Assembly (NCBI RefSeq): GCF_900046455.1
Contig: NZ_FCOT01000013.1
Location: forward strand, 62,001-126,000
Direction of reading: 5' to 3'
DNA: 64,000 bases
Source of the DNA: Cellulomonas timonensis
GTDB taxonomy: Bacteria > Actinomycetota > Actinomycetes > Actinomycetales > Cellulomonadaceae
This document shows positions 1 to 64,000 of this stretch, piece by piece. Under the pieces are notes generated by a model. That model was not told the DNA's origin. It searched no databases and saw nothing but the letters and a program-made list of their open reading frames with translations. Within the stretch, counting starts at the first letter, position 1; each line of letters opens with the position of its first letter. The position numbers and the translations under genes were made by a program.

Positions 1-264
1 GCGCGGGACGACACCGGGGTGGTCGGCGTGATCCGGGCCGCGTTCGCGGACGACTGGGCGGGTCTGTCCTGCCTGACAGTCGTGCCCGCCGCCCGGCGTC
101 GGGGCCTCGGCCGCGCGCTCACGCGCGCGGCGCTCGACGTGGCCGCCCGGTCCGGAGCCCGCAGGTCGTTCTTGCAGGTCGAGGCGGGCAATGTGGGCGC
201 GGGGGCGCTCTACGCGCAGATGGGGTTCCAGCCGGCCGACCGGTACTGCTACGTCGAGCGATGA
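1..264 (+). CDS. GNAT acetyltransferase, C-terminal part (cut by window edge)
   Basis: Only the C-terminal half of a GNAT-fold N-acetyltransferase is present; the frame is open from base 1, so the gene starts outside the window. The acetyl-CoA binding motif is visible as VVPAARRRGLGRAL (the family's V-x-P-x-x-R-x-x-G-x-G pattern), followed by the end-strand signature NVGAGALYAQMGF seen in many GNAT enzymes. The substrate cannot be told from this fragment. The gene ends about 100 bases before the next start, and that gap shows nothing notable. Confidence 0.85.
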   Translation, partial: ARDDTGVVGVIRAAFADDWAGLSCLTVVPAARRRGLGRALTRAALDVAARSGARRSFLQVEAGNVGAGALYAQMGFQPADRYCYVER

Positions 265-370
265 CGCGTCGGGGCGTCCGGGGCGACGGCGTGCGCGCGT
301 CCGAACAGCGGGTAGGACGCCCCGGTCGCCCTGAGGTGCCGCCGTCCGTGGGCCGTTCGATACTGGCCGC

Positions 371-790
371 ATGGTCTCTGTCGATCGCGCGCTGCGGCTC
401 CGTGCCGCCGGAATGAGCTGGCGCCCGCGCGCCGGCGACCGGTTCACGATCCTGCAGCCCGAGCTCTCCGGCGAGGTCTTCACCATCTCGGACATGATGA
501 TCGAGGCGCATGAGTTCCCCACGGGCACGGTGCTCGGGTTCAACGGCACCACCGAGTGGGCACTGGACTCCGTGTCTCAGGAGGACGCGCTGTGGCTCCC
601 GAGCGAGGGGCAGCTCCGCGAGCTGCTGGGCGGCACGTTCCGCAGCCTGTCGCGCGGCATCGACGACTATCAGGTGGTCGTGGAGCTGCCGGGCCGCCCC
701 GAGCAGTCGTTCCGGGCCCCGACGGTGCCCGACGTGTACGCGGATGCGCTGCTCGCCCTGGTGGCGGCGGCCGTGGACCGGGTCCGTTGA
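371..790 (+). CDS. Conserved actinobacterial protein of unknown function
   Basis: A 139-residue soluble protein with no signal peptide or membrane segment. Its centre contains TGTVLGFNGTTEWALDSV, which I recall as typical of a small actinobacterial family sometimes labelled pilus assembly protein CpaE in databases; nothing here shows pilus or ATPase motifs, so I do not adopt that name. A GATACT hexamer lies six bases before the ATG with no Shine-Dalgarno sequence, the leaderless pattern seen at many genes here. It sits just upstream of gatC but has its own apparent promoter. Function unknown. Confidence 0.7.
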   Translation: MVSVDRALRLRAAGMSWRPRAGDRFTILQPELSGEVFTISDMMIEAHEFPTGTVLGFNGTTEWALDSVSQEDALWLPSEGQLRELLGGTFRSLSRGIDDYQVVVELPGRPEQSFRAPTVPDVYADALLALVAAAVDRVR

Positions 791-838
791 GGGCGCGGCC
801 GTCGCTGCGGGCATGCCTGAACGCCTAGACTTCGAGGC

Positions 839-1135
839 ATGTCCACCCTCTCCCGCGACGAGGTCGCGCGCGTGGCAGCCCTGGCCCGGATCGACCTGAC
901 GACCACCGAGCTCGACCGCCTGGCGGGCGAGCTCGACGTGATCGTCGAGTCGGTCGCCCGGGTCAGCGAGGTCGCCACGCCCGACGTGCCTGCCACCAGC
1001 CACCCGCTGCCCCTGACGAACGTCTTCCGGGCGGACGTCCCCGAGCCGCCGCTCCCGGTGGCGGACGCGCTCGCTGGCGCCCCCGCGACGCAGGACGGCA
1101 AGTTCCTCGTCCCGCAGATCATGGAGGAGGACTGA
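839..1135 (+). CDS. gatC: Asp/Glu-tRNA amidotransferase subunit C
   Basis: GatC is the 98-residue clamp subunit of the GatCAB complex, which converts Glu-tRNA(Gln) and Asp-tRNA(Asn) to the amide forms in the cytoplasm. The start ([18 protein letters not shown]) and the end ([10 protein letters not shown]) match the family, as does the length. It is the first gene of gatC-gatA-gatB and its stop overlaps the gatA start. A TAGACT hexamer seven bases before the ATG suggests transcription starts at or next to the start codon, so the operon mRNA may be nearly leaderless. gltX and tRNA-Gln, its functional partners, lie elsewhere in this window. Confidence 0.96.
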
Positions 1136-2649
1136 TGACCGACCTGACGCGGCTGAGCGCCGCCGACCTGGCCGACAAGCTCGCCGCCGGCGACGTCTCA
1201 AGCGTCGAGGCCACGCAGGCGCATCTGGACCGGATCGCCGAGGTCGAGCCCGCCGTGCACGCGTTCCTGCACGTGAGCGGCGAGGAGGCACTGGCCACGG
1301 CCCGTGACATCGACGCGCGCCGCGCCGCTGGCGAGCAGCTGCACACGCTCGCCGGGGTGCCGATCGCGGTCAAGGACATCATCGTCACGAAGGGCCTGCC
1401 GACGACGGCCGGCTCGAAGATCCTCGAGGGCTGGGTGCCGCCGTATGACGCGACGCTCGTGTCCCGGATCAAGGACGCGGGCCTGCCGATCCTCGGCAAG
1501 ACCAACATGGACGAGTTCGCGATGGGCTCCTCCACCGAGCACTCCGCGTTCGGCAACACGCACAACCCGTGGGACCTCGACCGCATCCCCGGCGGCTCGG
1601 GCGGTGGCTCGGCCGCCGCGGTGGCCGCGTATGAGGCGCCGTTGGCCATCGGCACGGACACGGGCGGCTCGATCCGCCAGCCCGCGGCCGTCACCGGCAC
1701 GGTCGGGGTCAAGCCGACGTACGGCGGCGTGTCCCGCTATGGGTTGATCGCGCTGGCCTCGAGCCTGGACCAGGCGGGCCCGGTGACCCGCACGGTGCTG
1801 GACTCGGCGCTGCTGCACGAGCTCATCGGCGGGCACGCCCCGCGTGACTCCACGTCCATCGACGAGCCGCTGCCGAACCTGGTCGCGGCCGCCCGCCTGG
1901 GCCGCACCGGCGACCTCACCGGGGTGCGCGTCGGCGTGGTCAGCGAGCTCACGGGCGAGGGCTACCAGGCGGGCGTCAGCGCGCGCTTCGCGGAGTCCCT
2001 CGACCTGCTGCGCTCCGCGGGCGCCGAGATCGTCGAGGTCTCCTGCCCGCACTTCACGTATGCGCTGGGCGCGTACTACCTGATCCTGCCGAGCGAGGCG
2101 TCGAGCAACCTGGCGAAGTTCGACGGCATGCGGTTCGGCCTGCGCGTCGAGCCGGACGAGGGCCCGATCACGGCCGAGCGCGTCATGTCCGCCACGCGTG
2201 GCGCCGGATTCGGCGACGAGGTCAAGCGCCGCATCATCCTGGGCACGTACGCGCTGTCCGCGGGGTACTACGACGCGTACTACGGCAGCGCGCAGAAGGT
2301 CCGCACGCTGATCCAGCGCGACTTCGCGGCCGCGTTCGAGCAGGCCGACGTGCTGGTCTCCCCGACGGCGCCGACCACGGCGTTCAAGCTCGGCGAGAAG
2401 CTCGACGACCCGCTGGCGATGTACCTCAACGACGTCGCCACGATCCCCGCGAACCTCGCGGGCGTGCCGGGGCTGTCGGTGCCGAACGGCCTGTCGGACG
2501 ACGGCCTGCCCGTCGGCTTCCAGGTGCTGGCGCCTGCGAAGGCGGACGACCGGCTGTACCGCGTGGGCGCCGCGCTCGAGGCGCTGCTGGAAGCACAGTG
2601 GGGCGGTCCGCTCCTGGATCGCGCGCCCGAGCTGGAGGTGGGCAAGTGA
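1135..2649 (+). CDS. gatA: Asp/Glu-tRNA amidotransferase subunit A
   Basis: GatA is the amidase subunit that hydrolyses glutamine and passes ammonia to GatB for transamidation of mischarged tRNA. The 504-residue protein carries the amidase-signature triad: Lys80 (in VKDI), cis-Ser155 within the GGSGGGS loop and nucleophile Ser179 in [11 protein letters not shown]. These sit one residue from the well-studied Staphylococcus numbering. The start ATG overlaps the gatC stop, and the stop overlaps the gatB GTG, so the three genes are translationally coupled. Nothing in the sequence looks damaged. Confidence 0.97.
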
Positions 2650-4154
2650 GCACGCAGACCGTCGACCTGGTCGACTACGACGAGGCCGTGCGCCGGTACG
2701 ACCCGGTGATCGGCATCGAGGTGCACGTCGAGCTGGGCACCGCGACCAAGATGTTCTGCCCGGCCCCGGCGGTGTTCGGCGAGGAGCCCAACACGTCCGT
2801 CTCCCCGGTGTCGCTCGGACTGCCCGGCGCGCTGCCGGTCGTCAACGGGACGGCCGTGGAGTACGCGATCCGGATCGGCCTGGCGCTGAACTGCCAGATC
2901 GCCGAGTCCTGCCGCTTCGCCAGGAAGAACTACTTCTACCCGGACGTCCCGAAGAACTTCCAGACGTCGCAGTACGACGAGCCCATCGCGTTCGACGGCT
3001 ACCTCGACGTCGAGCTGGACGACGGCGAGATCTTCCGCGTGCAGATCGAGCGCGCGCACATGGAGGAGGACGCGGGCAAGAACACCCACGTCGGCGGCTC
3101 CACGGGCCGCATCCAGGGCGCCGAGTACTCGCTGGTCGACTACAACCGCGCGGGCATCCCGCTGGTGGAGATCGTCACGCGTCCCATCGAGGGCGCGGGG
3201 GAGCGGGCGCCCGAGGTGGCGCGCGCCTACGTGCAGACCCTGCGGGACATCTTCCGGGCGCTCGGCGTCTCGGAGGCCCGCATGGAGCGCGGCAACGTGC
3301 GCGCCGACGTGAACCTGTCGCTGCGCCCGACGCCGGAGTCAGTGCTCGGCACCCGCACGGAGACGAAGAACGTCAACTCGTTCCGATCGGTGGAGCGCGC
3401 CGTGCGCTACGAGGTGTCGCGGCAGGCCGCGGTGCTCGACGCCGGTGACACGGTCACGCAGGAGACGCGGCACTGGCACGAGGACACCGGCATCACGACC
3501 GCCGGCCGCGTGAAATCCGACGCCGAGGACTACCGGTACTTCCCGGAGCCCGACCTGGTGCCGGTCAACCCGAGCCGTGAGTGGGTCGAGGAGATCCGTG
3601 CGACGCTGCCCGAGCTGCCCGCCGCACGCCGCCGCCGTCTGCAGGGCGCGTGGGGCTTCGCGGACGCGGAGATGCGCGACGTGGTCAACGCGGGCGCCAT
3701 CGAGCTGATCGAGGCGACGGTGGCGGCGGGCGCGAGCCCGGCGGCCGCGCGCAAGTGGTGGATGGGCGAGTTGGCCCGCACCGCGAAGACGCAGGAGGTG
3801 GAGCTGGGCGACCTGCCCATCACCCCCGCGCAGATCGGCCAGCTCCAGGCGCTCGTCGACTCGGGCCGGATCAACGACAAGTTGGCCCGTCAGGTGCTCG
3901 AGGGCGTGCTGGCGGGGGAGGGCGACCCCGAGCAGGTCGTCGTCGCCCGCGGGCTCGAGGTCGTCTCGGATGACGGCCCGCTGCTCGAGGCCATCGACGC
4001 GACGCTCGCCGCCCAGCCGGACCTGGCGGAGAAGATCCGCTCCGGCAACCAGGGCCCCATCGGCGCGATCATCGGCGCGGTGATGAAGGCCACCCGCGGC
4101 CAGGCCGACGCCGGCCGGGTGCGCGAGCTCGTGCTGGAGCGGCTCAGCGGCTGA
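2646..4154 (+). CDS. gatB: Asp/Glu-tRNA amidotransferase subunit B
   Basis: GatB binds the mischarged tRNA, activates its Glu or Asp side chain with ATP and completes amidation with GatA-derived ammonia. I start at the GTG overlapping the gatA stop (GTGA), behind a GGAGGTG ribosome site, giving 502 residues; an upstream in-frame ATG would lie inside gatA and adds unrelated sequence. The catalytic cradle is recognisable ([10 protein letters not shown] near the N-terminus, [14 protein letters not shown]), followed by the helical and YqeY-like tRNA-binding tail ending in [12 protein letters not shown] strong hairpin 35 bases after the stop terminates the operon. Confidence 0.97.
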
Positions 4155-4188
4155 CCACATCGCGTGCGCCTTCCGCGCACAGAGCGAC

Positions 4189-4228
4189 GCACAGCGGGGC
4201 GCGACCCATCGGTCGCGCCCCGCTGTGC
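4189..4228. terminator. Bidirectional hairpin terminator between gatB and the merR-type gene
   Basis: A perfect 18-bp inverted repeat (arms 4189-4206 and 4211-4228) closes on a 4-base CATC loop. It stands between two convergent genes and can serve both. There is no clear T-run, which is common in high-GC actinobacteria. Confidence 0.85.
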
Positions 4229-4276
4229 ATGTGCCCGGCCACGCCCGGGCGGTCTCACGCCGGCGCGGGCTGCCCG

Positions 4277-5086
4277 TCAGGACAGGACGCTGTCCGCGTA
4301 GACCCGGATCGCGTCCCGCAGGTAGGCAGCGAGGCCGGGCGCGTGGGCGTCGTAGACAGCGGCGAACCGCTCATCCGCCACGTACATGTCGCCGAGCCCG
4401 GTGTAGGCCTCACGCCCGGGCGTCCACGACACGCTGACCCACGCGTGGTGGCGGGCGATGAGCGCCTGGACCTCGGGGTCGTCCACGGGCATGCCCGCCA
4501 CGAGGCATCGAGCGAGCTCGCGGCTGACGGCGTCGTGCTCTGCGGTGTGCCGGGCACGACCCTCCTCGCCGAGGCTCGCCCATGTGGCCTGACTGCGGTC
4601 CACTGCCTCGTCCCCCCAGCGCTCGCGCGCCTCGGTGTCGTACTGGCTGTTGTCGAATCCGGCGTACATGTCCTTGGCTTCCATGGCTGATCCCCCTTCT
4701 AGGGACTCGAGGGTGGAGGCGACGGTGGCGGCGAGCCGTGCGAAGCGGTCGCTCTCCGCGAGCAGCCGTTCGCGGTGCTCGCGGAGCAGGTCGAGCCGGG
4801 CCCGGCGTGCGGCGTCGGGCTCGGCGGCGTCCTCGACGCGCAGCGCGTCGGCGATCGTCGCGAGGTCGACCCCGAGCTCCCGCAGCACGAGGATCTGCTG
4901 TAACCGCAGGAGCTCGGGGCGCCCGTAGACGCGGCGCCCCCCGGCGGCGGCGCCGCAGGGTGTGAGCAGGCCGATCGCGTCGTAGTGGCGCAGGGTGCGC
5001 GACGTGGTCCCCGACAGGCGGGTGACCTCGTCGATGGTCCAGGTCTCGTCCTGGACCGAGCCCGTCTCCATGCCGCCCCTCCTCAT
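4277..5086 (-). CDS. MerR-family regulator with TipAS drug-binding domain
   Basis: The N-terminus is a MerR DNA-binding domain (WTIDEVTRLSGTTSRTLRHYDAIGL, about residues 16-40), followed by a coiled-coil helix. From about residue 140 comes a TipAS domain (YAGFDNSQYDTEARERWG), the all-helical pocket that in Streptomyces TipAL binds thiopeptide antibiotics. The family typically activates its own or a multidrug-response promoter on ligand binding. Two starts are possible: ATG at 5086 (269 residues) or ATG at 5071, which has the better ribosome site (GAGGAGG six bases upstream). It follows the photolyase gene on the same strand by 73 bases. The ligand is unknown. Confidence 0.9.
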   Translation of the reverse strand: MRRGGMETGSVQDETWTIDEVTRLSGTTSRTLRHYDAIGLLTPCGAAAGGRRVYGRPELLRLQQILVLRELGVDLATIADALRVEDAAEPDAARRARLDLLREHRERLLAESDRFARLAATVASTLESLEGGSAMEAKDMYAGFDNSQYDTEARERWGDEAVDRSQATWASLGEEGRARHTAEHDAVSRELARCLVAGMPVDDPEVQALIARHHAWVSVSWTPGREAYTGLGDMYVADERFAAVYDAHAPGLAAYLRDAIRVYADSVLS

Positions 5087-5159
5087 GTCGTCTCCTGACT
5101 GCGGGACTTCCGCCGTCGAGAACGACGCTACGAGTTGACGTTACGTCAAGCGCAAGCGC

Positions 5160-6515
5160 TCATCTCGACGCCCTGGCGCGGGCGTTGTCCTCGAGCGCGA
5201 CGCGCCGCTCCGCGGCATGGTCCACGAGCCGCTCCGGGTAGTCCACGGTCCCGGCGGGCAGCCGCCACGGCTCGTGCACCGCGGCGCCCGCGACACCGCG
5301 CAACTCGGGGACCCACCGGCGCACGTAGTCGCCGTCGGGGTCGTACCGCTGCCCCTGGGCCACCGGGTTGAACACCCGGAAGAACGGCGCCGCGTCGCGC
5401 CCCGTCCCCGCCACCCACTGCCAGTTGAGCTGGTTCTGGCTCAGGTCGGCGTCCACGAGCCAGCGCAGGAAGTGCTCGGCGCCGCGCTGCCACCGGATGT
5501 GCAGGTCCTTGACCAGGAACGACGCCACCACCATGCGCGTGCGTCCGTGCATCCACCCCTCGGCGCGGAGCTGGCGCATGCCCGCGTCGACGAACGGGTA
5601 CCCGGTGCGGCCGTCCTGCCAGGCGGTGAGCAGGGCGTGCTCGCGGTCGCCGGCGGCCCACGCGTCCTCGGGCGCCACCGGCCGCAGCGACTCGGTCCGC
5701 GCCGACGGGTGGTGGTGCAGCACGTCGGCGTGGAACTCGCGCCACGCGAGCTCGCTGCGGAACATCGCCGGCCCGTCCCCGGGGAGGCGGCCGAGGTCGC
5801 CGAGCAGCGTGCGAGGGTGGACCTCGCCCCAGCGCAGCGCGGCGGACATCCGCGAGGTCCCCTCCCGGTCGGGGCGGTCCCGCTCGTCGGCGTAGCGAGG
5901 CACCACGTTGTCGAGCGCGGACGCCCATCGGCGTCGGGCGGCGTCCTCGCCGGCGTCGGGCAGCCGGAGCCCGCCCAGGTCCGGCTCGGCGGGGAGCGCC
6001 GCGCCGCCGGCGGCGCCCACCCAGCGCACCCGCGCGCCCTCCCCGGCGGGTCCTGGCCACCCGCGCTCGAGCCACGCCGTGCGGAACGGCGTGAACACCT
6101 GGAACGGGCCGCCCGCGCGGGTCCGCAGCACGCCAGGATCCACCGCGTACGCGGAGCCTGTGCGCACCAGCGCAGTGCCCGCCGCGTCCAGCGCGGCCTC
6201 GACGGTCCTGTCGCGTCGCACGCCGTACGGCTCATAGGACCCCGCCACGTGCACGGCCACGGCCTCCACCTCGCGGGCCAGGCGCGGGATCACGTCGACG
6301 GGGTCGCCCCGCAGCACGAGCAGGCGTCCGTCCATGCTCGCGTCGAGGGCTTCGAGGCTGCGCACCAGATAGGCGCGGCGCGGGGCCCCAGCGGAGTGCC
6401 ACAGCCTGTCGTCGAGCACGAACACCCCGACCACCTCGCCACCGGCGGCCGCGGCCAGCAGGGCGGGGTTGTCGGCGAGGCGCAGGTCGCGGCGGAACCA
6501 GTGGATCGCTGTCAC
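5160..6515 (-). CDS. phr: Deoxyribodipyrimidine photolyase
   Basis: This 451-residue protein is a class I CPD photolyase/cryptochrome-family flavoprotein that uses blue light to split pyrimidine dimers. The N-terminal antenna domain begins with IHWFRRDLRLADNPAL. The FAD-binding C-terminal half contains the hallmark blocks YPFVDAGMRQL, WMHGRTRMVVASFLVKDL and LSQNQLNWQWVAGTG, and the typical NPVAQGQRYDPDGDY near the end. Length is normal. The start is a GTG six bases after a TAGCGT hexamer with no ribosome site, pointing to a leaderless mRNA. It is divergent from the GNAT gene at 6615. Confidence 0.95.
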   Translation of the reverse strand: MTAIHWFRRDLRLADNPALLAAAAGGEVVGVFVLDDRLWHSAGAPRRAYLVRSLEALDASMDGRLLVLRGDPVDVIPRLAREVEAVAVHVAGSYEPYGVRRDRTVEAALDAAGTALVRTGSAYAVDPGVLRTRAGGPFQVFTPFRTAWLERGWPGPAGEGARVRWVGAAGGAALPAEPDLGGLRLPDAGEDAARRRWASALDNVVPRYADERDRPDREGTSRMSAALRWGEVHPRTLLGDLGRLPGDGPAMFRSELAWREFHADVLHHHPSARTESLRPVAPEDAWAAGDREHALLTAWQDGRTGYPFVDAGMRQLRAEGWMHGRTRMVVASFLVKDLHIRWQRGAEHFLRWLVDADLSQNQLNWQWVAGTGRDAAPFFRVFNPVAQGQRYDPDGDYVRRWVPELRGVAGAAVHEPWRLPAGTVDYPERLVDHAAERRVALEDNARARASR

Positions 6516-6614
6516 ACGGCCACGCTAGCCGGGCCGCGCGCCCGGGTCGGCTGGCCGGGAAACCTCGGCGACATCGGCGGGACGTAGGCTCGTGCGGTGA
6601 ATGAAGGAGGCGCC

Positions 6615-7160
6615 ATGAAGAAGCCTTCCCTCGAGGGGGAGATGATCCGGCTGCGCCCCGTTCGCGCAGCCGACGCGGACGCGATGTGGGAGATGGTGCA
6701 GGACCCGGAAGGGGCCCGTATGACGGGCACGACCACGATCTTCACGCGGGCGCAGATCGACGACTGGTGCGCGACGGTCTCCGATCAGGACGGCCGCATC
6801 GACCTCGCGATCACGGCGAACGGCTCCGACGAGTACCTGGGCGAGATCGTCCTGAACGAGATCGACGACGTCGTGCGCAGCGGCAACCTGCGGCTCGTGA
6901 TGCGCCCGGGGTACCGCGGCCGCGGCTACGGCACCGAGGCGATCCAGCTCATGCTCGGGCTGGCGTTCGACGGGCTTGGCCTGCACCGCGTCGAGATGGA
7001 CGTGCTGAGCATCAACCCGCGGGCCCGTTCCCTGTACGAGAACCTCGGCTTCCGCGTCGAGGGCAGGCTGCGGGACGCGTACCGCGACGGTGAGCGCTGG
7101 TGCGACAGCCTGGTGATGGGGCTGCTCGAAGACGAGTTCCGCGCCAGCCAGCTGGACTGA
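6615..7160 (+). CDS. GNAT acetyltransferase (RimJ/RimL or SpeG-like)
   Basis: A 181-residue GNAT enzyme: IRLRPVRAADADAMWEMVQDPEG at the start, acetyl-CoA motif LVMRPGYRGRGYGTEAIQLML, and the family ending NPRARSLYENLGFRVEGRLRDA. These resemble enzymes acetylating ribosomal proteins, spermidine or amino groups; the substrate cannot be fixed from sequence. I choose ATG 6615 because AAGGAGG lies six bases upstream. An in-frame GTG at 6597 follows TAGGCT by six bases, which more likely marks the transcription start. It is divergent from phr and followed by a hairpin terminator. Confidence 0.9.
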   Translation: MKKPSLEGEMIRLRPVRAADADAMWEMVQDPEGARMTGTTTIFTRAQIDDWCATVSDQDGRIDLAITANGSDEYLGEIVLNEIDDVVRSGNLRLVMRPGYRGRGYGTEAIQLMLGLAFDGLGLHRVEMDVLSINPRARSLYENLGFRVEGRLRDAYRDGERWCDSLVMGLLEDEFRASQLD

Positions 7161-7200
7161 CCCGGCGCCGGCGCACGGGCCTGGCGTACTGCCCCGGCGC

Positions 7201-7244
7201 CAGGCCGCCGATCCGGTCGTGTCGAGCGACCGGGCGGCGGCCTG
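7201..7244 (+). terminator. Long hairpin after the GNAT gene
   Basis: Outer arms 7201-7210 and 7235-7244 pair perfectly over 10 bp, inner arms 7213-7219 and 7227-7233 over 7 bp, with a small asymmetry between. A second, shorter hairpin (8-bp arms ending at 7206) overlaps its left side. The remaining gap to 7472 contains only small hairpins and no gene that I can support; the promoter of the next gene must lie there but I could not place it. Confidence 0.75.
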
Positions 7245-7472
7245 GCTGGGGTACCTGACCAAGGATCAGCAGGGTCAGGCGTAGCAGGCGGACTGGTGGT
7301 CCGCTGCCAGCGTCGCCCCTCGTCGTGGGGCACTCGTGGTTCCCAGGAGTGTGGGGCGATCCGGCATGTCCAGGATGCTGTGCGCCGCGCGTGGCCGTGT
7401 GGGCCGTTCGTCCTGGTCAGACAATCCTTCTGTGGCCGGGCCGGTTGGGCTGACTCGTTGCACCATGGGGGG

Positions 7473-8999
7473 ATGACTAGCGCACCGGTCCAGCCCTCGC
7501 CGGAGCACCAGCCACCGGTGCCCCGCGACCACGCGTTCTTCGGACACCCCCTGGGACTCTTCACCCTCTTCAACACCGAGCTGTGGGAGCGATTCAGCTA
7601 CTACGGGATGCGCGCCATCCTGCTGTTCTATTTGACGGCCTCCGTCGAGGACGGCGGCCTCGGCATCGCGAGCAGCACCGGTGGCGCGCTCGTCGCGATC
7701 TACGGCACGGCCGTCTACCTGCTGTCCGTGGTCGGTGGCTGGCTCGCCGACCGGGTGATGGGCGCCCGACGGGCCACGCTGTACGGCGGTGTCGTCATCG
7801 CCGCGGGCCACGTCTTGCTGACCGTCCCGTCGGCGGGCTTCTCCTTCGCGGGCATCGCCTGCGTCGCGGTCGGCACCGGCCTGCTCAAGCCGAACGTCTC
7901 GACGATGGTCGGCGAGCTCTACGCCCGCGAGGACCCGCGGCGCAGCTCGGGGTTCTCGATCTTCTACATGGGCATCAACATCGGCTCATTCGCGGCGCCG
8001 TTCGTGGTCGGGGCGGCCCGCGCCTGGGGCGGCTTCCACGCCGGGTTCGCGGTGGCCGCCATCGGCATGGCGATCGCGCTGGTGTTCTTCGTCGCCGGCC
8101 GGCGGTTGTTGGGCCACGCGGGCGACCAGCCCGGCAATCCCCTGACCCGGGCGGACCGCCCTGCGCTGGCGCGCACGGGGGTCCTGGTGCTCCTGGCAGT
8201 GGGGCTCGCAGTGCTGCTCGCGTCCTGGGTGTCGGGGGAGTCCGGGCTCGGCGTCCTCATCGACGCGTTGTCGTACCTGGCGTTCGCGGCGCCCATCGCG
8301 TACTTCCTGGTGATGTTCCGCTCGCCGCGGGTGAGCGCGCACGAGCGGTCGCGGCTGGCCGCGTATGTGCCGCTGTTCCTCACGGCCGTGGCGTTCTGGA
8401 TGATCTTCGAGCAGGCGGCCAGCACCCTGGCCGCCTATGCGGAGAACCGCACGGACCGCACGGTCTTCGGGTGGACGATCGCGCCGGAGGTCTTCCAGTC
8501 GGTGAACCCGGCGGGCATCGTGCTGCTCTCGCCGGTGTTCGCGTGGATTTGGTACAAGACGAACAATCGCCCGTCCACGGCGGTGAAGTTCGCCATCGGG
8601 CTGACGATGGCCGCGTCGAGCTTCCTCTTCCTGTCCGCCGCGTCGGCGGTCGCCGGTGACGGGAAGAGCCCGGCCTGGGTGCTGGTGCTCACGTATGTCA
8701 TGCAGACGCTGGGCGAGCTGTGCCTGTCGCCGATCGGGCTCGCGGCCACGACCCTGCTCGCCCCCGAGGCGTTCCGCAGCCAGGCGATGGCGCTCTGGTT
8801 CCTGGCGCCCGCCGCGGGCAATGCCATCACCGCGCAGCTCCTCACAGCCACCGAGGGGGTGAGCGAGACGGCGTACTTCGGCTGGATCGGGGCGATCGCG
8901 ATGATCCCCGCGCTGGCGATGTTCGCGCTCGCCCCGTGGGTGACCCGGCACATCAAGGCGGGCGCGGAGAGCACCCGTGAGGCCGAGTTGCAGGCGTGA
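7473..8999 (+). CDS. POT/PTR2-family proton-dependent oligopeptide transporter
   Basis: A 508-residue polytopic membrane protein that imports di- and tripeptides with protons. Both PTR2 signatures are present: ELWERFSYYGMRAILLFYLT near the N-terminus, and FSIFYMGINIGSFAAPF about residue 155. The protein is hydrophobic throughout, with about 14 predicted helices, as is usual for bacterial POT carriers. The start chosen is ATG 7473, immediately after a run of six G; a longer frame runs upstream but its residues do not look like a transporter N-terminus. It is monocistronic and converges on the LacI-type gene. Confidence 0.93.
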   Translation: MTSAPVQPSPEHQPPVPRDHAFFGHPLGLFTLFNTELWERFSYYGMRAILLFYLTASVEDGGLGIASSTGGALVAIYGTAVYLLSVVGGWLADRVMGARRATLYGGVVIAAGHVLLTVPSAGFSFAGIACVAVGTGLLKPNVSTMVGELYAREDPRRSSGFSIFYMGINIGSFAAPFVVGAARAWGGFHAGFAVAAIGMAIALVFFVAGRRLLGHAGDQPGNPLTRADRPALARTGVLVLLAVGLAVLLASWVSGESGLGVLIDALSYLAFAAPIAYFLVMFRSPRVSAHERSRLAAYVPLFLTAVAFWMIFEQAASTLAAYAENRTDRTVFGWTIAPEVFQSVNPAGIVLLSPVFAWIWYKTNNRPSTAVKFAIGLTMAASSFLFLSAASAVAGDGKSPAWVLVLTYVMQTLGELCLSPIGLAATTLLAPEAFRSQAMALWFLAPAAGNAITAQLLTATEGVSETAYFGWIGAIAMIPALAMFALAPWVTRHIKAGAESTREAELQA

Positions 9000-9133
9000 G
9001 CCCCGCATCGAACGAGTGATCGCCGCTGGGCCGCACGGGTGGCGCCGCCTGGGCCGGACGAGTGAACTCGGCGGGTGATCCTGGCGGGCGCCGTAGCGGT
9101 GTCGGGCGGCGGGGCCCGGCGCGGGGCGTGAGG

Positions 9134-10150
9134 TCAGTGGCGCGGAGGCGCGCAGGAGGCGCGCATCACGAGCTCGGTGGGCAGCCGCAAATGGGAGGGA
9201 CGCTCGCGGCCGTCGATGAGGTCGACCAGGAGCCGCAGGGCCTCGGAGCCCATGCGCTGCAGGGGCTGGTTGATGGTGGTGAGCGGCGGGGTCGCGAGAG
9301 CGGACTCAGGCACGTTGTCGAACCCGATCACCGACAGGTCGTCGGGCAGGCTCATGCCGAGCCCGCGCGCGACGGTCATGACCTGGATGGCGGAGAGGTC
9401 GTTCGCCGCGAACACCGCGGTGGGCGGATCGGCCCTGTCCAGGAGTGTGCGCGCGGGCCCGTCGGCGGTCTCGGGCCGGTAGCCGCCCACGGCCACGAGG
9501 GACTCGTCGACGGGGATGCCCGCCGCGTCCATCGCTTGGCGGAAGCCCTCCTCGCGCTGCTGCGCGGAGTCGAGGTCCTCGCGCCCGCCGAGGAAGCCGA
9601 TGCGCCGGTGGCCGAGCGCGATCAGGTGCTCGGTGGCGAGCACGGCGCCGCCGCGGTTGTCCGAGTCGATCATGGGGATGCCGGACGGGCCGGTGTGCGG
9701 GTCGACGGCCACGACGGGCACGCCGTGGTTGGTCCCGACCACTGTCGGGGTGACGATGATGGCGCCGTCGATCAGCGTCCCGGACAGGCGTGAGAGGTAG
9801 CGCTTCTCCCAGCCGATGTCGCCGCCGCGCCCGCCGCCGGAGTAGGCGAGCAGCTCGTATCCCGTCGCCGCCACCGCCGTCGAGGCGCCCTTGAGCAACT
9901 CGGTGCTGAACGGCTCGAACTCGGCGACGAGGATGCCCAGCACGTTGGTGCGGTGCCGGCGCAACGACCTGGCGCCCAGGCTGGCCTCATAGCCGAGGTC
10001 GTCGATCACCTCCTGGACGCGGGCCAGGGTGCTCTGGGCGACGCCGTAACGGCCGTTCACCACTTTCGAGACGGTGGCTACCGAGACTCCTGCGGTCCGG
10101 GCCACATCAGCCATTTTGACGCGGGGAGTCGTGTCCACGTTGGGAAGCAT
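9134..10150 (-). CDS. LacI-family repressor of the adjacent sugar operon
   Basis: A 338-residue LacI/GalR-type repressor. The N-terminal helix-turn-helix and hinge helix are clear (MADVARTAGVSVATVSKVVNG, about residues 13-33), followed by a periplasmic-binding-protein-like effector domain (VVAVDPHTGPSGIPMIDSDN; ATEHLIALGHRRIGFLGG). It is divergent from a sugar ABC operon with a GH3 glycosidase, the arrangement of xylobiose (BxlR) and cellobiose (CebR) repressors in Streptomyces. A 16-bp palindrome at 10162-10177 in the shared upstream region is its likely operator. The inducing sugar is inferred only as a xylo- or gluco-oligosaccharide. Confidence 0.92.
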   Translation of the reverse strand: MLPNVDTTPRVKMADVARTAGVSVATVSKVVNGRYGVAQSTLARVQEVIDDLGYEASLGARSLRRHRTNVLGILVAEFEPFSTELLKGASTAVAATGYELLAYSGGGRGGDIGWEKRYLSRLSGTLIDGAIIVTPTVVGTNHGVPVVAVDPHTGPSGIPMIDSDNRGGAVLATEHLIALGHRRIGFLGGREDLDSAQQREEGFRQAMDAAGIPVDESLVAVGGYRPETADGPARTLLDRADPPTAVFAANDLSAIQVMTVARGLGMSLPDDLSVIGFDNVPESALATPPLTTINQPLQRMGSEALRLLVDLIDGRERPSHLRLPTELVMRASCAPPRH

Positions 10151-10161
10151 AGAGCATCAGT

Positions 10162-10177
10162 TCGATAACGATATCGA
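10162..10177. promoter_or_regulatory. Probable LacI-family operator
   Basis: TCGATAACGATATCGA is a 16-bp palindrome with the central CG typical of LacI-family operators; seven of its eight base pairs are symmetrical. It lies 11 bases upstream of the repressor start and 80 bases upstream of the binding-protein start, in the only stretch shared by both promoters. An ATCG-N4-CGAT half-site pair overlaps its right end and may extend the site. Confidence 0.75.
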
Positions 10178-10256
10178 CAACGATTGACGCAGCGGGCGAA
10201 ATGCTGCCAACCTGATCCGCGTCCCGCCCTGTCAGTGACGACGAGGAGATTCGACG

Positions 10257-11567
10257 ATGAAGAAGACGAGGACCGCAGCGCTCCGCACCCTCAGCCTGGG
10301 TGTCGGTGTGGCGCTGCTCGCAACGGCGTGTGGCTCCGGCACTGACGCCGGAGAAGGCACGGATGAGGGCAACGGAGACGCGACCACCATCACCTGGTGG
10401 CACAACTCCAACACCTCGCCTGGCAAGGACTACTACGACCAGGTCGTGGCCGACTTCGAGGCCGACAACCCTGGCGTGACCGTCGAGATCAGCGCCATGC
10501 AGCACGACGACATGATCACGAAGCTCGACGCGGCGTTCCAGAGTGGGGACGCGCCTGACGTCTACATGGAGCGTGGCGGCGGCGAGCTCGCGGCCCACGT
10601 CGAGGCGGGCCTGACCAAGGACCTGTCCGAGGGCTCGGCCGACGCGATCTCGACGATCGGCAGCGCCGTCGCCGGCTGGCAGGTCGACGGCAAGACCTAC
10701 GGCCTGCCCTTCTCCATGGGCGTCGTCGGGTTCTGGTACAACAAGTCGCTCTTCGCCCAGGCGGGCATCGAGACTCCGCCCGCCACGATGGAGGAGTTCT
10801 ACGTCGCCATCGACAAGCTCAAGGCGGCCGGCATCGAGCCCGCCTCCGTGGGCGCCGGCGAGAAGTGGCCCGCGGCGCACTACTGGTACTACTTCGCGCT
10901 GCGCGAGTGCTCGCAGAAGACGCTGCAGGACGGCGTTGGGACGCTGGACTTCAGCGACCCGTGCTTCGTCAAGGCGGGTGTCGACCTCGAGCAGCTGATC
11001 GCCGCCGAGCCGTTCAACGCGGGCTTCCTGGCGACGCCCGCCCAGAAGGGCCCGACGAGCGCCTCGGCTCTCCTCGCGACCGGCAAGGTCGCCATGGAGC
11101 TCGCCGGCCACTGGGAGCCCGGCGTGATGCAGGGCCTCACCGAGGACAAGACGGGCCTCGGCGACGACACCGGCTGGTTCCCCTTCCCGGCCGTGAGCGG
11201 CGGCAAGGGCGACCAGACGGCAGTCCTCGGCGGCGGTGACGCCTGGGCCGTGTCGCAGGACGCGCCCGACGCTGCTGTCGACTTCGTGAACTACCTCCTG
11301 TCCGACAAGGTCCAGCAGGGCTTCGCGGACAACGACATGGGCCTGCCGACCAACCCGTCGGCCACCCAGTACGTGAAGGACAAGGCCCTCGCCGACCTCC
11401 TTCAGGTCCGTGACGCCTCGCCGTTCGTCCAGCTCTACTTCGACACGGCGTTCGGCACCTCGGTCGGCGGCGCGATGAACGACGCGATCGCCCTGGTGTT
11501 CGCCTCCAGCGCCACGGCGCAGGACATCGTGGACGCCACCCAGGCGGCGGCTGACGCGGAGAAGTGA
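10257..11567 (+). CDS. Sugar ABC transporter substrate-binding lipoprotein
   Basis: The extracellular solute-binding component of a carbohydrate ABC importer, 436 residues. The lipoprotein signal ends in the lipobox LATAC with Cys25 as the acylation site, followed by a Gly/Thr/Asp-rich linker. The mature domain shows the family 1 pattern (ITWWHN, DAPDVYMERGGGEL, TYGLPFSMGVVGFWYNKSLF). GAGGAG precedes the ATG. It heads an operon with two permeases and a GH3 glycosidase, like the Streptomyces bxlEFG-bxlA system, so the likely ligand is xylobiose or another short beta-glycan; this is inferred from context. Confidence 0.93.
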   Translation: MKKTRTAALRTLSLGVGVALLATACGSGTDAGEGTDEGNGDATTITWWHNSNTSPGKDYYDQVVADFEADNPGVTVEISAMQHDDMITKLDAAFQSGDAPDVYMERGGGELAAHVEAGLTKDLSEGSADAISTIGSAVAGWQVDGKTYGLPFSMGVVGFWYNKSLFAQAGIETPPATMEEFYVAIDKLKAAGIEPASVGAGEKWPAAHYWYYFALRECSQKTLQDGVGTLDFSDPCFVKAGVDLEQLIAAEPFNAGFLATPAQKGPTSASALLATGKVAMELAGHWEPGVMQGLTEDKTGLGDDTGWFPFPAVSGGKGDQTAVLGGGDAWAVSQDAPDAAVDFVNYLLSDKVQQGFADNDMGLPTNPSATQYVKDKALADLLQVRDASPFVQLYFDTAFGTSVGGAMNDAIALVFASSATAQDIVDATQAAADAEK

Positions 11568-12610
11568 CCGACGTGGCAGACGAAACGACCGCCCCTGCGG
11601 GCGCCCCCGTCTCGGCTGCGACGTCCACCTCCCAGGCCCCGGTCGCCGGTCGCGCTTCGGCGCGGCCGGCGGCCCGGGCCCCGGGCGGACGCCGTGGGCC
11701 GGGCCCCGCCTGGCGCAAGCGCGCGGAGATCTTCTTCTTCGTGGCGCCCGCGCTCCTGCTCTTTCTTTTCTTCGTGGTGTGGCCCATTGTCAAGGCACTC
11801 CAGTTCTCGCTGTACCGCTGGAAGGGATTCGGCCCCCTCGTTGATTTCGTCGGGCTGAAGAACTACGTGACAGTGCTCCAGAACGACGTCTTCACGGACG
11901 CGCTGCAGCACAACCTCACCATTGTGGTCTTCTCGATCCTCATTCAGCTCCCGCTCGGCTTGGCTATCGCGCTCTTGCTCAATCGCAAGATGTGGGGCCA
12001 GGGCGTGCTGCGGACCATCATCTTCGTGCCTTACGTCCTCGCTGAGGTCATCGCGGGCGTCGTGTGGTTCCAGCTGTTGCAGCCCAACTACGGCGTCGTC
12101 GACACGATCCTTGGCGCGGTAGGGCTCCAGGGCCCGCCGCAGGGCTGGCTGGGCACTCCCGACAAGGCGATGATCGCGGTCATCGCGGTCCTGACCTGGA
12201 AGTACCTCGGCCTGGCCGTGATCCTCTTCCTCGCCGGCCTGCAGGGCGTCCCCGAGGAGCTCTACGAGGCCTCGCAACTCGACGGCGCCAGCTGGTGGCA
12301 GATCCAGCGGAAGATCACCATCCCGCTGCTCGGCCCGACCATGCGCACCTGGGGCTTCCTGTCGATGATCGGATCGCTCCAGCTCTTCGACATGGTGTGG
12401 ATCCTCACCAAGGGCGGGCCCGCCAACGCGACCACCACGATGGCGACGTTCCTCATCACCGAGGGCACCAAGCGGCAGAACTTCGGCATCGCCTCGGCGG
12501 CCTCGGTGATCCTCTTCGTGATCGCGCTCGCCCTGGCGCTGGTCTACCAGCGCTTCGTGATGCGCCGTGACACTCACGACCCGGCTCCGCGGAAGAAGGC
12601 AACTCGATGA
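11564..12610 (+). CDS. Sugar ABC transporter permease (MalF type)
   Basis: The first membrane subunit of the importer, 348 residues with six predicted helices after a long Ala/Pro-rich cytoplasmic N-terminus. The permease EAA loop, which docks the ATPase, is present (EELYEASQLDGASWWQIQRKITIPLLGPT). The GTG start overlaps the stop of the binding-protein gene, and its own stop overlaps the next permease, so the cluster is translationally coupled. No ATPase gene is present in the operon. Confidence 0.93.
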   Translation: MTDVADETTAPAGAPVSAATSTSQAPVAGRASARPAARAPGGRRGPGPAWRKRAEIFFFVAPALLLFLFFVVWPIVKALQFSLYRWKGFGPLVDFVGLKNYVTVLQNDVFTDALQHNLTIVVFSILIQLPLGLAIALLLNRKMWGQGVLRTIIFVPYVLAEVIAGVVWFQLLQPNYGVVDTILGAVGLQGPPQGWLGTPDKAMIAVIAVLTWKYLGLAVILFLAGLQGVPEELYEASQLDGASWWQIQRKITIPLLGPTMRTWGFLSMIGSLQLFDMVWILTKGGPANATTTMATFLITEGTKRQNFGIASAASVILFVIALALALVYQRFVMRRDTHDPAPRKKATR

Positions 12611-13500
12611 GCGCCGGCACCCTGACCTCGGCGTCGACAACGCCGCACGAGCGGCCGGAGCAGGCCCGTCGGCGCATCAAGCGCCCCGGGGGAGGCTCGC
12701 CGCTCGTCTACGGCCTGGCCCTGGTGGTCGTGGCGATCACCCTCGGGCCCGTGCTCTACGGCGTGTTCGGCGGCTTCCGCTCGAACGCGCAGCTCGCGGA
12801 GAACCCCGCCGGCCTCCCCTCGCCGTGGATCCTGTCGAACTACACGGGGGTCCTGACCAACCCCGACTTCTGGCAGTACACGCTGAACTCCACGATCATC
12901 GCGTTGGTCACCACGGCCATCGTCGTCGTGTTCGGCATGATGGCGGCCTACCCGCTGGCGCGCTACAGGTTCCGCGGGCGGGAGCAGCTCTTCCTGGTCT
13001 TCGTGGCCGGGCTGCTGTTCCCCGCCACGGTCGCGATCATCCCGCTGTTCATCCTCATCACCAAGGACCTCGGGCTCGGCAACACGTGGTGGGGCGTGGC
13101 ACTGCCGCAGGCGGCCTTCGCGCTGCCGACGACGGTGATCATCCTCCGCCCGTTCTTGCAGGCGCTGCCTGACGAGCTCGAGGAGGCGGCGCTGATCGAC
13201 GGCGCGTCCCGCATCGGGTTCTTCTGGCGGATCTTGGTGCCGCTGTCCGGCCCGGGCATGGTGACGGTGGGCGTGCTCGCCTTCGTCGCGTCATGGAACG
13301 CCTACCTGCTGCCGCTCCTGCTGCTGCAGGGCGACATGAAGACGCTGCCGCTCGGCGTCGCGGACTACTCGTCCGAGTACTCCTCTGACACCGCCGGAGT
13401 GTTCGCGTTCACCTCGCTCGCGATGATCCCCGCCCTGGTGTTCTTCCTCGCCATGCAGAAGCGGATCGTCAACGGCCTGCAGGGAGCGGTGAAGGGATGA
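12607..13500 (+). CDS. Sugar ABC transporter permease (MalG type)
   Basis: The second membrane subunit, 297 residues and six helices, with the EAA loop DELEEAALIDGASRIGFFWRI about two-thirds along. The start overlaps the preceding stop (ATGA) and the end overlaps the glycosidase start. Together with the MalF-type subunit it forms the translocation pore; energy presumably comes from a shared MsiK-like ATPase encoded elsewhere, as known for related actinobacterial sugar importers. Confidence 0.93.
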   Translation: MSAGTLTSASTTPHERPEQARRRIKRPGGGSPLVYGLALVVVAITLGPVLYGVFGGFRSNAQLAENPAGLPSPWILSNYTGVLTNPDFWQYTLNSTIIALVTTAIVVVFGMMAAYPLARYRFRGREQLFLVFVAGLLFPATVAIIPLFILITKDLGLGNTWWGVALPQAAFALPTTVIILRPFLQALPDELEEAALIDGASRIGFFWRILVPLSGPGMVTVGVLAFVASWNAYLLPLLLLQGDMKTLPLGVADYSSEYSSDTAGVFAFTSLAMIPALVFFLAMQKRIVNGLQGAVKG

Positions 13501-15860
13501 GCCCCGCGCCGCTGGACGGGGTGGGCGCCCCACAGCGCCCGCTCCGGCTCGTTAGCTCCAATGAAGGGGATGGTTCGGTGACTGTTCTGCAGCCGCTGGC
13601 TGGGTCCGATGTCGGCACACGCCCGCGCGCGCTGCTCGCGCAGATGACCCTCGAGGAGAAGCTCGCGCAGATCGTGGGCTTCTGGGAGAAGGCCGACGGT
13701 GAGGCGGTCGCCCCGCTGCAGGGTGAGTTCACCCGCGACATCGGGCTGGCCGAGGCGATGCGGCATGGGCTCGGCCACCTGACCCGGGTGTACGGCACAC
13801 GTCCGGTGGAGGCGGTCGAGCGGGCCCAGTGGCTGTGGGAGAAGCAGCGCACCCTGGTCCGCGACACCCGGTTGGGCATCCCGGCGCTCGTGCACGAGGA
13901 GTGCCTGACGGGCCTGTCGGCCTGGCGGGCCGCGACGTTCCCCACGCCGCTGGCGTGGGGCGCCGCGTTCGACCCCGACCTCGTGGCCGAGATGGGCGCC
14001 GTGATCGGCGACTCGATGCGGGTGCTCGGCGTGCACCAGGGGCTCGCGCCGGTGCTCGACGTGATCCGCGACCCCCGCTGGGGGCGTGTCGACGAGTGCA
14101 TCTCCGAGGACCCGTACGTCGTCGGGACCCTCGGGACGTCCTACGTGCGCGGCCTGCAGTCCATGGGCGTGCACGCCACCCTCAAGCACTTCGTCGGGTA
14201 CTCGGGGTCGCAGTCGGGGCGCAACTTCGCCCCGGTGCACGCCGGGCCGCGCGAGGTCGAGGACGTCCTGCTCGTGCCGTTCGAGATGGCGCTGCTCGAC
14301 GGCGGCGCCCGCTCGGTGATGCACTCCTACGCCGAGATCGACGGCGTGCCCGTCGCGGCGGACCCCGCGATGCTCACCGGTGTCCTGCGCGAGCGCTGGG
14401 GCTTCGACGGGGCAGTGGTCGCGGACTACTTCGGTGTGGCGTTCCTGCACCTGCTGCACTCCGTGGCCGCCGATCTCGGCGAGGCGGCCGGCTTGGCCCT
14501 CGCCGCCGGGGTCGACATCGAGCTGCCGACGGGTGACGCGTACCTCACGCCGCTCGCCGAGGCCGTGCGGGCAGGACGCGTCGACGAGGCGCTCGTGGAC
14601 CGTGCGGTGCTGCGGGCGCTCGAGCAGAAGGAGGAGCTCGGGCTCCTCGACGCGACCTTCGACGACGAGCCGCCCACGGCTGTCGACCTCGACAGCGCCG
14701 AGCACCGCAGGATCGCCGCGCGACTGGCCGAGGAGTCCCTCGTGCTGCTCGCGAACGACGGCACACTGCCGCTGGCGGCGCCCGCACGCGTCGCGGTGAT
14801 CGGCCCGAACGCGGACCGCGTCGAGGCGCTGTTCGGCTGCTACTCGTTCCTCAACCACGTGCTGGCGCACCATCCGGGCGTCGAGGTGGGGATCGAGATC
14901 CAGACGGTGGCCGACGCGCTCGCCACTGAGCTGCCCGGGGCGGAGATCATTGGCGCGCGCGGCTGCGCTGTCGATGATGACGACCGTTCGGGCTTCGCTG
15001 CGGCGATCTCGGCGGCGGCCACCGCCGAGGTCGCCGTGGTCGTCGTCGGCGACCACGCCGGGCTCTTCGGCCGGGGGACCGTCGGGGAGGGGTGCGACCG
15101 CGACGACCTGGAGCTGCCTGGCGTGCAGCGCGAGCTCGTCGAGGCCGTCCTCGCCACCGGCACGCCCGTGGTGCTCGTGCTGCTCACCGGTCGGCCGTAC
15201 GCGGTCGACTGGGCGCTGGGCCGCTGCGCCGCGGTGGTGCAGGCGTTCTTCCCGGGTGAGGAGGGCGCGCAGGCCATCGCCGGGGTGCTGTCCGGCCGGG
15301 TGAACCCGTCCGGCCGCCTGCCGGTGAGCATGCCGCGCTCCGCGGGCGCGCAGCCGTACACGTACCTGCACCCGCAGCTCGGCGGGAACGGTGACGTGAC
15401 GAACCTGCGCAGCACTCCCGCGCTGCCGTTCGGGCACGGGCTCTCGTACACCACGTTCGCCCGATCGGACCTCCAGGTCCCGGCACAGGTGGCCACCGAC
15501 TCGCCCGTCGAGGCGAGCGTGCGGGTCACCAACACGGGGGAGCGGGCCGGCGAGGACGTGGTGCAGCTCTACGCACGTGACGTCGTCGGCTCGGTGACAC
15601 GGCCGGTGGCGCAGCTCATCGGGTACCAGCGTGTGCGGCTGGAGCCGGGCGAGTCGATCCTGGTGACGTTCTCGGCGCCGCCGGCGCGGTTGGCGTTCTC
15701 CAACCGCGACCTGGTCCGGGTCGTGGAGCCGGGCGAGCTGGAGCTGTGGGTCGGGCCCTCGTGCGCCGAGCGCGAGACCGAGGCGCGGACGACGCTCACA
15801 GGGCCCGCGCACCGGGTGGACACGAGCAGCGAGCGCTGGACGTCCGTCTCGGTCCGCTGA
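13497..15860 (+). CDS. Glycoside hydrolase family 3 enzyme (beta-xylosidase/beta-glucosidase)
   Basis: A 787-residue cytoplasmic GH3 enzyme with no signal peptide, expected to cleave the oligosaccharide imported by the upstream transporter. The (beta/alpha)8 domain contains KHFVGYSGSQSGRN, and the nucleophile is Asp310 in AVVADYFG. The second alpha/beta domain follows (RVAVIGPNADR, VVVVGDHAGLFGRGTVGEG), then a C-terminal fibronectin type III-like domain (RVTNTGERAGEDVVQLYARD). Domain order matches BxlA-like enzymes. The start overlaps the permease stop; a GTG at 13578 is an alternative giving 760 residues and a more standard N-terminus. Xylosidase versus glucosidase activity is not decidable here. 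Confidence 0.92.
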   Translation: MSPAPLDGVGAPQRPLRLVSSNEGDGSVTVLQPLAGSDVGTRPRALLAQMTLEEKLAQIVGFWEKADGEAVAPLQGEFTRDIGLAEAMRHGLGHLTRVYGTRPVEAVERAQWLWEKQRTLVRDTRLGIPALVHEECLTGLSAWRAATFPTPLAWGAAFDPDLVAEMGAVIGDSMRVLGVHQGLAPVLDVIRDPRWGRVDECISEDPYVVGTLGTSYVRGLQSMGVHATLKHFVGYSGSQSGRNFAPVHAGPREVEDVLLVPFEMALLDGGARSVMHSYAEIDGVPVAADPAMLTGVLRERWGFDGAVVADYFGVAFLHLLHSVAADLGEAAGLALAAGVDIELPTGDAYLTPLAEAVRAGRVDEALVDRAVLRALEQKEELGLLDATFDDEPPTAVDLDSAEHRRIAARLAEESLVLLANDGTLPLAAPARVAVIGPNADRVEALFGCYSFLNHVLAHHPGVEVGIEIQTVADALATELPGAEIIGARGCAVDDDDRSGFAAAISAAATAEVAVVVVGDHAGLFGRGTVGEGCDRDDLELPGVQRELVEAVLATGTPVVLVLLTGRPYAVDWALGRCAAVVQAFFPGEEGAQAIAGVLSGRVNPSGRLPVSMPRSAGAQPYTYLHPQLGGNGDVTNLRSTPALPFGHGLSYTTFARSDLQVPAQVATDSPVEASVRVTNTGERAGEDVVQLYARDVVGSVTRPVAQLIGYQRVRLEPGESILVTFSAPPARLAFSNRDLVRVVEPGELELWVGPSCAERETEARTTLTGPAHRVDTSSERWTSVSVR

Positions 15861-15881
15861 GGCAGTTGGGGGATCAGTAGC

Positions 15882-15919
15882 GCGCCGGGCGTCGACAGGC
15901 ACATGTCGGCGCCCGGCGC
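15882..15919 (+). terminator. Hairpin after the GH3 operon
   Basis: Arms 15882-15896 and 15905-15919 form a 15-bp stem with a single T-G wobble and an 8-base loop. It begins 21 bases after the glycosidase stop and separates this operon from the next gene, whose ATG lies 12 bases beyond the hairpin. Confidence 0.8.
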
Positions 15920-15931
15920 CACGCTGTGCCC

Positions 15932-16588
15932 ATGAGCGATCTGCTGACCCACGCCGATGTGACAGCCCGCACCGACGCGCGCCACTGGCGCGTGCTCTTG
16001 CACACGATCCACGCCTCGTTTCGCACCGAGACGTTCTCGCGTGGATTCCTGCTCGCCCAGCGCATCACCATCGCCGCCGAGGCCGTGCAGCACCACCCCG
16101 ACCTGCACCTGACCTACGGCCGCCTGCGCGTGGCGCTCACGAGCCACGACGTGCACGGCGTGAGCGAGCGCGACGTCGCGCTCGCGGCCGTGATCAGCCA
16201 CATCGCCGACGAGCTGGGGATCGAGTCGGAGGTCCCGGTGCTGGGGATCACCGAGATCGCCGTCGACGCGCTCGACATCCCCGCGGTCCTCCCGTTCTGG
16301 CGGGCGGTCTTCGCCTACCGCGACGACCCGGGTGCGACGCCGGCGATCGAGGACCCGGCGGGCATCGGCCCGGCGATCTGGTTCCAGCAGATGGACGCGC
16401 CGCGGCCGCAGCGCAACCGCATCCACCTGGACGTCACGGTGCCGCATGACGTGGCGGAGCAACGGGTGGCGGACGCGATCGCCGCCGGGGGCCATGTGGT
16501 GAGCGACCAGCGCGCGCCGTCGTTCTGGGTGCTGGCCGACGCGGAGGGCAACGAGGTGTGCGTGAGCACCTGGCAGGCCAGGGACTGA
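15932..16588 (+). CDS. Pterin-4a-carbinolamine dehydratase/VOC-domain fusion protein
   Basis: A 218-residue two-domain protein. Residues about 1-95 match pterin-4a-carbinolamine dehydratase (PhhB/PCD): the motif AEAVQHHPDLHLTYGRLRVAL with paired histidines, then LTSHDVHGVSERDVALA. Residues about 100-218 match a VOC (glyoxalase/bleomycin-resistance-like) domain (IAVDALDIPAVLPFWRAVF ... ADAEGNEVCVSTWQ). PCD enzymes recycle a hydroxylated pterin cofactor; the VOC domain's role is unknown. No aromatic amino acid hydroxylase is nearby. A CACGCT hexamer six bases before the ATG, without a ribosome site, fits the local leaderless pattern. Confidence 0.85.
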   Translation: MSDLLTHADVTARTDARHWRVLLHTIHASFRTETFSRGFLLAQRITIAAEAVQHHPDLHLTYGRLRVALTSHDVHGVSERDVALAAVISHIADELGIESEVPVLGITEIAVDALDIPAVLPFWRAVFAYRDDPGATPAIEDPAGIGPAIWFQQMDAPRPQRNRIHLDVTVPHDVAEQRVADAIAAGGHVVSDQRAPSFWVLADAEGNEVCVSTWQARD

Positions 16589-16606
16589 CGGCGCCACACT
16601 CCGAGG

Positions 16607-18337
16607 ATGCCCACTGCCTCCGAGAGTCCGTCCGGCGCCCCGGTGAACGGCGTCGACATCAAGCCACGGTCACGCCAGGTCACCGACGGGCTGGAGGCCA
16701 CAGCAGCGCGCGGCATGCTGCGCGCCGTCGGCCTCGGCGACGAGGACTTCGCGAAGCCGCAGATCGGCGTCGGCAGTTCGTGGAACGAGATCACGCCATG
16801 CAACCTGTCCCTCGACCGGCTGGCCAAGGCCGTCAAGGAGGGCGTGCACGAGGCCGGCGGCTTCCCGCTGGAGTTCGGCACCATCTCGGTGTCCGACGGC
16901 ATCTCGATGGGCCATGAGGGCATGCACTTCTCGCTGGTGAGCCGCGATGTCATCGCGGACTCGGTGGAGGTGGTGATGCAGGCTGAGCGGCTCGATGGCT
17001 CGGTGCTGCTGGCCGGCTGTGACAAGTCGCTGCCGGGCATGCTGATGGCCGCCGCGCGCCTCGACCTCGCCAACGTGTTCCTGTACGCGGGCTCCACGCT
17101 GCCGGGATTCGTCACCCTGGAGGACGGCACCGAGAAGGACGTCACGATCATCGACGCCTTCGAGGCCGTGGGCGCATGCGCGCGGGGGCTGATGAGCCGG
17201 GAGGACGTGGGCCGCATCGAGCGCGCGATCTGCCCCGGCGAGGGCGCCTGCGGCGGGATGTACACCGCGAACACGATGGCGTCGGTGGCCGAGGCGATGG
17301 GCATGTCGCTGCCCGGCTCGGCGGCGCCTCCCGCGGTGGACCGGCGCCGGGACGTGTTCGCCCGGCAGTCCGGGGAAGCCGTCGTCGAGCTGCTGCGCCG
17401 CGGCATCACCGCCCGGCAGATCATGACGAAGCCGGCCTTCGAGAACGCGATCGCCGTGGTGATGGCGTTCGGCGGCTCGACGAACGCGGTGCTGCACCTG
17501 CTGGCCATCGCGCATGAGGCCGAGGTCGACCTCACACTCGACGACTTCGCGCGGGTGGCGGCGCGGGTGCCGCACCTGGGCGACTTGAAGCCGTTCGGCA
17601 GGTATGTGATGAGCGATGTCGACCGGGTGGGCGGCGTGCCGGTGGTGATGAAGGCGCTGCTCGACGCGGGGCTGCTGGATGGCGACTGCCTGACCGTCAC
17701 AGGCCGGACCGTCGCGGAGAACCTCGCGGACATCGCGCCTCCCGACCCGGACGGCAAGATCCTGCGGGCGATGGGCGACCCGATCCACCGCTCCGGCGGC
17801 ATCACGATCCTGCGTGGCTCGCTGGCGCCCGAGGGCGCCGTGGTGAAGTCGGCCGGCTTCGACTCGGACGTGTTCGAGGGCACGGCGAGGGTCTTCGACC
17901 GCGAGCGGGCGGCGATGGACGCGCTGGAGGACGGCACGATCGTGGCGGGCGATGTGGTGGTGATCCGCTATGAGGGGCCCAAGGGCGGCCCCGGCATGCG
18001 GGAGATGCTGGCCATCACCGGCGCGATCAAGGGCGCGGGGCTGGGCAAGGACGTGCTGCTGCTGACCGACGGCCGGTTCTCCGGCGGGACCACCGGGCTG
18101 TGCGTTGGGCATGTGGCGCCGGAGGCGGTGGACGCGGGGCCGATCGCGTTCGTCCGCGATGGCGATCGCATCCGCCTCGACGTGGCCAACGCGAGACTGG
18201 ACCTGCTCGTCGCGCCTGCGGAGATGGAGGCGCGCGCGGTGGGCTGGGAGCCGTTGCCGCCGCGGTACACGCGGGGGGTACTCGGCAAGTACGTGAAGCT
18301 CGTGCAGTCCGCCTCGGTGGGCGCGGTGCTGATGTAG
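16607..18337 (+). CDS. ilvD: Dihydroxy-acid dehydratase
   Basis: IlvD dehydrates 2,3-dihydroxy-isovalerate and -methylvalerate to the 2-keto acids that precede valine and isoleucine. The 576-residue length is normal. Cluster-binding cysteines lie in the expected contexts: [25 protein letters not shown] and [17 protein letters not shown]; the C-terminal block [20 protein letters not shown] is also conserved. A CACACT hexamer six bases upstream and no good ribosome site suggest a leaderless start. It precedes ilvB by 348 bases, which hold a separate promoter and attenuator. Confidence 0.97.
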
Positions 18338-18448
18338 AGACGGTGCTGATCTAGGGACCGGCATGGGCGTCTGTCCGCGCAGGTGGGGCAGGGGGCGCGT
18401 CCGAGAATTGGACACGTGCACCACGATGTGAGACGGCAGGTGGGAGGC

Positions 18449-18478
18449 GTGACATTCAGCGGCGGACCGGCGTACAGT
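18449..18478 (+). promoter_or_regulatory. Promoter of the ilvB leader
   Basis: A -35 like GTGACA (18449-18454) and a -10 TACAGT (18473-18478) are separated by 18 bases. Initiation about seven bases beyond the -10 would fall on or beside the GTG of the leader peptide at 18486. The 110 bases between ilvD and this promoter hold nothing that I recognise. Confidence 0.7.
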
Positions 18479-18485
18479 CCAGTCC

Positions 18486-18530
18486 GTGCAGACGATCATT
18501 GTTGTAGTACTTCCTGGGCGCGCCGGCTGA
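18486..18530 (+). CDS. ilvL: ilvB leader peptide (attenuator)
   Basis: A 14-codon frame, GTG to TGA, encodes MQTIIVVVLPGRAG. Two isoleucine, three valine and one leucine codon in a row are exactly the residues made by the downstream operon, the hallmark of a leader peptide whose ribosome stalls when charged Ile-, Val- or Leu-tRNA is scarce. No ribosome site precedes it, and the -10 hexamer is only seven bases upstream, so it is probably translated from a leaderless mRNA. Its stop codon lies inside the first hairpin of the attenuator. Confidence 0.88.
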   Translation: MQTIIVVVLPGRAG

Positions 18531-18603
18531 GGCCACCTTCGTCACAGGTCTCGTCAGCGCGCGCACCCCTCGTCCAGCCCCTTCCGGGCCGAGGGGTTTT
18601 TCT
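18518..18603 (+). promoter_or_regulatory. Attenuator of the ilvB operon (pause hairpin plus terminator)
   Basis: The first hairpin pairs 18518-18530 with 18554-18564 (6 bp plus 5 bp around a 2-base bulge) and overlaps the end of the leader peptide. The second, at 18566-18596, has a 7-bp stem CCCCTCG/CGAGGGG plus an inner 4-bp stem and is followed by TTTTTCT, a classic intrinsic terminator and the only good T-run nearby. Ribosome stalling on the Ile/Val/Leu codons would open the first hairpin. The alternative antiterminator pairing was not worked out. Confidence 0.82.
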
Positions 18604-18685
18604 ATGCCAGACGCACGGGCCACCGTGCGAGCAGTAGTGATCGACCCAGAGCACTCAGCTTCAGCACCGACGCCAGGGAGACACG

Positions 18686-20560
18686 ATGGTCCAGGGCACC
18701 CACCCCGCACCGCAACGCACGACGCCCGCCACACCGGCATCGGTGCGCGCGACGGTCGAGCCGCGGCTCGCCAGCGCGCAGCAGCCCGTTCCGCAGGCCT
18801 CGGTTGTGCGAGAGCAGGTGACGGGCGCCCAGTCGATCGTCCGCTCCCTCGAGGAGGCCGGCGTCGACGTCGTCTTCGGCATCCCCGGCGGCGCGATCCT
18901 GCCGACCTACGACCCCCTGATGGACTCGAAGAAGCTCCGTCACATCCTGGTGCGGCACGAGCAGGGCGCCGGGCACGCGGCGTCGGGCTACGCGCACGCC
19001 ACCGGTCGGGTCGGGGTCTGCATGGCCACCTCGGGGCCGGGCGCCACGAACCTGGTGACGCCGATCGCCGACGCGAACATGGACTCGATCCCGATGGTGG
19101 CCATCACCGGCCAGGTCGGCGCCTCCCTGATCGGCACTGACGCCTTCCAGGAGGCCGACATCGTCGGCATCACCCTGCCGATCACCAAGCACAACTTCCT
19201 CGTGACCGACCCCGCGCAGATCCCGCGGGTGATCGCCGAGGCGTTCCACATCGCCTCCACCGGCCGCCCGGGCCCGGTGCTCGTCGACATCGCGAAGTCG
19301 GCGATGGTCACGGACACCACGTTCTCGTGGCCGCAGGAGCTCGACCTGCCGGGCTACCACCCGGTCGTCAAGCCGCACGCCAAGCAGATCCGCGAGGCCG
19401 CACGGCTGCTCGCGACCGCGCGGCGCCCGGTGCTGTACATCGGCGGCGGCGCGATCCGCTCCGGAGCCTCGGCGGAGCTGCGCCAGCTCGTCGACGCCTC
19501 GGGCGCGGCGGCCGTGACCACGCTGATGGCCCGCGGCGCGCTGCCTGACTCGCACCCGCAGCACCTGGGCATGCCGGGCATGCACGGCACCGTCGCGGCG
19601 GTCGCGGCCCTGCAGAAGGCTGACCTGGTCGTGAGCCTGGGCGCGCGGTTCGACGACCGCGTCACCGGCAAGCTGTCGAGCTTCGCGCCGAACGCGACGA
19701 TCGTGCACGCGGACATCGACCCGGCCGAGATCGGCAAGAACCGGGCCGTGGACGTGCCGATCGTCGGCGACCTGCGCGAGGTCATCGCCGACCTGCTGCC
19801 CGAGCTCGCCCGCGAGCACACGCAGCACGGTCGCCCGGACCTGGGCGCCTGGTGGAGCGAGCTCGACAAGCTGCGCGAGACGTTCCCGCTGGGCTACGAC
19901 GAGCCCAGTGACGGGCACCTCGCCCCGCAGCACGTCATCTCGCGGATCGGCGACATCTCCGGACCGGACTCGATCTTCGTGGCGGGCGTGGGCCAGCACC
20001 AGATGTGGGCCTCGCAGTTCATCCGCTACGAGCGGCCGAACTCGTGGCTCAACTCCGGCGGCCTGGGCACCATGGGCTTCGCCGTGCCCGCCGCGATGGG
20101 CGCGAAGGTGGGGGAGCCCGATCGCACCGTGTGGGCGATCGACGGCGACGGCTGCTTCCAGATGACCAACCAGGAGCTCGCCACCTGCGCGATCAACGAG
20201 ATCCCGATCAAGGTCGCGGTGATCAACAACTCCTCGCTCGGCATGGTGCGCCAGTGGCAGACGCTGTTCTACGAGTCCCGCTACTCGAACACCGACCTGC
20301 ACACGGGCCACGGCACACGCCGCATCCCGGACTTCGTCAAGCTCGCCGACGCGTACGGCTGCGTCGGGCTGCGCTGCGAGACCAAGGCGGACGTGGACGC
20401 CACGATCAAGCGCGCGATGGAGATCAACGACCAGCCCGTGGTGGTCGACTTCACGGTCTCGCGCGACTCGATGGTGTGGCCGATGGTGCCGTCGGGCGTC
20501 AGCAACGACGACATCCTGTACGCGCGGGGCATCACGCCCGCGTGGGACCGGGAGGACTGA
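18686..20560 (+). CDS. ilvB: Acetolactate synthase large subunit
   Basis: IlvB is the catalytic, thiamine-diphosphate and FAD-containing subunit of acetohydroxyacid synthase, condensing pyruvate with pyruvate or 2-ketobutyrate in valine, leucine and isoleucine synthesis. Of 624 residues, the first 45 or so are a variable extension; then [14 protein letters not shown], catalytic Glu92 in [14 protein letters not shown], and the ThDP motif [20 protein letters not shown] with [12 protein letters not shown]. The ATG has a GGGAGA site. It is controlled by the upstream attenuator. The next gene, unusually, is a racemase-family gene rather than ilvN. Confidence 0.97.
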
Positions 20561-21292
20561 GTGCGCCGCATCGGACTGCTCGGCGGCACGTCCTGGCAGT
20601 CGTCGGCGCACTACTACGCCCAGCTCAACGAGGGGGTGCAGGCGCGCCTCGGCGGCCTCCACTCAGCCGACCTGGTGCTCCGCTCCGTGGAGTTCGCCGA
20701 GATCGAGGCGCTGCAGAGCGCCGGCGACTGGGCGGCGCTCGGGGAGCGGTATGAGCGGGAGGCCGCTCAACTGCGCGCCGCTGGCGCCGAGCTGGTGGGC
20801 ATCCTGGCGAACACGATGCACCTGCTCCACGACGAGGTCGCGCGCGGCTCCGGCCTGCCGGTGGTGCACGTCGTCGACGTGGTCGCGGACGCGGTGGCCG
20901 AACTGGACGTCGAGCGGGTGGGCGTGCTCGGCACCCGCTTCACGATGGCCTCGGACCTGTACCCGGCCCGCCTCGCCGCCCGTGGCGTGGCCACGATCAT
21001 GCCCACCGGGGCGGACGCGGCCGAGGTCGACCGGGTGATCTACCAGGAGCTCGCACTCGGCCGGGTGCTGGACTCCTCACGCGCGGCGTATGTCGCGATC
21101 ATCGGCCGGCTGGTCGAGCAGGGCGCGCAGGCCATCGTCCTCGGGTGCACCGAGCTGTCGATGCTCATCTCGCCCGACGACCCCACGCACAGCCCCGTGC
21201 CCGTGCTCGACAGCACGGCACTGCACGTCCACGCCCTCCTCGACGCGGCACTCGCGCCGCAGGCCTCGTCCCTGGAAGAAGGTGCAGCATGA
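20561..21292 (+). CDS. Aspartate/glutamate racemase-family protein inside the ilv operon
   Basis: A 243-residue protein of the Asp/Glu/hydantoin racemase superfamily, closely resembling E. coli YgeA in pattern (MRRIGLLGGTSWQSSAHYY, LGGLHSADLVLRSVEF). The family uses two acid/base residues. The C-terminal one is present as Cys196 in VLGCTEL. The N-terminal one, Cys or Thr before the NT-x-H motif, is Ala83 here (ILANTMH), so ordinary two-base racemisation is doubtful. Its GTG follows the ilvB stop directly and its stop overlaps ilvN, so it is coupled within the acetolactate synthase operon. The reaction is unknown. Confidence 0.85.
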   Translation: MRRIGLLGGTSWQSSAHYYAQLNEGVQARLGGLHSADLVLRSVEFAEIEALQSAGDWAALGERYEREAAQLRAAGAELVGILANTMHLLHDEVARGSGLPVVHVVDVVADAVAELDVERVGVLGTRFTMASDLYPARLAARGVATIMPTGADAAEVDRVIYQELALGRVLDSSRAAYVAIIGRLVEQGAQAIVLGCTELSMLISPDDPTHSPVPVLDSTALHVHALLDAALAPQASSLEEGAA

Positions 21293-21813
21293 CCAGGCAC
21301 ACGCTCTCGGTGCTGGTGGAGAACAAGCCGGGTGTGCTCACCCGGGTCGCGGGGCTGTTCGCCCGGCGCTCGTTCAACATCCACTCGCTCGCGGTCGGCC
21401 CGACGGAGCGCGAGGAGATCTCGCGGATCACCGTGGTGGTCGACGTGGCAGAACTGCCGCTCGAGCAGGTGACGAAGCAGCTCAACAAGCTGATCAACGT
21501 CATCAAGATCGTCGAGCTCGAGGACAGCGCGTCCGTGCAGCGCGAGCTGCTGCTGGTCAAGGTCCGCGCCGAGGCCGCGCAGCGCACCCACGTGCTCGAG
21601 GTCGTCCAGCTCTTCCGCGCGCACGTCGTGGACGTGGTGCCGGACACCGTCACCATCGAGGCGACGGGCGGCCCGGACAAGCTCGCGGCGCTGCTCGCCG
21701 CGTTGGAGCCGTTCGGCGTCCGCGAGATCGTGCAGTCTGGCACCGTCGCGATCGGCCGTGGCTCCCGCTCCATCACCGACCGCGCGCTCGAACGGGTCAA
21801 CCGGTCCGCGTGA
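21289..21813 (+). CDS. ilvN: Acetolactate synthase small (regulatory) subunit
   Basis: IlvN binds valine and other end products and activates and feedback-inhibits IlvB. The 174-residue protein has an N-terminal ACT domain (HTLSVLVENKPGVLTRVAGLF, then FNIHSLAVGPTE) and the conserved C-terminal domain (VIEATGGPDK-like block, ALEPFGVREIVQSG). The ATG overlaps the preceding racemase-family stop, behind a GGAAGAAGG ribosome site. In-frame sequence upstream of this ATG belongs to the preceding gene. Confidence 0.96.
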   Translation: MTRHTLSVLVENKPGVLTRVAGLFARRSFNIHSLAVGPTEREEISRITVVVDVAELPLEQVTKQLNKLINVIKIVELEDSASVQRELLLVKVRAEAAQRTHVLEVVQLFRAHVVDVVPDTVTIEATGGPDKLAALLAALEPFGVREIVQSGTVAIGRGSRSITDRALERVNRSA

Positions 21814-21837
21814 CCGCCCCGCCCGAGCACCCCCTGA

Positions 21838-22902
<1,065 letters not shown>

Positions 22903-22907
22903 CCTGA

Positions 22908-22941
22908 TCGACGGCGCTGAGCTTTCGACGGCGCTGAGCTT
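22908..22941. repeat. Two tandem 17-bp repeats after ilvC
   Basis: The 17-bp unit TCGACGGCGCTGAGCTT occurs at 22908-22924 and again at 22925-22941 without change; the next bases (TCGACGGC, from 22943) begin a third, diverging copy that forms the left arm of the terminator hairpin. Confidence 0.85.
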
Positions 22942-22943
22942 TT

Positions 22944-22984
22944 CGACGGCCCGGGCCCTGTCCATGGACAGGCCCGGGCCGTCG
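22944..22984 (+). terminator. Hairpin terminator of the ilvB-N-C operon
   Basis: The arms on either side of a TCCATGGA-type centre pair over about 19 bp with one bulged C on the left. It stands 41 bases after ilvC and is the strongest structure in the gap before the ASCH gene. Confidence 0.8.
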
Positions 22985-23057
22985 GCGTTCCACCCCGGAC
23001 TCGTGGCTGCGAGACTCGGGCCACGCCACGAACCGCGTCACCGACCTGGAGGCTGAG

Positions 23058-23627
23058 ATGACCGTGACCGACCACCCCCGTGATGACGGCGAGCTGGCCC
23101 AGTTCTGGGAGGTCGCCCGGGGTCATGCCGGCATCGACCGGCTGGGCGTCGTGGTGGGCGCGTCGCCGTTGGGCTCCGTGCCCCCGCCCGCGTGGTCGTT
23201 CGGCGACTCGCCGCGACTGGCCGACGAGCTGCTGGGCCTGGTCCTGTCGGGCCGGAAGACCGCCACGACCACCGCGCTGTGGGAGTTCGAGGCGGGGTAC
23301 GAGGAGCGGCCGAGCGTCGGCGACCTGTCGATCCTGCTCGACGGCGCGGGGCGCCCGCGGGCGCTCATCCGCACGACTGTGGTGCGCGTCGTGCCGTTCT
23401 GCGACGTGGAAGCGGAGTACGCGGCCGCCGAGGGGGAGGACGACCTCTCGCTGGAGTCGTGGCGCCGGGAGCATGAGAAGTACTGGCGCCGGCTCGCGGA
23501 GGCGCGCGGCGGGCAGCCCTTCTCGCAGGATCTGCCGCTGCTGCTCGAGGAGTTCGAGCTCTTGTACCAGCAGCCCGCTGTTCCGGAAGATGAGATGCAG
23601 GTCCCGATGCGTGAGACGGACCGGTAG
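23058..23627 (+). CDS. ASCH-domain protein
   Basis: A 189-residue protein of the ASCH superfamily, a PUA-like fold linked to RNA binding; a smaller E. coli member (YqfB) hydrolyses N4-acetylcytidine. The ASCH core is visible as VLSGRKTATTTALWEFE followed by LIRTTVVRVVPFCDVEAEYA and the tail WRREHEKYWRRL. An ATG at 23058 is preceded by CTGGAGG. It lies between ilvC and leuB but has a hairpin on its left, so it need not share their transcript. Its target is unknown. Confidence 0.85.
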   Translation: MTVTDHPRDDGELAQFWEVARGHAGIDRLGVVVGASPLGSVPPPAWSFGDSPRLADELLGLVLSGRKTATTTALWEFEAGYEERPSVGDLSILLDGAGRPRALIRTTVVRVVPFCDVEAEYAAAEGEDDLSLESWRREHEKYWRRLAEARGGQPFSQDLPLLLEEFELLYQQPAVPEDEMQVPMRETDR

Positions 23628-23636
23628 CCTGCGTCC

Positions 23637-24704
23637 ATGGTCGAGAACAACGCTGCACGGGATGTCCGCCTCGCTGTCGTGGCGGGCGACGGGATCGGTA
23701 CCGAGGTCGTCGAGCAGGGCCTGCTCGCGCTGGAGACAGCGCTGACCGGCACGGACGTGCGCGTGTCCACCACGGACTTCGACCTCGGCGCCCGGCGCTG
23801 GCACGCGACCGGGGAGACCCTCACCGACACCGACCTCGACGCGATCCGCGCGCACGACGCGATCCTGCTCGGCGCCATCGGCGACCCGACGGTGCCGTCG
23901 GGCGTGCTGGAGCGGGGCCTTCTGCTCAAGCTCCGCTTCGCGCTCGACCACTACGTCAACCTGCGGCCCAGCCGCCTGTACCCCGGTGTGGCCTCCCCGC
24001 TCGCGAACCCCGGCGAGATCGACTTCGTGGTGGTCCGCGAGGGCACCGAGGGCCCCTACGTCGGCAACGGCGGCGCGATCCGGGTCGGCACGCCTGCCGA
24101 GGTCGCCAACGAGGTCAGCGTCAACACCGCCTTCGGAGTCGAGCGGGTCGTCCGCGACGCGTTCGCCCGTGCCGCCGCGCGCCCGCGCAAGAAGCTCACG
24201 CTCGTGCACAAGCACAACGTGCTCGTGCACGCCGGCCACCTGTGGCGCCGCACGGTGGAGGCCGTCAACGCGGAGTTCCCCGACGTCACCGTCGACTACC
24301 TGCATGTGGACGCCGCGACCATCTTCATGGTGACCAACCCGTCGCGCTTCGACGTGATCGTCACCGACAACCTGTTCGGCGACATCATCACCGACCTCGC
24401 CGCCGCGATCACGGGCGGGATCGGCCTCGCCGCGTCGGCCAACATCAACCCCGAGCGCACCACGCCCAGCATGTTCGAGCCCGTGCACGGCTCCGCGCCC
24501 GACATCGCAGGCCAGGGCAAGGCCGACCCGACCGCCACCGTGCTGTCGGTCGCCATGCTGCTCGACCACCTGGGGCTGCCCGACGCGTCCGCCAAGGTCG
24601 AGGCCGCCGTCGCCGCCGACATCGCCGAGCGCGCCAACCTCGACGGCCGAGTACGGTCGACGGCCGAGGTGGGCAAGGACCTCGCCGCGCGCATCGCCGG
24701 CTGA
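23637..24704 (+). CDS. leuB: 3-Isopropylmalate dehydrogenase
   Basis: LeuB oxidatively decarboxylates 3-isopropylmalate in leucine synthesis and acts on 3-methylmalate in the citramalate route to isoleucine. The 355-residue protein shows the decarboxylating-dehydrogenase pattern: [34 protein letters not shown], the metal/substrate block [26 protein letters not shown] and [26 protein letters not shown] hexamer lies six bases before the ATG without a ribosome site, suggesting a leaderless mRNA. The usual actinobacterial neighbour serA is absent. Confidence 0.96.
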
Positions 24705-24774
24705 CCTCCGAGCCTGTCCCCACGGCCGTCCTCACCCGGTAACGTCAGAGCAGTCCCTGGTGAAAGGCCAAACC

Positions 24775-25881
24775 ATGAGCACGACGACCCCCACTTCGCT
24801 CTCGAGCTTCGAGATCCGCCCCACTGCCACGCCCACCTCTGACGAGGACCGCGCCGCCGCCCTGGCCGCGCCGCGGTTCGGCACGGTCTTCACCGACCAC
24901 ATGGCGCGGATCTCCTGGTCGGAGGACCAGGGGTGGCATGACCGGCGCGTGGAGGCGTACGGCCCGCTGCTGCTCGACCCCGCGACCGCGGTGCTGCACT
25001 ACGCCCAGGAGATCTTCGAGGGCATGAAGGCGTACCGCCACGCCGACGGCTCGGTGTGGACGTTCCGACCCTGGGCCAACGCCGAGCGGTTCGCGCGCTC
25101 GGCACGGCGGCTCGCGCTGCCCGAGCTGTCCGAGGAGGACTTCCTCGGCTCGCTCGCGGCGCTCGTCGCCACCGACGCCGCATGGGTGCCCTCGGGCGAG
25201 GAGACCAGCCTCTACCTGCGGCCCTTCATGTACGCGTCGGAGGCCTTCCTCGGCGTGCGGCCGTCGCGGGCCGCGGAGTACCTCGTCATCGCGTCGCCGG
25301 TGGGCCCGTACTTCGCGAGCGGCGTGCAGCCGGTGTCCATCTGGGTCGCCGAGGACTACCACCGCGCCGGCGCCGGGGGCACCGGGGCCGCCAAGTGCGG
25401 CGGCAACTACGCCGCGAGCCTGCTGCCGCAGCAGGAGGCCTACGCGCTGGGCTACGACCAGGTGTGCTTCCTCGACGCCTCGACGAACACGCTGGTCGAG
25501 GAGCTCGGCGGCATGAACGTCTTCCTCGTGCACGCCGACGGGAGCGTCTCCACCCCGGAGCTGTCCGGCTCGATCCTCGAGGGCGTCACGCGCTCCTCGA
25601 TCCTGCAGCTCCTGCGGGATGCGGGCCACCAGGTGCACGAGCGGCCGGTTCCCCTCACGGAGCTCCGCGCCGGCCTGGAGGACGGCTCGGTGGCGGAGGT
25701 CTTCGCGTGCGGCACGGCGGCTGTGGTGACGCCCATCGGGCGGCTCGGGGGGCAGGGCTTCGACCTGACGGTCGGGGACGGCTCGGCGGGCCCGGTCACG
25801 TCGAGCGTGCGCAGCGAGCTCATGGACATCCAGTACGGCCGCGTCGCCGACCGGCACGGCTGGCTGCACCGCCTGCTCTGA
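24775..25881 (+). CDS. ilvE: Branched-chain amino acid aminotransferase
   Basis: IlvE transfers the amino group between glutamate and the keto acids of leucine, isoleucine and valine. The 368-residue fold-type IV PLP enzyme has the Schiff-base lysine at Lys207 (GAAKCGGNYAAS), the substrate block YAQEIFEGMKAYR, and the C-terminal cofactor region EVFACGTAAVVTPIG. I use ATG 24775; a GTG 15 bases upstream adds only five residues. It lies 70 bases after leuB and ends in a long hairpin. Confidence 0.96.
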   Translation: MSTTTPTSLSSFEIRPTATPTSDEDRAAALAAPRFGTVFTDHMARISWSEDQGWHDRRVEAYGPLLLDPATAVLHYAQEIFEGMKAYRHADGSVWTFRPWANAERFARSARRLALPELSEEDFLGSLAALVATDAAWVPSGEETSLYLRPFMYASEAFLGVRPSRAAEYLVIASPVGPYFASGVQPVSIWVAEDYHRAGAGGTGAAKCGGNYAASLLPQQEAYALGYDQVCFLDASTNTLVEELGGMNVFLVHADGSVSTPELSGSILEGVTRSSILQLLRDAGHQVHERPVPLTELRAGLEDGSVAEVFACGTAAVVTPIGRLGGQGFDLTVGDGSAGPVTSSVRSELMDIQYGRVADRHGWLHRLL

Positions 25882-25897
25882 GCAGATCAGCATCGAC

Positions 25898-25958
25898 TCA
25901 CCCCGACACACAGGACGGGCCGCGGCGGGCGCCGTGGCCCGTCTGGTGTGTCGGGTGA
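25898..25958 (+). terminator. Long hairpin after ilvE
   Basis: Arms at 25902-25921 and 25936-25955 pair over 20 positions apart from a small internal mismatch; the outermost CTCA/TGAG bases extend it. No T-run follows. It separates ilvE from the cimA promoter and leader. Confidence 0.75.
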
Positions 25959-26010
25959 GGTCGCCGCGTGTCGGGTCCACTCGTCGTGCGGGTGTGGCAG
26001 GATGGCCCGC

Positions 26011-26049
26011 GTGACACCTCACACGTCGTACCGCCTCATCATCGCGTAG
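26011..26049 (+). CDS. cimA leader peptide (attenuator)
   Basis: A 12-codon frame from GTG to TAG encodes MTPHTSYRLIIA, with adjacent Leu-Ile-Ile codons just before the stop. A CAGGAT hexamer ends seven bases upstream of the GTG, so the transcript likely begins at the start codon. The stop codon's last base is the first base of a strong hairpin followed by a terminator. Isoleucine is the end product of the citramalate pathway, so control by charged Ile-tRNA makes sense. The signal is shorter than in the ilvB leader, so confidence is somewhat lower. Confidence 0.78.
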   Translation: MTPHTSYRLIIA

Positions 26050-26103
26050 CGCGTCTGCCCACCCGCAGACGCGCCAACCTCCCGCACCTCCGGGGGGTTT
26101 TTT
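26049..26103 (+). promoter_or_regulatory. Attenuator of cimA (pause hairpin plus T-run terminator)
   Basis: Arms 26049-26058 and 26065-26074 make a perfect 10-bp hairpin. One base later, 26076-26083 pairs with 26092-26099 (8 bp, one G-T) and runs into six T (26098-26103), an intrinsic terminator. It lies 150 bases before the cimA start, so it can only act on cimA. Between 26104 and 26255 there is one more weak hairpin near 26155 and an 11-bp direct repeat GTCGGCCTGAG, but no gene. Confidence 0.8.
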
Positions 26104-26255
26104 GTTGTCGCGCACCATCCCGCGCGCGGCCACGACGCACCATGCTGGAGGGGCGCCTCCCTCCGGAGGGGCGCACCGTCCCGGGCCCGCGTCGGCCTGA
26201 GACCCCTGGGTCGGCCTGAGCCGCCACCCCGTCACCCGCCTGGAGAGAGACCACC

Positions 26256-27887
26256 GTGAGCAGCAGCACCACTGGCCCCGGCCTCCCGTTCCACGTCTAC
26301 GACACGACGCTGCGCGACGGCGCCCAGCAAGAGGGCATGAACCTCTCCGTCGCCGACAAGCTGGCCATCGCGCCGCTGCTCGACGAGCTCGGGGTCGGCT
26401 TCATCGAGGGTGGCTGGCCCGGAGCCATCCCGAAGGACACCGAGTTCTTCGCCCGCGCCGCCAAGGAGCTGACGCTGCGCAACGCCGTGCTCGCCGCGTT
26501 CGGGTCGACCCGCAAGGCCGGCGCCGAGGCGTGGCAGGACCCGCAGGTGCGCGCGCTGATCGACTCCGAGGCGCCCGTGGTCACGCTCGTCGCGAAGAGC
26601 GACCTGCGGCACGCCGAGCGCGCGCTGCGCACCACCGGCGCGGAGAACCTCGCGATGATCACGGACACCGTCGCGCTCCTCACCCGTGAGGGACGGCGCG
26701 TGGTGATCGACGCCGAGCACTTCTTCGACGGATACCGCGACGACCCGGCGTACTCGCTCTCCGCGGTGCTCGCCGCGTTCGAGGCGGGCGCGGAGGTGGT
26801 CGCCCTGTGCGACACCAACGGCGGCATGCTCCCCGACTGGATCGGGCAGATCGTCGCGGAGGTCCGCACGGCCGTCGGGCCCGCCGCGATCCTCGGCATC
26901 CACGCGCACAACGACTCCGGCTGCGCGGTGGCCAACTCGCTAGCGGCCGTGGCCGCCGGGTGCACGCACGTGCAGGGCACCGTCAACGGGTACGGGGAGC
27001 GCACCGGCAACGCCGACCTGCTCGCCGTCGTCGCGAACCTCGAGCTCAAGGGCGGCCGCGAGCTGCTCGCCACCGACGGCGCCGAGTCGGGGGGCCTGCG
27101 GGAGATGACCCGCATCGCGCACGCCATCAGCGAGATCACCAACATCGCGCCCTTCGCCCGGCAGCCGTACGTGGGCGCCAGCGCCTTCGCGCACAAGGCC
27201 GGCATCCACGCCAGCGCGATCAAGGTCGACCCCGACCTGTACCAGCACATCGACCCCGTGGCCGTCGGTAACGACATGCGCATGCTCATCTCCGACATGG
27301 CCGGGCGCGCCACCATCGAGCTCAAGGGCCGCGAGCTGGGCTTCGACCTCGCCGGCCAGGGCGAGCTGCTCACCCGGGTGACCAACCGGGTGAAGGAGGC
27401 CGAGGCGAACGGCTACACCTTCGACGCCGCCGACGCGTCCTTCGAGCTGCTGCTGGTCGAGGAGCTCGACGGCGCCCGCCCCGGCTACTTCACCGTGGAG
27501 AGCTGGCGGGCCATCGTCGAGCGCGCGGGCAGCCGCGGCGTCCCGGCGACCGCGGAGGCGACGGTCAAACTGCACGCGGGCGGCGAGCGCCACGTCAGCA
27601 CGGGGGAGGGCAACGGCCCCGTCAACGCGCTCGACCAGGCGCTGCGCCAGGCGCTGGTGCGCGTCTACCCCGAGCTCGAGGCGTTCCAGCTCATCGACTT
27701 CAAGGTGCGCATCCTCGACGCGATGCACGGCACCGACGCGGTGACCCGGGTGCTCATCGAGACCACCGACGGGCTGACGTCGTGGAGCACCGTGGGCGTC
27801 GGGCCGAACATCATCGAGGCGTCCTGGGAGGCGCTGACCGACTCGGCGATCTGGGGGCTGCGGCACCACGGGGTCGCCCCCCGCTGA
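26256..27887 (+). CDS. cimA: (R)-Citramalate synthase
   Basis: CimA condenses pyruvate with acetyl-CoA to citramalate, opening a threonine-independent route to 2-ketobutyrate and isoleucine. The 543-residue DRE-TIM enzyme starts with HVYDTTLRDGAQQEGM and has the metal-binding HxH in GIHAHNDSGCAVANS and the NGYGERTGNADL block. The C-terminal third is the LeuA-type allosteric dimer domain. Length and the FIEGGWPG motif favour CimA over isopropylmalate synthase; the 2-isopropylmalate function cannot be strictly excluded from sequence. The GTG start has GGAGAGAG upstream. An attenuator precedes it. Confidence 0.92.
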   Translation: MSSSTTGPGLPFHVYDTTLRDGAQQEGMNLSVADKLAIAPLLDELGVGFIEGGWPGAIPKDTEFFARAAKELTLRNAVLAAFGSTRKAGAEAWQDPQVRALIDSEAPVVTLVAKSDLRHAERALRTTGAENLAMITDTVALLTREGRRVVIDAEHFFDGYRDDPAYSLSAVLAAFEAGAEVVALCDTNGGMLPDWIGQIVAEVRTAVGPAAILGIHAHNDSGCAVANSLAAVAAGCTHVQGTVNGYGERTGNADLLAVVANLELKGGRELLATDGAESGGLREMTRIAHAISEITNIAPFARQPYVGASAFAHKAGIHASAIKVDPDLYQHIDPVAVGNDMRMLISDMAGRATIELKGRELGFDLAGQGELLTRVTNRVKEAEANGYTFDAADASFELLLVEELDGARPGYFTVESWRAIVERAGSRGVPATAEATVKLHAGGERHVSTGEGNGPVNALDQALRQALVRVYPELEAFQLIDFKVRILDAMHGTDAVTRVLIETTDGLTSWSTVGVGPNIIEASWEALTDSAIWGLRHHGVAPR

Positions 27888-27956
27888 ACGCCTCGGCTCG
27901 ACCGGTTCCGCTGGGCGTCCTAGGGTCGAAAGAGCCTTCGAGGCAGGGAGCCCACG

Positions 27957-28802
27957 GTGTCCGCGAACGTCCCCGAGCGACCCGCAACGGCTGCGGGTGA
28001 CGCCTCGACGACGTCCCGCCGGCGGGTCCCGCGCTGGTGGTGGTGGAGTGCCGCGGTCACGGTGTTGGTGGCCGGCGTCCTGCTCATGCGGCTCTGGGGC
28101 AACGGCGGTGGCGGTAGCGCGCTGCCGAGCGTCGTGGAGTCCGGCGCTGGGCTGCTGACGCCGGGCCCCTCACCGGTGGCGGGCGCCCCGATCTTCGACG
28201 CGTCGGACCTGGACTCGCTGTTCGTCACGCCGGGGACGCTTGAGGACACCCTCCCGGGCGCCGCGGACGGCGTCGAGGAAGTGGGGCAGGGCGCCGTCGC
28301 GGCCTGGGGGCTGGGCGCGGGGGAGCAGGTGTCCCCGGCGTCCTGCACTGTCGCCGCGACGGTCGTCGACGGCCCGCCCGCGGCATTCGACGAGCGCTCA
28401 TGGGGCAATGAGCGCGTCGTGTTCGAGCAGCAGGTGACCCTGTTGGAGAGCGCCGCCGCCGCCGAGCAGGCCTTCCGCACGCTCGTCACCGTGGTGGACG
28501 CCTGCCCGGAGTACCTCCTGCAGGGGCCCGATGGGGAGGCGAGAGTCGTCGCGTCGCCCGCGATCGAGGACCAGGGGTTCTTCCCCTCGCTGGCCCAGGC
28601 CGTCGACTTGGCCGCGCCGGGCGACGACCCGCAGGCCCAGCTCCACGGGCATCTGCTGGTCGGCAACGTCATCGTCACCTGGACCGCGAGCGTGGACGCG
28701 GGCGACGACCCGGCGAGGGCGCGGCAGCAGCTGGGCTCCGAGGCCGACCTCGACGCGATGATGCAGGAGCAGGCGCGCGCCGCGGCGTCCGCGCTGCCCT
28801 AG
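27957..28802 (+). CDS. Membrane-anchored PknH-like sensor-domain protein
   Basis: A 281-residue protein with a short Arg-rich cytoplasmic start, one transmembrane helix (about residues 27-46, after four Trp) and a large extracytoplasmic part. The extracellular region, with SCTVAATVVDGPPAAFDERSWG and a second cysteine in VTVVDACPEYLL, resembles the PknH extracellular sensor domain, where cysteines form disulfides. No kinase domain is attached. A GTG start is used. The role is probably sensing or binding at the envelope; the ligand is unknown. It is followed by lplA after a short gap. Confidence 0.7.
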   Translation: MSANVPERPATAAGDASTTSRRRVPRWWWWSAAVTVLVAGVLLMRLWGNGGGGSALPSVVESGAGLLTPGPSPVAGAPIFDASDLDSLFVTPGTLEDTLPGAADGVEEVGQGAVAAWGLGAGEQVSPASCTVAATVVDGPPAAFDERSWGNERVVFEQQVTLLESAAAAEQAFRTLVTVVDACPEYLLQGPDGEARVVASPAIEDQGFFPSLAQAVDLAAPGDDPQAQLHGHLLVGNVIVTWTASVDAGDDPARARQQLGSEADLDAMMQEQARAAASALP

Positions 28803-28843
28803 CCGGCGCCAGGGCTCCCACACTCGGACCTTAGGCTGTGGGC

Positions 28844-29920
28844 GTGCATGGTGAGTACAAGGTTCCCGGTGGCAAGCTCGTGGCGGTCGACGTCGAGGTG
28901 GACGGAGGGATCCTGACCAGCGCCTCCGTCAGCGGCGACTTCTTCCTCGAGCCTGATGAGGCGTTGGCCGTGATCGAGCGCGCGCTCGTCGGCCAGCCCG
29001 ACACGACGCGGGCGTCAGAGCTCGCCGCGAGCATCGACGCCGCGCTCGCGGCCGCCGAGGCCGACGGCGAGCTTCCCGGCGGCGCGACGATGGTCGGCTT
29101 CGACGCCGAGTCCGTGGCCATCGCCGTGCGCCGCGCGCTGGGCCACGCGACCGGCTGGCATGACCATTCCTTCGAGCTGATCCACGAGGCGCCGCAGACG
29201 GCCGCGTTCAACGCGGCGCTCGACCAGGTGCTCACCGAGGAGCTCGCCGCCGGGCGGCGTGGGCCGACGCTGCGGTTCTGGGAGTGGGTGGAGCCCGCGG
29301 TGGTGATCGGCTCGTTCCAGTCGCTGCGCAACGAGGTCGACCCCGAGGGCGCCGCCCGGCACGGTGTGACGGTGGTGCGGCGCATCTCCGGCGGCGGGGC
29401 GATGTTCATGGAGGCGGGCAACTGCATCACGTTCGCGCTCGTGGTGCCCGCCTCGCTCGTGGACGGCCTGACGTTCGAGCAGTCGTACGCGTTCCTCAAT
29501 GACTGGGTGCTGGGCGCCCTGGCCGACGTCGGGGTCAAGGCGACGATCTCAGGGCTCAACGACATCGCGTCGCCCGCCGGGAAGCTCGCGGGGTCCGCGC
29601 AGAAGCGCCTCGCCGGCGGGGCCGTGCTGCACCACGTGACGATGGCCTACGACATCGACGCGGACAAGATGCTCGAGGTGCTCCGGATCGGCCGCGAGAA
29701 GCTCTCCGACAAGGGGACGACCAGCGCCAACAAGCGCGTGGACCCTGTCCGCTCACAGACCGGCATGCCGCGCGAGCAGGTCATCGAGGCGTTCAAGGAG
29801 TCGTTCCGCGCGCGCTACCGGACCGTCGACTCCACGTTGACGCCCGCCGAGCTCGAGCGCGCACAGGAGCTCGTCGCCACGAAGTTCGCCGACCCGGAGT
29901 CGACCGCGCGGGTGCCTTGA
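28844..29920 (+). CDS. lplA: Lipoate-protein ligase family protein
   Basis: The protein attaches lipoic acid (or octanoate) to E2 and H proteins of 2-oxoacid dehydrogenases and the glycine cleavage system. The catalytic BPL/LplA/LipB domain covers about residues 105-300: FWEWVEPAVVIGSFQSLRNEV, the RRISGGGAMF motif and the lipoyl-AMP lysine region SPAGKLAGSAQKR. The small accessory domain found at the C-terminus of E. coli LplA is here at the N-terminus (HGEYKVPGGKLV). I start at GTG 28844, six bases after TAGGCT, giving 358 residues; GTG 28838 overlaps that spacing. Confidence 0.88.
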   Translation: MHGEYKVPGGKLVAVDVEVDGGILTSASVSGDFFLEPDEALAVIERALVGQPDTTRASELAASIDAALAAAEADGELPGGATMVGFDAESVAIAVRRALGHATGWHDHSFELIHEAPQTAAFNAALDQVLTEELAAGRRGPTLRFWEWVEPAVVIGSFQSLRNEVDPEGAARHGVTVVRRISGGGAMFMEAGNCITFALVVPASLVDGLTFEQSYAFLNDWVLGALADVGVKATISGLNDIASPAGKLAGSAQKRLAGGAVLHHVTMAYDIDADKMLEVLRIGREKLSDKGTTSANKRVDPVRSQTGMPREQVIEAFKESFRARYRTVDSTLTPAELERAQELVATKFADPESTARVP

Positions 29921-29991
29921 GCCGGGGGCGCCCGAGCCGGGGCGGCCGGGGAACTCGGGCGCGATCGGCGGGGGGCGCCTAGCGTGGCGTT

Positions 29992-31305
29992 GTGAACCGT
30001 GACGCGGTGGGCTCCGGCCCGACGGGCTCGCCTCCGCCCGACGGGCCCGGGAAGCCCGCGTCGCGGCGGCGCGCCTCGACGCCGCGCCACTCCTCGACGG
30101 CCATCCGGCGCCGGTCCCCGTGGTGGACGCTGTGCCTCGTCCTGGCAGCGACCCTCGTGTTCGGCGGCTCCCTCGCCGGGTTCGCTGTGCTGCGGCTGCA
30201 GGGCAACGTCCGCACCGTTGGCGACCTGGGCGACCTAGTCGCCCGCGACGACGCGACGACCACCGCCCCGCCGGACGCCGACGCCTGGGAGGGGCGCCCG
30301 CTGAACTTCCTGGTGATCGGCTCCGACGACCGGGAGGGCGAGAACGGCGACATCGGCGGGGTGGTCGGTGGCATGCGCTCCGACACCGCGCTGCTCGTGC
30401 ACGTGTCCGCCGACCGCAGCCGCGTCGAGGTCGTCTCCATCCCGCGCGACTCCGAGGTGCGCATTCCGGCCTGCCACCTGGACCGCGACCCTGACGGGAG
30501 CATGTCGGCAGCGACGAAGGACAAGTTCAACGCCGCGTTCTCCACCGGTGGGGCGTCCGGCGACCCCGGGCTGGCCGGCCTGTGCACGGCTGCGACGGTG
30601 GCGGAGAACACGGGCATCGACGTGGGCGCGGACTTCGCCATCGTGGACTTCGCGGGCTTCGAGGGGATGGTCGACGCCATCGGCGGGGTGCGGATGTGCG
30701 TCCCGGAGGCGATCCGCGACACCCACCGCAACACGGACCTGGACCTGTCGGCCGGATGGCATGACCTCACGGGGGACCAGGCGCTGGACTACGTGCGCGC
30801 GCGGTACGTCACCGGCTCCGACAACTCCGACACCCAGCGGATCCCGCGCCAGCAGAAGTTCATCGCGGCGCTGGTGCGCAAGGTGACGTCCTCTGACGTG
30901 CTGACCAGCCCGCGCAGCGTCGCGGGGTTCCTCGAGCAGGGAACCAGGGCGCTGACGCTCTCCGGCGACCTGGCCTCGGTGCGGAACCTCGCCGGGCTCG
31001 GATGGCGGCTGCGCGGGCTCGACCCGTCCGACGTCACCTTCGTGACAGTGCCGGCAGTTCCCAAGGCGGGCTCGGGCCGGGTGCTGTGGTCCGAGGAGGC
31101 CGACCTGCTGTGGGCGCGCCTCGCGGCGGATGAGCCGGTCGTCGACCCGACTGTCACGACGGCCGACCCGTCCGCGACGCTCGACCCGCCCGCGTCGTCC
31201 CACCCGTCCGTCTCGCCGAGCGCCCCCCCGACCGGCGGCGCGACCCCCGCACCGGCACTCACGCCGCGCACGGGACAAGACCCGGACGACGTGCTCTGCG
31301 GTTGA
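29992..31305 (+). CDS. LytR-CpsA-Psr (LCP) family cell-wall ligase
   Basis: LCP proteins move undecaprenyl-linked polymers (teichoic acid, arabinogalactan or capsule-like glycans) onto peptidoglycan. This 437-residue protein has a basic N-terminus, one membrane helix (about 44-66) and an external LCP domain from about residue 105: NFLVIGSDDR, the metal/pyrophosphate-binding GMRSDTALLVHV (Arg129, Asp131), SIPRDSEVRIP and LDYVRARYVTGSDNSDTQRIPRQQKF. A Pro/Ser/Thr-rich tail ends the protein. The GTG start follows TAGCGT by six bases. The polymer substrate is not evident from context. Confidence 0.93.
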   Translation: MNRDAVGSGPTGSPPPDGPGKPASRRRASTPRHSSTAIRRRSPWWTLCLVLAATLVFGGSLAGFAVLRLQGNVRTVGDLGDLVARDDATTTAPPDADAWEGRPLNFLVIGSDDREGENGDIGGVVGGMRSDTALLVHVSADRSRVEVVSIPRDSEVRIPACHLDRDPDGSMSAATKDKFNAAFSTGGASGDPGLAGLCTAATVAENTGIDVGADFAIVDFAGFEGMVDAIGGVRMCVPEAIRDTHRNTDLDLSAGWHDLTGDQALDYVRARYVTGSDNSDTQRIPRQQKFIAALVRKVTSSDVLTSPRSVAGFLEQGTRALTLSGDLASVRNLAGLGWRLRGLDPSDVTFVTVPAVPKAGSGRVLWSEEADLLWARLAADEPVVDPTVTTADPSATLDPPASSHPSVSPSAPPTGGATPAPALTPRTGQDPDDVLCG

Positions 31306-31370
31306 CCCACGTTTGCTACGGTTCGTCACACAGAGGATCCGTGCCGGGGGGGAACCGGGAGGAGCCTGGT

Positions 31371-31826
31371 ATGCCCCACGTCATCAATCCCCACCGCGGG
31401 GTGCGGGCGTCCGCGCACGTCCTGTGCCTCGAGCGTGGACGCGCGTTGCTCACCCGTCGGCGGGGATCGCACGGACTCGCCTGGACACTGCCCGGCGGCC
31501 CCCTCGACTTCGCCGAGGCGCCCGCGGACGCCGCGCGCCGTGAGGTGCTCCAGTCCACCGGGTTCGTCGTGGAGATCGGGGCACTCCTCGGCGTCGACTC
31601 CTCACGCGGATCCGGCACGGCGCCCGTCGGGCGGCGCGGGCCCACGGACCTGCACCTGCTGAAGGTCGTCTACGCCGCCCGGGTGGTGGGCAACCTCGTG
31701 GTCGACGACGTCACCGCCTGGGGCTCCGGCGCCGAGTGGGTGGACCTGGGCTCCCTGATGGACGGCCGACGGGTGGAGCTGGTCGACACCGCGTTGGCCT
31801 GGGCGTGGAGCGCGGTTCCCGTCTGA
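31371..31826 (+). CDS. Nudix-fold protein with degenerate Nudix box
   Basis: A 151-residue Nudix-fold protein; the start ATG 31371 has GGGAGGAG six bases upstream. The Nudix box G-x5-E-x7-R-E-U-x-E-E-x-G-U is recognisable at residues 43-65, but the two central glutamates that bind the catalytic metal are Gln61 and Ser62 (REVLQSTGF). Hydrolysis of a nucleoside diphosphate substrate is therefore doubtful, and a binding or regulatory role is more likely. It lies 65 bases after the LCP gene and converges on the DUF5996 gene with only four bases between stops. Confidence 0.85.
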   Translation: MPHVINPHRGVRASAHVLCLERGRALLTRRRGSHGLAWTLPGGPLDFAEAPADAARREVLQSTGFVVEIGALLGVDSSRGSGTAPVGRRGPTDLHLLKVVYAARVVGNLVVDDVTAWGSGAEWVDLGSLMDGRRVELVDTALAWAWSAVPV

Positions 31827-31830
31827 GGAG

Positions 31831-32802
31831 TCAGAGCCGCGGCTCGCCGGGCCAGGTCGTCTCGAGCGCCTGCCGGTCCCAGTCCGCCAGATCGGCGGCC
31901 GCGCGGTACGTGCTGTCGTAGAACGAGAGCAGCGCGGCGGCGGGGTCCGGGGCGTCGCGCACCGCGGCGTATGGCAGCAGGAACTCGCCCGCCGAGTGGT
32001 CGTAGTGCGCGCCCGCAGGCTCCACGGGCTGATCCGCGTACCCCGGCGGCTCCGGGTAGGAGTACGCGTAGAACTGGCCCTCCTCCCCGCCTCCCGGCCA
32101 GAATCCCGCGTTGCTGTTCTGATGCGACTCGGCCTCGGCCATCACCGACGCGGGGACGTTCAGCGGTGTGCCGGTCCACGTCGGGGCCGGTCGCCCGGAG
32201 AACACCGTGACCACCATGTCGAACCCGCCCCAGAAGAAGTTCACCGGGCTCGCCTTGCCGATGAACGGCGAGCGGAACTCGCTCATGACCTGGTGCGCCC
32301 CGACGAGCTGGCGCCAGAACGTCTCCACCGCCCCGGCGTCATACGACGCGTGGTGCTCGTCCTGCGGGTACGGGACCTGGTTCTCCACCTCGTTCGGCAC
32401 GGTGCTGATGTGCGCGTCGAGCCCGATCCTGGCCAGTGCGGCGAGCGCCTCGTCGTAGAACTGCGCCACCGACTTGGGCGCCAGCGACACGCTGCTCGCG
32501 CGGCCGTCGGTGGAGCGAGCCCTCAACTCGTGGTCCACGAAGTCGAACTCGACGTCCACGAGGTGCGAGCCGTTGGCGAACGCCGACGTGGACAGCCCAC
32601 GCGCCGTCACGTACAGCGGCACCTGCCACCAGTGGTTGAGCATCGGCGACTGCTCCATGCGGACCTTGCCGATGATCTGCGTCCACATGTGCAGGGTGTC
32701 GCGGGTGTCCGCCCACGCGTCGGCGCGCAGCGTGGGCCAGGCGTCGGAGGCGACGGGTGGCGGCACAGGGCTGTCCGTTGCGGTGCTGTCGGATTCGCTC
32801 AT
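31831..32802 (-). CDS. DUF5996-family protein
   Basis: A 323-residue soluble protein recognisable by the DUF5996 opening WPTLRADAWADTRDTLHMWTQ and the block WWQVPLYVTARGL, continuing with NFFWGGFDMVVTVFSGR and YAYSYPEPPGY. The family is common in actinobacteria and has no known function. No signal peptide, membrane segment or cofactor motif is visible. It lies downstream of the YggS-type gene on the same strand, 64 bases away, and may be co-transcribed with it. Confidence 0.8.
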   Translation of the reverse strand: MSESDSTATDSPVPPPVASDAWPTLRADAWADTRDTLHMWTQIIGKVRMEQSPMLNHWWQVPLYVTARGLSTSAFANGSHLVDVEFDFVDHELRARSTDGRASSVSLAPKSVAQFYDEALAALARIGLDAHISTVPNEVENQVPYPQDEHHASYDAGAVETFWRQLVGAHQVMSEFRSPFIGKASPVNFFWGGFDMVVTVFSGRPAPTWTGTPLNVPASVMAEAESHQNSNAGFWPGGGEEGQFYAYSYPEPPGYADQPVEPAGAHYDHSAGEFLLPYAAVRDAPDPAAALLSFYDSTYRAAADLADWDRQALETTWPGEPRL

Positions 32803-32866
32803 GGTCCACCGTCAGCCCGGGGGTGGGGGCTGTCAATCGCACTGCGGGCGGGTCAGGGGCAGCGGG

Positions 32867-33616
32867 TCAGGGGGTCGGCCGGGAGCCGAACACCGCAGTG
32901 CCGACGCGCACGATCGTGGCGCCCTCCGCGACGGCGAGCTCCAGGTCGCCGCTCATGCCCATCGACAGCTCGACGGCGCTCGCGGTCCCGGGCGCGCCGC
33001 AGTCGCGGACCTCGTCACGGATCGCCCGCAGCAGCCGGTACCCCGCGCGCACCCGGTCCGGGTCGGGGGAGTGCGCGCCGACGGTCATCAGCCCGCGGAG
33101 CCGCAGGCCCTCGAGCGCCGCCACCTCGACGGCTGCGCGGACGGCGTCGTCGGGGTGGGCGCCATGCTTGGTCGCCTCCCCGGAGACGTTGACCTGCACC
33201 ATCACGTCCAGGGTGCGCCCGGCGGCGGCGCACCGGGTGGCGAGCCTCTGGGCGAGCGCCAGGGAGTCGACGGACTCGACGCAGGACGCTGCGCTCAGGG
33301 CCTGGTTGACCTTGTTGGACTGCAGCGGGCCGATCAGGTGCACCTCGGGGCCCAGGTCGAGCAGGTGCGGGGCCTTCGCGACGAGCTCCTGCACCCGGTT
33401 CTCGCCCACGAGCACCGGGGAGGCCGCCGGGTCGTCGACGCGGGCGGCGGCGTCGGCCAGGAGGGCCGCCCGGACGCCCTCGAGCGGGATCGTCTTGGTG
33501 GCGAGGAGGAGGCGCACGGAGCCGGGCGCCCGCTCGGCGGCCCGCTCGGCGGCGGCGACCCTGGACCGGACTCCGGCTAGTCGCGAGGCGATGTCCCCAG
33601 GGTGCTGCACGCTCAT
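32867..33616 (-). CDS. yggS: YggS-family PLP-binding protein
   Basis: A 249-residue member of the YggS/PLPBP family, which carries PLP and keeps vitamin B6 and amino-acid pools balanced rather than catalysing a known reaction. The PLP lysine is Lys41 in LLLATKTIP, followed by VGENRVQELVAKAPHL, HLIGPLQSNKVNQAL and the C-terminal ELSMGMSGDLELAVAEGATIVRVG. The start ATG is seven bases after a TAAGGT hexamer, the leaderless pattern; upstream in-frame sequence lacks family features. It is not in its frequent cell-division context here. Confidence 0.92.
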   Translation of the reverse strand: MSVQHPGDIASRLAGVRSRVAAAERAAERAPGSVRLLLATKTIPLEGVRAALLADAAARVDDPAASPVLVGENRVQELVAKAPHLLDLGPEVHLIGPLQSNKVNQALSAASCVESVDSLALAQRLATRCAAAGRTLDVMVQVNVSGEATKHGAHPDDAVRAAVEVAALEGLRLRGLMTVGAHSPDPDRVRAGYRLLRAIRDEVRDCGAPGTASAVELSMGMSGDLELAVAEGATIVRVGTAVFGSRPTP

Positions 33617-33725
33617 GCCGAGGACCTTAGCCCGGCGCCCTGGGGCTCTGGCGCCACGGCTCATCGGGGGCGGCTCAGGGTGGTCCCCGATGTCGCCCGC
33701 GCGCGCCAAGGAGGACGATGGGGAG

Positions 33726-34124
33726 ATGAAGACGCTGCTCAACCTCATCTGGCTGGTCCTGGCCGGCTTCTGGCTCGCGGTGGGGTACGTCGTCGCCGGC
33801 GTCATCTGCTGCGTGCTGATCGTGACGATCCCGTTCGGCATCGCGTCGTTCCGGATGGCGAACTACGTGCTGTGGCCGTTCGGCCGCACGGTGGTGGACA
33901 AGCCGACCGCGGGGGCCATGTCGACCATCGGCAACGTGATCTGGCTCATCGTGGCGGGCTGGTGGCTCGCCCTCGAGCACATCCTCACGGGCATCGCGCA
34001 GTGCGTGACGATCATCGGGATCCCGCTGGGCATCGCGAACTTCAAGATGGTGCCGATCTCGCTGATGCCGCTCGGCAAGCAGATCGTCAGCACGGACCGG
34101 GCGTTCGCCGGCTACGGCCGCTGA
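33726..34124 (+). CDS. yccF: YccF-domain inner-membrane protein
   Basis: A 132-residue membrane protein built of two similar YccF repeats (LIWLVLAGFWLAVGYVVAGV ... VTIPFGIASF and VIWLIVAGWWLALEHILTGI ... IGIPLGIANF). The function is unknown. The strong AAGGAGG at 33708-33714 lies ideally for an ATG at 33718 that encodes only MGR; the stop of that minimal frame overlaps the yccF ATG (ATGA). Translation of yccF may thus be coupled to, or share, this site. It converges on ybaK. Confidence 0.88.
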   Translation: MKTLLNLIWLVLAGFWLAVGYVVAGVICCVLIVTIPFGIASFRMANYVLWPFGRTVVDKPTAGAMSTIGNVIWLIVAGWWLALEHILTGIAQCVTIIGIPLGIANFKMVPISLMPLGKQIVSTDRAFAGYGR

Positions 34125-34126
34125 TC

Positions 34127-34179
34127 CGGCTCAGTCTTCGCTGTCGGCTCAGTCTTCGCTGTCGGCTCAGTCCTCGCGG
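34127..34179. repeat. 18-bp tandem repeat at the 3' end of ybaK
   Basis: CGGCTCAGTCTTCGCTGT occurs at 34127-34144 and 34145-34162, then as a diverging third copy from 34163 that contains the ybaK stop codon. The unit is a multiple of three, so it looks like slippage duplication of the gene end into the short gap after yccF. Confidence 0.8.
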
Positions 34180-34670
34180 CCGATGTCCGCCACCGTGGCC
34201 GACGTCAGCCGCACCAAGTCGGCGGGGGAGAGCTCCACGTCCAGGCCCCGTCGCCCGCCGGAGACGAACACCGTGTCGAAGAGCCACACCGTCTCGTCGA
34301 TGACCGTCGGGTGCGGGTGGCGCTGGCCCAGCGGCGAGATACCGCCCACCACGTAGCCGGTGGCCCGCTCGGCGGCGGCCTTCTCCGCCATGACCGCCTT
34401 CTTGCCGCCCACGGCCTGCGCGAGCGCCTTGAGGTCGAGCTTGCCGGTCACCGGCACCACCGCGACGGTGAGCACGCCGTCCACCGAGGTCATAAGGGTC
34501 TTGTAGACCTGCTCGGGCGGCACGCCGAGCACCTGCGCAGCCTCCAGGCCGTAGCCCACGTCACCCGTGGGGTCGTGCTCGTACGGGTGCGCCGTGTGCG
34601 CGACGCCGGACTCAGCGAGCGTCACGAGGGCGGGGGTGCCGGACGGGCTGTGCTTGGAGCTCTTGGCCAC
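34167..34670 (-). CDS. ybaK: Cys-tRNA(Pro)/Cys-tRNA(Cys) deacylase
   Basis: YbaK hydrolyses cysteine wrongly attached to tRNA(Pro) and acts with prolyl-tRNA synthetase in quality control. The 167-residue protein matches the family across its length: YGLEAAQVLGVPPEQVYKTLM, VPVTGKLDLKALA and the closing motif YVVGGISPLGQRHPHPTVID. The start is a GTG six bases after a TAGGCT hexamer with no ribosome site. It is monocistronic, followed by tandem repeats. Confidence 0.93.
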   Translation of the reverse strand: MAKSSKHSPSGTPALVTLAESGVAHTAHPYEHDPTGDVGYGLEAAQVLGVPPEQVYKTLMTSVDGVLTVAVVPVTGKLDLKALAQAVGGKKAVMAEKAAAERATGYVVGGISPLGQRHPHPTVIDETVWLFDTVFVSGGRRGLDVELSPADLVRLTSATVADIGRED

Positions 34671-34724
34671 GAGTCCAGCCTAGGACGGCTCGGGGGGCCG
34701 GGCGGGGCGAGGAAGCGGAGCGGC

Positions 34725-37286
34725 CTACAACGGCCCGACGTCCGTGATCCGCAGCACGACCTCCCCGGCGGCGTCCGACGCGGGCAGGTCCACCACGGCG
34801 TCGATGCGCCAGTCGTGGTCGCCCTCGGGGTCGTCGAGCATCTGCCGCACCTGCCACGTCGTCGCGCCCGGGGTCACCTGGAACAGCGCGGGGCCGCGCG
34901 CCGCGCCTCCGGTGAGGATCTCGTCGTGCTCGTCGTAGTACGGGTCCAGCGCCTGCGCCCACCGCTCGGAGTCCCACGGGGCGCCCTCGGCGTCCAGGTC
35001 CCCGAGTGCCGCCAGGGCGCCGTACTGCTCGCGCGCGGCGAGGTCGACGCGCCGGAACATCGCGCCGCGCACCAGGGCGCGGAAGGCCCGGGGGTTGGCG
35101 GTGACGGGCGGCGGGGTGTCGTCGTCCACGCCGCCGGGCGCGTCCGCGCCCTCCTCGTCGAGCGGGTTGCGCAGCCGCTCCCACTCGTCGAGCAGGCTCG
35201 AGTCGGTGCGGCGGACCAGCTCGCCGAGCCACTCGACGATCTCGTGGAGCTCCTCGGTGCGGGCGTCGTCGGGCACGGTCTGCCGCAGGGCGCGGTAGGC
35301 GTCGGCCAGGTAGCGCAGCAGCACGCCCTCGGTGCGGTCGAGCGAGTACGCGGAGACGTACTCTGCGAACGTCATGGCCTTCTCGTGCATCTCCCGGACC
35401 ACGGACTTGGGGGAGAGCTCGTGGTCGGCGATCCACGGGTTCGTCTTGCGGTAGGTCATGAACGCGGCGCCGAGCAGCTCGGCGAGCGGGCGCGGGTAGG
35501 TGACCTCCTCCAGCAGGGCCATCCGCTCGTCGTACTCGATGCCGTCGGCCTTCATGGCGCCGATGGCCTCGCCGCGCGCCTTGTTCTGCTGGGCGGCCAG
35601 CACCTGGCGCGGGTCGTCGAGGGTGGCCTCGATGATCGACACGACATCGTGCGCGTAGGACGGGTCCTCGCGGTCGAGCAGGTCGAGGGCAGCGAAGGCG
35701 AAGGGCGACAGCGGCTGGTTGAGCGCGAAGTTCGCGGGGATGTCGACGGTGAGCCGCACGGTGCGCGGGGTGGGCCGCCGGCCGGAGGCGTCGTCGGGCA
35801 GGGGCACGCGCTCGACGACGCCGGCGGTGCGCAGCGACAGGTAGATCGAGATGGCCCGGCGGATGTGGCCGGAGCGGTGCGCCTCGGGCTCGTGGTTGTC
35901 GGTCAGCAGCCGGGTCATCGCGGCCACCGGGTCGCCCTCGCGGGCGAGCACGTTGAGCACCATCGCGTGGCTCACCGCGAAGCTCGACGTCAGCGGCTCG
36001 GGCGGGGCGTCGCGCAGCCGCTCGAAGGTCTTGTCCGTCCAGTTGACGGCGCCCTCGGGGGCCTTCTTGCGGACGATCTTCTTGATCTTCTTCGGGTCGT
36101 CGCCGGCCTTGGCCAGCAGCTTGCGGTTCTCGATGACGTGCTCGGGGGCCATCACGATGACCTCGCCCACCGTGTCGTACCCCGCGCGGCCTGCCCGCCC
36201 TGCGATCTGGTGGAACTCGCGCGCCGAGAGGTGGCGCATGCGCACCCCGTCGTACTTGACCAGCGACGTGAGGACGACGGTGCGGATGGGCACGTTGATG
36301 CCGACGCCCAGGGTGTCGGTGCCGCACACCACCTTGAGCAGGCCCTTCTGCGTCAGTCGCTCGACGACCCGGCGGTACTTGGGCAGCATCCCGGCGTGGT
36401 GGATGCCGATGCCGTGGCGCAGCAGCCGGGACAGCGTCTTGCCGAAGCCGGGGCCGAACCGGAAGGCCCCCAGCTCGGTGGCGATGGCGTCCTTCTGCTC
36501 ACGCGTCGCGAGGTTCATCGACAGCAGCGACTGCGCGCGCTCGACGGCCTCCTTCTGCGTGAAGTGCACCACGTACACGGGCGCGCGCTTCGTCTGCACC
36601 AGCTCTTCGAGCAGCTCGTGCAGCGGCTCGACGGCATAGCTGAACGTCAGGGGCACGGGGCGCTCGGCGTTCGCGATGACGGCGACCTCGCCGCCGGTGC
36701 GCCGAGCGATGTCCTCGGCGAAGAAGCCGACGTCGCCGAGCGTGGCGGACATCAGCACGAACTGCGCGCTCGTGAGCTCCAGCAGCGGCACCTGCCACGC
36801 CCAGCCGCGCTGCGGGTCGGCGTAGAAGTGGAACTCGTCCATCACCACCTGGCCGACATCCGCGTCGGGCCCCTCGCGCAGCGCGGTGTTGGCCAGGATC
36901 TCGGCCGTGCAGCAGATGATCGGCGCGTGCGGGTTCACCGCCGAGTCGCCGGTCATCATGCCGACGTTCTCGGAGCCGAAGGCCGCGACCAGTGCGAAGA
37001 ACTTCTCGCTGACCAGCGCCTTGAGCGGGGCGGTGTAGTAGGTGCGGCGGCCCTGTGCCAGCGCCACGAAGTGCGCCGCCACGGCCACCAGCGACTTCCC
37101 GGAGCCCGTGGGGGTCGAGAGGATCACGTGCGAGCCGCTGACCAGCTCGAGGAGCGCCTCCGCTTGATGCGGGTACAGGTCCAGGCCCTCGTCCGCCGCC
37201 CAGCCCGTGAACGCCTCGTACAGCGCGTCGGGGTCGTGGGGGTCGGCGGGGATCCGCTCGGTGAGGGTCAGACGCGATTCGGGCAC
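34725..37286 (-). CDS. DEAD/DEAH-box helicase with DUF3516 C-terminal domain
   Basis: An 853-residue superfamily 2 helicase. Motif I is TPTGSGKS, motif II is the variant DEFH (VVMDEFHFYADP), motif III SAT (LMSATLGD), and motif VI lies in FHQIAGRAGRAGYD, giving a Ski2-like pattern. The C-terminal half (from about residue 430) corresponds to DUF3516, found in actinobacterial helicases of unproven role, possibly RNA processing. I choose GTG 37286, six bases after GACACT, instead of an upstream ATG that adds 38 low-complexity residues. It stands alone on its strand after the PTS IIC gene. Confidence 0.9.
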   Translation of the reverse strand: MPESRLTLTERIPADPHDPDALYEAFTGWAADEGLDLYPHQAEALLELVSGSHVILSTPTGSGKSLVAVAAHFVALAQGRRTYYTAPLKALVSEKFFALVAAFGSENVGMMTGDSAVNPHAPIICCTAEILANTALREGPDADVGQVVMDEFHFYADPQRGWAWQVPLLELTSAQFVLMSATLGDVGFFAEDIARRTGGEVAVIANAERPVPLTFSYAVEPLHELLEELVQTKRAPVYVVHFTQKEAVERAQSLLSMNLATREQKDAIATELGAFRFGPGFGKTLSRLLRHGIGIHHAGMLPKYRRVVERLTQKGLLKVVCGTDTLGVGINVPIRTVVLTSLVKYDGVRMRHLSAREFHQIAGRAGRAGYDTVGEVIVMAPEHVIENRKLLAKAGDDPKKIKKIVRKKAPEGAVNWTDKTFERLRDAPPEPLTSSFAVSHAMVLNVLAREGDPVAAMTRLLTDNHEPEAHRSGHIRRAISIYLSLRTAGVVERVPLPDDASGRRPTPRTVRLTVDIPANFALNQPLSPFAFAALDLLDREDPSYAHDVVSIIEATLDDPRQVLAAQQNKARGEAIGAMKADGIEYDERMALLEEVTYPRPLAELLGAAFMTYRKTNPWIADHELSPKSVVREMHEKAMTFAEYVSAYSLDRTEGVLLRYLADAYRALRQTVPDDARTEELHEIVEWLGELVRRTDSSLLDEWERLRNPLDEEGADAPGGVDDDTPPPVTANPRAFRALVRGAMFRRVDLAAREQYGALAALGDLDAEGAPWDSERWAQALDPYYDEHDEILTGGAARGPALFQVTPGATTWQVRQMLDDPEGDHDWRIDAVVDLPASDAAGEVVLRITDVGPL

Positions 37287-37359
37287 GCGCCCAGTGTCCC
37301 AGGCTCGGCCGCCGGCAGGTCCCGCCCACTGCTGGGAGCCCACGCTCGGGCGGCGTGGC

Positions 37360-38700
37360 TCAGGGCGTGGGCCGTTCCGCGGGGACGGTGTCGTCGGCAC
37401 GCGCAGCGGGTTGGGCGTCCCGCGCCGGGGCCGCGCCGTCGGCGTCCACCACGCCCTCGGCGGGCTCGTCGTCCGGTTCGCGACCCGGCGTCCGCAGGTT
37501 CCAGCGCAGGATCACCCAGCGGAACAGGACGTAGTAGAGGACCGCGTAGCCCAGCCCGATGACAATGAGCAGCAGTGGCCGCTCGGCGATCCGGAAGTTC
37601 AGCAGGAAGTCGATCGCCCCGGCCGAGAACCCGAACCCGTCGCGGATGCCCAGCGCGTTCACCAGCGCGAGCGAGGTGCCCGTGAGCACCGCGTGGATCG
37701 CGTAGAGCGGGTAGGCGACGTACACGAACGCGAACTCGAGCGGCTCCGTGACTCCGGTGACGAAGGCGACGAGCGCTGCCGATCCCATGATCCCCGCGAC
37801 GAGCCTGCGGTTCCTCGCATGCGACGTGTGCACGATGGCCAGGGCGGCGGCGGGAAGCGCGAACATCATGATCGGGAAGAACCCCGTCATGAACGCGCCG
37901 GCGGTGGGGTCGCCGTGCAGGAACCGCGCGATGTCCCCGTTCCACACCTCGCCATCGGCGTCGGTGAACGAGCCGAACTGGAACCACGGCAGCGAGTTGA
38001 GCAGGTGGTGCAGCCCGAACGGGAGCAGCAGCCGGTTGAGGGTGCCGTAGACGAAGGCGCCGAGGATGGTGCTGCCCGTGACCCAGTCGCCCACAGCCGT
38101 GAGTGCCGCGCTGAACACCGGATAGGCGAACGCCCCGACCACCGCGATGCCGATGGCCGCGACCGCGGTGACGATCGGCACGAACCGGCGGCCCCCGAAG
38201 AACGCGAGGTAGGGGGGCAGGGCGATGCGGTGGTAACGCTGGTAGAGCAGCGCGGTGACGAGGCCGATGACGATGCCGCCGAGCACCCCGTAGTTGATGA
38301 GCTCCTGATCCTCGCCGACGGGCGGCTCGCCCAGCACGTAGGGGGACAGCGCGTCCGACACGCCCTCGAACACGAGGTACCCGATGAGGGCCGCGAGCGC
38401 CGTCGAGCCGTCGGACTTGCGCGCGTACCCGATGGCGACGCCGAGCGCGAACAGCAGGGCCAGGTTCCCGAAGAGCGCGTCCCCGGCGGCGGCGAGCACG
38501 TCGGCCACGGGGAGCAGCCAGGGCGCATGGGCCCCGAGGCCGTCGGCGCCCAGCATGTCGTCCTGGCCGAGGCGGAGCAGCAGCGCGGCGGCTGGCAGCG
38601 AGGCGATGGGGAGCATGAGGGAACGGCCGACGCGTTGGAGCTGGGCGAGCCCGGGGATGCCGCGTGACGTGGCGGCGGGGCTGGCGGCGGTGGCAGTCAT
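37360..38700 (-). CDS. PTS glucose/N-acetylglucosamine-type EIIC
   Basis: The membrane-spanning sugar channel of a phosphotransferase system, 446 residues with about ten helices. Family blocks are present: LQRVGRSLMLPIASLPAAALLLRLGQ, FGLHHLLNSLPWFQFG with the sugar-contacting histidine region, and GVTEPLEFAFVYVAYPLY. It has IIC only; IIB and IIA are encoded as separate proteins at 39729-40737. AGGAG lies five bases before the ATG. Two dre-like operators stand in the divergent region, so a DasR-type regulator probably controls it, which suggests N-acetylglucosamine; glucose is also possible. Confidence 0.92.
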   Translation of the reverse strand: MTATAASPAATSRGIPGLAQLQRVGRSLMLPIASLPAAALLLRLGQDDMLGADGLGAHAPWLLPVADVLAAAGDALFGNLALLFALGVAIGYARKSDGSTALAALIGYLVFEGVSDALSPYVLGEPPVGEDQELINYGVLGGIVIGLVTALLYQRYHRIALPPYLAFFGGRRFVPIVTAVAAIGIAVVGAFAYPVFSAALTAVGDWVTGSTILGAFVYGTLNRLLLPFGLHHLLNSLPWFQFGSFTDADGEVWNGDIARFLHGDPTAGAFMTGFFPIMMFALPAAALAIVHTSHARNRRLVAGIMGSAALVAFVTGVTEPLEFAFVYVAYPLYAIHAVLTGTSLALVNALGIRDGFGFSAGAIDFLLNFRIAERPLLLIVIGLGYAVLYYVLFRWVILRWNLRTPGREPDDEPAEGVVDADGAAPARDAQPAARADDTVPAERPTP

Positions 38701-38825
38701 GGGCACTCCTGGGTGCTGACGTCCGGCGCGATCGAGGGTGGCGGCGCGTGGGTGGGGCGCGCGCGGCCGGTGCCCGTCGGGGGTCGTCCCGGAGTCGTCA
38801 GGCCCCGGGCTCCGAGCAGGCGACA

Positions 38826-38841
38826 AGTTGTCTGGACCAGT
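38826..38841. promoter_or_regulatory. dre-like operator 1 (DasR/GntR site)
   Basis: AGTTGTCTGGACCAGT matches the Streptomyces DasR consensus ACTGGTCTAGACCAGT at 13 of 16 positions. It lies between the divergent IIC gene and the GntR-type regulator. Confidence 0.78.
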
Positions 38842-38850
38842 TGCGCCCAC

Positions 38851-38866
38851 ACTGGTCTAGACCTCA
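38851..38866. promoter_or_regulatory. dre-like operator 2 (DasR/GntR site)
   Basis: ACTGGTCTAGACCTCA matches the first 13 bases of the DasR consensus exactly and fails in the last three. Its centre is 25 bases from that of the first site, close enough for two dimers to bind side by side. It ends about 50 bases before the regulator start. Confidence 0.8.
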
Positions 38867-38918
38867 AGATGGCGTCAAGGGGGCCGGCCACGCAGCGCGC
38901 ACGGAGGGAGCGGGTCGC

Positions 38919-39692
38919 ATGGAGACCGAGCAGCCCTTTGCCGCCGCGTCGACCGGCAAGCGCAAGCACCTGGCCGTCCGGGAGTACCTCGCCGGCCTCG
39001 TGGCCCGCGAGCTCGACGTCGGCGACGCGATCCCCTCCGAGCGCACCCTCTCCGAGCGGTTCGGCGTCGCCCGGATGACCGTCCGCCAGGCCGTCGACGC
39101 CCTGGTCGCGGATGGCCTGCTGGCTCGCGAGCAGGGCCGCGGCACCTTCGTGGCCCCCCGCCGGGTCGACTTCGAGATGCGGCTGACGACATTCGGCGAG
39201 GAGATGCGCCGACGCGGCATGCGGCCCGACAGCAAGGTCCTCGCGGCGGAGCGCGTCTCCGCGCCAGCCGACGTGGCCGACGCCCTCGGAACCCTCACCG
39301 GGCGCCCGCTGCACTACCTGTGCCGGGTGCGGTACGCCGATGGCACCCCGATGAGCATCGAGCAGACCTGGGTGCCGGTGGCGCTGGCCCCGGACCTCTT
39401 CGCCGGCGGGGCGCCGGGGAGCGTCTACGACGCGCTGCGCCGGCTCGGCCTGGACCCGGCCTGGGGTGAGGAGACGCTGACCGCCGACGACGCGGACGAC
39501 CGCGAGGCCGCGCTCCTCGGCATGCGCAGCAGGCGCGCGGTGATGCGCGCCGAGCGCCGCACCTTCAGCGAGGCCGGGCCCTGCGCCTACTCGCGGGCCT
39601 GCTACCGGGGGGACCGTTACAGCGTGTGGGTGCCCCTCGGCGCCCCGACCCGCGTGCTCGTGCCCCGGCAATCCCCACACCCCGCGGCATGA
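38919..39692 (+). CDS. GntR/HutC-family regulator (DasR-like)
   Basis: A 257-residue regulator with an N-terminal winged helix (IPSERTLSERFGVARMTVRQAVDALVADGLLAREQGRGTFV, about residues 40-80) and a UTRA effector domain (HYLCRVRYADGTPMSIEQTWVP). In Streptomyces, DasR senses glucosamine-6-phosphate and controls N-acetylglucosamine uptake. The two dre-like sites upstream and the flanking PTS genes support the same role. GGAGGGAG precedes the ATG. It may also repress itself, since the operators lie between it and the divergent IIC gene. Confidence 0.9.
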   Translation: METEQPFAAASTGKRKHLAVREYLAGLVARELDVGDAIPSERTLSERFGVARMTVRQAVDALVADGLLAREQGRGTFVAPRRVDFEMRLTTFGEEMRRRGMRPDSKVLAAERVSAPADVADALGTLTGRPLHYLCRVRYADGTPMSIEQTWVPVALAPDLFAGGAPGSVYDALRRLGLDPAWGEETLTADDADDREAALLGMRSRRAVMRAERRTFSEAGPCAYSRACYRGDRYSVWVPLGAPTRVLVPRQSPHPAA

Positions 39693-39728
39693 GAAGCCCA
39701 GCGGCCTGAGAAGACGAGCGAGGAGGAG

Positions 39729-39989
39729 ATGACGACGATGCGCGGACCGCAGAACCAGCGCGAACAGGCAGCGGCGATCCTGGCCGCGCTCGGCGGCGTC
39801 GGCAACATCGACGAGATCGAGCCGTGCACCACGCGGCTGCGGTCCCTGGTCAAGGCCCCCGGACAGGTGGATGCGGCCGCGCTGCGGGCCGCGGGCGCCT
39901 ACGGCGTGATGATCTCCGGGCGCGTGGTGCAGGTGGTGGTCGGCCCGGGCGTCGACACCCTGGCCAGCGACCTCGAGGAGCTGATGTGA
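39729..39989 (+). CDS. PTS EIIB protein, first copy
   Basis: An 86-residue free-standing glucose-family EIIB domain. The phosphorylated cysteine is Cys33 in EPCTTRLRSLV; the fold's other signature, GVMISGRVVQVVVGPGVDTLASDLEEL, follows. It accepts phosphate from IIA and passes it to the sugar in IIC. GAGGAGGAG adjoins the ATG; the in-frame ATG at 39738 is an alternative start. It is the first of two tandem IIB genes, 36 bases after the regulator. Confidence 0.92.
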   Translation: MTTMRGPQNQREQAAAILAALGGVGNIDEIEPCTTRLRSLVKAPGQVDAAALRAAGAYGVMISGRVVQVVVGPGVDTLASDLEELM

Positions 39990-40018
39990 GTGCCGACGCC
40001 ACCACGAAGGAGCGGGAC

Positions 40019-40267
40019 ATGAGCGAGCGGGCCGCGACCAGCAAGGCAGGGCGGATCGTCGAGGCGCTCGGCGGGGACGCGAACATCCTCGACCTGGAGC
40101 CCTGCATCACCCGGCTGCGGGCGGAGGTGGCCGACAGCGCCCTGGTCGACGCGCGCGCCCTGCGGGCCGCCGGCGCGATCGGGGTGGTGGCGTCGGGCAA
40201 CGTCGTCCAGGTGGTTGTGGGCCCGGAGGCGGACACGCTCGCGTCGGACATCGGCGAGCTGCGCTGA
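40019..40267 (+). CDS. PTS EIIB protein, second copy
   Basis: An 82-residue EIIB paralogue of the preceding gene, with active Cys29 in EPCITRLRAEV and the ending GVVASGNVVQVVVGPEADTLASDIGEL nearly identical in pattern. I choose ATG 40019 because AAGGAG lies seven bases upstream; an in-frame GTG at 39986 overlaps the previous stop and would add 11 residues. Its stop overlaps the IIA start. Both copies keep the cysteine, so both may be active, perhaps with different IIC partners. Confidence 0.9.
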   Translation: MSERAATSKAGRIVEALGGDANILDLEPCITRLRAEVADSALVDARALRAAGAIGVVASGNVVQVVVGPEADTLASDIGELR

Positions 40268-40737
40268 TGGCCGGCGTCACGATCCTGGCCCCGGTGCGGG
40301 GGACGGTCGCCCTGCTCGCGGACGTCGACGACCCCGTGTTCGCGGGCGAGCTGGTTGGCCCCGGCGTGGCGATCAAGCCCGACCAGGAGGGCTCGGGCAC
40401 GGTGCTGGCGCCGGTCACCGGGCGCGTCGTCAAGCTGCACCCGCACGCCTTCGTCATCGAGGCGCAGGCGGGCGCGGCGTCCGTGGCGGTGCTGGTCCAC
40501 CTGGGCATCGACACCGTGCAGCTGGGCGGCGAGGGGTTCGCCCTGCGCGTGGCCGAGGGGGACGAGGTCGTCGCCGGGCAGCCGCTGGTGGCCTGGGACC
40601 CGGCGGCGGTGGAGCGCGGCGGCCGGTCGTCGGTATGCCCAGTAGTGGTGCTCGAGGCCACGCCGGAGTCGTTGACCCGGCGGGTCGAGCGGGGCGGCCG
40701 CGTGGACGCGGGGGAGCCGCTGCTCGACTGGTCGTGA
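40267..40737 (+). CDS. crr: PTS EIIA(Glc)-type protein
   Basis: A 156-residue EIIA of the glucose family that relays phosphate from HPr to IIB. The phosphorylated histidine is His78 in VLVHLGIDTVQLGG, and the partner histidine lies in KLHPHAFVIEA. The N-terminal ILAPVRGTVALL and the GSGTVLAPVTGRVV block are typical. The start shares a base with the second IIB stop. The stop codon lies in the left arm of a bidirectional terminator. In this bacterium it may also serve IIC proteins encoded elsewhere. Confidence 0.93.
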   Translation: MAGVTILAPVRGTVALLADVDDPVFAGELVGPGVAIKPDQEGSGTVLAPVTGRVVKLHPHAFVIEAQAGAASVAVLVHLGIDTVQLGGEGFALRVAEGDEVVAGQPLVAWDPAAVERGGRSSVCPVVVLEATPESLTRRVERGGRVDAGEPLLDWS

Positions 40738-40774
40738 GCGCTCGGGCGGCCGAGGGGGACGCCCGAGCGCTCAC
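40734..40774. terminator. Bidirectional terminator overlapping both convergent stop codons
   Basis: A perfect 15-bp stem (40734-40748 with 40760-40774) and an 11-base loop. The left arm contains the EIIA stop codon and the right arm the stop of the convergent membrane-protein gene. Confidence 0.88.
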
Positions 40775-41826
40775 CGGCCCACTGCTGCGGCGGCGTCCTG
40801 TCGCGGGGCGCCCATGTCGGCCGCCCGGGTCGAGGCCGCGTGCAGCGCCCGCTCCAGCGGCCCGCGGCCCAGCCACAGCCGCCAACCGGTGCAGAACGCG
40901 ATCGTGACCAGCACGAACGCCGCCCAGATCGCGTAGCGCGGCTGCCACACCACCTCGCTGCCCAGGAGCCCCACCACCACCACATGCCCGACGTAGGCCG
41001 TGAGCGCCAACGCCCCGGTGGCCGCGAGGGGGAGGAGCACGCGTGGCGCGCGGTCATAGGCCACCAGGCACAGGCCGAGCACGGCGACCGCCACACCGGC
41101 GTTCGCCACCACCTCGAACGCGGTGCTCGCGTGCGGCTCCGTCGTCACCAGCCGCATCAGGCCTGCCGACGCGGGCCCGGCCTGCAGCAGCGCCCATGAC
41201 AGCAGGTGCGCGGCGAGCGCCATCCCCGCGCCGACCAGCATCATCATCCGGCGGACGCGAGGCGAGCGCAGGTCCATCCGCCCCACCGCCAGCCCAGCCA
41301 GCAGGTACGCGATCCAGACGCCGACGGGGTAGTGCGGGCCGATCACCAGGTCGGTGAGCGGCTCGAAGCCAGTCGGTGGCTCGGCGACAAGCCAGTCACG
41401 GGCCGCGAACACCAGCGGCGGCGCCACCACGGCCACCACCGCGGCGACCGCCAGCAGCATGCGCGCGCGCAGCCCTAGGAACGGCGCGACCAACAGGAAC
41501 AGCAGGGCGTACTGCAGCAGGATCAGCGCCAGGGGAGCCCCGAACAGCTCCAGCACCAGGCCCAGCGGGATCAGCAGCGCGCCACGGATGACGATGCGAC
41601 GGCGCGACCTCGCGCGCTGTGCGCCCTCGACGGGCTCGGCGCCGCCGGACAGCAGCGCCACCGCCACCCCCGCCAGGACGACGAAGAGCGCCGACGAGCG
41701 GCCGTCCGCGATCTGCACGGCGCCACGCGGCCACGGGTCGCCCGCGGCGCCGGGCGCCAGGTGGGCGGTGATCATCCCCAGGACGGCCAGGCCCCGTGCG
41801 ACATCGACCCCCCCGAGGCGCTCCAC
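40771..41826 (-). CDS. Heparan-alpha-glucosaminide acetyltransferase-like membrane protein
   Basis: A polytopic protein of about 351 residues. The N-terminus (RLGGVDVARGLAVLGMITAHLAP) matches the HGSNAT_cat/DUF1624 and DUF418 group of membrane acyltransferase-like proteins, and the C-terminal helices (LPLAATGALALTAYVGHVVV) match DUF418. About ten helices are predicted. The group is thought to transfer acyl groups across the membrane, but the substrate is unknown. The TAGCGT hexamer at 41834-41839 overlaps the first possible GTG, so I start at GTG 41826, seven bases further. Its position beside an amino-sugar PTS is suggestive only. Confidence 0.82.
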   Translation of the reverse strand: MERLGGVDVARGLAVLGMITAHLAPGAAGDPWPRGAVQIADGRSSALFVVLAGVAVALLSGGAEPVEGAQRARSRRRIVIRGALLIPLGLVLELFGAPLALILLQYALLFLLVAPFLGLRARMLLAVAAVVAVVAPPLVFAARDWLVAEPPTGFEPLTDLVIGPHYPVGVWIAYLLAGLAVGRMDLRSPRVRRMMMLVGAGMALAAHLLSWALLQAGPASAGLMRLVTTEPHASTAFEVVANAGVAVAVLGLCLVAYDRAPRVLLPLAATGALALTAYVGHVVVVGLLGSEVVWQPRYAIWAAFVLVTIAFCTGWRLWLGRGPLERALHAASTRAADMGAPRQDAAAAVGR

Positions 41827-41880
41827 CCACCGCACGCTACCGGCGGAGGGCCGGCACAGGGCGCTCGGCGCTCGCGGACG

Positions 41881-42774
41881 TCACTCCGACGCCCGGGCGA
41901 GATCGCAGACGTCCAACAACCTCCGCCGCAACTCGTTGGAGCGCGTGGCGTAGTCCCGCTGGCGCCGCACGTACTCGGCCTTGCCCTCGGGGGTCTCGAC
42001 AGCCACGGCGTGCTCGCCGAGGGAGGAGACGTCGTACGGGGAGGCCTGCATGTCCAGGGTGCGGATGTCGCGTGCGAGCTCGAAGCAGTCGAGCAGCAGG
42101 TCGCCCGGCACGAGCGGCCCGAGCTTGAGCGCCCACTTGAGGCAGTCCATGTTCGCGTGCAGGCAGCCGGGCTGCTCGCTGGCCACTTGCGTCTCGCGGC
42201 TCAAGGGCTCGCGGTTGCGGGGGACCGCCTCGGGGGTGAAGAAGCGGAACGCGTCGAAGTGGGTGCAGCGCAGGGGGTGCTGCTCGACGACGGCGTCGGT
42301 GCCCTCGCGGCCGAGTCGCAGCGGCAGGGTGTGCCGGCGGCGGGTGTCGTCCTGCCGGTAGACCATCGCCCACTCGTGCATGCCGAAGCAGCCGGTGTGG
42401 GCGGGGCGGGCAGCGGTGGCCGCGAGCAGCTCGCGGATGTAGGCCACGGGGTCGGCGCGGTCGGCGAGGAAGGCCTCGACGTCGAGCGTCACGGCGCCGT
42501 TGGCGTCGGCCCGGTACCAGCGCCAGCCGGCGTGCTCAGCCGGGCCGTCGTCCGTGGCGGCGAGGGCGACGCCGACGCCGGGGTGCCATCGGCGCAGCAG
42601 CGACGGCTTGATGCCGTAGTAGTCGTAGAGGAAGTCGTCGACGGGGTGGCGCTCGCGGTTCGCCTTGCGGGCGCGGTGGGCGGCGGTGAGCGCGTCGGCG
42701 CGGGCCTGGTGCGCGTCGGCGCGGGGGCGCCAGTCCGCCGGCGCGAGCGGCTCGGCGTGCACGGGCTGTCTCAC
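41881..42774 (-). CDS. Conserved actinobacterial protein (often labelled 3-methyladenine DNA glycosylase)
   Basis: A 297-residue soluble protein. Blocks such as VDDFLYDYYGIKPSLLRRWHPG, TGCFGMHEWAMVYRQDD, CTHFDAFRFFTPEAVPRN and EQPGCLHANMDCLKWA look strongly conserved and rich in His, Cys and Asp, which could bind a metal. I recall relatives being labelled 3-methyladenine DNA glycosylase, but I see no helix-hairpin-helix or other glycosylase motif, so I treat the function as unknown. It is divergent from the methyltransferase gene at 42907. Confidence 0.72.
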   Translation of the reverse strand: MRQPVHAEPLAPADWRPRADAHQARADALTAAHRARKANRERHPVDDFLYDYYGIKPSLLRRWHPGVGVALAATDDGPAEHAGWRWYRADANGAVTLDVEAFLADRADPVAYIRELLAATAARPAHTGCFGMHEWAMVYRQDDTRRRHTLPLRLGREGTDAVVEQHPLRCTHFDAFRFFTPEAVPRNREPLSRETQVASEQPGCLHANMDCLKWALKLGPLVPGDLLLDCFELARDIRTLDMQASPYDVSSLGEHAVAVETPEGKAEYVRRQRDYATRSNELRRRLLDVCDLARASE

Positions 42775-42870
42775 CCGCCCAGGGTAGGCGGCGCGATGCG
42801 GGGGTCTGACCTCCAGATGCCCGGGCCGACCCCCTTCTATCTCATCAAAGGAGACGAATTGGTCCGGGGG

Positions 42871-42901
42871 TTGAAACGGAGTCGCGTGTCCGGATTACAG
42901 T
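42871..42901 (+). promoter_or_regulatory. Promoter of the methyltransferase gene
   Basis: TTGAAA (42871-42876) and TACAGT (42896-42901), 19 bases apart, form one of the best sigma-70-like promoters in the window. The GTG start lies five bases after the -10. Confidence 0.65.
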
Positions 42902-42906
42902 GACGT

Positions 42907-43728
42907 GTGAGCACCCAGGCCAAGCAGGACGTCTACACCCACGGGCACCACGACAGCGTGCTGCGTTCGCACAGGTGGCGGACCGCGGAGAACTCCGCGG
43001 GCTACCTGCTGCCCTACCTGCGACCAGGCGCGCACGTCCTCGACGTGGGCTGCGGCCCGGGCACCATCACCATCGACTTCGCCGGGCGGATCGCCCCCGC
43101 GCAGATCATCGGCCTCGACAGGTCCGCCACGGTGATCGACGCCGCACGTGAGGCCGCTGCCGAGGCCGGCGTGGAGAACGCCGAGTTCGTGGTCGGCGAC
43201 GTCTATGAGCTGCCGTACGCCGACGGGACCTTCGACGTGGTGCACGCGCATCAGGTGCTGCAGCACCTCACCGACCCCGTCGCCGCGCTGCGCGAGATGA
43301 AGCGGGTCACCAAGCCCGGCGGCGTCGTGGCCGTGCGCGACGCCGACTACGCCGCGATGACCTGGTACCCCGCCTCGCCGGGCCTCGACGAGTGGCTCGC
43401 GCTCTACCACGAGGTCACGCAGGCCAACGGGGCCGAGGCCGACGCCGGACGGCGTCTGCAGAGCTGGGTCCGGGATGCGGGCTTCGACCCGGCCGGCATC
43501 GCGCCGGGCGCCGGGGTGTGGTGCTACGCCACCCCGGAGGACCGCACCTGGTGGTCCGAGCTGTGGGCCGACCGTGCCGTCGCGTCGAACTTCGCCGCGC
43601 AGGCCATCGAGTACGGGCTCGCCGACGACGTCGGCCTCGAGCACCTGGCCGAGGCCTGGCGCGAGTGGGGCCGCGCGGAGGACGGCTGGTTCACGATCCT
43701 GCACGGCGAGGTCATCGCCCACGTCTGA
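42907..43728 (+). CDS. SAM-dependent methyltransferase (UbiE-like class I)
   Basis: A 273-residue class I methyltransferase. Motif I is VLDVGCGPGTITIDFA, the acidic residue binding the SAM ribose lies in IGLDRSATVID, motif II is DGTFDVVHAHQVLQHL, and motif III is VTKPGGVVAVRDADYA. This resembles UbiE/Coq5-type enzymes, but many unrelated small-molecule methyltransferases share the pattern. A GTG start is used five bases after a strong -10. The next gene starts 66 bases on with its own -10 hexamer. The substrate is not known. Confidence 0.9.
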   Translation: MSTQAKQDVYTHGHHDSVLRSHRWRTAENSAGYLLPYLRPGAHVLDVGCGPGTITIDFAGRIAPAQIIGLDRSATVIDAAREAAAEAGVENAEFVVGDVYELPYADGTFDVVHAHQVLQHLTDPVAALREMKRVTKPGGVVAVRDADYAAMTWYPASPGLDEWLALYHEVTQANGAEADAGRRLQSWVRDAGFDPAGIAPGAGVWCYATPEDRTWWSELWADRAVASNFAAQAIEYGLADDVGLEHLAEAWREWGRAEDGWFTILHGEVIAHV

Positions 43729-43794
43729 CCGGCCGGCTGAGCCGCCCGTTGATCGGGCGCGGCCGAGGCGCCGCGCCTGATCTAGGGTTGGCTC

Positions 43795-44580
43795 GTGCGC
43801 ATCGCGAGGTTCACCACGGGGGACGACCCCCGCTACGCCCTGGTCGACGGAGAGCCCGGCTCGGAGCAGCTGCTGGTCATCACCGGAGACCCCATCTACA
43901 CCCCGGTCCAGCCGACCGGCGAGCGGATCCCGCTGGACGACGACGGGGTCCGCCTGCTGGCGCCCGTCATCCCGCGCTCCAAGATCATCGGCGTGGGGCG
44001 CAACTACGCCGACCACGTCGCCGAGATGGGCAACGAGCTGCCTCCGGCGCCGCTGCTCTTCCTCAAGCCGAACACCGCCGTCATCGGCCCGGACGACCCG
44101 ATCGTGCTGCCCGAGTGGACCGAGCACGTCGACCACGAGGCCGAACTGGCAGTGGTGATCGGCAAGGTCACCAAGAACGTGGCCCCCGAGCACGCGCTCG
44201 CGCAGGTCTTCGGCTACACCGTCGCGAACGACGTCACGGCCCGTGACGCGCAGCGCTCCGACGCGCAGTGGACCCGCGCCAAGGGGTTCGACACCTCGTG
44301 CCCCATCGGCCCGTGGATCGTGCCCGGCCTGGACGTCGACGACCTGGCCGTGCGGGCCCGCGTCAACGGCGAGCTCAAGCAGGACGGACGCACCTCGCAG
44401 CTCATCTTCGACGTGGCGTACCTGGTCTCGTACATCTCCGAGGTGTTCACGTTGCTCCCGGGCGACGTGATCCTCACGGGCACGCCCGCCGGGGTCAGCC
44501 AGATCGAGGCCCGCGACATCGTCGAGGTCGAGGTCGAGGACATCGGCGTGCTGCGCAACCCGGTGCTGCGCCGCGCCTGA
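43795..44580 (+). CDS. Fumarylacetoacetate hydrolase (FAH) family protein
   Basis: A 261-residue FAH-superfamily enzyme. The metal site is visible as EHVDHEAELAVVIGK with its E-x-E pattern and the later DVTARDAQ aspartate; IIGVGRNYADHVAEMG and LTGTPAGVSQIEARD are family blocks. Members hydrolyse or decarboxylate beta-diketo acids, for example acylpyruvases, oxaloacetate decarboxylase and 2-hydroxyhepta-2,4-diene-1,7-dioate isomerase. The gene upstream of gltX in many actinobacteria is of this type. The GTG lies six bases after TAGGGT. The exact substrate cannot be set. Confidence 0.9.
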   Translation: MRIARFTTGDDPRYALVDGEPGSEQLLVITGDPIYTPVQPTGERIPLDDDGVRLLAPVIPRSKIIGVGRNYADHVAEMGNELPPAPLLFLKPNTAVIGPDDPIVLPEWTEHVDHEAELAVVIGKVTKNVAPEHALAQVFGYTVANDVTARDAQRSDAQWTRAKGFDTSCPIGPWIVPGLDVDDLAVRARVNGELKQDGRTSQLIFDVAYLVSYISEVFTLLPGDVILTGTPAGVSQIEARDIVEVEVEDIGVLRNPVLRRA

Positions 44581-44609
44581 CCCCGGGCCCGCGCGGATAG
44601 GCTGGCGTC

Positions 44610-46127
44610 GTGACTTCTGCAGCCTCTGACGCACCCACCGGTTCCGCGATCCGTGTCCGCTTCTGCCCCTCGCCGACGGGCACCCCGCACGTCGGGCTGA
44701 TCCGCACCGCCCTGTTCAACTGGGCGTACGCGCGGCACACGGGCGGAACGTTCGTCTTCCGGATCGAGGACACCGACGCGGCGCGCGACTCCGAGGAGAG
44801 CTACCTCCAGCTCCTCGACGCGCTGCGCTGGCTGGGCCTGGACTGGGACGAGGGCGTCGAGGTGGGCGGCCCGCATGAGCCGTACCGGCAGTCGCAGCGC
44901 ATGGACCTGTACCGGGACGTCGCGCGTCGCCTGGTCGAGGCCGGGTTCGCCTACGAGTCCTTCTCGACGCCCGAGGAGATCGAGGCCCGCCACCGCGCCG
45001 CCGGGCGCGACCCGAAGCTCGGCTACGACGGCTACGACCGCGCGCTGACCGACGAGCAGAAGGCGGCCTACCGCGCCGAGGGCCGCGAGCCGGTGCTGCG
45101 CCTGCGGATGCCCGACGAGGACATCACCTTCACCGACCTGGTGCGCGGCGACATCACGTTCAAGGCGGGGTCGGTGCCCGACTACGTGATCGTGCGCGGC
45201 AACGGCCAGCCGCTGTACACGCTGGTCAACCCGGTGGACGACGCGCTCATGGGCATCACCCACGTGCTGCGCGGCGAGGACCTGCTCTCCTCCACCCCCC
45301 GCCAGGTCGCGCTGTACCGCGCGCTGCTGGCCATCGAGGTCGCCACCGTGATGCCCGCGTTCGGGCACCTGCCCTACGTCATGGGGGAGGGCAACAAGAA
45401 GCTCTCCAAGCGCGACCCCGAGTCGAACCTCTTCCTGCACCGCGAGCGCGGCTTCACCCCCGAGGGGCTGCTGAACTACCTGTCGCTGCTCGGCTGGTCC
45501 ATCTCGCCCGACAACGACATCTTCTCGGTGGACGAGCTCGTCGCGGCTTTCGACATCACGGATGTGAACCCGAACCCCGCGCGCTTCGACCTGAAGAAGG
45601 CCGAGGCCATCAACGCCGCGCACCTGCGGCTGCTGGCCCCCGACGACTTCCGTGACCGGCTGGTCCCGTACCTGCACGCCGCGGGCCTCGTGCCAGCGTC
45701 GTCCTACGCCGACCTGGAGCCCGCGCACCGCGCGCTGCTCGACGTCGCCGCGCCGCTGGTGCAGGAGCGCATGACGCTGCTCGGCGAGGCGCCCGGCATG
45801 CTCGGCTTCTTCTTCGTGGCCGACGACGCCGTGGTGGTCGAGGACGACGCCCGCTCCGGGCTCCGCGAGGAGGCCCCGGCAGTGCTCGACGCGGCCACGG
45901 CGGCGCTTGAGGCGATCCCCGCCGACGGGTTCACCACCGAGGCCACCCAGGCCGCGCTGCAGGCCGCGCTCGTCGACGGGCTGGGCATCAAGCCCCGGTT
46001 CGCGTACACGCCGCTGCGCACCGCGCTCTCGGGCCGGCGGGTCTCCCCGCCGCTGTTCGAGTCGATGGAGATCCTCGGCAAGGAGTCGGCGCTGACGCGC
46101 CTCGCGGCTCTGCGCGCGAGCCTGTGA
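44610..46127 (+). CDS. gltX: Glutamyl-tRNA synthetase
   Basis: GltX charges tRNA(Glu), and in organisms with GatCAB also mischarges tRNA(Gln). The 505-residue class I enzyme has the HIGH-type motif as PHVGL ([21 protein letters not shown]) and the KMSKS-type motif as KLSKRDPES. The anticodon-binding helical domain occupies the C-terminal third. No GlnRS is seen, and gatCAB is present, consistent with indirect Gln-tRNA synthesis. The GTG start lies six bases after TAGGCT. Confidence 0.97.
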
Positions 46128-46140
46128 CCGCGGGCCGCCG

Positions 46141-47199
46141 ATGACGGGCGTCGGGCCCCCGGCGCCGCCCGGGCCTCCGGGGGCGCCTGCGCAAGCCTGG
46201 GAGCCCCGCGCGTACCCACAGGCCCTGCGGGGGCCGTGGCACCGCTGGTGGCGGCCGCTGCTGGGCATCGCGGTGGTGCTGGGCGCCGGCCTCATCGCGG
46301 TGATCGGGCTGACGCTGGTGCTGGCGGTCTACGCGCTGCTGAGCCTCAGCGGCGCGGTGGGCACGCCGGCGTTCGTCGAGGACGCCTGGTTCGTGACCCC
46401 CTGGGGCCTGCTGTCGACGAACCTGGCGCTGGCGATGGGCATCCCCGTCGCGGGCCTCGCCGTGTGGGCCGGGCAGCGGTGGCGGCCGGGGTTCGTCTCC
46501 TCGGTGGCCGGACGGCTCCGTTGGCCGTTGCTGCTGGCCTCGACGACCCGGGCCGCGCTCGTCCTCGTCCCGATGCTGCTCGCCGCCATCGTGGTGGACG
46601 CCGCCACGTCCGGGGCGTTCGGCGACCTGCTGGCCTTCGCGCCCGAGCCGCAGTGGCTCGCGCTGGCGCTGGTGGTGCTGCTGACCACCCCGTTGCAGGC
46701 CGCGGGGGAGGAGTACTTCTTCCGCGGGTGGCTCACCCAGGCCATCGGCAGCTGGTGTGCGAGCGCCCGGCTCGCGCTCGTGCTGCCGGCGCTCGTCTCG
46801 GCGACCCTGTTCGCCCTCGCGCACGGCGCCCAGGACCCGTGGCTCTTCGCCGACCGGTTCGTCTTCGGCCTGCTGGCGAGCCTGCTCGTGTGGCGCACGG
46901 GAGGCCTGGAGGGCGCGATCGCGGTGCACACCGTCAACAACGTCGTGGTCTTCGCCGTGGCGATCGCCTACGGAGACCTGGAGGCGTCCCTGGGCGTCAC
47001 CTCGGCCTCGCCGTGGATCGTGCTGCTCGACGTGGTCGCGTTCGCCGCTGCCGCCCTCGTGGTGGTGCGGCACGCGGACCGGGCTGGGGTCGCGCGCGAG
47101 GTCCCCGGCGGGTGGGTCGGCCGTCGGCCGCCTGCGCCGCGCACTTTCCCGGGCACGGGCCTCCCGGGACCCGATCCGACTGGAAGCGAGGCGCGATGA
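46141..47199 (+). CDS. CPBP-family intramembrane metalloprotease
   Basis: A 352-residue membrane protein with about eight helices and a Pro-rich start. CPBP motif 1, AGEEYFFRGWLTQ, carries the Glu-Glu pair and Arg of the active site, and motif 2, LFALAHGAQDP, carries the metal-binding His. Family members process prenylated proteins or bacteriocin-related peptides, or act as membrane chaperones. It starts 13 bases after gltX and overlaps the HAD gene, so it is co-transcribed with both. The native substrate is unknown. Confidence 0.9.
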   Translation: MTGVGPPAPPGPPGAPAQAWEPRAYPQALRGPWHRWWRPLLGIAVVLGAGLIAVIGLTLVLAVYALLSLSGAVGTPAFVEDAWFVTPWGLLSTNLALAMGIPVAGLAVWAGQRWRPGFVSSVAGRLRWPLLLASTTRAALVLVPMLLAAIVVDAATSGAFGDLLAFAPEPQWLALALVVLLTTPLQAAGEEYFFRGWLTQAIGSWCASARLALVLPALVSATLFALAHGAQDPWLFADRFVFGLLASLLVWRTGGLEGAIAVHTVNNVVVFAVAIAYGDLEASLGVTSASPWIVLLDVVAFAAAALVVVRHADRAGVAREVPGGWVGRRPPAPRTFPGTGLPGPDPTGSEAR

Positions 47200-47933
47200 G
47201 CGTCGACGGAGTGCTGTTCGACATCGACGACACCCTGGTGGACACCCGTGGGGCGTTCACCCGGGCGCTGGCGCGCACAGCCCGCTACTACCTGCCCCAC
47301 CTGGGCCCCGAGCGGGACCACGAGGTCGTGGCCATGTGGCGCCGGGACGCGGGGGGCCACTACGCCGCCTACACGCGCGGCGAGGCCACGTACCGCGGCC
47401 AGCGCATGACCCGCGCCAACGAGCTGCATGCCGCGTTCGGTGGGCCGCAGCTGGACGAGGCCGGATACGACGCCTGGGACGCGCTCTTCGAGGAGGCGTT
47501 CTCCTCGTCGTGGCAGCCGCTGGACGACGCCGAGAAGGCCGTCCGGGGACTGCTGGACGCGGGCGTCGCGGTGGGCGCGCTGTCCAATGCGGGCACGGCC
47601 TACCAGACGGCCAAGCTGGCGCGTGCGGGCTTCGGGGACACCGTCCCCATGTTGGTGGGCGTCGACACGCTCGGTTTCGGCAAGCCGCGGCCCGAGGTCT
47701 TCCTGGAGGCGTGCCGCGGGCTCGGCACGGAGCCCTCGCGGACGGCGTACGTGGGCGACGAGCTGGATGTGGACGCCGCCGCGGCGGTGCGCGCGGGACT
47801 GGTGGGCGTGTGGGTGGACCGCCCGGGGGCCCGGCGCCACGAGATCACCGACGGAGACGTCGAGGCGGCCGTCGCCGCCGGCGTGATCGTGCTGGGCTCG
47901 TTGGCCGAGCTGCCCGGGGCGCTCGGACTGTAG
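47196..47933 (+). CDS. HAD-superfamily hydrolase
   Basis: A 245-residue HAD phosphatase with a helical cap. Motif I is LFDIDDTLVD with the nucleophile and acid/base aspartates, motif II is ALSNAG, the motif III lysine lies in GFGKPRPEVF, and motif IV is YVGDELDVDAAAAVRAG. The ATG overlaps the CPBP stop. HAD genes commonly lie beside gltX in actinobacteria. The substrate is probably a small phosphorylated metabolite and is not identifiable here. A hairpin follows. Confidence 0.9.
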   Translation: MSVDGVLFDIDDTLVDTRGAFTRALARTARYYLPHLGPERDHEVVAMWRRDAGGHYAAYTRGEATYRGQRMTRANELHAAFGGPQLDEAGYDAWDALFEEAFSSSWQPLDDAEKAVRGLLDAGVAVGALSNAGTAYQTAKLARAGFGDTVPMLVGVDTLGFGKPRPEVFLEACRGLGTEPSRTAYVGDELDVDAAAAVRAGLVGVWVDRPGARRHEITDGDVEAAVAAGVIVLGSLAELPGALGL

Positions 47934-47941
47934 GGGCCTGG

Positions 47942-47979
47942 CGCGGGGTCGGTGGCGCCCATGACGCCACCGCCCCGCG
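47942..47979. terminator. Hairpin between the HAD gene and mmpL
   Basis: An 8-bp stem (47950-47957 with 47965-47972) continues, after a single bulged T, into 7 bp (47942-47948 with 47973-47979). It lies between two convergent genes. Confidence 0.75.
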
Positions 47980-47992
47980 GCGACCCCTCAGC

Positions 47993-50224
47993 TCAGACCG
48001 CTGCCTTCTCGACCGGCCGACGATCGGCGGCCTCGAGGTTGCGGCGCAGCGACTCGCCCTCGATGTCGACGTTCGGCAGGAGGCGGTCGAGCCACCTCGG
48101 AAGCCACCAGGCCCGCTCGCCCAGCAGGGCCATCACCGCCGGCACGATCGTCATGCGGACCACGAACGCGTCGAAGAGGATCGCGACGGTGAACGCGAAG
48201 CCGAGGATGGCGATGATGAAGTCGTCGGACAGCATGGACGCGGCGAAGACGCTGATCATGATGGCCGCCGCAGCCGTCACGACCCGGGCGCCGTGGCCGA
48301 ACCCGACCACCACGGCCTCCCGTGGGCCCGCGCCGTGGACATGCTCCTCGCGCATGCGGGTCACCAGGAAGAACTCGTAGTCCATGGCGAGCCCGAAGAT
48401 GACGCCGATGACGAGGATCGGCACCAGGCTGAGGATCGGCGCCGCGGCGAGGTCGAACGCCTCGACTCCCCAGCCCCACTGGAACACCGCGACGACCGCG
48501 CCGAACGTGGCCGCGATCGACAGCAGGAATCCGAGCACGGCCTTGAGCGGGACCAGCACGGAGCGGAACACGAGGGTCAGCAGGGCGAGCGCGAGGAGGA
48601 CGACGACCGCCAGGTAGGGGAGCAGGGCGTCCGTCATGGTGGTGGAGATGTCGATGTTCAGGGCCGTCTGGCCCGTGACCGAGATCGACGCGCCGATGTC
48701 GTCCCGCAGGCCCTCGGCGCGGTCGCGGATCGCGGTGACGAGGTCCTGCGTCTCGACGCTGCTCGGCCCGCTCGCCGGGACGACGTGGAACACCGCTGTG
48801 TCGCCCGCCTGGTTCACCGTGGCCGGTGACACGGCCACGACTCCGTCCATGCCGGAGATGGCCTCGCCGGCCTCCGCGGCGGCCCGCTCAGGGTCCTCCG
48901 CGCCGTCGACGACCACGGTGAGCGGCCCGTTGAACCCGGGGCCGAAGGCGTCGCTCAGCAGGTCGTATGCCTCGCGCTCGGTGCTGCCCTCGGCGGCCGC
49001 GGAGCCGTCAGGCAGTCCGAGGCGCAGGTCGAGGGCGGGCAGCGCCACGATGCCGAGCCCCAGGACCGCCGCCACCAGGACGGGGACGGGCCGACGGGCC
49101 ACGCCCCAGGACCGCCGCCACCAGGACGGGGACGGGCCGCCGGGCCGCCGCCCGCCCCCACCGCAGGCCCAGCGCGGGCTTCCCCGGCCCGGCGCCGGTC
49201 TCGAGCTGGCGGCGGGTCGAGCGGGGGCGGATGCGCTTGCGGGCCACGCCGAGCAGCGCGGGCAGCAGGCTGATGGCGATGAGGACGGCGACCAGGACGG
49301 TGCCGGCGGCCGCCAGGCCCATCTCGGTGATCACCGGGATCCCGACGACGGCGAGCGCGGCGAGGGCGACGACCACCGTGAGACAGCGAAGACCACCGCC
49401 GAGCCCGCGGTGCCCACGGCCCGGCCCGCCGCCTCCTCCGGGTCGCGGCCCTCGGCCAGCTCGCCGCGATAGCGGGAGACGACGAACAGCGCGTAGTCGA
49501 TGCCGACGGCCAGGCCGAGCATGAGCGCGAGGGTGGGCGTCGTGGAGCTCAGGCCGACGAACCCGCTCGCGATCGCGATGCCTCCCACTCCGAGGCCCAC
49601 GCCGAGCAGGGCTGTGAGCAGGGGGAGCCCGGCGGCGACGAATGAGCCGAACGTGAGCACGAGCACCAGGGCGGCGACCGCGAGCCCGATCAGCACACTC
49701 GCGTCCTCGGACTCCTCATCCAGGGCGTCACCGCCCATCTCGACGGTCAGGCCCGCGTCGCGGCCGGTCTCCGCGGCAGCCTCCAACGCGTCGCGCGCCT
49801 CGGGGGTCATATCGCCGGGGCCCACCTCATAGGCCACCTGGACAAGTGCGACAGTGGCGTCGGGGTTCACGAGGCCGGCCGCGAACGGGTCGACGACGGA
49901 GGCGACCTGCGGCGCCTCCGCGAGCTCGTCGAGCACGGCCTGCACCGCCTCGGCGGCGTCGGGGTCGTCGAGGCGGGAGTCCCCGCGCGCGGCGAGGACG
50001 ACGCGCGCGCTGACGTTCCCGGCCGCGACCTCGGGGAACCGCTCCTCGAGGAGGTCGACGGCCCGCTGCGATTCTGTCCCGGGGACCGAGAACGTGTTGG
50101 CGGTGGGGGCCGAGAGGGTCGCCGCGCCCGCCCACACGGCAGCCAGGACGGCGAGCCACAGCGCGATGACGGTCCGCCGCCGGCGGAAGGAGAACCGGCC
50201 GAGCCGGTACAGGAAGGACGCCAT
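47993..50224 (-). pseudogene. MMPL-family transporter gene, broken by two frameshifts
   Basis: The gene would encode an RND/MMPL-type lipid or drug exporter. Both halves are clear: the N-terminal part (50224 to about 49385) with an external loop, TM helices and LGLAVGIDYALFVVSRYRGE; the C-terminal part with VIFGLAMDYEFFLVTRMREEHVHG. The frame breaks near 49383, where one base appears missing inside VFAGLTVVVAL, and at 49057-49148, where a 46-bp tandem duplication repeats ARRPVPVLVAAVLG. Correcting both gives 728 residues, a normal MMPL length. GAGGAG precedes the ATG. It may be intact in the real genome; see findings. Confidence 0.85.
49057..49148. repeat. 46-bp tandem duplication inside mmpL
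   Basis: Bases 49057-49102 and 49103-49148 are the same except at two positions, where A in the first copy is C or G in the second. The unit length, 3n+1, shifts the reading frame. Confidence 0.9.
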
Positions 50225-50344
50225 GAGAGCTCCTCACGAATCAGCCGGCCTCGCCCACAGCGCGGTCCGGTCTACCGGGTGGGTCACCGGCCCAGCGGTC
50301 CCGGGTCGGCTGCAGCCCCTCGCGAGGCGTCAGAAATCGACCAT

Positions 50345-50400
50345 ATACGAGACTTCATCGTTCCGGAACGGAACGGTCTCGTTCTGGAACGCTCTCGTAT
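50345..50400. promoter_or_regulatory. Probable TetR operator region
   Basis: The decamer GTTCCGGAAC (50360-50369) is a perfect palindrome. GTTCTGGAAC (50381-50390) is the same site with one change, and their centres are 21 bases (two helical turns) apart. Both lie inside an outer inverted repeat, ATACGAGA (50345-50352) and TCTCGTAT (50393-50400). The region separates mmpL from the divergent TetR gene. Confidence 0.75.
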
Positions 50401-50453
50401 CGATGTGATGGCCTACGCTGGCCGCAATGGGCTTCTCGACAAGGCCCTGAGGG

Positions 50454-51134
50454 ATGACGGGACGCGACGACATGGGCTTCAAGCAGGCGATCAGCGACCT
50501 CCAGCGGACAGTCGACGCCGAGGTCGAGGCGGCACTCCACGTTCCGACGTCGCTCGGCCGGCCTCGGGACCACACGCGAGACGCGGTGATCCTCGAGGCC
50601 GCGCTCGACGTCCTCGCCGAGCACGGGTACGACGCCATGACCATCGAGATGGTGGCCGCGGCCGCCAAGGCGGGGAAGGCGACGCTCTACCGGCGCTGGC
50701 CCTCCAAGGCGCACCTCGTCGTCGACGCCGTCGGGACCCTCGCGAACCTCACCCCGGACCTGGCCCAGCTGCCGGACACGGGCACGCTGCGCGGCGACCT
50801 GATCGCGCTGAGCCGCGTGGCCGACCCGCAGCTCGACGACCGCAAGTGCCGGATCGTCGCGGGCCTGTGCTCCGCGTTCCCGCGCGAGCCCGAGTTGGCC
50901 GCCGTGGTGCGGGAGCGGCTGCTCGAGCCGTTGAAGACGCTGATCTGGGTGCTGCTCGACCGCGCCAAGGCGCGCGGCGAGATCCCGCCCGACCGGGATC
51001 TCGGGCTCCTCGCGCTCACCCTGCCGGCGATGGTCCTGTACAACACCGTCTTCCTGAACGCGCCGCTCACCGCCGACTCGGGCCTCGCGATCATCGACCA
51101 GATCCTGCTCCCGGCGGCGGGGGTCGGCGCGTAG
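50454..51134 (+). CDS. TetR-family regulator of the mmpL gene
   Basis: A 226-residue TetR-type regulator. The helix-turn-helix lies at about residues 43-88 (DAVILEAALDVLAEHGYDAMTIEMVAAAAKAGKATLYRRWPSKAHLV), and the C-terminal domain contains RCRIVAGLCSAF-like sequence of the TetR_C type. It is divergent from the MMPL gene, the usual arrangement for a repressor of an exporter. The start may be ATG 50454, next to GAGGG, or ATG 50472. If mmpL is truly dead, this gene has lost its likely target. Confidence 0.9.
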   Translation: MTGRDDMGFKQAISDLQRTVDAEVEAALHVPTSLGRPRDHTRDAVILEAALDVLAEHGYDAMTIEMVAAAAKAGKATLYRRWPSKAHLVVDAVGTLANLTPDLAQLPDTGTLRGDLIALSRVADPQLDDRKCRIVAGLCSAFPREPELAAVVRERLLEPLKTLIWVLLDRAKARGEIPPDRDLGLLALTLPAMVLYNTVFLNAPLTADSGLAIIDQILLPAAGVGA

Positions 51135-51270
51135 CGTCCACGCCCCGGCAACCGCGCGGTTTGGAGCGGCCCGATCAGTCGGGTAGTGTTTCCCGGCGGT
51201 AGGGCAACCACGGAAAACCCGCACAGGACAGGTCTCAGGGCTGGTCAGGGGCGGGTGGCAGCGTGGGAGT

Positions 51271-51288
51271 CATACCCCATGGGGTATG
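51271..51288. repeat. 18-bp palindrome at the 5' end of tRNA-Gln
   Basis: CATACCCCATGGGGTATG is a perfect palindrome whose right half is the 5' acceptor strand of the tRNA. The left half, in the leader, copies the 3' acceptor strand. Confidence 0.85.
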
Positions 51289-51351
51289 GTGTAATTGGCA
51301 GCACGACTGATTCTGGTTCAGTTAGTCTAGGTTCGAGTCCTGGTACCCCAG
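51280..51351 (+). tRNA. tRNA-Gln (anticodon CUG)
   Basis: A 72-nt cloverleaf: acceptor arms TGGGGTA (51280-51286) and TACCCCA (51344-51350) with discriminator G, anticodon stem ACTGA/TCAGT enclosing the loop TTCTGGT with anticodon CTG, and a T-loop with GGTTCGAGTCC. CCA is not encoded. With gatCAB present it is probably first charged with Glu by GltX. Confidence 0.97.
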
Positions 51352-51441
51352 CGGTTGGCAAAGGCTCCGGAGAACATCCGGTAGAGTTGTCACCCGGCAG
51401 CCGACGAGGAGACTCGCAGGTTGTTGGCTCAAGTGTTGCAG

Positions 51442-51514
51442 GCCCCCGTTGTGTAGCGGCCTAGCACGCCGCCCTCTCACGGCGGTAGCGCCGGTTCGAA
51501 TCCGGTCGGGGGTA
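51442..51514 (+). tRNA. tRNA-Glu (anticodon CUC)
   Basis: A 73-nt cloverleaf: GCCCCCG (51442-51448) pairs with CGGGGGT (51507-51513) with one G-U, anticodon stem CCGCC/GGCGG encloses CTCTCAC with anticodon CTC, and the T-loop contains GGTTCGAATCC. CCA is not encoded. A TAGAGT hexamer at 51382-51387 may be its own -10; the tRNA-Gln gene lies 90 bases upstream. Confidence 0.97.
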
Positions 51515-51522
51515 CGTCGAGA

Positions 51523-51556
51523 AAGGCCCGGTCACCTGAGGGTGACCGGGCCTTCG
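51523..51556 (+). terminator. Terminator of the tRNA-Glu transcript
   Basis: Arms 51523-51536 and 51541-51554 form a perfect 14-bp stem with a 4-base TGAG loop, followed by CGTCGTTGT. It begins nine bases after the tRNA. Confidence 0.9.
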
Positions 51557-51617
51557 TCGTTGTCCAGCACTCGTGCGCCGCGCAGCGCGGGATGTGGGGT
51601 ACGTCACGCGGCCCCGC

Positions 51618-52016
51618 TCACCTCCGGTGCGGGTCGCGGATGCGCTGCTCGCGCTTGTTCTTGCGCGTGCGGAGCTGGCTGTCCAGCTCGTCGCGTGCGA
51701 TGTGCAGCGCGCGCAGCGGATCGGCGTCCTCGGCGTGGGCCACGAGCTCCGGCTCGCCGGCGATGCTCAGCACCAGCGTGACCGTCTGGACGCGGTGCTC
51801 GGCGTCCTTGCGGTCCAGGGCCAGGTCCACCTGCTCGGCCGTGTACCCCTCCAAGAGCGGGTCCAGCTTGTGCAGCTGGGCGACGATCTCCGGGCGCTCC
51901 GCCTCGGTGTAGCCCTTCACCAGCCGCAGCGCGCTGTCGACCGTCGCGCGCCCATGCGGGTCGGGCGCGCGGGGCTCCGGCTCGGGGGATTGGGGGCGCT
52001 CAGGGCTTTCGGTCAC
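51618..52016 (-). CDS. HPF/RaiA-like (S30AE) ribosome-associated protein
   Basis: A 132-residue protein whose middle (RPEIVAQLHKLDPLLEGYTAEQVDLALDRKDAEHRVQTVTLVLSIAGEPELVAHAEDADPLRALHIARDELDSQLRTRKNKRE) has the strand-helix pattern of the hibernation-promoting factor family: a stretch with alternating acid residues, then the helix ending in a basic R-x-K-N-K-R-E tail. It lacks the long C-terminal dimerisation domain of actinobacterial HPF. I choose GTG 52016, behind GGAGGTGG; an upstream frame adds 25 residues without support. Ribosome binding is inference from pattern. Confidence 0.68.
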   Translation of the reverse strand: MTESPERPQSPEPEPRAPDPHGRATVDSALRLVKGYTEAERPEIVAQLHKLDPLLEGYTAEQVDLALDRKDAEHRVQTVTLVLSIAGEPELVAHAEDADPLRALHIARDELDSQLRTRKNKREQRIRDPHRR

Positions 52017-52108
52017 GGTTCCACCTCCGGCACAGTCTTCCGGCACAGGACTCTTCCGGCCCATCGTCCGCGCGTCCGGCCCGCGCCGCACGACGGGCGC
52101 CCCACGCG

Positions 52109-52152
52109 CAGCGGGACCGGAGTCCGGCCTGTGCCGTCCTCCGGTCCCGCTG
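52109..52152 (-). terminator. Hairpin after the IclR-type gene
   Basis: Arms 52109-52121 and 52140-52152 form a perfect 13-bp stem around an 18-base loop, starting 26 bases past the stop of the IclR-family gene on the minus strand. Confidence 0.75.
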
Positions 52153-52177
52153 GGTCGTCCTCGTGAGTGGTGCGCGC

Positions 52178-52897
52178 CTACTCGCCCGTGCGGCGCAGCA
52201 CCTCGGTGAGCCGGTTGGCGGCCGAGACGACCGCGCCGGCGTGCAGGCGGCCGGGCTGGCGGGAGAGCCGCTCGAGCGGGCCGGAGATGGACACTGCCGC
52301 GACTATGCGGCCCGACGGGCCGCGCACGGGCGCCGAGACCGACGCCACGCCGACCTCGCGCTCGGACACGGACTGGGCCCAGCCTCGGCGGCGGACGCCG
52401 GACAGGATCGTCGCGGTGAACTTCGCGCCCTGCAGGCCACGGTGCAGCCGGTCGGGCTCCTCCCAGGCGAGCAGGATCTGCGCGGCGGACCCGGCCTGCA
52501 TCGTCAGGGTGGCGCCCACCGGGATCGAGTCCCGCAGGCCGATCGGGCGTTCGGCGGCGGCGACGCAGATACGCTGATCGCCTTGGCGGCGGTACAGCTG
52601 CGCGCTCTCACCGGTGTGGTCGCGCAACGCCGTCAGGACGGGGTTGGCGGCGGCGAGCAGCCGGTCCTCCCCGGCAGCGGTGGAGAGCTCGGACAGGCGT
52701 GGGCCGAGCACGAACCGGCCCTGCATGTCGCGGGCGACGAGCCGGTGGTGTTCGAGCGCGACAGCGAGACGGTGAGCGGTCGGGCGGGCGAGGTGGGTGG
52801 CGGTCACGAGCTGGGCGAGGGTCGCCGGTCCCGCCTCAAGGGCGCTGAGGACGGACGCTGCCTTGTCCAGGACGCCGACTCCGCTAGAGTTGTCCAT
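52178..52897 (-). CDS. ndgR: IclR-family regulator (NdgR/LtbR type) beside leuCD
   Basis: A 239-residue IclR regulator with an N-terminal winged helix (VLDKAASVLSALEAGPATLAQLVTATHLARPTAHRLAVALEHHRLV) and an effector domain (SAQLYRRQGDQRICVAAAERPIGLRDSIPVGATLTMQAGSAAQILLAW). A divergent IclR gene next to leuCD is known in actinobacteria: NdgR in Streptomyces and LtbR in Corynebacterium, which act on leucine and other amino acid genes. That function is inferred from synteny and family. The start ATG 52897 follows CAATAT by six bases on its strand, so the mRNA may be leaderless. A longer in-frame reading that fuses leuC antisense is not real. Confidence 0.9.
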   Translation of the reverse strand: MDNSSGVGVLDKAASVLSALEAGPATLAQLVTATHLARPTAHRLAVALEHHRLVARDMQGRFVLGPRLSELSTAAGEDRLLAAANPVLTALRDHTGESAQLYRRQGDQRICVAAAERPIGLRDSIPVGATLTMQAGSAAQILLAWEEPDRLHRGLQGAKFTATILSGVRRRGWAQSVSEREVGVASVSAPVRGPSGRIVAAVSISGPLERLSRQPGRLHAGAVVSAANRLTEVLRRTGE

Positions 52898-52993
52898 AGG
52901 TCGATATTGCCGTCTCGCAGGCTGAGATGCAAGTGAGTCGACGAGATACCACCCCGTAACACCCGCCCGGGGGACACTTCGAGAGGACACGAC

Positions 52994-54448
52994 ATGGCCG
53001 GCACGCTGGCAGAGAAGGTTTGGGACGCACACATCGTGCGCCGCGGCACCGATGGCGCACCCGACCTCCTCTACATCGACCTGCACCTCGTGCACGAGGT
53101 CACGAGTCCGCAGGCGTTCGAGGGACTCCGGCTCGCCGGGCGCCCCGTCCGGCGGCCCGATCTGACCATCGCGACCGAGGACCACAACACTCCGACGCTC
53201 GACATCGACCGCCCCATCGCGGACGTCACGAGCCGGACGCAGATCCAGACCCTGCGCAACAACGCCGCCGAGTTCGGCGTGCGGCTGCACTCCCTCGGCG
53301 ACGCCGACCAGGGCATCGTGCACCAGGTCGGACCGCAGCTCGGGCTCACGATGCCCGGCCTCACGGTGGTGTGCGGCGACTCGCACACCTCGACGCACGG
53401 CGCGTTCGGCGCCCTCGCGTTCGGCATCGGCACCAGCGAGGTCGAGCACGTGCTCGCCACCCAGACGCTGCCGCTGGCCCCGTTCAAGACGATGGCGATC
53501 ACCGTCGACGGCGAGCTGCCCACGGGCGCCACGTCCAAGGACATCATCCTGGCAATCATCGCCAAGATCGGCACCGGCGGCGGCCAGGGCTACGTGCTCG
53601 AGTACCGCGGCGAGGCGATCCGCGCGCTGTCGATGGAAGCCCGCATGACCATCTGCAACATGTCGATCGAGGCCGGCGCCCGCGCGGGCATGATCGCCCC
53701 CGACGAGACGACGTTCGAGTACCTCAAGGGCCGTCCGCACGCGCCCGAGGGCGCCGACTGGGACGAGGCCGTCGAGTACTGGAAGACGCTGCGCTCTGAC
53801 GACGACGCGCAGTTCGACGCCGAGGTGGTGCTCCGCGCCGCCGACCTGGAGCCCTTCGTCACCTGGGGCACCAACCCGGGCCAGGGCCTGCCGCTGTCGG
53901 CGAACGTCCCCGTGCCGGCGGAGATCGCCGACGCTGACGAGCGCCAGACCGCCGAGCGCGCCATCGAGTACATGGGCCTGACGCCCGGCATGCCGCTGCG
54001 CGAGATCGCCGTGGACACCGTCTTCATCGGCTCGTGCACCAACGGCCGCATCGAGGACCTGCGCTCGGTCGCCAAGCTCATCAAGGGCCGCACCAAGGCC
54101 GAGTCGGTTCGCGTCCTGGTGGTCCCCGCGTCGGCTCGGGTGCGCCTGCAGGCCGAGGCCGAGGGCCTCGACCGGATCTTCCTCGACTTCGGCGCCGAGT
54201 GGCGCAACGCCGGCTGTTCGATGTGCCTGGGCATGAACCCCGACCAGCTCGCGCCGGGGGAGCGCTCGGCCTCCACGTCGAACCGCAACTTCGAGGGCCG
54301 GCAGGGCAAGGGCGGGCGCACGCACCTCGTGTCGCCGCTCGTCGCGGCCGCCACCGCCATCCGGGGCACGCTCTCGTCGGTCTCCGACCTGGGCCCCGAC
54401 GTCGTCGCCCCCGACGGCAGCCCGCTCGACGACCTGCAGCTCGTCTGA
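52994..54448 (+). CDS. leuC: 3-Isopropylmalate dehydratase large subunit
   Basis: LeuC with LeuD isomerises 2-isopropylmalate to 3-isopropylmalate, and in the citramalate route converts citramalate to 3-methylmalate. The 484-residue aconitase-family protein has its [4Fe-4S] cysteines in [13 protein letters not shown] and [12 protein letters not shown], and the [13 protein letters not shown] and [25 protein letters not shown] blocks. GAGAGGA stands 11 bases before the ATG. It is divergent from ndgR, with about 95 bases in between for regulatory sites, and heads leuC-leuD. Confidence 0.97.
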
Positions 54449-54481
54449 CCCCGACGGCCCACTGAGAACGAGAGACGCATC

Positions 54482-55153
54482 ATGGAGAAGTTCACCCAGC
54501 ACACAGGCGTCGGGGTCCCGCTGCGCCGCAGCAACGTCGACACCGACCAGATCATCCCCGCCGTGTACCTCAAGCGGGTCACGCGCACCGGTTTCGAGGA
54601 CGCCCTGTTCGCCGCCTGGCGCGGCGACCCGGAGTTCGTGCTCAACCAGCCCGCGTACACCTCCGGCTCGGTGCTCGTCGCCGGCCCGGACTTCGGCACC
54701 GGCTCCTCGCGTGAGCACGCCGTCTGGGCGCTCAAGGACTACGGCTTCAAGGTCGTCGTCTCGGCGCGCTTCGCGGACATCTTCCGCGGCAACTCCGGCA
54801 AGCAGGGGCTGCTCGCGGCCCAGGCGTCGCAGGAGGACATCGAGCTCATCTGGAAGATCCTCGAGACCCGCCCGGGCACCGAGGTGACCGTCGACCTCCA
54901 GAGCCGCACGATCGTGTGCGACGACGTCGTGGTCCCGTTCCAGGTCGACGACTACACTCGCTGGCGCCTGCTCGAGGGCCTGGACGACATCGGGCTGACC
55001 CTGCAGCACGAGGGCGACATCACGGAGTTCGAGAAGTCGCGGGCCGGATGGCGCCCGAAGACGCTGCCGGCGAAGCACCTGCCGCCCGTCGAGATCCAGG
55101 CCGCCCGGCCCGTGGGCGTCCCCGTGGACCTGGGCCCGACCCACACCGTCTGA
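54482..55153 (+). CDS. leuD: 3-Isopropylmalate dehydratase small subunit
   Basis: LeuD is the swivelling-domain partner of LeuC. The 223-residue protein contains [65 protein letters not shown] and the downstream helix region. It lies 33 bases after leuC with AACGAGAG upstream, in the same operon. A 12-bp hairpin follows the stop. Confidence 0.97.
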
Positions 55154-55196
55154 CCAGGGCGAGGTTCCGCCACACGCCCCGCTCCACCGCACCACC

Positions 55197-55235
55197 CGAG
55201 CCGCCCGCGCGCCCTCCCGGCACGCGGGCGGCTCG
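55197..55235 (+). terminator. Hairpin after leuCD
   Basis: A 13-bp stem (55197-55209 with 55223-55235) with a 13-base loop, 44 bases after leuD. It separates leuCD from the next promoter at about 55270. Confidence 0.8.
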
Positions 55236-55281
55236 TCGCGTCCCCGCTGCGGGGCGCCGCGCACCGGCCTAGCGTCGGAGC

Positions 55282-55323
55282 ATGTCCGAGGTCGCCGCAC
55301 GCCCCGCCGCCGTCGCAGGCTGA
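55282..55323 (+). CDS. Short upstream frame before the MFS gene
   Basis: ATG to TGA over 14 codons encodes MSEVAARPAAVAG. TAGCGT ends six bases before its ATG, the leaderless pattern of real starts in this window, while the MFS start one base after the stop has no good ribosome site. It may couple translation to the MFS gene, or a single-base sequencing error may have split one N-terminus. Evidence is positional only. Confidence 0.45.
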   Translation: MSEVAARPAAVAG

Positions 55324-55324
55324 G

Positions 55325-56740
55325 ATGGCCGCGCGCGCCGGGCCGGGCCTCACCGTCGTCGTGGTGGGCGTCGCCCTGGGGATCATCGACATCAGCGCGG
55401 TGAACTCGATCCTGCCCGAGCTACGGCGCGACCTGGGCGCCACCGCGAGCGACCTGCAGTGGGTCGTCTCCGGGTACCTGCTGGCCTATGGACTGGCGAT
55501 GATCGTGACCGGCCGGATCGGCGACGCGCGAGGCCGGCGGCCCACGTTCCTCGTCGGCGTCGGGCTCTTCACCGCCGCGAGCCTCGTCGCGGCGCTCGCC
55601 CCGAACCCCGGGGTGCTGCTCGTCGCGCGCCTCGCGCAGGGCTTCGGCGGAGGGTTCCTCAACCCGCAGGCGACGGCCCTGATCCGCGACCTGGTCTCCG
55701 GCCCCGCGCGCGCCCGCGTCTTCGGGCTGTACGTGGCCGTCGCCGCGTCGGCCGTCGCTGTGGGCCCGTTCATTGGGGGAGTGCTCGGCTCGGTCGACTG
55801 GCGCTGGGTGTTCTGGGTCAACGTGCCCCTGGGCGTCCTGGTGCTGGCCGGCGGCATGCGATGGCTGCCCCGGGCGCCCGCTCCCGGCGCTGAGCGGCCC
55901 GACGTGCTGGGCGTGGCGCTGCTGTGGGCAGGGCTGGCGGCGTTGCTGGCGCCCCTCTTCGAGCTCACCGAGCTGCCCACCGGCGCCGTCGTGGCGAGCC
56001 TCGCGGCGGCGGTGCTCATCCTCGCGGGCTTCGTCGCCTGGGAGGGGCGGCTCGCGCGGGGCGGCGGCGCGCCCGTCGTGGACCTGGGCCTGTTCCGGCA
56101 GCGCTCGTACAGCGCAGGCGTCGCGCTGAACGTGACCTACCTGGCGGGGTACACCGCGCTGTTCTACGTGCTGACCCTCTACCTGCGCTCGGGCCTGGGC
56201 CTGAGCCAGGTGGAGGCCGGGGCGATGCAGCTCCCGGTCGCGCTCGGGGCCGCTGTGGCGGCGCCCCTCGCCGGCCGCCGCGCGCCAGGCCGTCCCCGGG
56301 TGGTCGAGCTCGCCGGGGTCGTGGCGATGGTCGTCGGCACGCTCGCCGTGTGGGCGTTGGCGGTGGGGCTCGGCCACCGGACCGACGCGTTGCTGTGTTC
56401 CCTGGTCGCGCCGCTCGTCGTCATCGGCGCGGGCGGCGCGCTGGTGATGTCCATGAACATCGACGTCACAAACGCGGAGATGCCGGCCGGGGAGGCCGGC
56501 AGCGCCAACGCGGTGCGCCAGACGTCGGCGCGGGTCGGCTCCTCGGTGGGGACGGCAGTCGTCGGCGCGGTGTTCGGCGCCGTGCTGGGGACGTCGAGCG
56601 TGTCGACGGCGCGCTCGGACTGGGACCGCGCGCTGTCCGCGGGCATGGCGCTCTCGGCGGGCTTCCTCGCGCTCACCCTGGTCCCCGTGGCCGTCGACCT
56701 CGTGGGCGCGGCGCGCGAGCGACGTGCGTCGCAGTTGTGA
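55325..56740 (+). CDS. MFS drug-exporter (DHA2/EmrB-QacA type)
   Basis: A 471-residue membrane protein with 14 predicted helices, the DHA2 topology. Motif A is GRIGDARGRRPTFLVG after helix 2, motif B is LLVARLAQGFGGG, and the antiporter motif C region is present as GLYVAVAASAVAVGPFIGGVL. Such pumps export drugs or dyes in exchange for protons. The ATG lies one base after the short frame described at 55282. No regulator adjoins, and the gene interrupts the usual leuD-murA order. The substrate is unknown. Confidence 0.9.
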   Translation: MAARAGPGLTVVVVGVALGIIDISAVNSILPELRRDLGATASDLQWVVSGYLLAYGLAMIVTGRIGDARGRRPTFLVGVGLFTAASLVAALAPNPGVLLVARLAQGFGGGFLNPQATALIRDLVSGPARARVFGLYVAVAASAVAVGPFIGGVLGSVDWRWVFWVNVPLGVLVLAGGMRWLPRAPAPGAERPDVLGVALLWAGLAALLAPLFELTELPTGAVVASLAAAVLILAGFVAWEGRLARGGGAPVVDLGLFRQRSYSAGVALNVTYLAGYTALFYVLTLYLRSGLGLSQVEAGAMQLPVALGAAVAAPLAGRRAPGRPRVVELAGVVAMVVGTLAVWALAVGLGHRTDALLCSLVAPLVVIGAGGALVMSMNIDVTNAEMPAGEAGSANAVRQTSARVGSSVGTAVVGAVFGAVLGTSSVSTARSDWDRALSAGMALSAGFLALTLVPVAVDLVGAARERRASQL

Positions 56741-56812
56741 AGGTTCGGCGGATGGCGAACGTCTCAGGCCTTGCGTTGCGTGCCGAGCCCTCTGATGGTT
56801 CACCATGGGGTC

Positions 56813-58123
56813 ATGAGCGACCTGCTGTACGTCAACGGCGGCACCCCGCTGTCGGGTGAGATCACCGTCCGAGGGGCCAAGAACTTCGTCTCGAAGGCCA
56901 TGGTGGCCGCCCTGCTGGGCGAGACCCCGAGCACCCTGCGGAACGTCCCCCAGATCCGGGACGTCGGTGTCGTCACCGGGCTGCTCCAACTGCATGGCGT
57001 GGACGTGCAGGCGGAGAACGGCACCCTCGTGCTCGACCCGTCGAACGTCGAGTCCGCGCATGTCGCCGACATCGACGCGCACGCCGGGTCGAGCCGCATC
57101 CCGATCCTGTTCTGCGGCCCGCTGCTGCACCGGCTGGGCGAGGCGTTCATCCCCGACCTGGGCGGCTGCCGTATCGGCGACCGGCCGATCAACTTCCACC
57201 TCGACATCCTGCGGCAGTTCGGCGCGGTGGTGGAGAAGCGCGAGGGCGGCATCCACATCGAGGCGCCGCGCCGGCTGCAGGGCACCAAGATCGCGCTGCC
57301 GTACCCGAGCGTCGGCGCCACCGAGCAGCTGCTGCTCACGGCCGTGCGCGCCGAGGGCATCACCGAGCTCGCGAACGCCGCGATCGAGCCCGAGATCATG
57401 GACCTCATCAACGTCCTGCAGAAGATGGGCGCGATCATCTCGGTCGACACCGACCGCGTGATCCGCATCGAGGGCGTCGACCGCCTGGTCGGCTTCCAGC
57501 ACACCGCGCTCTCCGACCGCATCGAGGCCGCGTCGTGGGCCTCCGCGGCGCTGGCCACGGGTGGCGACATCTACGTGCGCGGCGCGACCCAGCCCGAGAT
57601 GACCGCGTTCCTCAACACGTTCCGCAAGGTCGGCGGCGAGTTCGCCGTGGACGACGAGGGCATCCGGTTCTTCCACCCGGGCGGCGACCTGAACTCGATC
57701 GTGCTGGAGACGGACGTGCACCCCGGGTTCATGACGGACTGGCAGCAGCCGCTCGTCGTGGCGCTCACCCAGGCCAAGGGCCTGTCCATCGTGCACGAGA
57801 CGGTCTACGAGAACCGCTTCGGCTTCACCGACGCGCTGCGCGGCATGGGCGCCACGATCCAGGTCTACAAGGAGTGCCTGGGCGGGCGGCCCTGCCGCTT
57901 CGGGCAGCGCAACTTCTACCACTCGGCTGTCATCTCCGGCCCCACCCCGCTCGCGGCCGCCGACATCGTGGTGCCCGACCTGCGGGGCGGCTTCAGCCAC
58001 CTCATCGCGGCGCTCGCCGCCAAGGGCACCTCCGCGGTGCGGGGCATCAGCCTGATCGACCGGGGCTACGAGCACTTCACCGAGAAGCTCACGGCGCTCG
58101 GCGCCGAGTTCAGCCGGGACTGA
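56813..58123 (+). CDS. murA: UDP-N-acetylglucosamine 1-carboxyvinyltransferase
   Basis: MurA transfers enolpyruvate to UDP-GlcNAc, the first committed step of peptidoglycan synthesis. The 436-residue EPSP synthase-fold protein has GGTPLSGEITVRGAKNFVSKAMVAALL at the N-terminus and keeps the catalytic Cys119 in DLGGCRIGDRPINFHLD; fosfomycin-insensitive forms carry Asp there, so the enzyme should be fosfomycin-sensitive. I use ATG 56813 since family members start near this point; in-frame ATGs at 56795 and 56771 add unconserved residues. Confidence 0.96.
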   Translation: MSDLLYVNGGTPLSGEITVRGAKNFVSKAMVAALLGETPSTLRNVPQIRDVGVVTGLLQLHGVDVQAENGTLVLDPSNVESAHVADIDAHAGSSRIPILFCGPLLHRLGEAFIPDLGGCRIGDRPINFHLDILRQFGAVVEKREGGIHIEAPRRLQGTKIALPYPSVGATEQLLLTAVRAEGITELANAAIEPEIMDLINVLQKMGAIISVDTDRVIRIEGVDRLVGFQHTALSDRIEAASWASAALATGGDIYVRGATQPEMTAFLNTFRKVGGEFAVDDEGIRFFHPGGDLNSIVLETDVHPGFMTDWQQPLVVALTQAKGLSIVHETVYENRFGFTDALRGMGATIQVYKECLGGRPCRFGQRNFYHSAVISGPTPLAAADIVVPDLRGGFSHLIAALAAKGTSAVRGISLIDRGYEHFTEKLTALGAEFSRD

Positions 58124-58127
58124 CGCG

Positions 58128-58673
58128 GTGGCGGGGCCCGCGGCGGGCGCGGCGGCCGGCCACGGCCGGGTGCAGGTGCGCCCGGCGCGGGCGGACGACG
58201 CGGCGGACCTGGCCCGCGTGCACGTCGCCGCGTGGCTCGGGGCCTACCGCGGCCTGCTGTCCGACGCGTTCCTCGACGCCCTGGACGTGGCCAGCGTGGA
58301 GCGGCGGTGGGACGGCCTGCTCGCCGACGGGCTGCGCCCCCACCTGCTCGTCGGCGTCGTCGCGGGGCGCGTGGTCGGCTTCGTGAACTCCGGTCCCGCG
58401 TTCGAGAGCGTGCCGGACGGCGAGGTGTACGCCATCTACGTCGAGCCAGACGCGTGGGGGACGGGCGCGGGGCCGGCCCTCCTCGCGGCCGCCGAGGACG
58501 AGCTGCGCGGCCTCGGGCACCGGGAGGCCGTCCTGTGGGTGATGCCCGGCAACGCCCGGGCCCGCCGCTTCTACGAACGGTCAGGCTGGGCGCCGACGGG
58601 GCTGGAGGCGGTCCACGACGCTATGGGGCTGAGCGTCGACGTCGTGCAGCACGCCAAGACGCTCGACGCCTGA
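58128..58673 (+). CDS. GNAT acetyltransferase
   Basis: A 181-residue GNAT enzyme starting at GTG five bases after murA and presumably co-transcribed. The N-terminal strand is VQVRPARADDAADLARVHVAAWLGAYRGLL; the acetyl-CoA motif is YVEPDAWGTGAGPALLAAAEDEL; the end block is NARARRFYERSGWAPTG. The Ala/Gly-rich first 15 residues are atypical. This subfamily often acetylates small amines or antibiotics, but the substrate is not known. Confidence 0.88.
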   Translation: MAGPAAGAAAGHGRVQVRPARADDAADLARVHVAAWLGAYRGLLSDAFLDALDVASVERRWDGLLADGLRPHLLVGVVAGRVVGFVNSGPAFESVPDGEVYAIYVEPDAWGTGAGPALLAAAEDELRGLGHREAVLWVMPGNARARRFYERSGWAPTGLEAVHDAMGLSVDVVQHAKTLDA

Positions 58674-58861
58674 GCCCCGCGCGCTCTGCCTGAGCCCTGC
58701 CCTCCCGCAGCGCCGCCCGGGCCGTTCGGGGGTAGCGTGCGACGTGGCACCCCCCGGCCACGTCCATGCACTCCGACGTGGGGAGGCCCCGTGCAGACGA
58801 CTCGTCGCAGCGGCCTCCGGCCGGGTTGTGTGGCGCCAGGTCTCCGGAGCCCGGGGCGACG

Positions 58862-60362
58862 ATGAGCCCGGCCGGCCCGACACACGCCCGGTCCGCCCGC
58901 TCCCGCACAGCCGCGTGGCTGGTGGCGACGGCACTCGTCGCCATGGTCGCCGCCGTCGTCGCGGCGGCGCTGCTCAGCCCCGCGATGCGCTCCGAGCCGG
59001 CCAAGCGCGAGCCCGAGGCCACGCCCGTGACTCGCGCGGTGGTGGAGCGTCGCGCGCTCGGCGACGAGGTCCCGACGTTGCGGGGCACGCTGCGCGCCAC
59101 CACGACGATCTCCGTCAGCGCGCCAGCGCTCACCCCGCCCGTCGCGCGCCTGGTGGTGACCGACGCGCCCGCGGACGTCGGGACGGTCGTGTCGTCGGGG
59201 AACGTGCTCATCGGGATCTCCGGGCGCCCGATCATCGCGCTGGCCACCGACGTCCCCCTGTACCGGCCGCTGTACCCCGACGACACCGGGGAGGACGTGC
59301 GACAGCTCCAAGCGGCGCTGGCCGAGCTGGGGCTGTACGCGGGGGAGGTCGACGGCGTCTTCGGCTCGCTCACCGCCGAGGCGGTCACCGCGATGTACGC
59401 GCAGGTGGGCTATGAGGCGCCCGCGCCGGAGGCGCAGCGCGTCGCCGCGCTCGAGCAGGCGGAGGACCAGTGGGCGGCCCTCGCCGCGGCCGAGGACGCC
59501 GCTGCGGAGGGCGACGGCGCCGGCGGCCCCTCCGCCCACGACCGGACGGCGGCATGGCGCCAGCTCACCCGCGCGCGGGACGACGCGGGCGCATGGCTGC
59601 CGCTCGACGAGGTGGCCCACGTCCCCGACGGCGGAGCGCTGGTGACGAGCATCACCGAGATGGGCTCTGTGCTCGCCCCCGATCAGACGACGGTGGCGGT
59701 CCTCGTCGGAGGCCAGCCCGTCTTCACGGTGCGCGCGCCCGCCGGGCAGGCGGCAGTGTTCGGCGCCGGCGAGCGCGTCCAGGTGCGGGCCGCCGACGGG
59801 TCGGCAGTCGTCTCGGGGACGGTGCAGCACGCGGCGACGGCGACCGGCACGGCGACCGGCACGGAGGGCGGCGCGAGGGCTGATGCCGACGCCGGCGAGC
59901 TCGTCATCGTCGCCCCGCGGGCGGCGGAGGCCGGGCTCGCCGACGGCGCGCAAGTCGTCGTGACCCCGGAGGGCCGCGTCCCGCCCGCGCCCGCCCTCGT
60001 GGTGCCGCCCGGCGCGGTCCGGGAGGACGAGGGCGGCCGCTACGCCCTGGTGGCCGCGGCCGACGGCGCGCGGCACGGTAGTGAGAGGAGCGCGCGACCC
60101 CCGGGGCCTAGAGGCGAAGGGTGGCCGGCGGCGTCAGATGGGTATACGGGAGGGCGCCCTCGTGGTGCCGCTCGGCGCGGTCCGGGAGGACGAGGGCGGC
60201 CGCTACGTCCTGGTGGCCGAGGCCGACGGCGAGCCGCGCCGCCTCGACGTCGACGTCGGCGCGCGCCGGAACGGCTATGTCGAGCTGCTCGTGGACGGCG
60301 GCCTGCGCGTGGGAGACGAGGTCCTGCTCGGGGGCCCCGACGCCCGTGCTGGGACCGGGTGA
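58862..60362 (+). CDS. Membrane-anchored peptidoglycan-binding/HlyD-type adaptor (frame broken by adapter insertion)
   Basis: A membrane-fusion-type protein: one N-terminal TM helix (about 17-38), an HlyD-like barrel region (SVSAPALTPPVARLVVTDAPADVGTVV), a PG_binding_1 domain at about 132-183 (DDTGEDVRQLQAALAELGLYAGEVDGVFG), a helical hairpin, and a C-terminal barrel. In actinobacteria such adaptors usually accompany MacB-type ABC exporters; none follows here. As assembled the frame shifts after about residue 405, because a 163-bp unit holding adapter sequence interrupts it. Without that unit the frame runs to 60362, 445 residues. A reading to 60385 carries a false Arg/Gly-rich tail. Confidence 0.8.
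59992..60231. repeat. Duplicated coding segment flanking the adapter insertion
   Basis: Bases 59992-60068 recur at 60155-60231, offset by 163 bases, with a few differences. Where they differ, the first copy has C in place of T or A in the second, as expected of poor-quality base calls. The second copy continues smoothly into the true gene end. Confidence 0.9.
60069..60154. other. Probable sequencing-adapter contamination (Illumina P5/Nextera read 1)
   Basis: Bases 60122-60154 align without gaps to the 33-nt Nextera read-1 transposase adapter at 25 positions, including the run GCGTCAGATG, and 60085-60113 align to the 29-nt P5 primer at 17; the 8 bases between fit an index. Nearly all differences are changes to G or C. 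On the minus strand the region encodes YTHLTPPAT, close to YTHLTLPT, the translation of intact adapter. Confidence 0.85.
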
Positions 60363-60396
60363 GGTCTCCGGGCGCGGGCGGGTAGCATCCGTGACC

Positions 60397-61122
60397 GTGC
60401 GAGCACCGCAGCGATCCAACCGCGCCTACCGCAACGTCGCCCGCGTGATCCGGCCCCTGCTGCTGGCGATCACGAAGCGCGACTGGCGGGGCGTCGAGAA
60501 CCTCCCGGCCACCGGGGGGTACATCGCCGCGGCCAACCACATGACGAACTTCGACCCGCTGACGTTCGCGCACTTCCTGTACGACAACGGGGTCGCGCCG
60601 AAGATCCTCGCGAAGTCGTCGCTGTTCACGATCCCCGTGGTCGGGCGCATCCTGGCCGCCACCGGCCAGATCCCCGTGCACCGCAACACTGTGCAGGCCG
60701 GGCAGTCCCTCGACGCCGCCGTCACCGCGCTGGCCGAGGGGGAGTGCGTCGCGGTCTTCCCCGAGGGCACCCTGACCGGCGACGCCGACCTGTGGCCCAT
60801 GGTCGGCAAGACGGGCGTCGCCCGGCTCGCGCTCACCACGCGGGTCCCCGTCATCCCGATCGCGCAGTGGGGGCCGCAGGACGTGCTGGGCCGCTACGGC
60901 AAGGTGTTCCGGCCGATCCCGCCCAAGCCGGTCACGGTGGTCGCTGGCCCCCCGGTGGTGCTCGACGACCTCTACGACCGGCCCTTGGACACGGCGACAC
61001 TGCGTGAGGCCACGGGCAGGGTCATGGCGGCCATCACCTCGCTGCTCGAGGAGATCCGCGACGAGAAAGCCCCCGCGGAGACCTACGACCCGCGCCGCGC
61101 GCGGCAGGCGGGCGAGGCGTGA
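60397..61122 (+). CDS. plsC: 1-Acylglycerol-3-phosphate O-acyltransferase family protein
   Basis: PlsC adds the second acyl chain to lysophosphatidate in phospholipid synthesis at the inner membrane face. The 241-residue protein has the acyltransferase motif NHMTNFD (NHx4D type), VFPEGTLT and PVIPIAQWGPQ. Two in-frame GTG starts, 60391 and 60397, follow TAGCAT; I choose 60397 by spacing (eight bases). The upstream in-frame extension lies in the damaged adaptor gene. Its stop overlaps gpsA, giving the common actinobacterial plsC-gpsA-ddl order. Confidence 0.93.
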   Translation: MRAPQRSNRAYRNVARVIRPLLLAITKRDWRGVENLPATGGYIAAANHMTNFDPLTFAHFLYDNGVAPKILAKSSLFTIPVVGRILAATGQIPVHRNTVQAGQSLDAAVTALAEGECVAVFPEGTLTGDADLWPMVGKTGVARLALTTRVPVIPIAQWGPQDVLGRYGKVFRPIPPKPVTVVAGPPVVLDDLYDRPLDTATLREATGRVMAAITSLLEEIRDEKAPAETYDPRRARQAGEA

Positions 61123-62138
61123 GCGCCGGGGCGGCCGGCCTGCGGGCCGCGGTGCTGGGCACCGGGAGCTGGGGGACCACGTTCGGGGCCGTGCTGGCCG
61201 ATGCGGGCTGCGAGGTGGCCCTGTGGGGCCGTGACGCCGCCACCTGCGAGGCGATCACCCAGGAGCATCGCAACGAGCGTTACCTGCCCGGTATCGACCT
61301 CCCCGAGGGCATGACCGCGTCCACCGACGCACGGGCCGTCCTCGACGGCGCCGACCTGGTGGCCATCGCGATCCCGTCGCAGAGCGTGCGGGCCACCCTC
61401 GAGCCGCTGCGCGAGCACTTTCCGGCCGGGGCCGTGGCGGTCAGCCTGATGAAGGGCGTCGAGCTCGCCACCGACCGCCGCATGAGCCAGGTCGTCGCCG
61501 AGGCGCTCGGGCTCCCCGCCGAGCAGGTCGCCGTCGTCTCCGGCCCCAACCTCGCCCGCGAGATCGCCGAGCGGCAGCCCACCGCGACAGTCGTGGCCTC
61601 CACCAGCCCGGAGACCGCCGCGCTCGTGGCCCGGGCCTGCGCGTCCGCGTACTTCCGGCCCTACACCAACGACGACGTGGTGGGCGTCGAGCTGTGCGGC
61701 GCCGTGAAGAACGTCATCGCGCTCGCCGTCGGGATCTCGCAGGGCCGTGGCCTCGGGTACAACACCATGGCCACGGTCATCACCCGTGGGCTCGTGGAGA
61801 TCAGCCGACTCGGGCTCGCGCTCGGCGCCCAGCCCGCCACGTTCCCCGGGCTCGCCGGCCTAGGCGACCTCATGGCGACCTGCGCGTCGCCGGACTCCCG
61901 GAACCACTCGCTCGGCGTGCACCTCGGGCGGGGGATGACCCTCGCCGAGGCGCTCGAGGCCACGGGCGGAACCGCCGAGGGGGTGAAGAGCTCCCGGTCG
62001 GTGCTCGAGCTCGCGCGGTCCGTGGGCGTGGAGATGCCCATCACCGCCGCCGTGGTGCAGGTGCTGCACGAGGGGCTGCCCGTCGAGGAGCTCGCCCCGC
62101 TGCTGCTGTCCCGCCCGCACAAGGCCGAGCGGGTCTGA
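61119..62138 (+). CDS. gpsA: Glycerol-3-phosphate dehydrogenase [NAD(P)+]
   Basis: GpsA reduces dihydroxyacetone phosphate to sn-glycerol-3-phosphate for phospholipids. The 339-residue protein starts with the Rossmann motif VLGTGSWGTTFGAVLADAG, followed by AIPSQSVR, SLMKGVE, VVSGPNLAREIA and the catalytic lysine region ELCGAVKNVIALAVGISQG. The GTG overlaps the plsC stop. It converges on the trans-sulfuration gene with 36 bases between the stops. Confidence 0.96.
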   Translation: MSAGAAGLRAAVLGTGSWGTTFGAVLADAGCEVALWGRDAATCEAITQEHRNERYLPGIDLPEGMTASTDARAVLDGADLVAIAIPSQSVRATLEPLREHFPAGAVAVSLMKGVELATDRRMSQVVAEALGLPAEQVAVVSGPNLAREIAERQPTATVVASTSPETAALVARACASAYFRPYTNDDVVGVELCGAVKNVIALAVGISQGRGLGYNTMATVITRGLVEISRLGLALGAQPATFPGLAGLGDLMATCASPDSRNHSLGVHLGRGMTLAEALEATGGTAEGVKSSRSVLELARSVGVEMPITAAVVQVLHEGLPVEELAPLLLSRPHKAERV

Positions 62139-62174
62139 CGACCGAGCGCCTCTAGCCGGCCAGCGGGACTGACC

Positions 62175-63371
62175 TCAGGCCCCGGCGACCTCGTCCGCGA
62201 GCTCCCCGGCGGCCGGCTCTGCCGTGCGTGTCGCGCGCAGGGCCTGGTCGAGGTCGCGCCACACGTCCTCCACGTCCTCGATGCCGACGGACAGCCGCAG
62301 CAGGTCCTCGGGCACCGTGAGCGACTCGGTGGCGAACCGGCGCCGGCGCTCCAGTGTCGACTCGACCCCGCCGAGGCTCGTCGCCGGCACCCACAGCCGC
62401 ACCGCGCGAGTCACCGCGTCGGCCGCGTCGGCGCCGCCGCGCGGGCGCACCCCGATGATGGACCCGAACCCGTTCATCAGGCGGGCGGCCCGCTCGTGGC
62501 CCGGATCGCCCGGCAGGCTCGGGTGGCGCACCTCCAGCACGTCCGGGTGCTCGGCGAGGCGGCGGGCGAGCTCGACGGCGGTGGCCTGCGAGCGCTCCAC
62601 CCGCAGGGCCAGCGTGCGCAGGCCGCGCAGCGCGAGCCACACCTCGAATGGCCCGGCGATGGCGCCGTGCAGCGTGCGGTGGGCCAGCACGCGGGCGTGC
62701 AGCGCCGCGTCGTCGGCCAGCACCGCCCCGAGCACCACGTCGGAGTGGCCCGCGAGGTACTTCGTCACCGAGTGGACCACCAGGTCCGCGCCCAGGGACA
62801 GCGGGCGCTGGCCCAGCGGTGTGGCGAAGGTGTTGTCGACGGCGACCAGCGCGCCGACGGCGTGGGCGCCCGCCACCAGCGCGGGCAGGTCCGCGACCTC
62901 GAGCATCGGGTTCGTGGGCGACTCGACCCACAGCATCGACGTGGGGGCGGCCGACAACTCGGCGAGGACCGCTGCGGTGTCGTCGATGTCCACGAGGACC
63001 ACCTCGACGGACGAGCGCTCGGTGAGCTCCTGGGCGTAGCCGAGGGTCACCTGGTACGAGTGGCGCGGCATGACCACGCGCCCACCGACCGGGACCAGGG
63101 AGAACGCCGCGGCGATGGCCGCCATGCCCGAGCCGAAGACCAGGCCCGGGCGGGTCGAGCCCTCAAGCGCCGCCAGGGCTTGCTCGAACGGCTGCCAGGT
63201 CTCGGTGCCGCCCCGCGCGTACAGCAGCTCGCCGGGTCCGGGAACGCCCGTCGAGACGTAGGTCGAGGACAACACGAGCGGGGGGTTCAGCGGGGAGCCC
63301 TGTGCCCGGGCGGGGCGGCCGGCCGTCACCGCGACGGTCGCCGGGGACAGGTCGGCAGGCTCATGGGGCAT
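62175..63371 (-). CDS. Cys/Met-metabolism PLP enzyme (cystathionine gamma-synthase type)
   Basis: A 398-residue fold-type I PLP enzyme of the trans-sulfuration family. The Schiff-base lysine is about residue 204 in HSVTKYLAGHSDVVLG; other blocks are YARGGTETWQPFEQALAALEG, VFGSGMAAIAAAF and SPTNPMLEVADLPAL. It could be cystathionine gamma-synthase, gamma-lyase or a related sulfhydrylase; the sequence alone does not separate these. The ATG lies six bases after TAATCT, the leaderless pattern. It is divergent from ddl, where actinobacteria often have other genes, so it may be a local insertion. Confidence 0.9.
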   Translation of the reverse strand: MPHEPADLSPATVAVTAGRPARAQGSPLNPPLVLSSTYVSTGVPGPGELLYARGGTETWQPFEQALAALEGSTRPGLVFGSGMAAIAAAFSLVPVGGRVVMPRHSYQVTLGYAQELTERSSVEVVLVDIDDTAAVLAELSAAPTSMLWVESPTNPMLEVADLPALVAGAHAVGALVAVDNTFATPLGQRPLSLGADLVVHSVTKYLAGHSDVVLGAVLADDAALHARVLAHRTLHGAIAGPFEVWLALRGLRTLALRVERSQATAVELARRLAEHPDVLEVRHPSLPGDPGHERAARLMNGFGSIIGVRPRGGADAADAVTRAVRLWVPATSLGGVESTLERRRRFATESLTVPEDLLRLSVGIEDVEDVWRDLDQALRATRTAEPAAGELADEVAGA

Positions 63372-63482
63372 ACGCGCAGATTACTCGCGCCGCTGTGCCG
63401 GGGGGATCGGGCTGCAGCCAGCGGACGCCGAGATGTCCGGTCTTGCCGGTCCGTGGCGCGACCCGCGGTAAGGTCGCACGCG

Positions 63483-64000
63483 ATGGAGACGAGCACGCAA
63501 TCCCACGACATCCCCACGACCCCGGCCCCTGTGGCGCGACCACGCGTCCTGCTGCTCTTCGGCGGCCGATCGGGGGAGCACGCGATCAGCTGCGCGACGG
63601 CCGGCGGCGTGCTGCGCGCGATCGACGCCGACCGCTACGACGTGCTCGCCGTCGGCATCACGCCGACGGGCCGCTGGGTGAGCGTCGACCCGGACCCGGA
63701 CCACTGGGCGATCACCGACGGCCGGCTGCCCGAGGTCGCCGACGCGCCCGAGCGCATCCTGCTGCCGCAGTCTGCTGACGAGCGCTCCGTCCACGTGCTC
63801 GACGGCGGCGGCCTGCCGCGCGACCTCGGCCAGGTCGACGTCGTGTTCCCGCTGCTCCACGGGCCGTTCGGCGAGGACGGGACGCTGCAGGGCATGCTCG
63901 AGCTGGCCGACCTGCGCTACGTCGGCGCCGGGGTGCTGGCGTCGGCCGTCGGCATGGACAAGCAGTACATGAAGCTCGTCCTGGCCGGGCAGGGGCTGCC
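63483..64000 (+). CDS. ddl: D-alanine-D-alanine ligase, N-terminal part (cut by window edge)
   Basis: Ddl joins two D-alanines for the peptidoglycan stem peptide. The open frame from ATG 63483 runs off the window, giving about 172 residues: VLLLFGGRSGEHAISCATAGGVL at the N-terminus, the pre-ATP-grasp block VVFPLLHGPFGEDGTLQGMLEL and RYVGAGVLASAVGMDKQYMKLVL. These match Ddl closely. A TAAGGT hexamer lies eight bases upstream of the ATG and no ribosome site is evident. Its place after gpsA matches the known actinobacterial order, apart from the inserted trans-sulfuration gene. Confidence 0.95.
   Translation, partial: METSTQSHDIPTTPAPVARPRVLLLFGGRSGEHAISCATAGGVLRAIDADRYDVLAVGITPTGRWVSVDPDPDHWAITDGRLPEVADAPERILLPQSADERSVHVLDGGGLPRDLGQVDVVFPLLHGPFGEDGTLQGMLELADLRYVGAGVLASAVGMDKQYMKLVLAGQGL

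Follow-up and report, generated by a model that had tools for sequence, protein, structure and literature searches.

In the assembly of Cellulomonas timonensis, a gene for a peptidoglycan-binding domain protein is interrupted by 80 foreign bases that are, with near certainty, a sequencing-library artefact built into the assembly. The unit lies in a window of 64,000 nucleotides (the whole stretch of DNA that was analysed), is made up of the degraded parts of a Nextera adapter, and is flanked by two copies of one coding segment (Table 1). The original prediction had placed a degraded Nextera/P5 adapter at 60069-60154. The adapter unit itself was recovered; the range has to be shortened, as 60069-60074 belong to the first copy of the duplicated segment and the unit proper spans 60075-60154.

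Table 1. Features of the interrupted gene and of the foreign unit (positions refer to the window)
Feature	Position	Strand	Remarks
Left gene part, peptidoglycan-binding domain protein (adaptor-like by eye)	58766..60074	+	In frame until the artefact
Copy 1 of the duplicated segment	59992..60074	+	83 nt, 94% to 60155-60237
Foreign unit	60075-60154	+	80 bases: 10 bases, P5, 8-base index, read-1 arm
Bases without assigned adapter part, between copy 1 and P5	60075..60084	.	10 bases; direct reading
Illumina P5, degraded	60085..60113	+	17/29, top score at a gap of exactly 8
i5 index GCGAAGGG, degraded	60114..60121	+	5/8 to the consensus GCGTAAGA
Nextera read-1 arm including the mosaic end, degraded	60122..60154	+	25/33; mosaic end 14/19
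Copy 2 of the duplicated segment	60155..60237	+	Starts at the first base past the mosaic end
Right gene part, C-terminus	60155..60362	+	Frame differs from that of the left part

The adapter parts were scored against the adapter sequences. The best match to the read-1 arm on either strand of the window was indeed the predicted one, and it exceeded both the second place (20) and the maximum of every one of 60 Markov nulls (19-22). The predicted index-sized gap was likewise reproduced: of 16 gap lengths (0-15) between P5 and the arm, a gap of 8 gave the highest P5 score and the runner-up reached 10. The P5 score alone has no significance, considering that 17 or more matches occur at 16 positions on the plus strand of the window (60085-60113 included), with a maximum of 19. 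Taken together and in register, P5 and the arm match at 42 of 62 positions, against top values of 30-34 in the 60 nulls, which were built from the window, and 32 at the second-ranked place in the window; the comparison with the adapter sequences thereby upholds the proposed identity. Moreover, a model of the read-1 adapter that was built without the window copy (R1) recovered that copy in a search of the whole genome (22.9 bits, E 3.4e-4) and ranked it first among its hits when run on the window. The window copy is one of the more degraded: its mosaic end has 5 mismatches in 19 bases and is below the thresholds of both genome-wide pattern searches described below. TruSeq, P7 and read-2 adapters gave nothing outstanding across the window, as judged by raw scores without nulls. 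A second candidate in the window, at 27414-27435 on the minus strand (16.5 bits), was rejected; its top ungapped place scored 19 for the read-1 arm and 8 for P5, and its flanks are not duplicated above shuffles.

The two copies of the coding segment are identical at 78 of 83 positions and lie 163 bases apart, in agreement with the prediction. The extra length at the locus is made up of the 83 duplicated and the 80 foreign bases (+163), and the genomic sequence resumes exactly at the edge of the mosaic end, position 60155 adjoining the end of the arm at 60154. Against Pfam, the left piece of the gene gave the domain PF01471 (E 2.4e-9) and the right piece nothing. The pieces were searched separately. 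In Cellulomonas cellasea ET82 (L061) the left piece (58766-60073) found a match of 77% identity over 447 aligned positions, and the right piece (60153-60362) one of 75% over 68 residues that adjoins and overlaps the left match. These matches occupy 3001-4338 and 4264-4467 of that stretch, and 1501-2796 and 2719-2913 of the second relative (L051), in a single frame in each case. In both, the overlap of the left and right matches corresponds to the duplicated segment, which is present once. In the window the two pieces are offset by 1 in frame (163 being 1 modulo 3), in both relatives by 0. The comparison with relatives that had been proposed as a check thus bears out that the unit shifts the frame and that the duplication is not biological. 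The close orthologues found were two only, since L050 and L061 appear to be one stretch (their coordinates are identical); in these two, both from the genus Cellulomonas, the insertion is absent and the gene uninterrupted. A search of 23 other genomes with the left piece gave matches of 64-80% over nearly the full length in the genomes of these two only (G006 and G005), and weaker matches in 12 further genomes.

The start of the gene may be at 58766 or at 58862. From the ATG at 58862 to the end of the stop codon at 60362, removal of 163 of the 1501 bases leaves 1338, that is 446 codons or 445 residues and a stop; the predicted frame of 445 residues agrees with this figure, which is coordinate arithmetic only. 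The 539-residue frame ends in the Arg-rich tail that had been considered not to be biological; this tail is the C-terminus read out of frame. Two other open reading frames cross the adapter. The one at 60108-60419 on the minus strand (103 residues) ends in translated adapter, and the one at 60121-61122 on the plus strand gives a false N-terminal extension to the next gene, acyltransferase-like by eye.

The copies of the segment differ at five sites, at four of which copy 1 has C and at one G. At three of them C. cellasea has the base of copy 2, at one that of copy 1 and at one that of neither; by eye, L051 has the base of copy 2 at the first two, and a gap prevents comparison at the other three. 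As far as these few sites allow a comparison of the sequences, copy 1 is probably the one with more errors.

The window copy does not stand alone. Its assembly (G000; 4,057,828 bases in 13 contigs) has a completeness rating of 99.98% and serves to represent its species. A search of it with the 20-base CAGATGTGTATAAGAGACAG, allowing up to three mismatches, gave 31 places and none with the reversed control. The 19-base mosaic end was found at 36 places (two mismatches at 23, three at 13), which group into 31 clusters; the window copy is not counted among them. The same mosaic end was found in none of 38 relatives (six of the same genus) and nowhere with the reversed control. The 80-base unit as a whole had no match in the 38 relatives at E <= 0.001, with the best 23 first-look candidates scored in most genomes, so that a relative with the same insertion, named beforehand as the observation that would speak against an artefact, was looked for and was absent at this threshold. 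A single one of the 36 is close to a contig end (on contig C1, 79 bases from its start), the other 35 being over 9.8 kb away from any end. The model R1, built from 23 read-1 arms, gave at least 53 hits in the assembly at E <= 1, of which 37 had an E-value under 0.005. These E-values are rough, the scoring covered 150 of 7343 candidates, and the 23 source sites match by construction.

A closer inspection covered 33 stretches (32 fetched and the window), 30 of which have one or more arms with a score of 22 or above. These arms number 37, namely 27 of read 1 and 10 of read 2, with some doubtful or overlapping ones retained in all counts: two overlapping plus-strand arms in L033, a plus-strand arm of 22/33 in L028, and a read-2 arm with 9/19 in the mosaic end in L039. 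When P5 or P7 was placed over 17 gaps, a gap of 8 was the sole best for 19 of the 37 arms, tied for two, and another gap was best for 16. The three stretches in which no arm reached 22 were set aside (L031, a mosaic end with three mismatches, and the weak BLAST hits L047 and L048). In five stretches (L021, L026, L028, L033 and L039) arms are present on both strands, with the mosaic ends facing the genome outward. As to the read-through of a poor-quality read, which had been proposed as the source, the adapter artefact stands; the fault is one of the whole assembly and not of one stray read. Genes at the adapter sites of this assembly, for instance in L019, L023, L038 and L039, are not trustworthy.

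A flank duplication clearly above shuffles was found in 7 of the 30 stretches, the window included, over 83, 41, 123, 98, 160, 21 and 27 aligned positions; in six of the seven, the copy on the adapter side starts at most 2 bases from the adapter edge. Since no clear flank duplication was seen at the other 23 (L020 and L034 were slightly above their shuffles), an unrecognised overlap is not general across the sites. Flank repeats were also seen at the later loci L091 and L086 and, more weakly, at L088; the minus-strand loci L084, L087, L089 and L092 were scored on one strand, and low scores there are uninformative.

The independent sites share one library index. The read-1 consensus over 26 sites, the window left out, is GCGTAAGA, which is found exactly at four; its last columns are weak, with A in 13 and 12 of the 26 sites. 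The index in the window agrees with this consensus at only 5 of 8 positions (Table 1). For read 2, the index TTCTGCCT is exact at three of 10 sites and matches at 7 of 8 bases in two more. The pair GCGTAAGA/TTCTGCCT presumably represents the Nextera indices i5 S517 and i7 N703.

The distribution of the mismatches provides a further link to the tails of reads. Per 7-base bin outward from the genome, the identity at the read-1 sites is 0.83, 0.90, 0.88, 0.89, 0.75, 0.71, 0.43, 0.45, 0.39 and 0.28, that is 0.75-0.90 in the arm versus 0.28-0.45 in P5. The fall is weaker for read 2 (0.71, 0.86, 0.96, 0.76, 0.80, 0.69, 0.64, 0.66, 0.53 and 0.60). The bins are ungapped, so that indels deepen the fall, and the selection of sites raises the first bins. 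This outward fall is the behaviour of the tail of a read-through read. In addition, every mosaic end found by pattern search in the assembly has at least two mismatches: the 19-base search yielded no copy with 0 or 1, where 13.6 would be expected at the measured error rate of 0.156 (69 of 442 adjacent bases) and 22.9 at an assumed rate of 0.12. Common trimmers tolerate 10% errors, which is one mismatch in 19 bases. The substitutions are strongly directed. In the window copy each of the 20 mismatches is to G or C, and over the first 33 bases of the 37 arms, in read direction and with the doubtful arms included, 138 of 178 substitutions are to C or G (98 C, 40 G, 32 T and 8 A). Plain read error does not explain the substitutions to G and C in the window copy; our guess is that the bias reflects consensus formation or error correction in a genome of 72.5% GC.

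The mosaic end is not confined to this assembly. When up to two mismatches were allowed, a survey of 297 genomes of the order found it in 11, this assembly included, and in none with the controls. The other carriers are G044, G110, G127, G192, G205, G219, G235, G253, G271 and G291. In eight of these ten, the mosaic end occurs only near contig ends, at 23 places in all, each no more than 180 bases from the end and directed inward; G110 and G219 have two internal places each, and no flank duplication was found around these in stretches of 332-426 bases. Given the eight genomes with adapters at contig ends, such ends are the natural source of degraded adapters. Degraded adapters collect there, and in the assembly of the window such ends have probably been joined.

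The following course of events would account for these observations. With short inserts in a Nextera library, sequencing would have continued past the insert into the adapter, where the quality of the read is poor. Such a read would run from the genome into the mosaic end and the read-1 arm, then through the i5 index and P5 into filler; positions 60075-60154 show the reverse complement of this order. A read whose 19-base mosaic end contained no more than one error would have been trimmed, and reads with two or more would have escaped and become contig ends. At a later joining, by scaffolding or gap closing and without the insertion of N, a contig led by an adapter may have been abutted to the contig ending at 60074, copy 1 then being the end of the left contig. 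The overlap of 83 bases would have been missed because the adapter stood in between and one of the copies carries errors. The outcome would be the 83 duplicated and 80 foreign bases, the +1 frameshift and the false Arg-rich tail. We consider the abutting of contig ends the probable route. The same artefact may also have arisen through a chimeric library molecule, or through a gap filler that inserted a read, and to this we assign a minor though real probability. The internal position of 35 of the 36 places and the absence of N from loci L001-L092 would suit a gap filler no less than an abutting step; N is present in 2 of 111 loci of the extended set, hence in other genomes. Against it speak the eight contaminated genomes with all places at contig ends, and the five stretches with arms on both strands, which look like two adapter-bearing ends meeting (the weak plus-strand arm of L028 makes that stretch a less certain example).

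Explanations that leave the library aside fare far worse. Coding-segment copies flank the unit, and partial duplications are known in nature, so one could imagine a real partial duplication of the 3' end of the gene together with an 80-base insertion of other origin whose likeness to an adapter is accidental. This is very improbable in view of the combined score, which no null reached, of the further mosaic ends in this assembly and their absence from the relatives, and of the second copy that starts exactly at the edge of the mosaic end. The mosaic end is itself derived from the transposon Tn5, which might suggest the true insertion of a Tn5-like transposon end. Tn5 gives a duplication of 9 bases; here the flank repeat is 83 bases long, and across sites, where it is clear at all, it varies from 21 to 160 positions, so that the short target-site duplication of fixed length left by a natural transposon was not found. 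The copies also bear synthetic read-1 and read-2 arms, 8-base indices and P5 or P7, and their mosaic end is missing from the 38 relatives. We regard this last possibility as practically negligible.

Adapter contamination of assemblies is already established, and the present case is a degraded, internal Nextera form of it. In Moeller et al. (2024, BMC Genomics 25:1033; PMC11536531), 1110 of 15,657 MGnify species assemblies are described as enriched in adapters (p < 0.01), where about 157 would be expected by chance, and the adapters concentrate at contig ends. The method described there uses exact matches to a 12-base TruSeq universal adapter, and the words 'nextera' and 'mismatch' have 0 occurrences in the main text (PMC11536531). 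As far as these descriptions go, our case resembles theirs in that an adapter was built into an assembly, and it differs in that the adapter is Nextera, is degraded beyond what exact words would match and sits within long contigs. Adaptors are also counted among the common contaminants in the account that the FCS-GX paper gives of NCBI submission screening with VecScreen and megaBLAST (PMC10898089). The literature searched contained no report of degraded internal adapter copies, which is a weak negative.

We lean towards the view that adapters just outside the tolerance of trimming form a distinct and under-counted class of errors in species-representative genomes: they would survive at contig ends made of reads that could not be trimmed, be buried within long scaffolds through joining, and give rise to false duplications, frameshifts and C-termini that exact-match screens miss. 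The frequency of 11 in 297 genomes suggests that it would pay to screen with tolerant profiles instead of exact words. Gene models that cross adapter remnants, such as the one with the Arg-rich tail, are false. If the reading of the indices is true, the remnants in this assembly reveal the barcode of the library. The insertion in the window is in itself biologically unimportant.

The window also contains other repeats. Two short tandem repeats of period 18, at 34127-34177 and 22896-22950, have a lower G+C content than the window, with the consensuses CGGCTCAGTCTTCGCTGT (2.8 copies) and GCGCTGAGCTTTCGACG (3.1 copies), and at 49057-49146 a 46-base unit is present in two tandem copies (97%).
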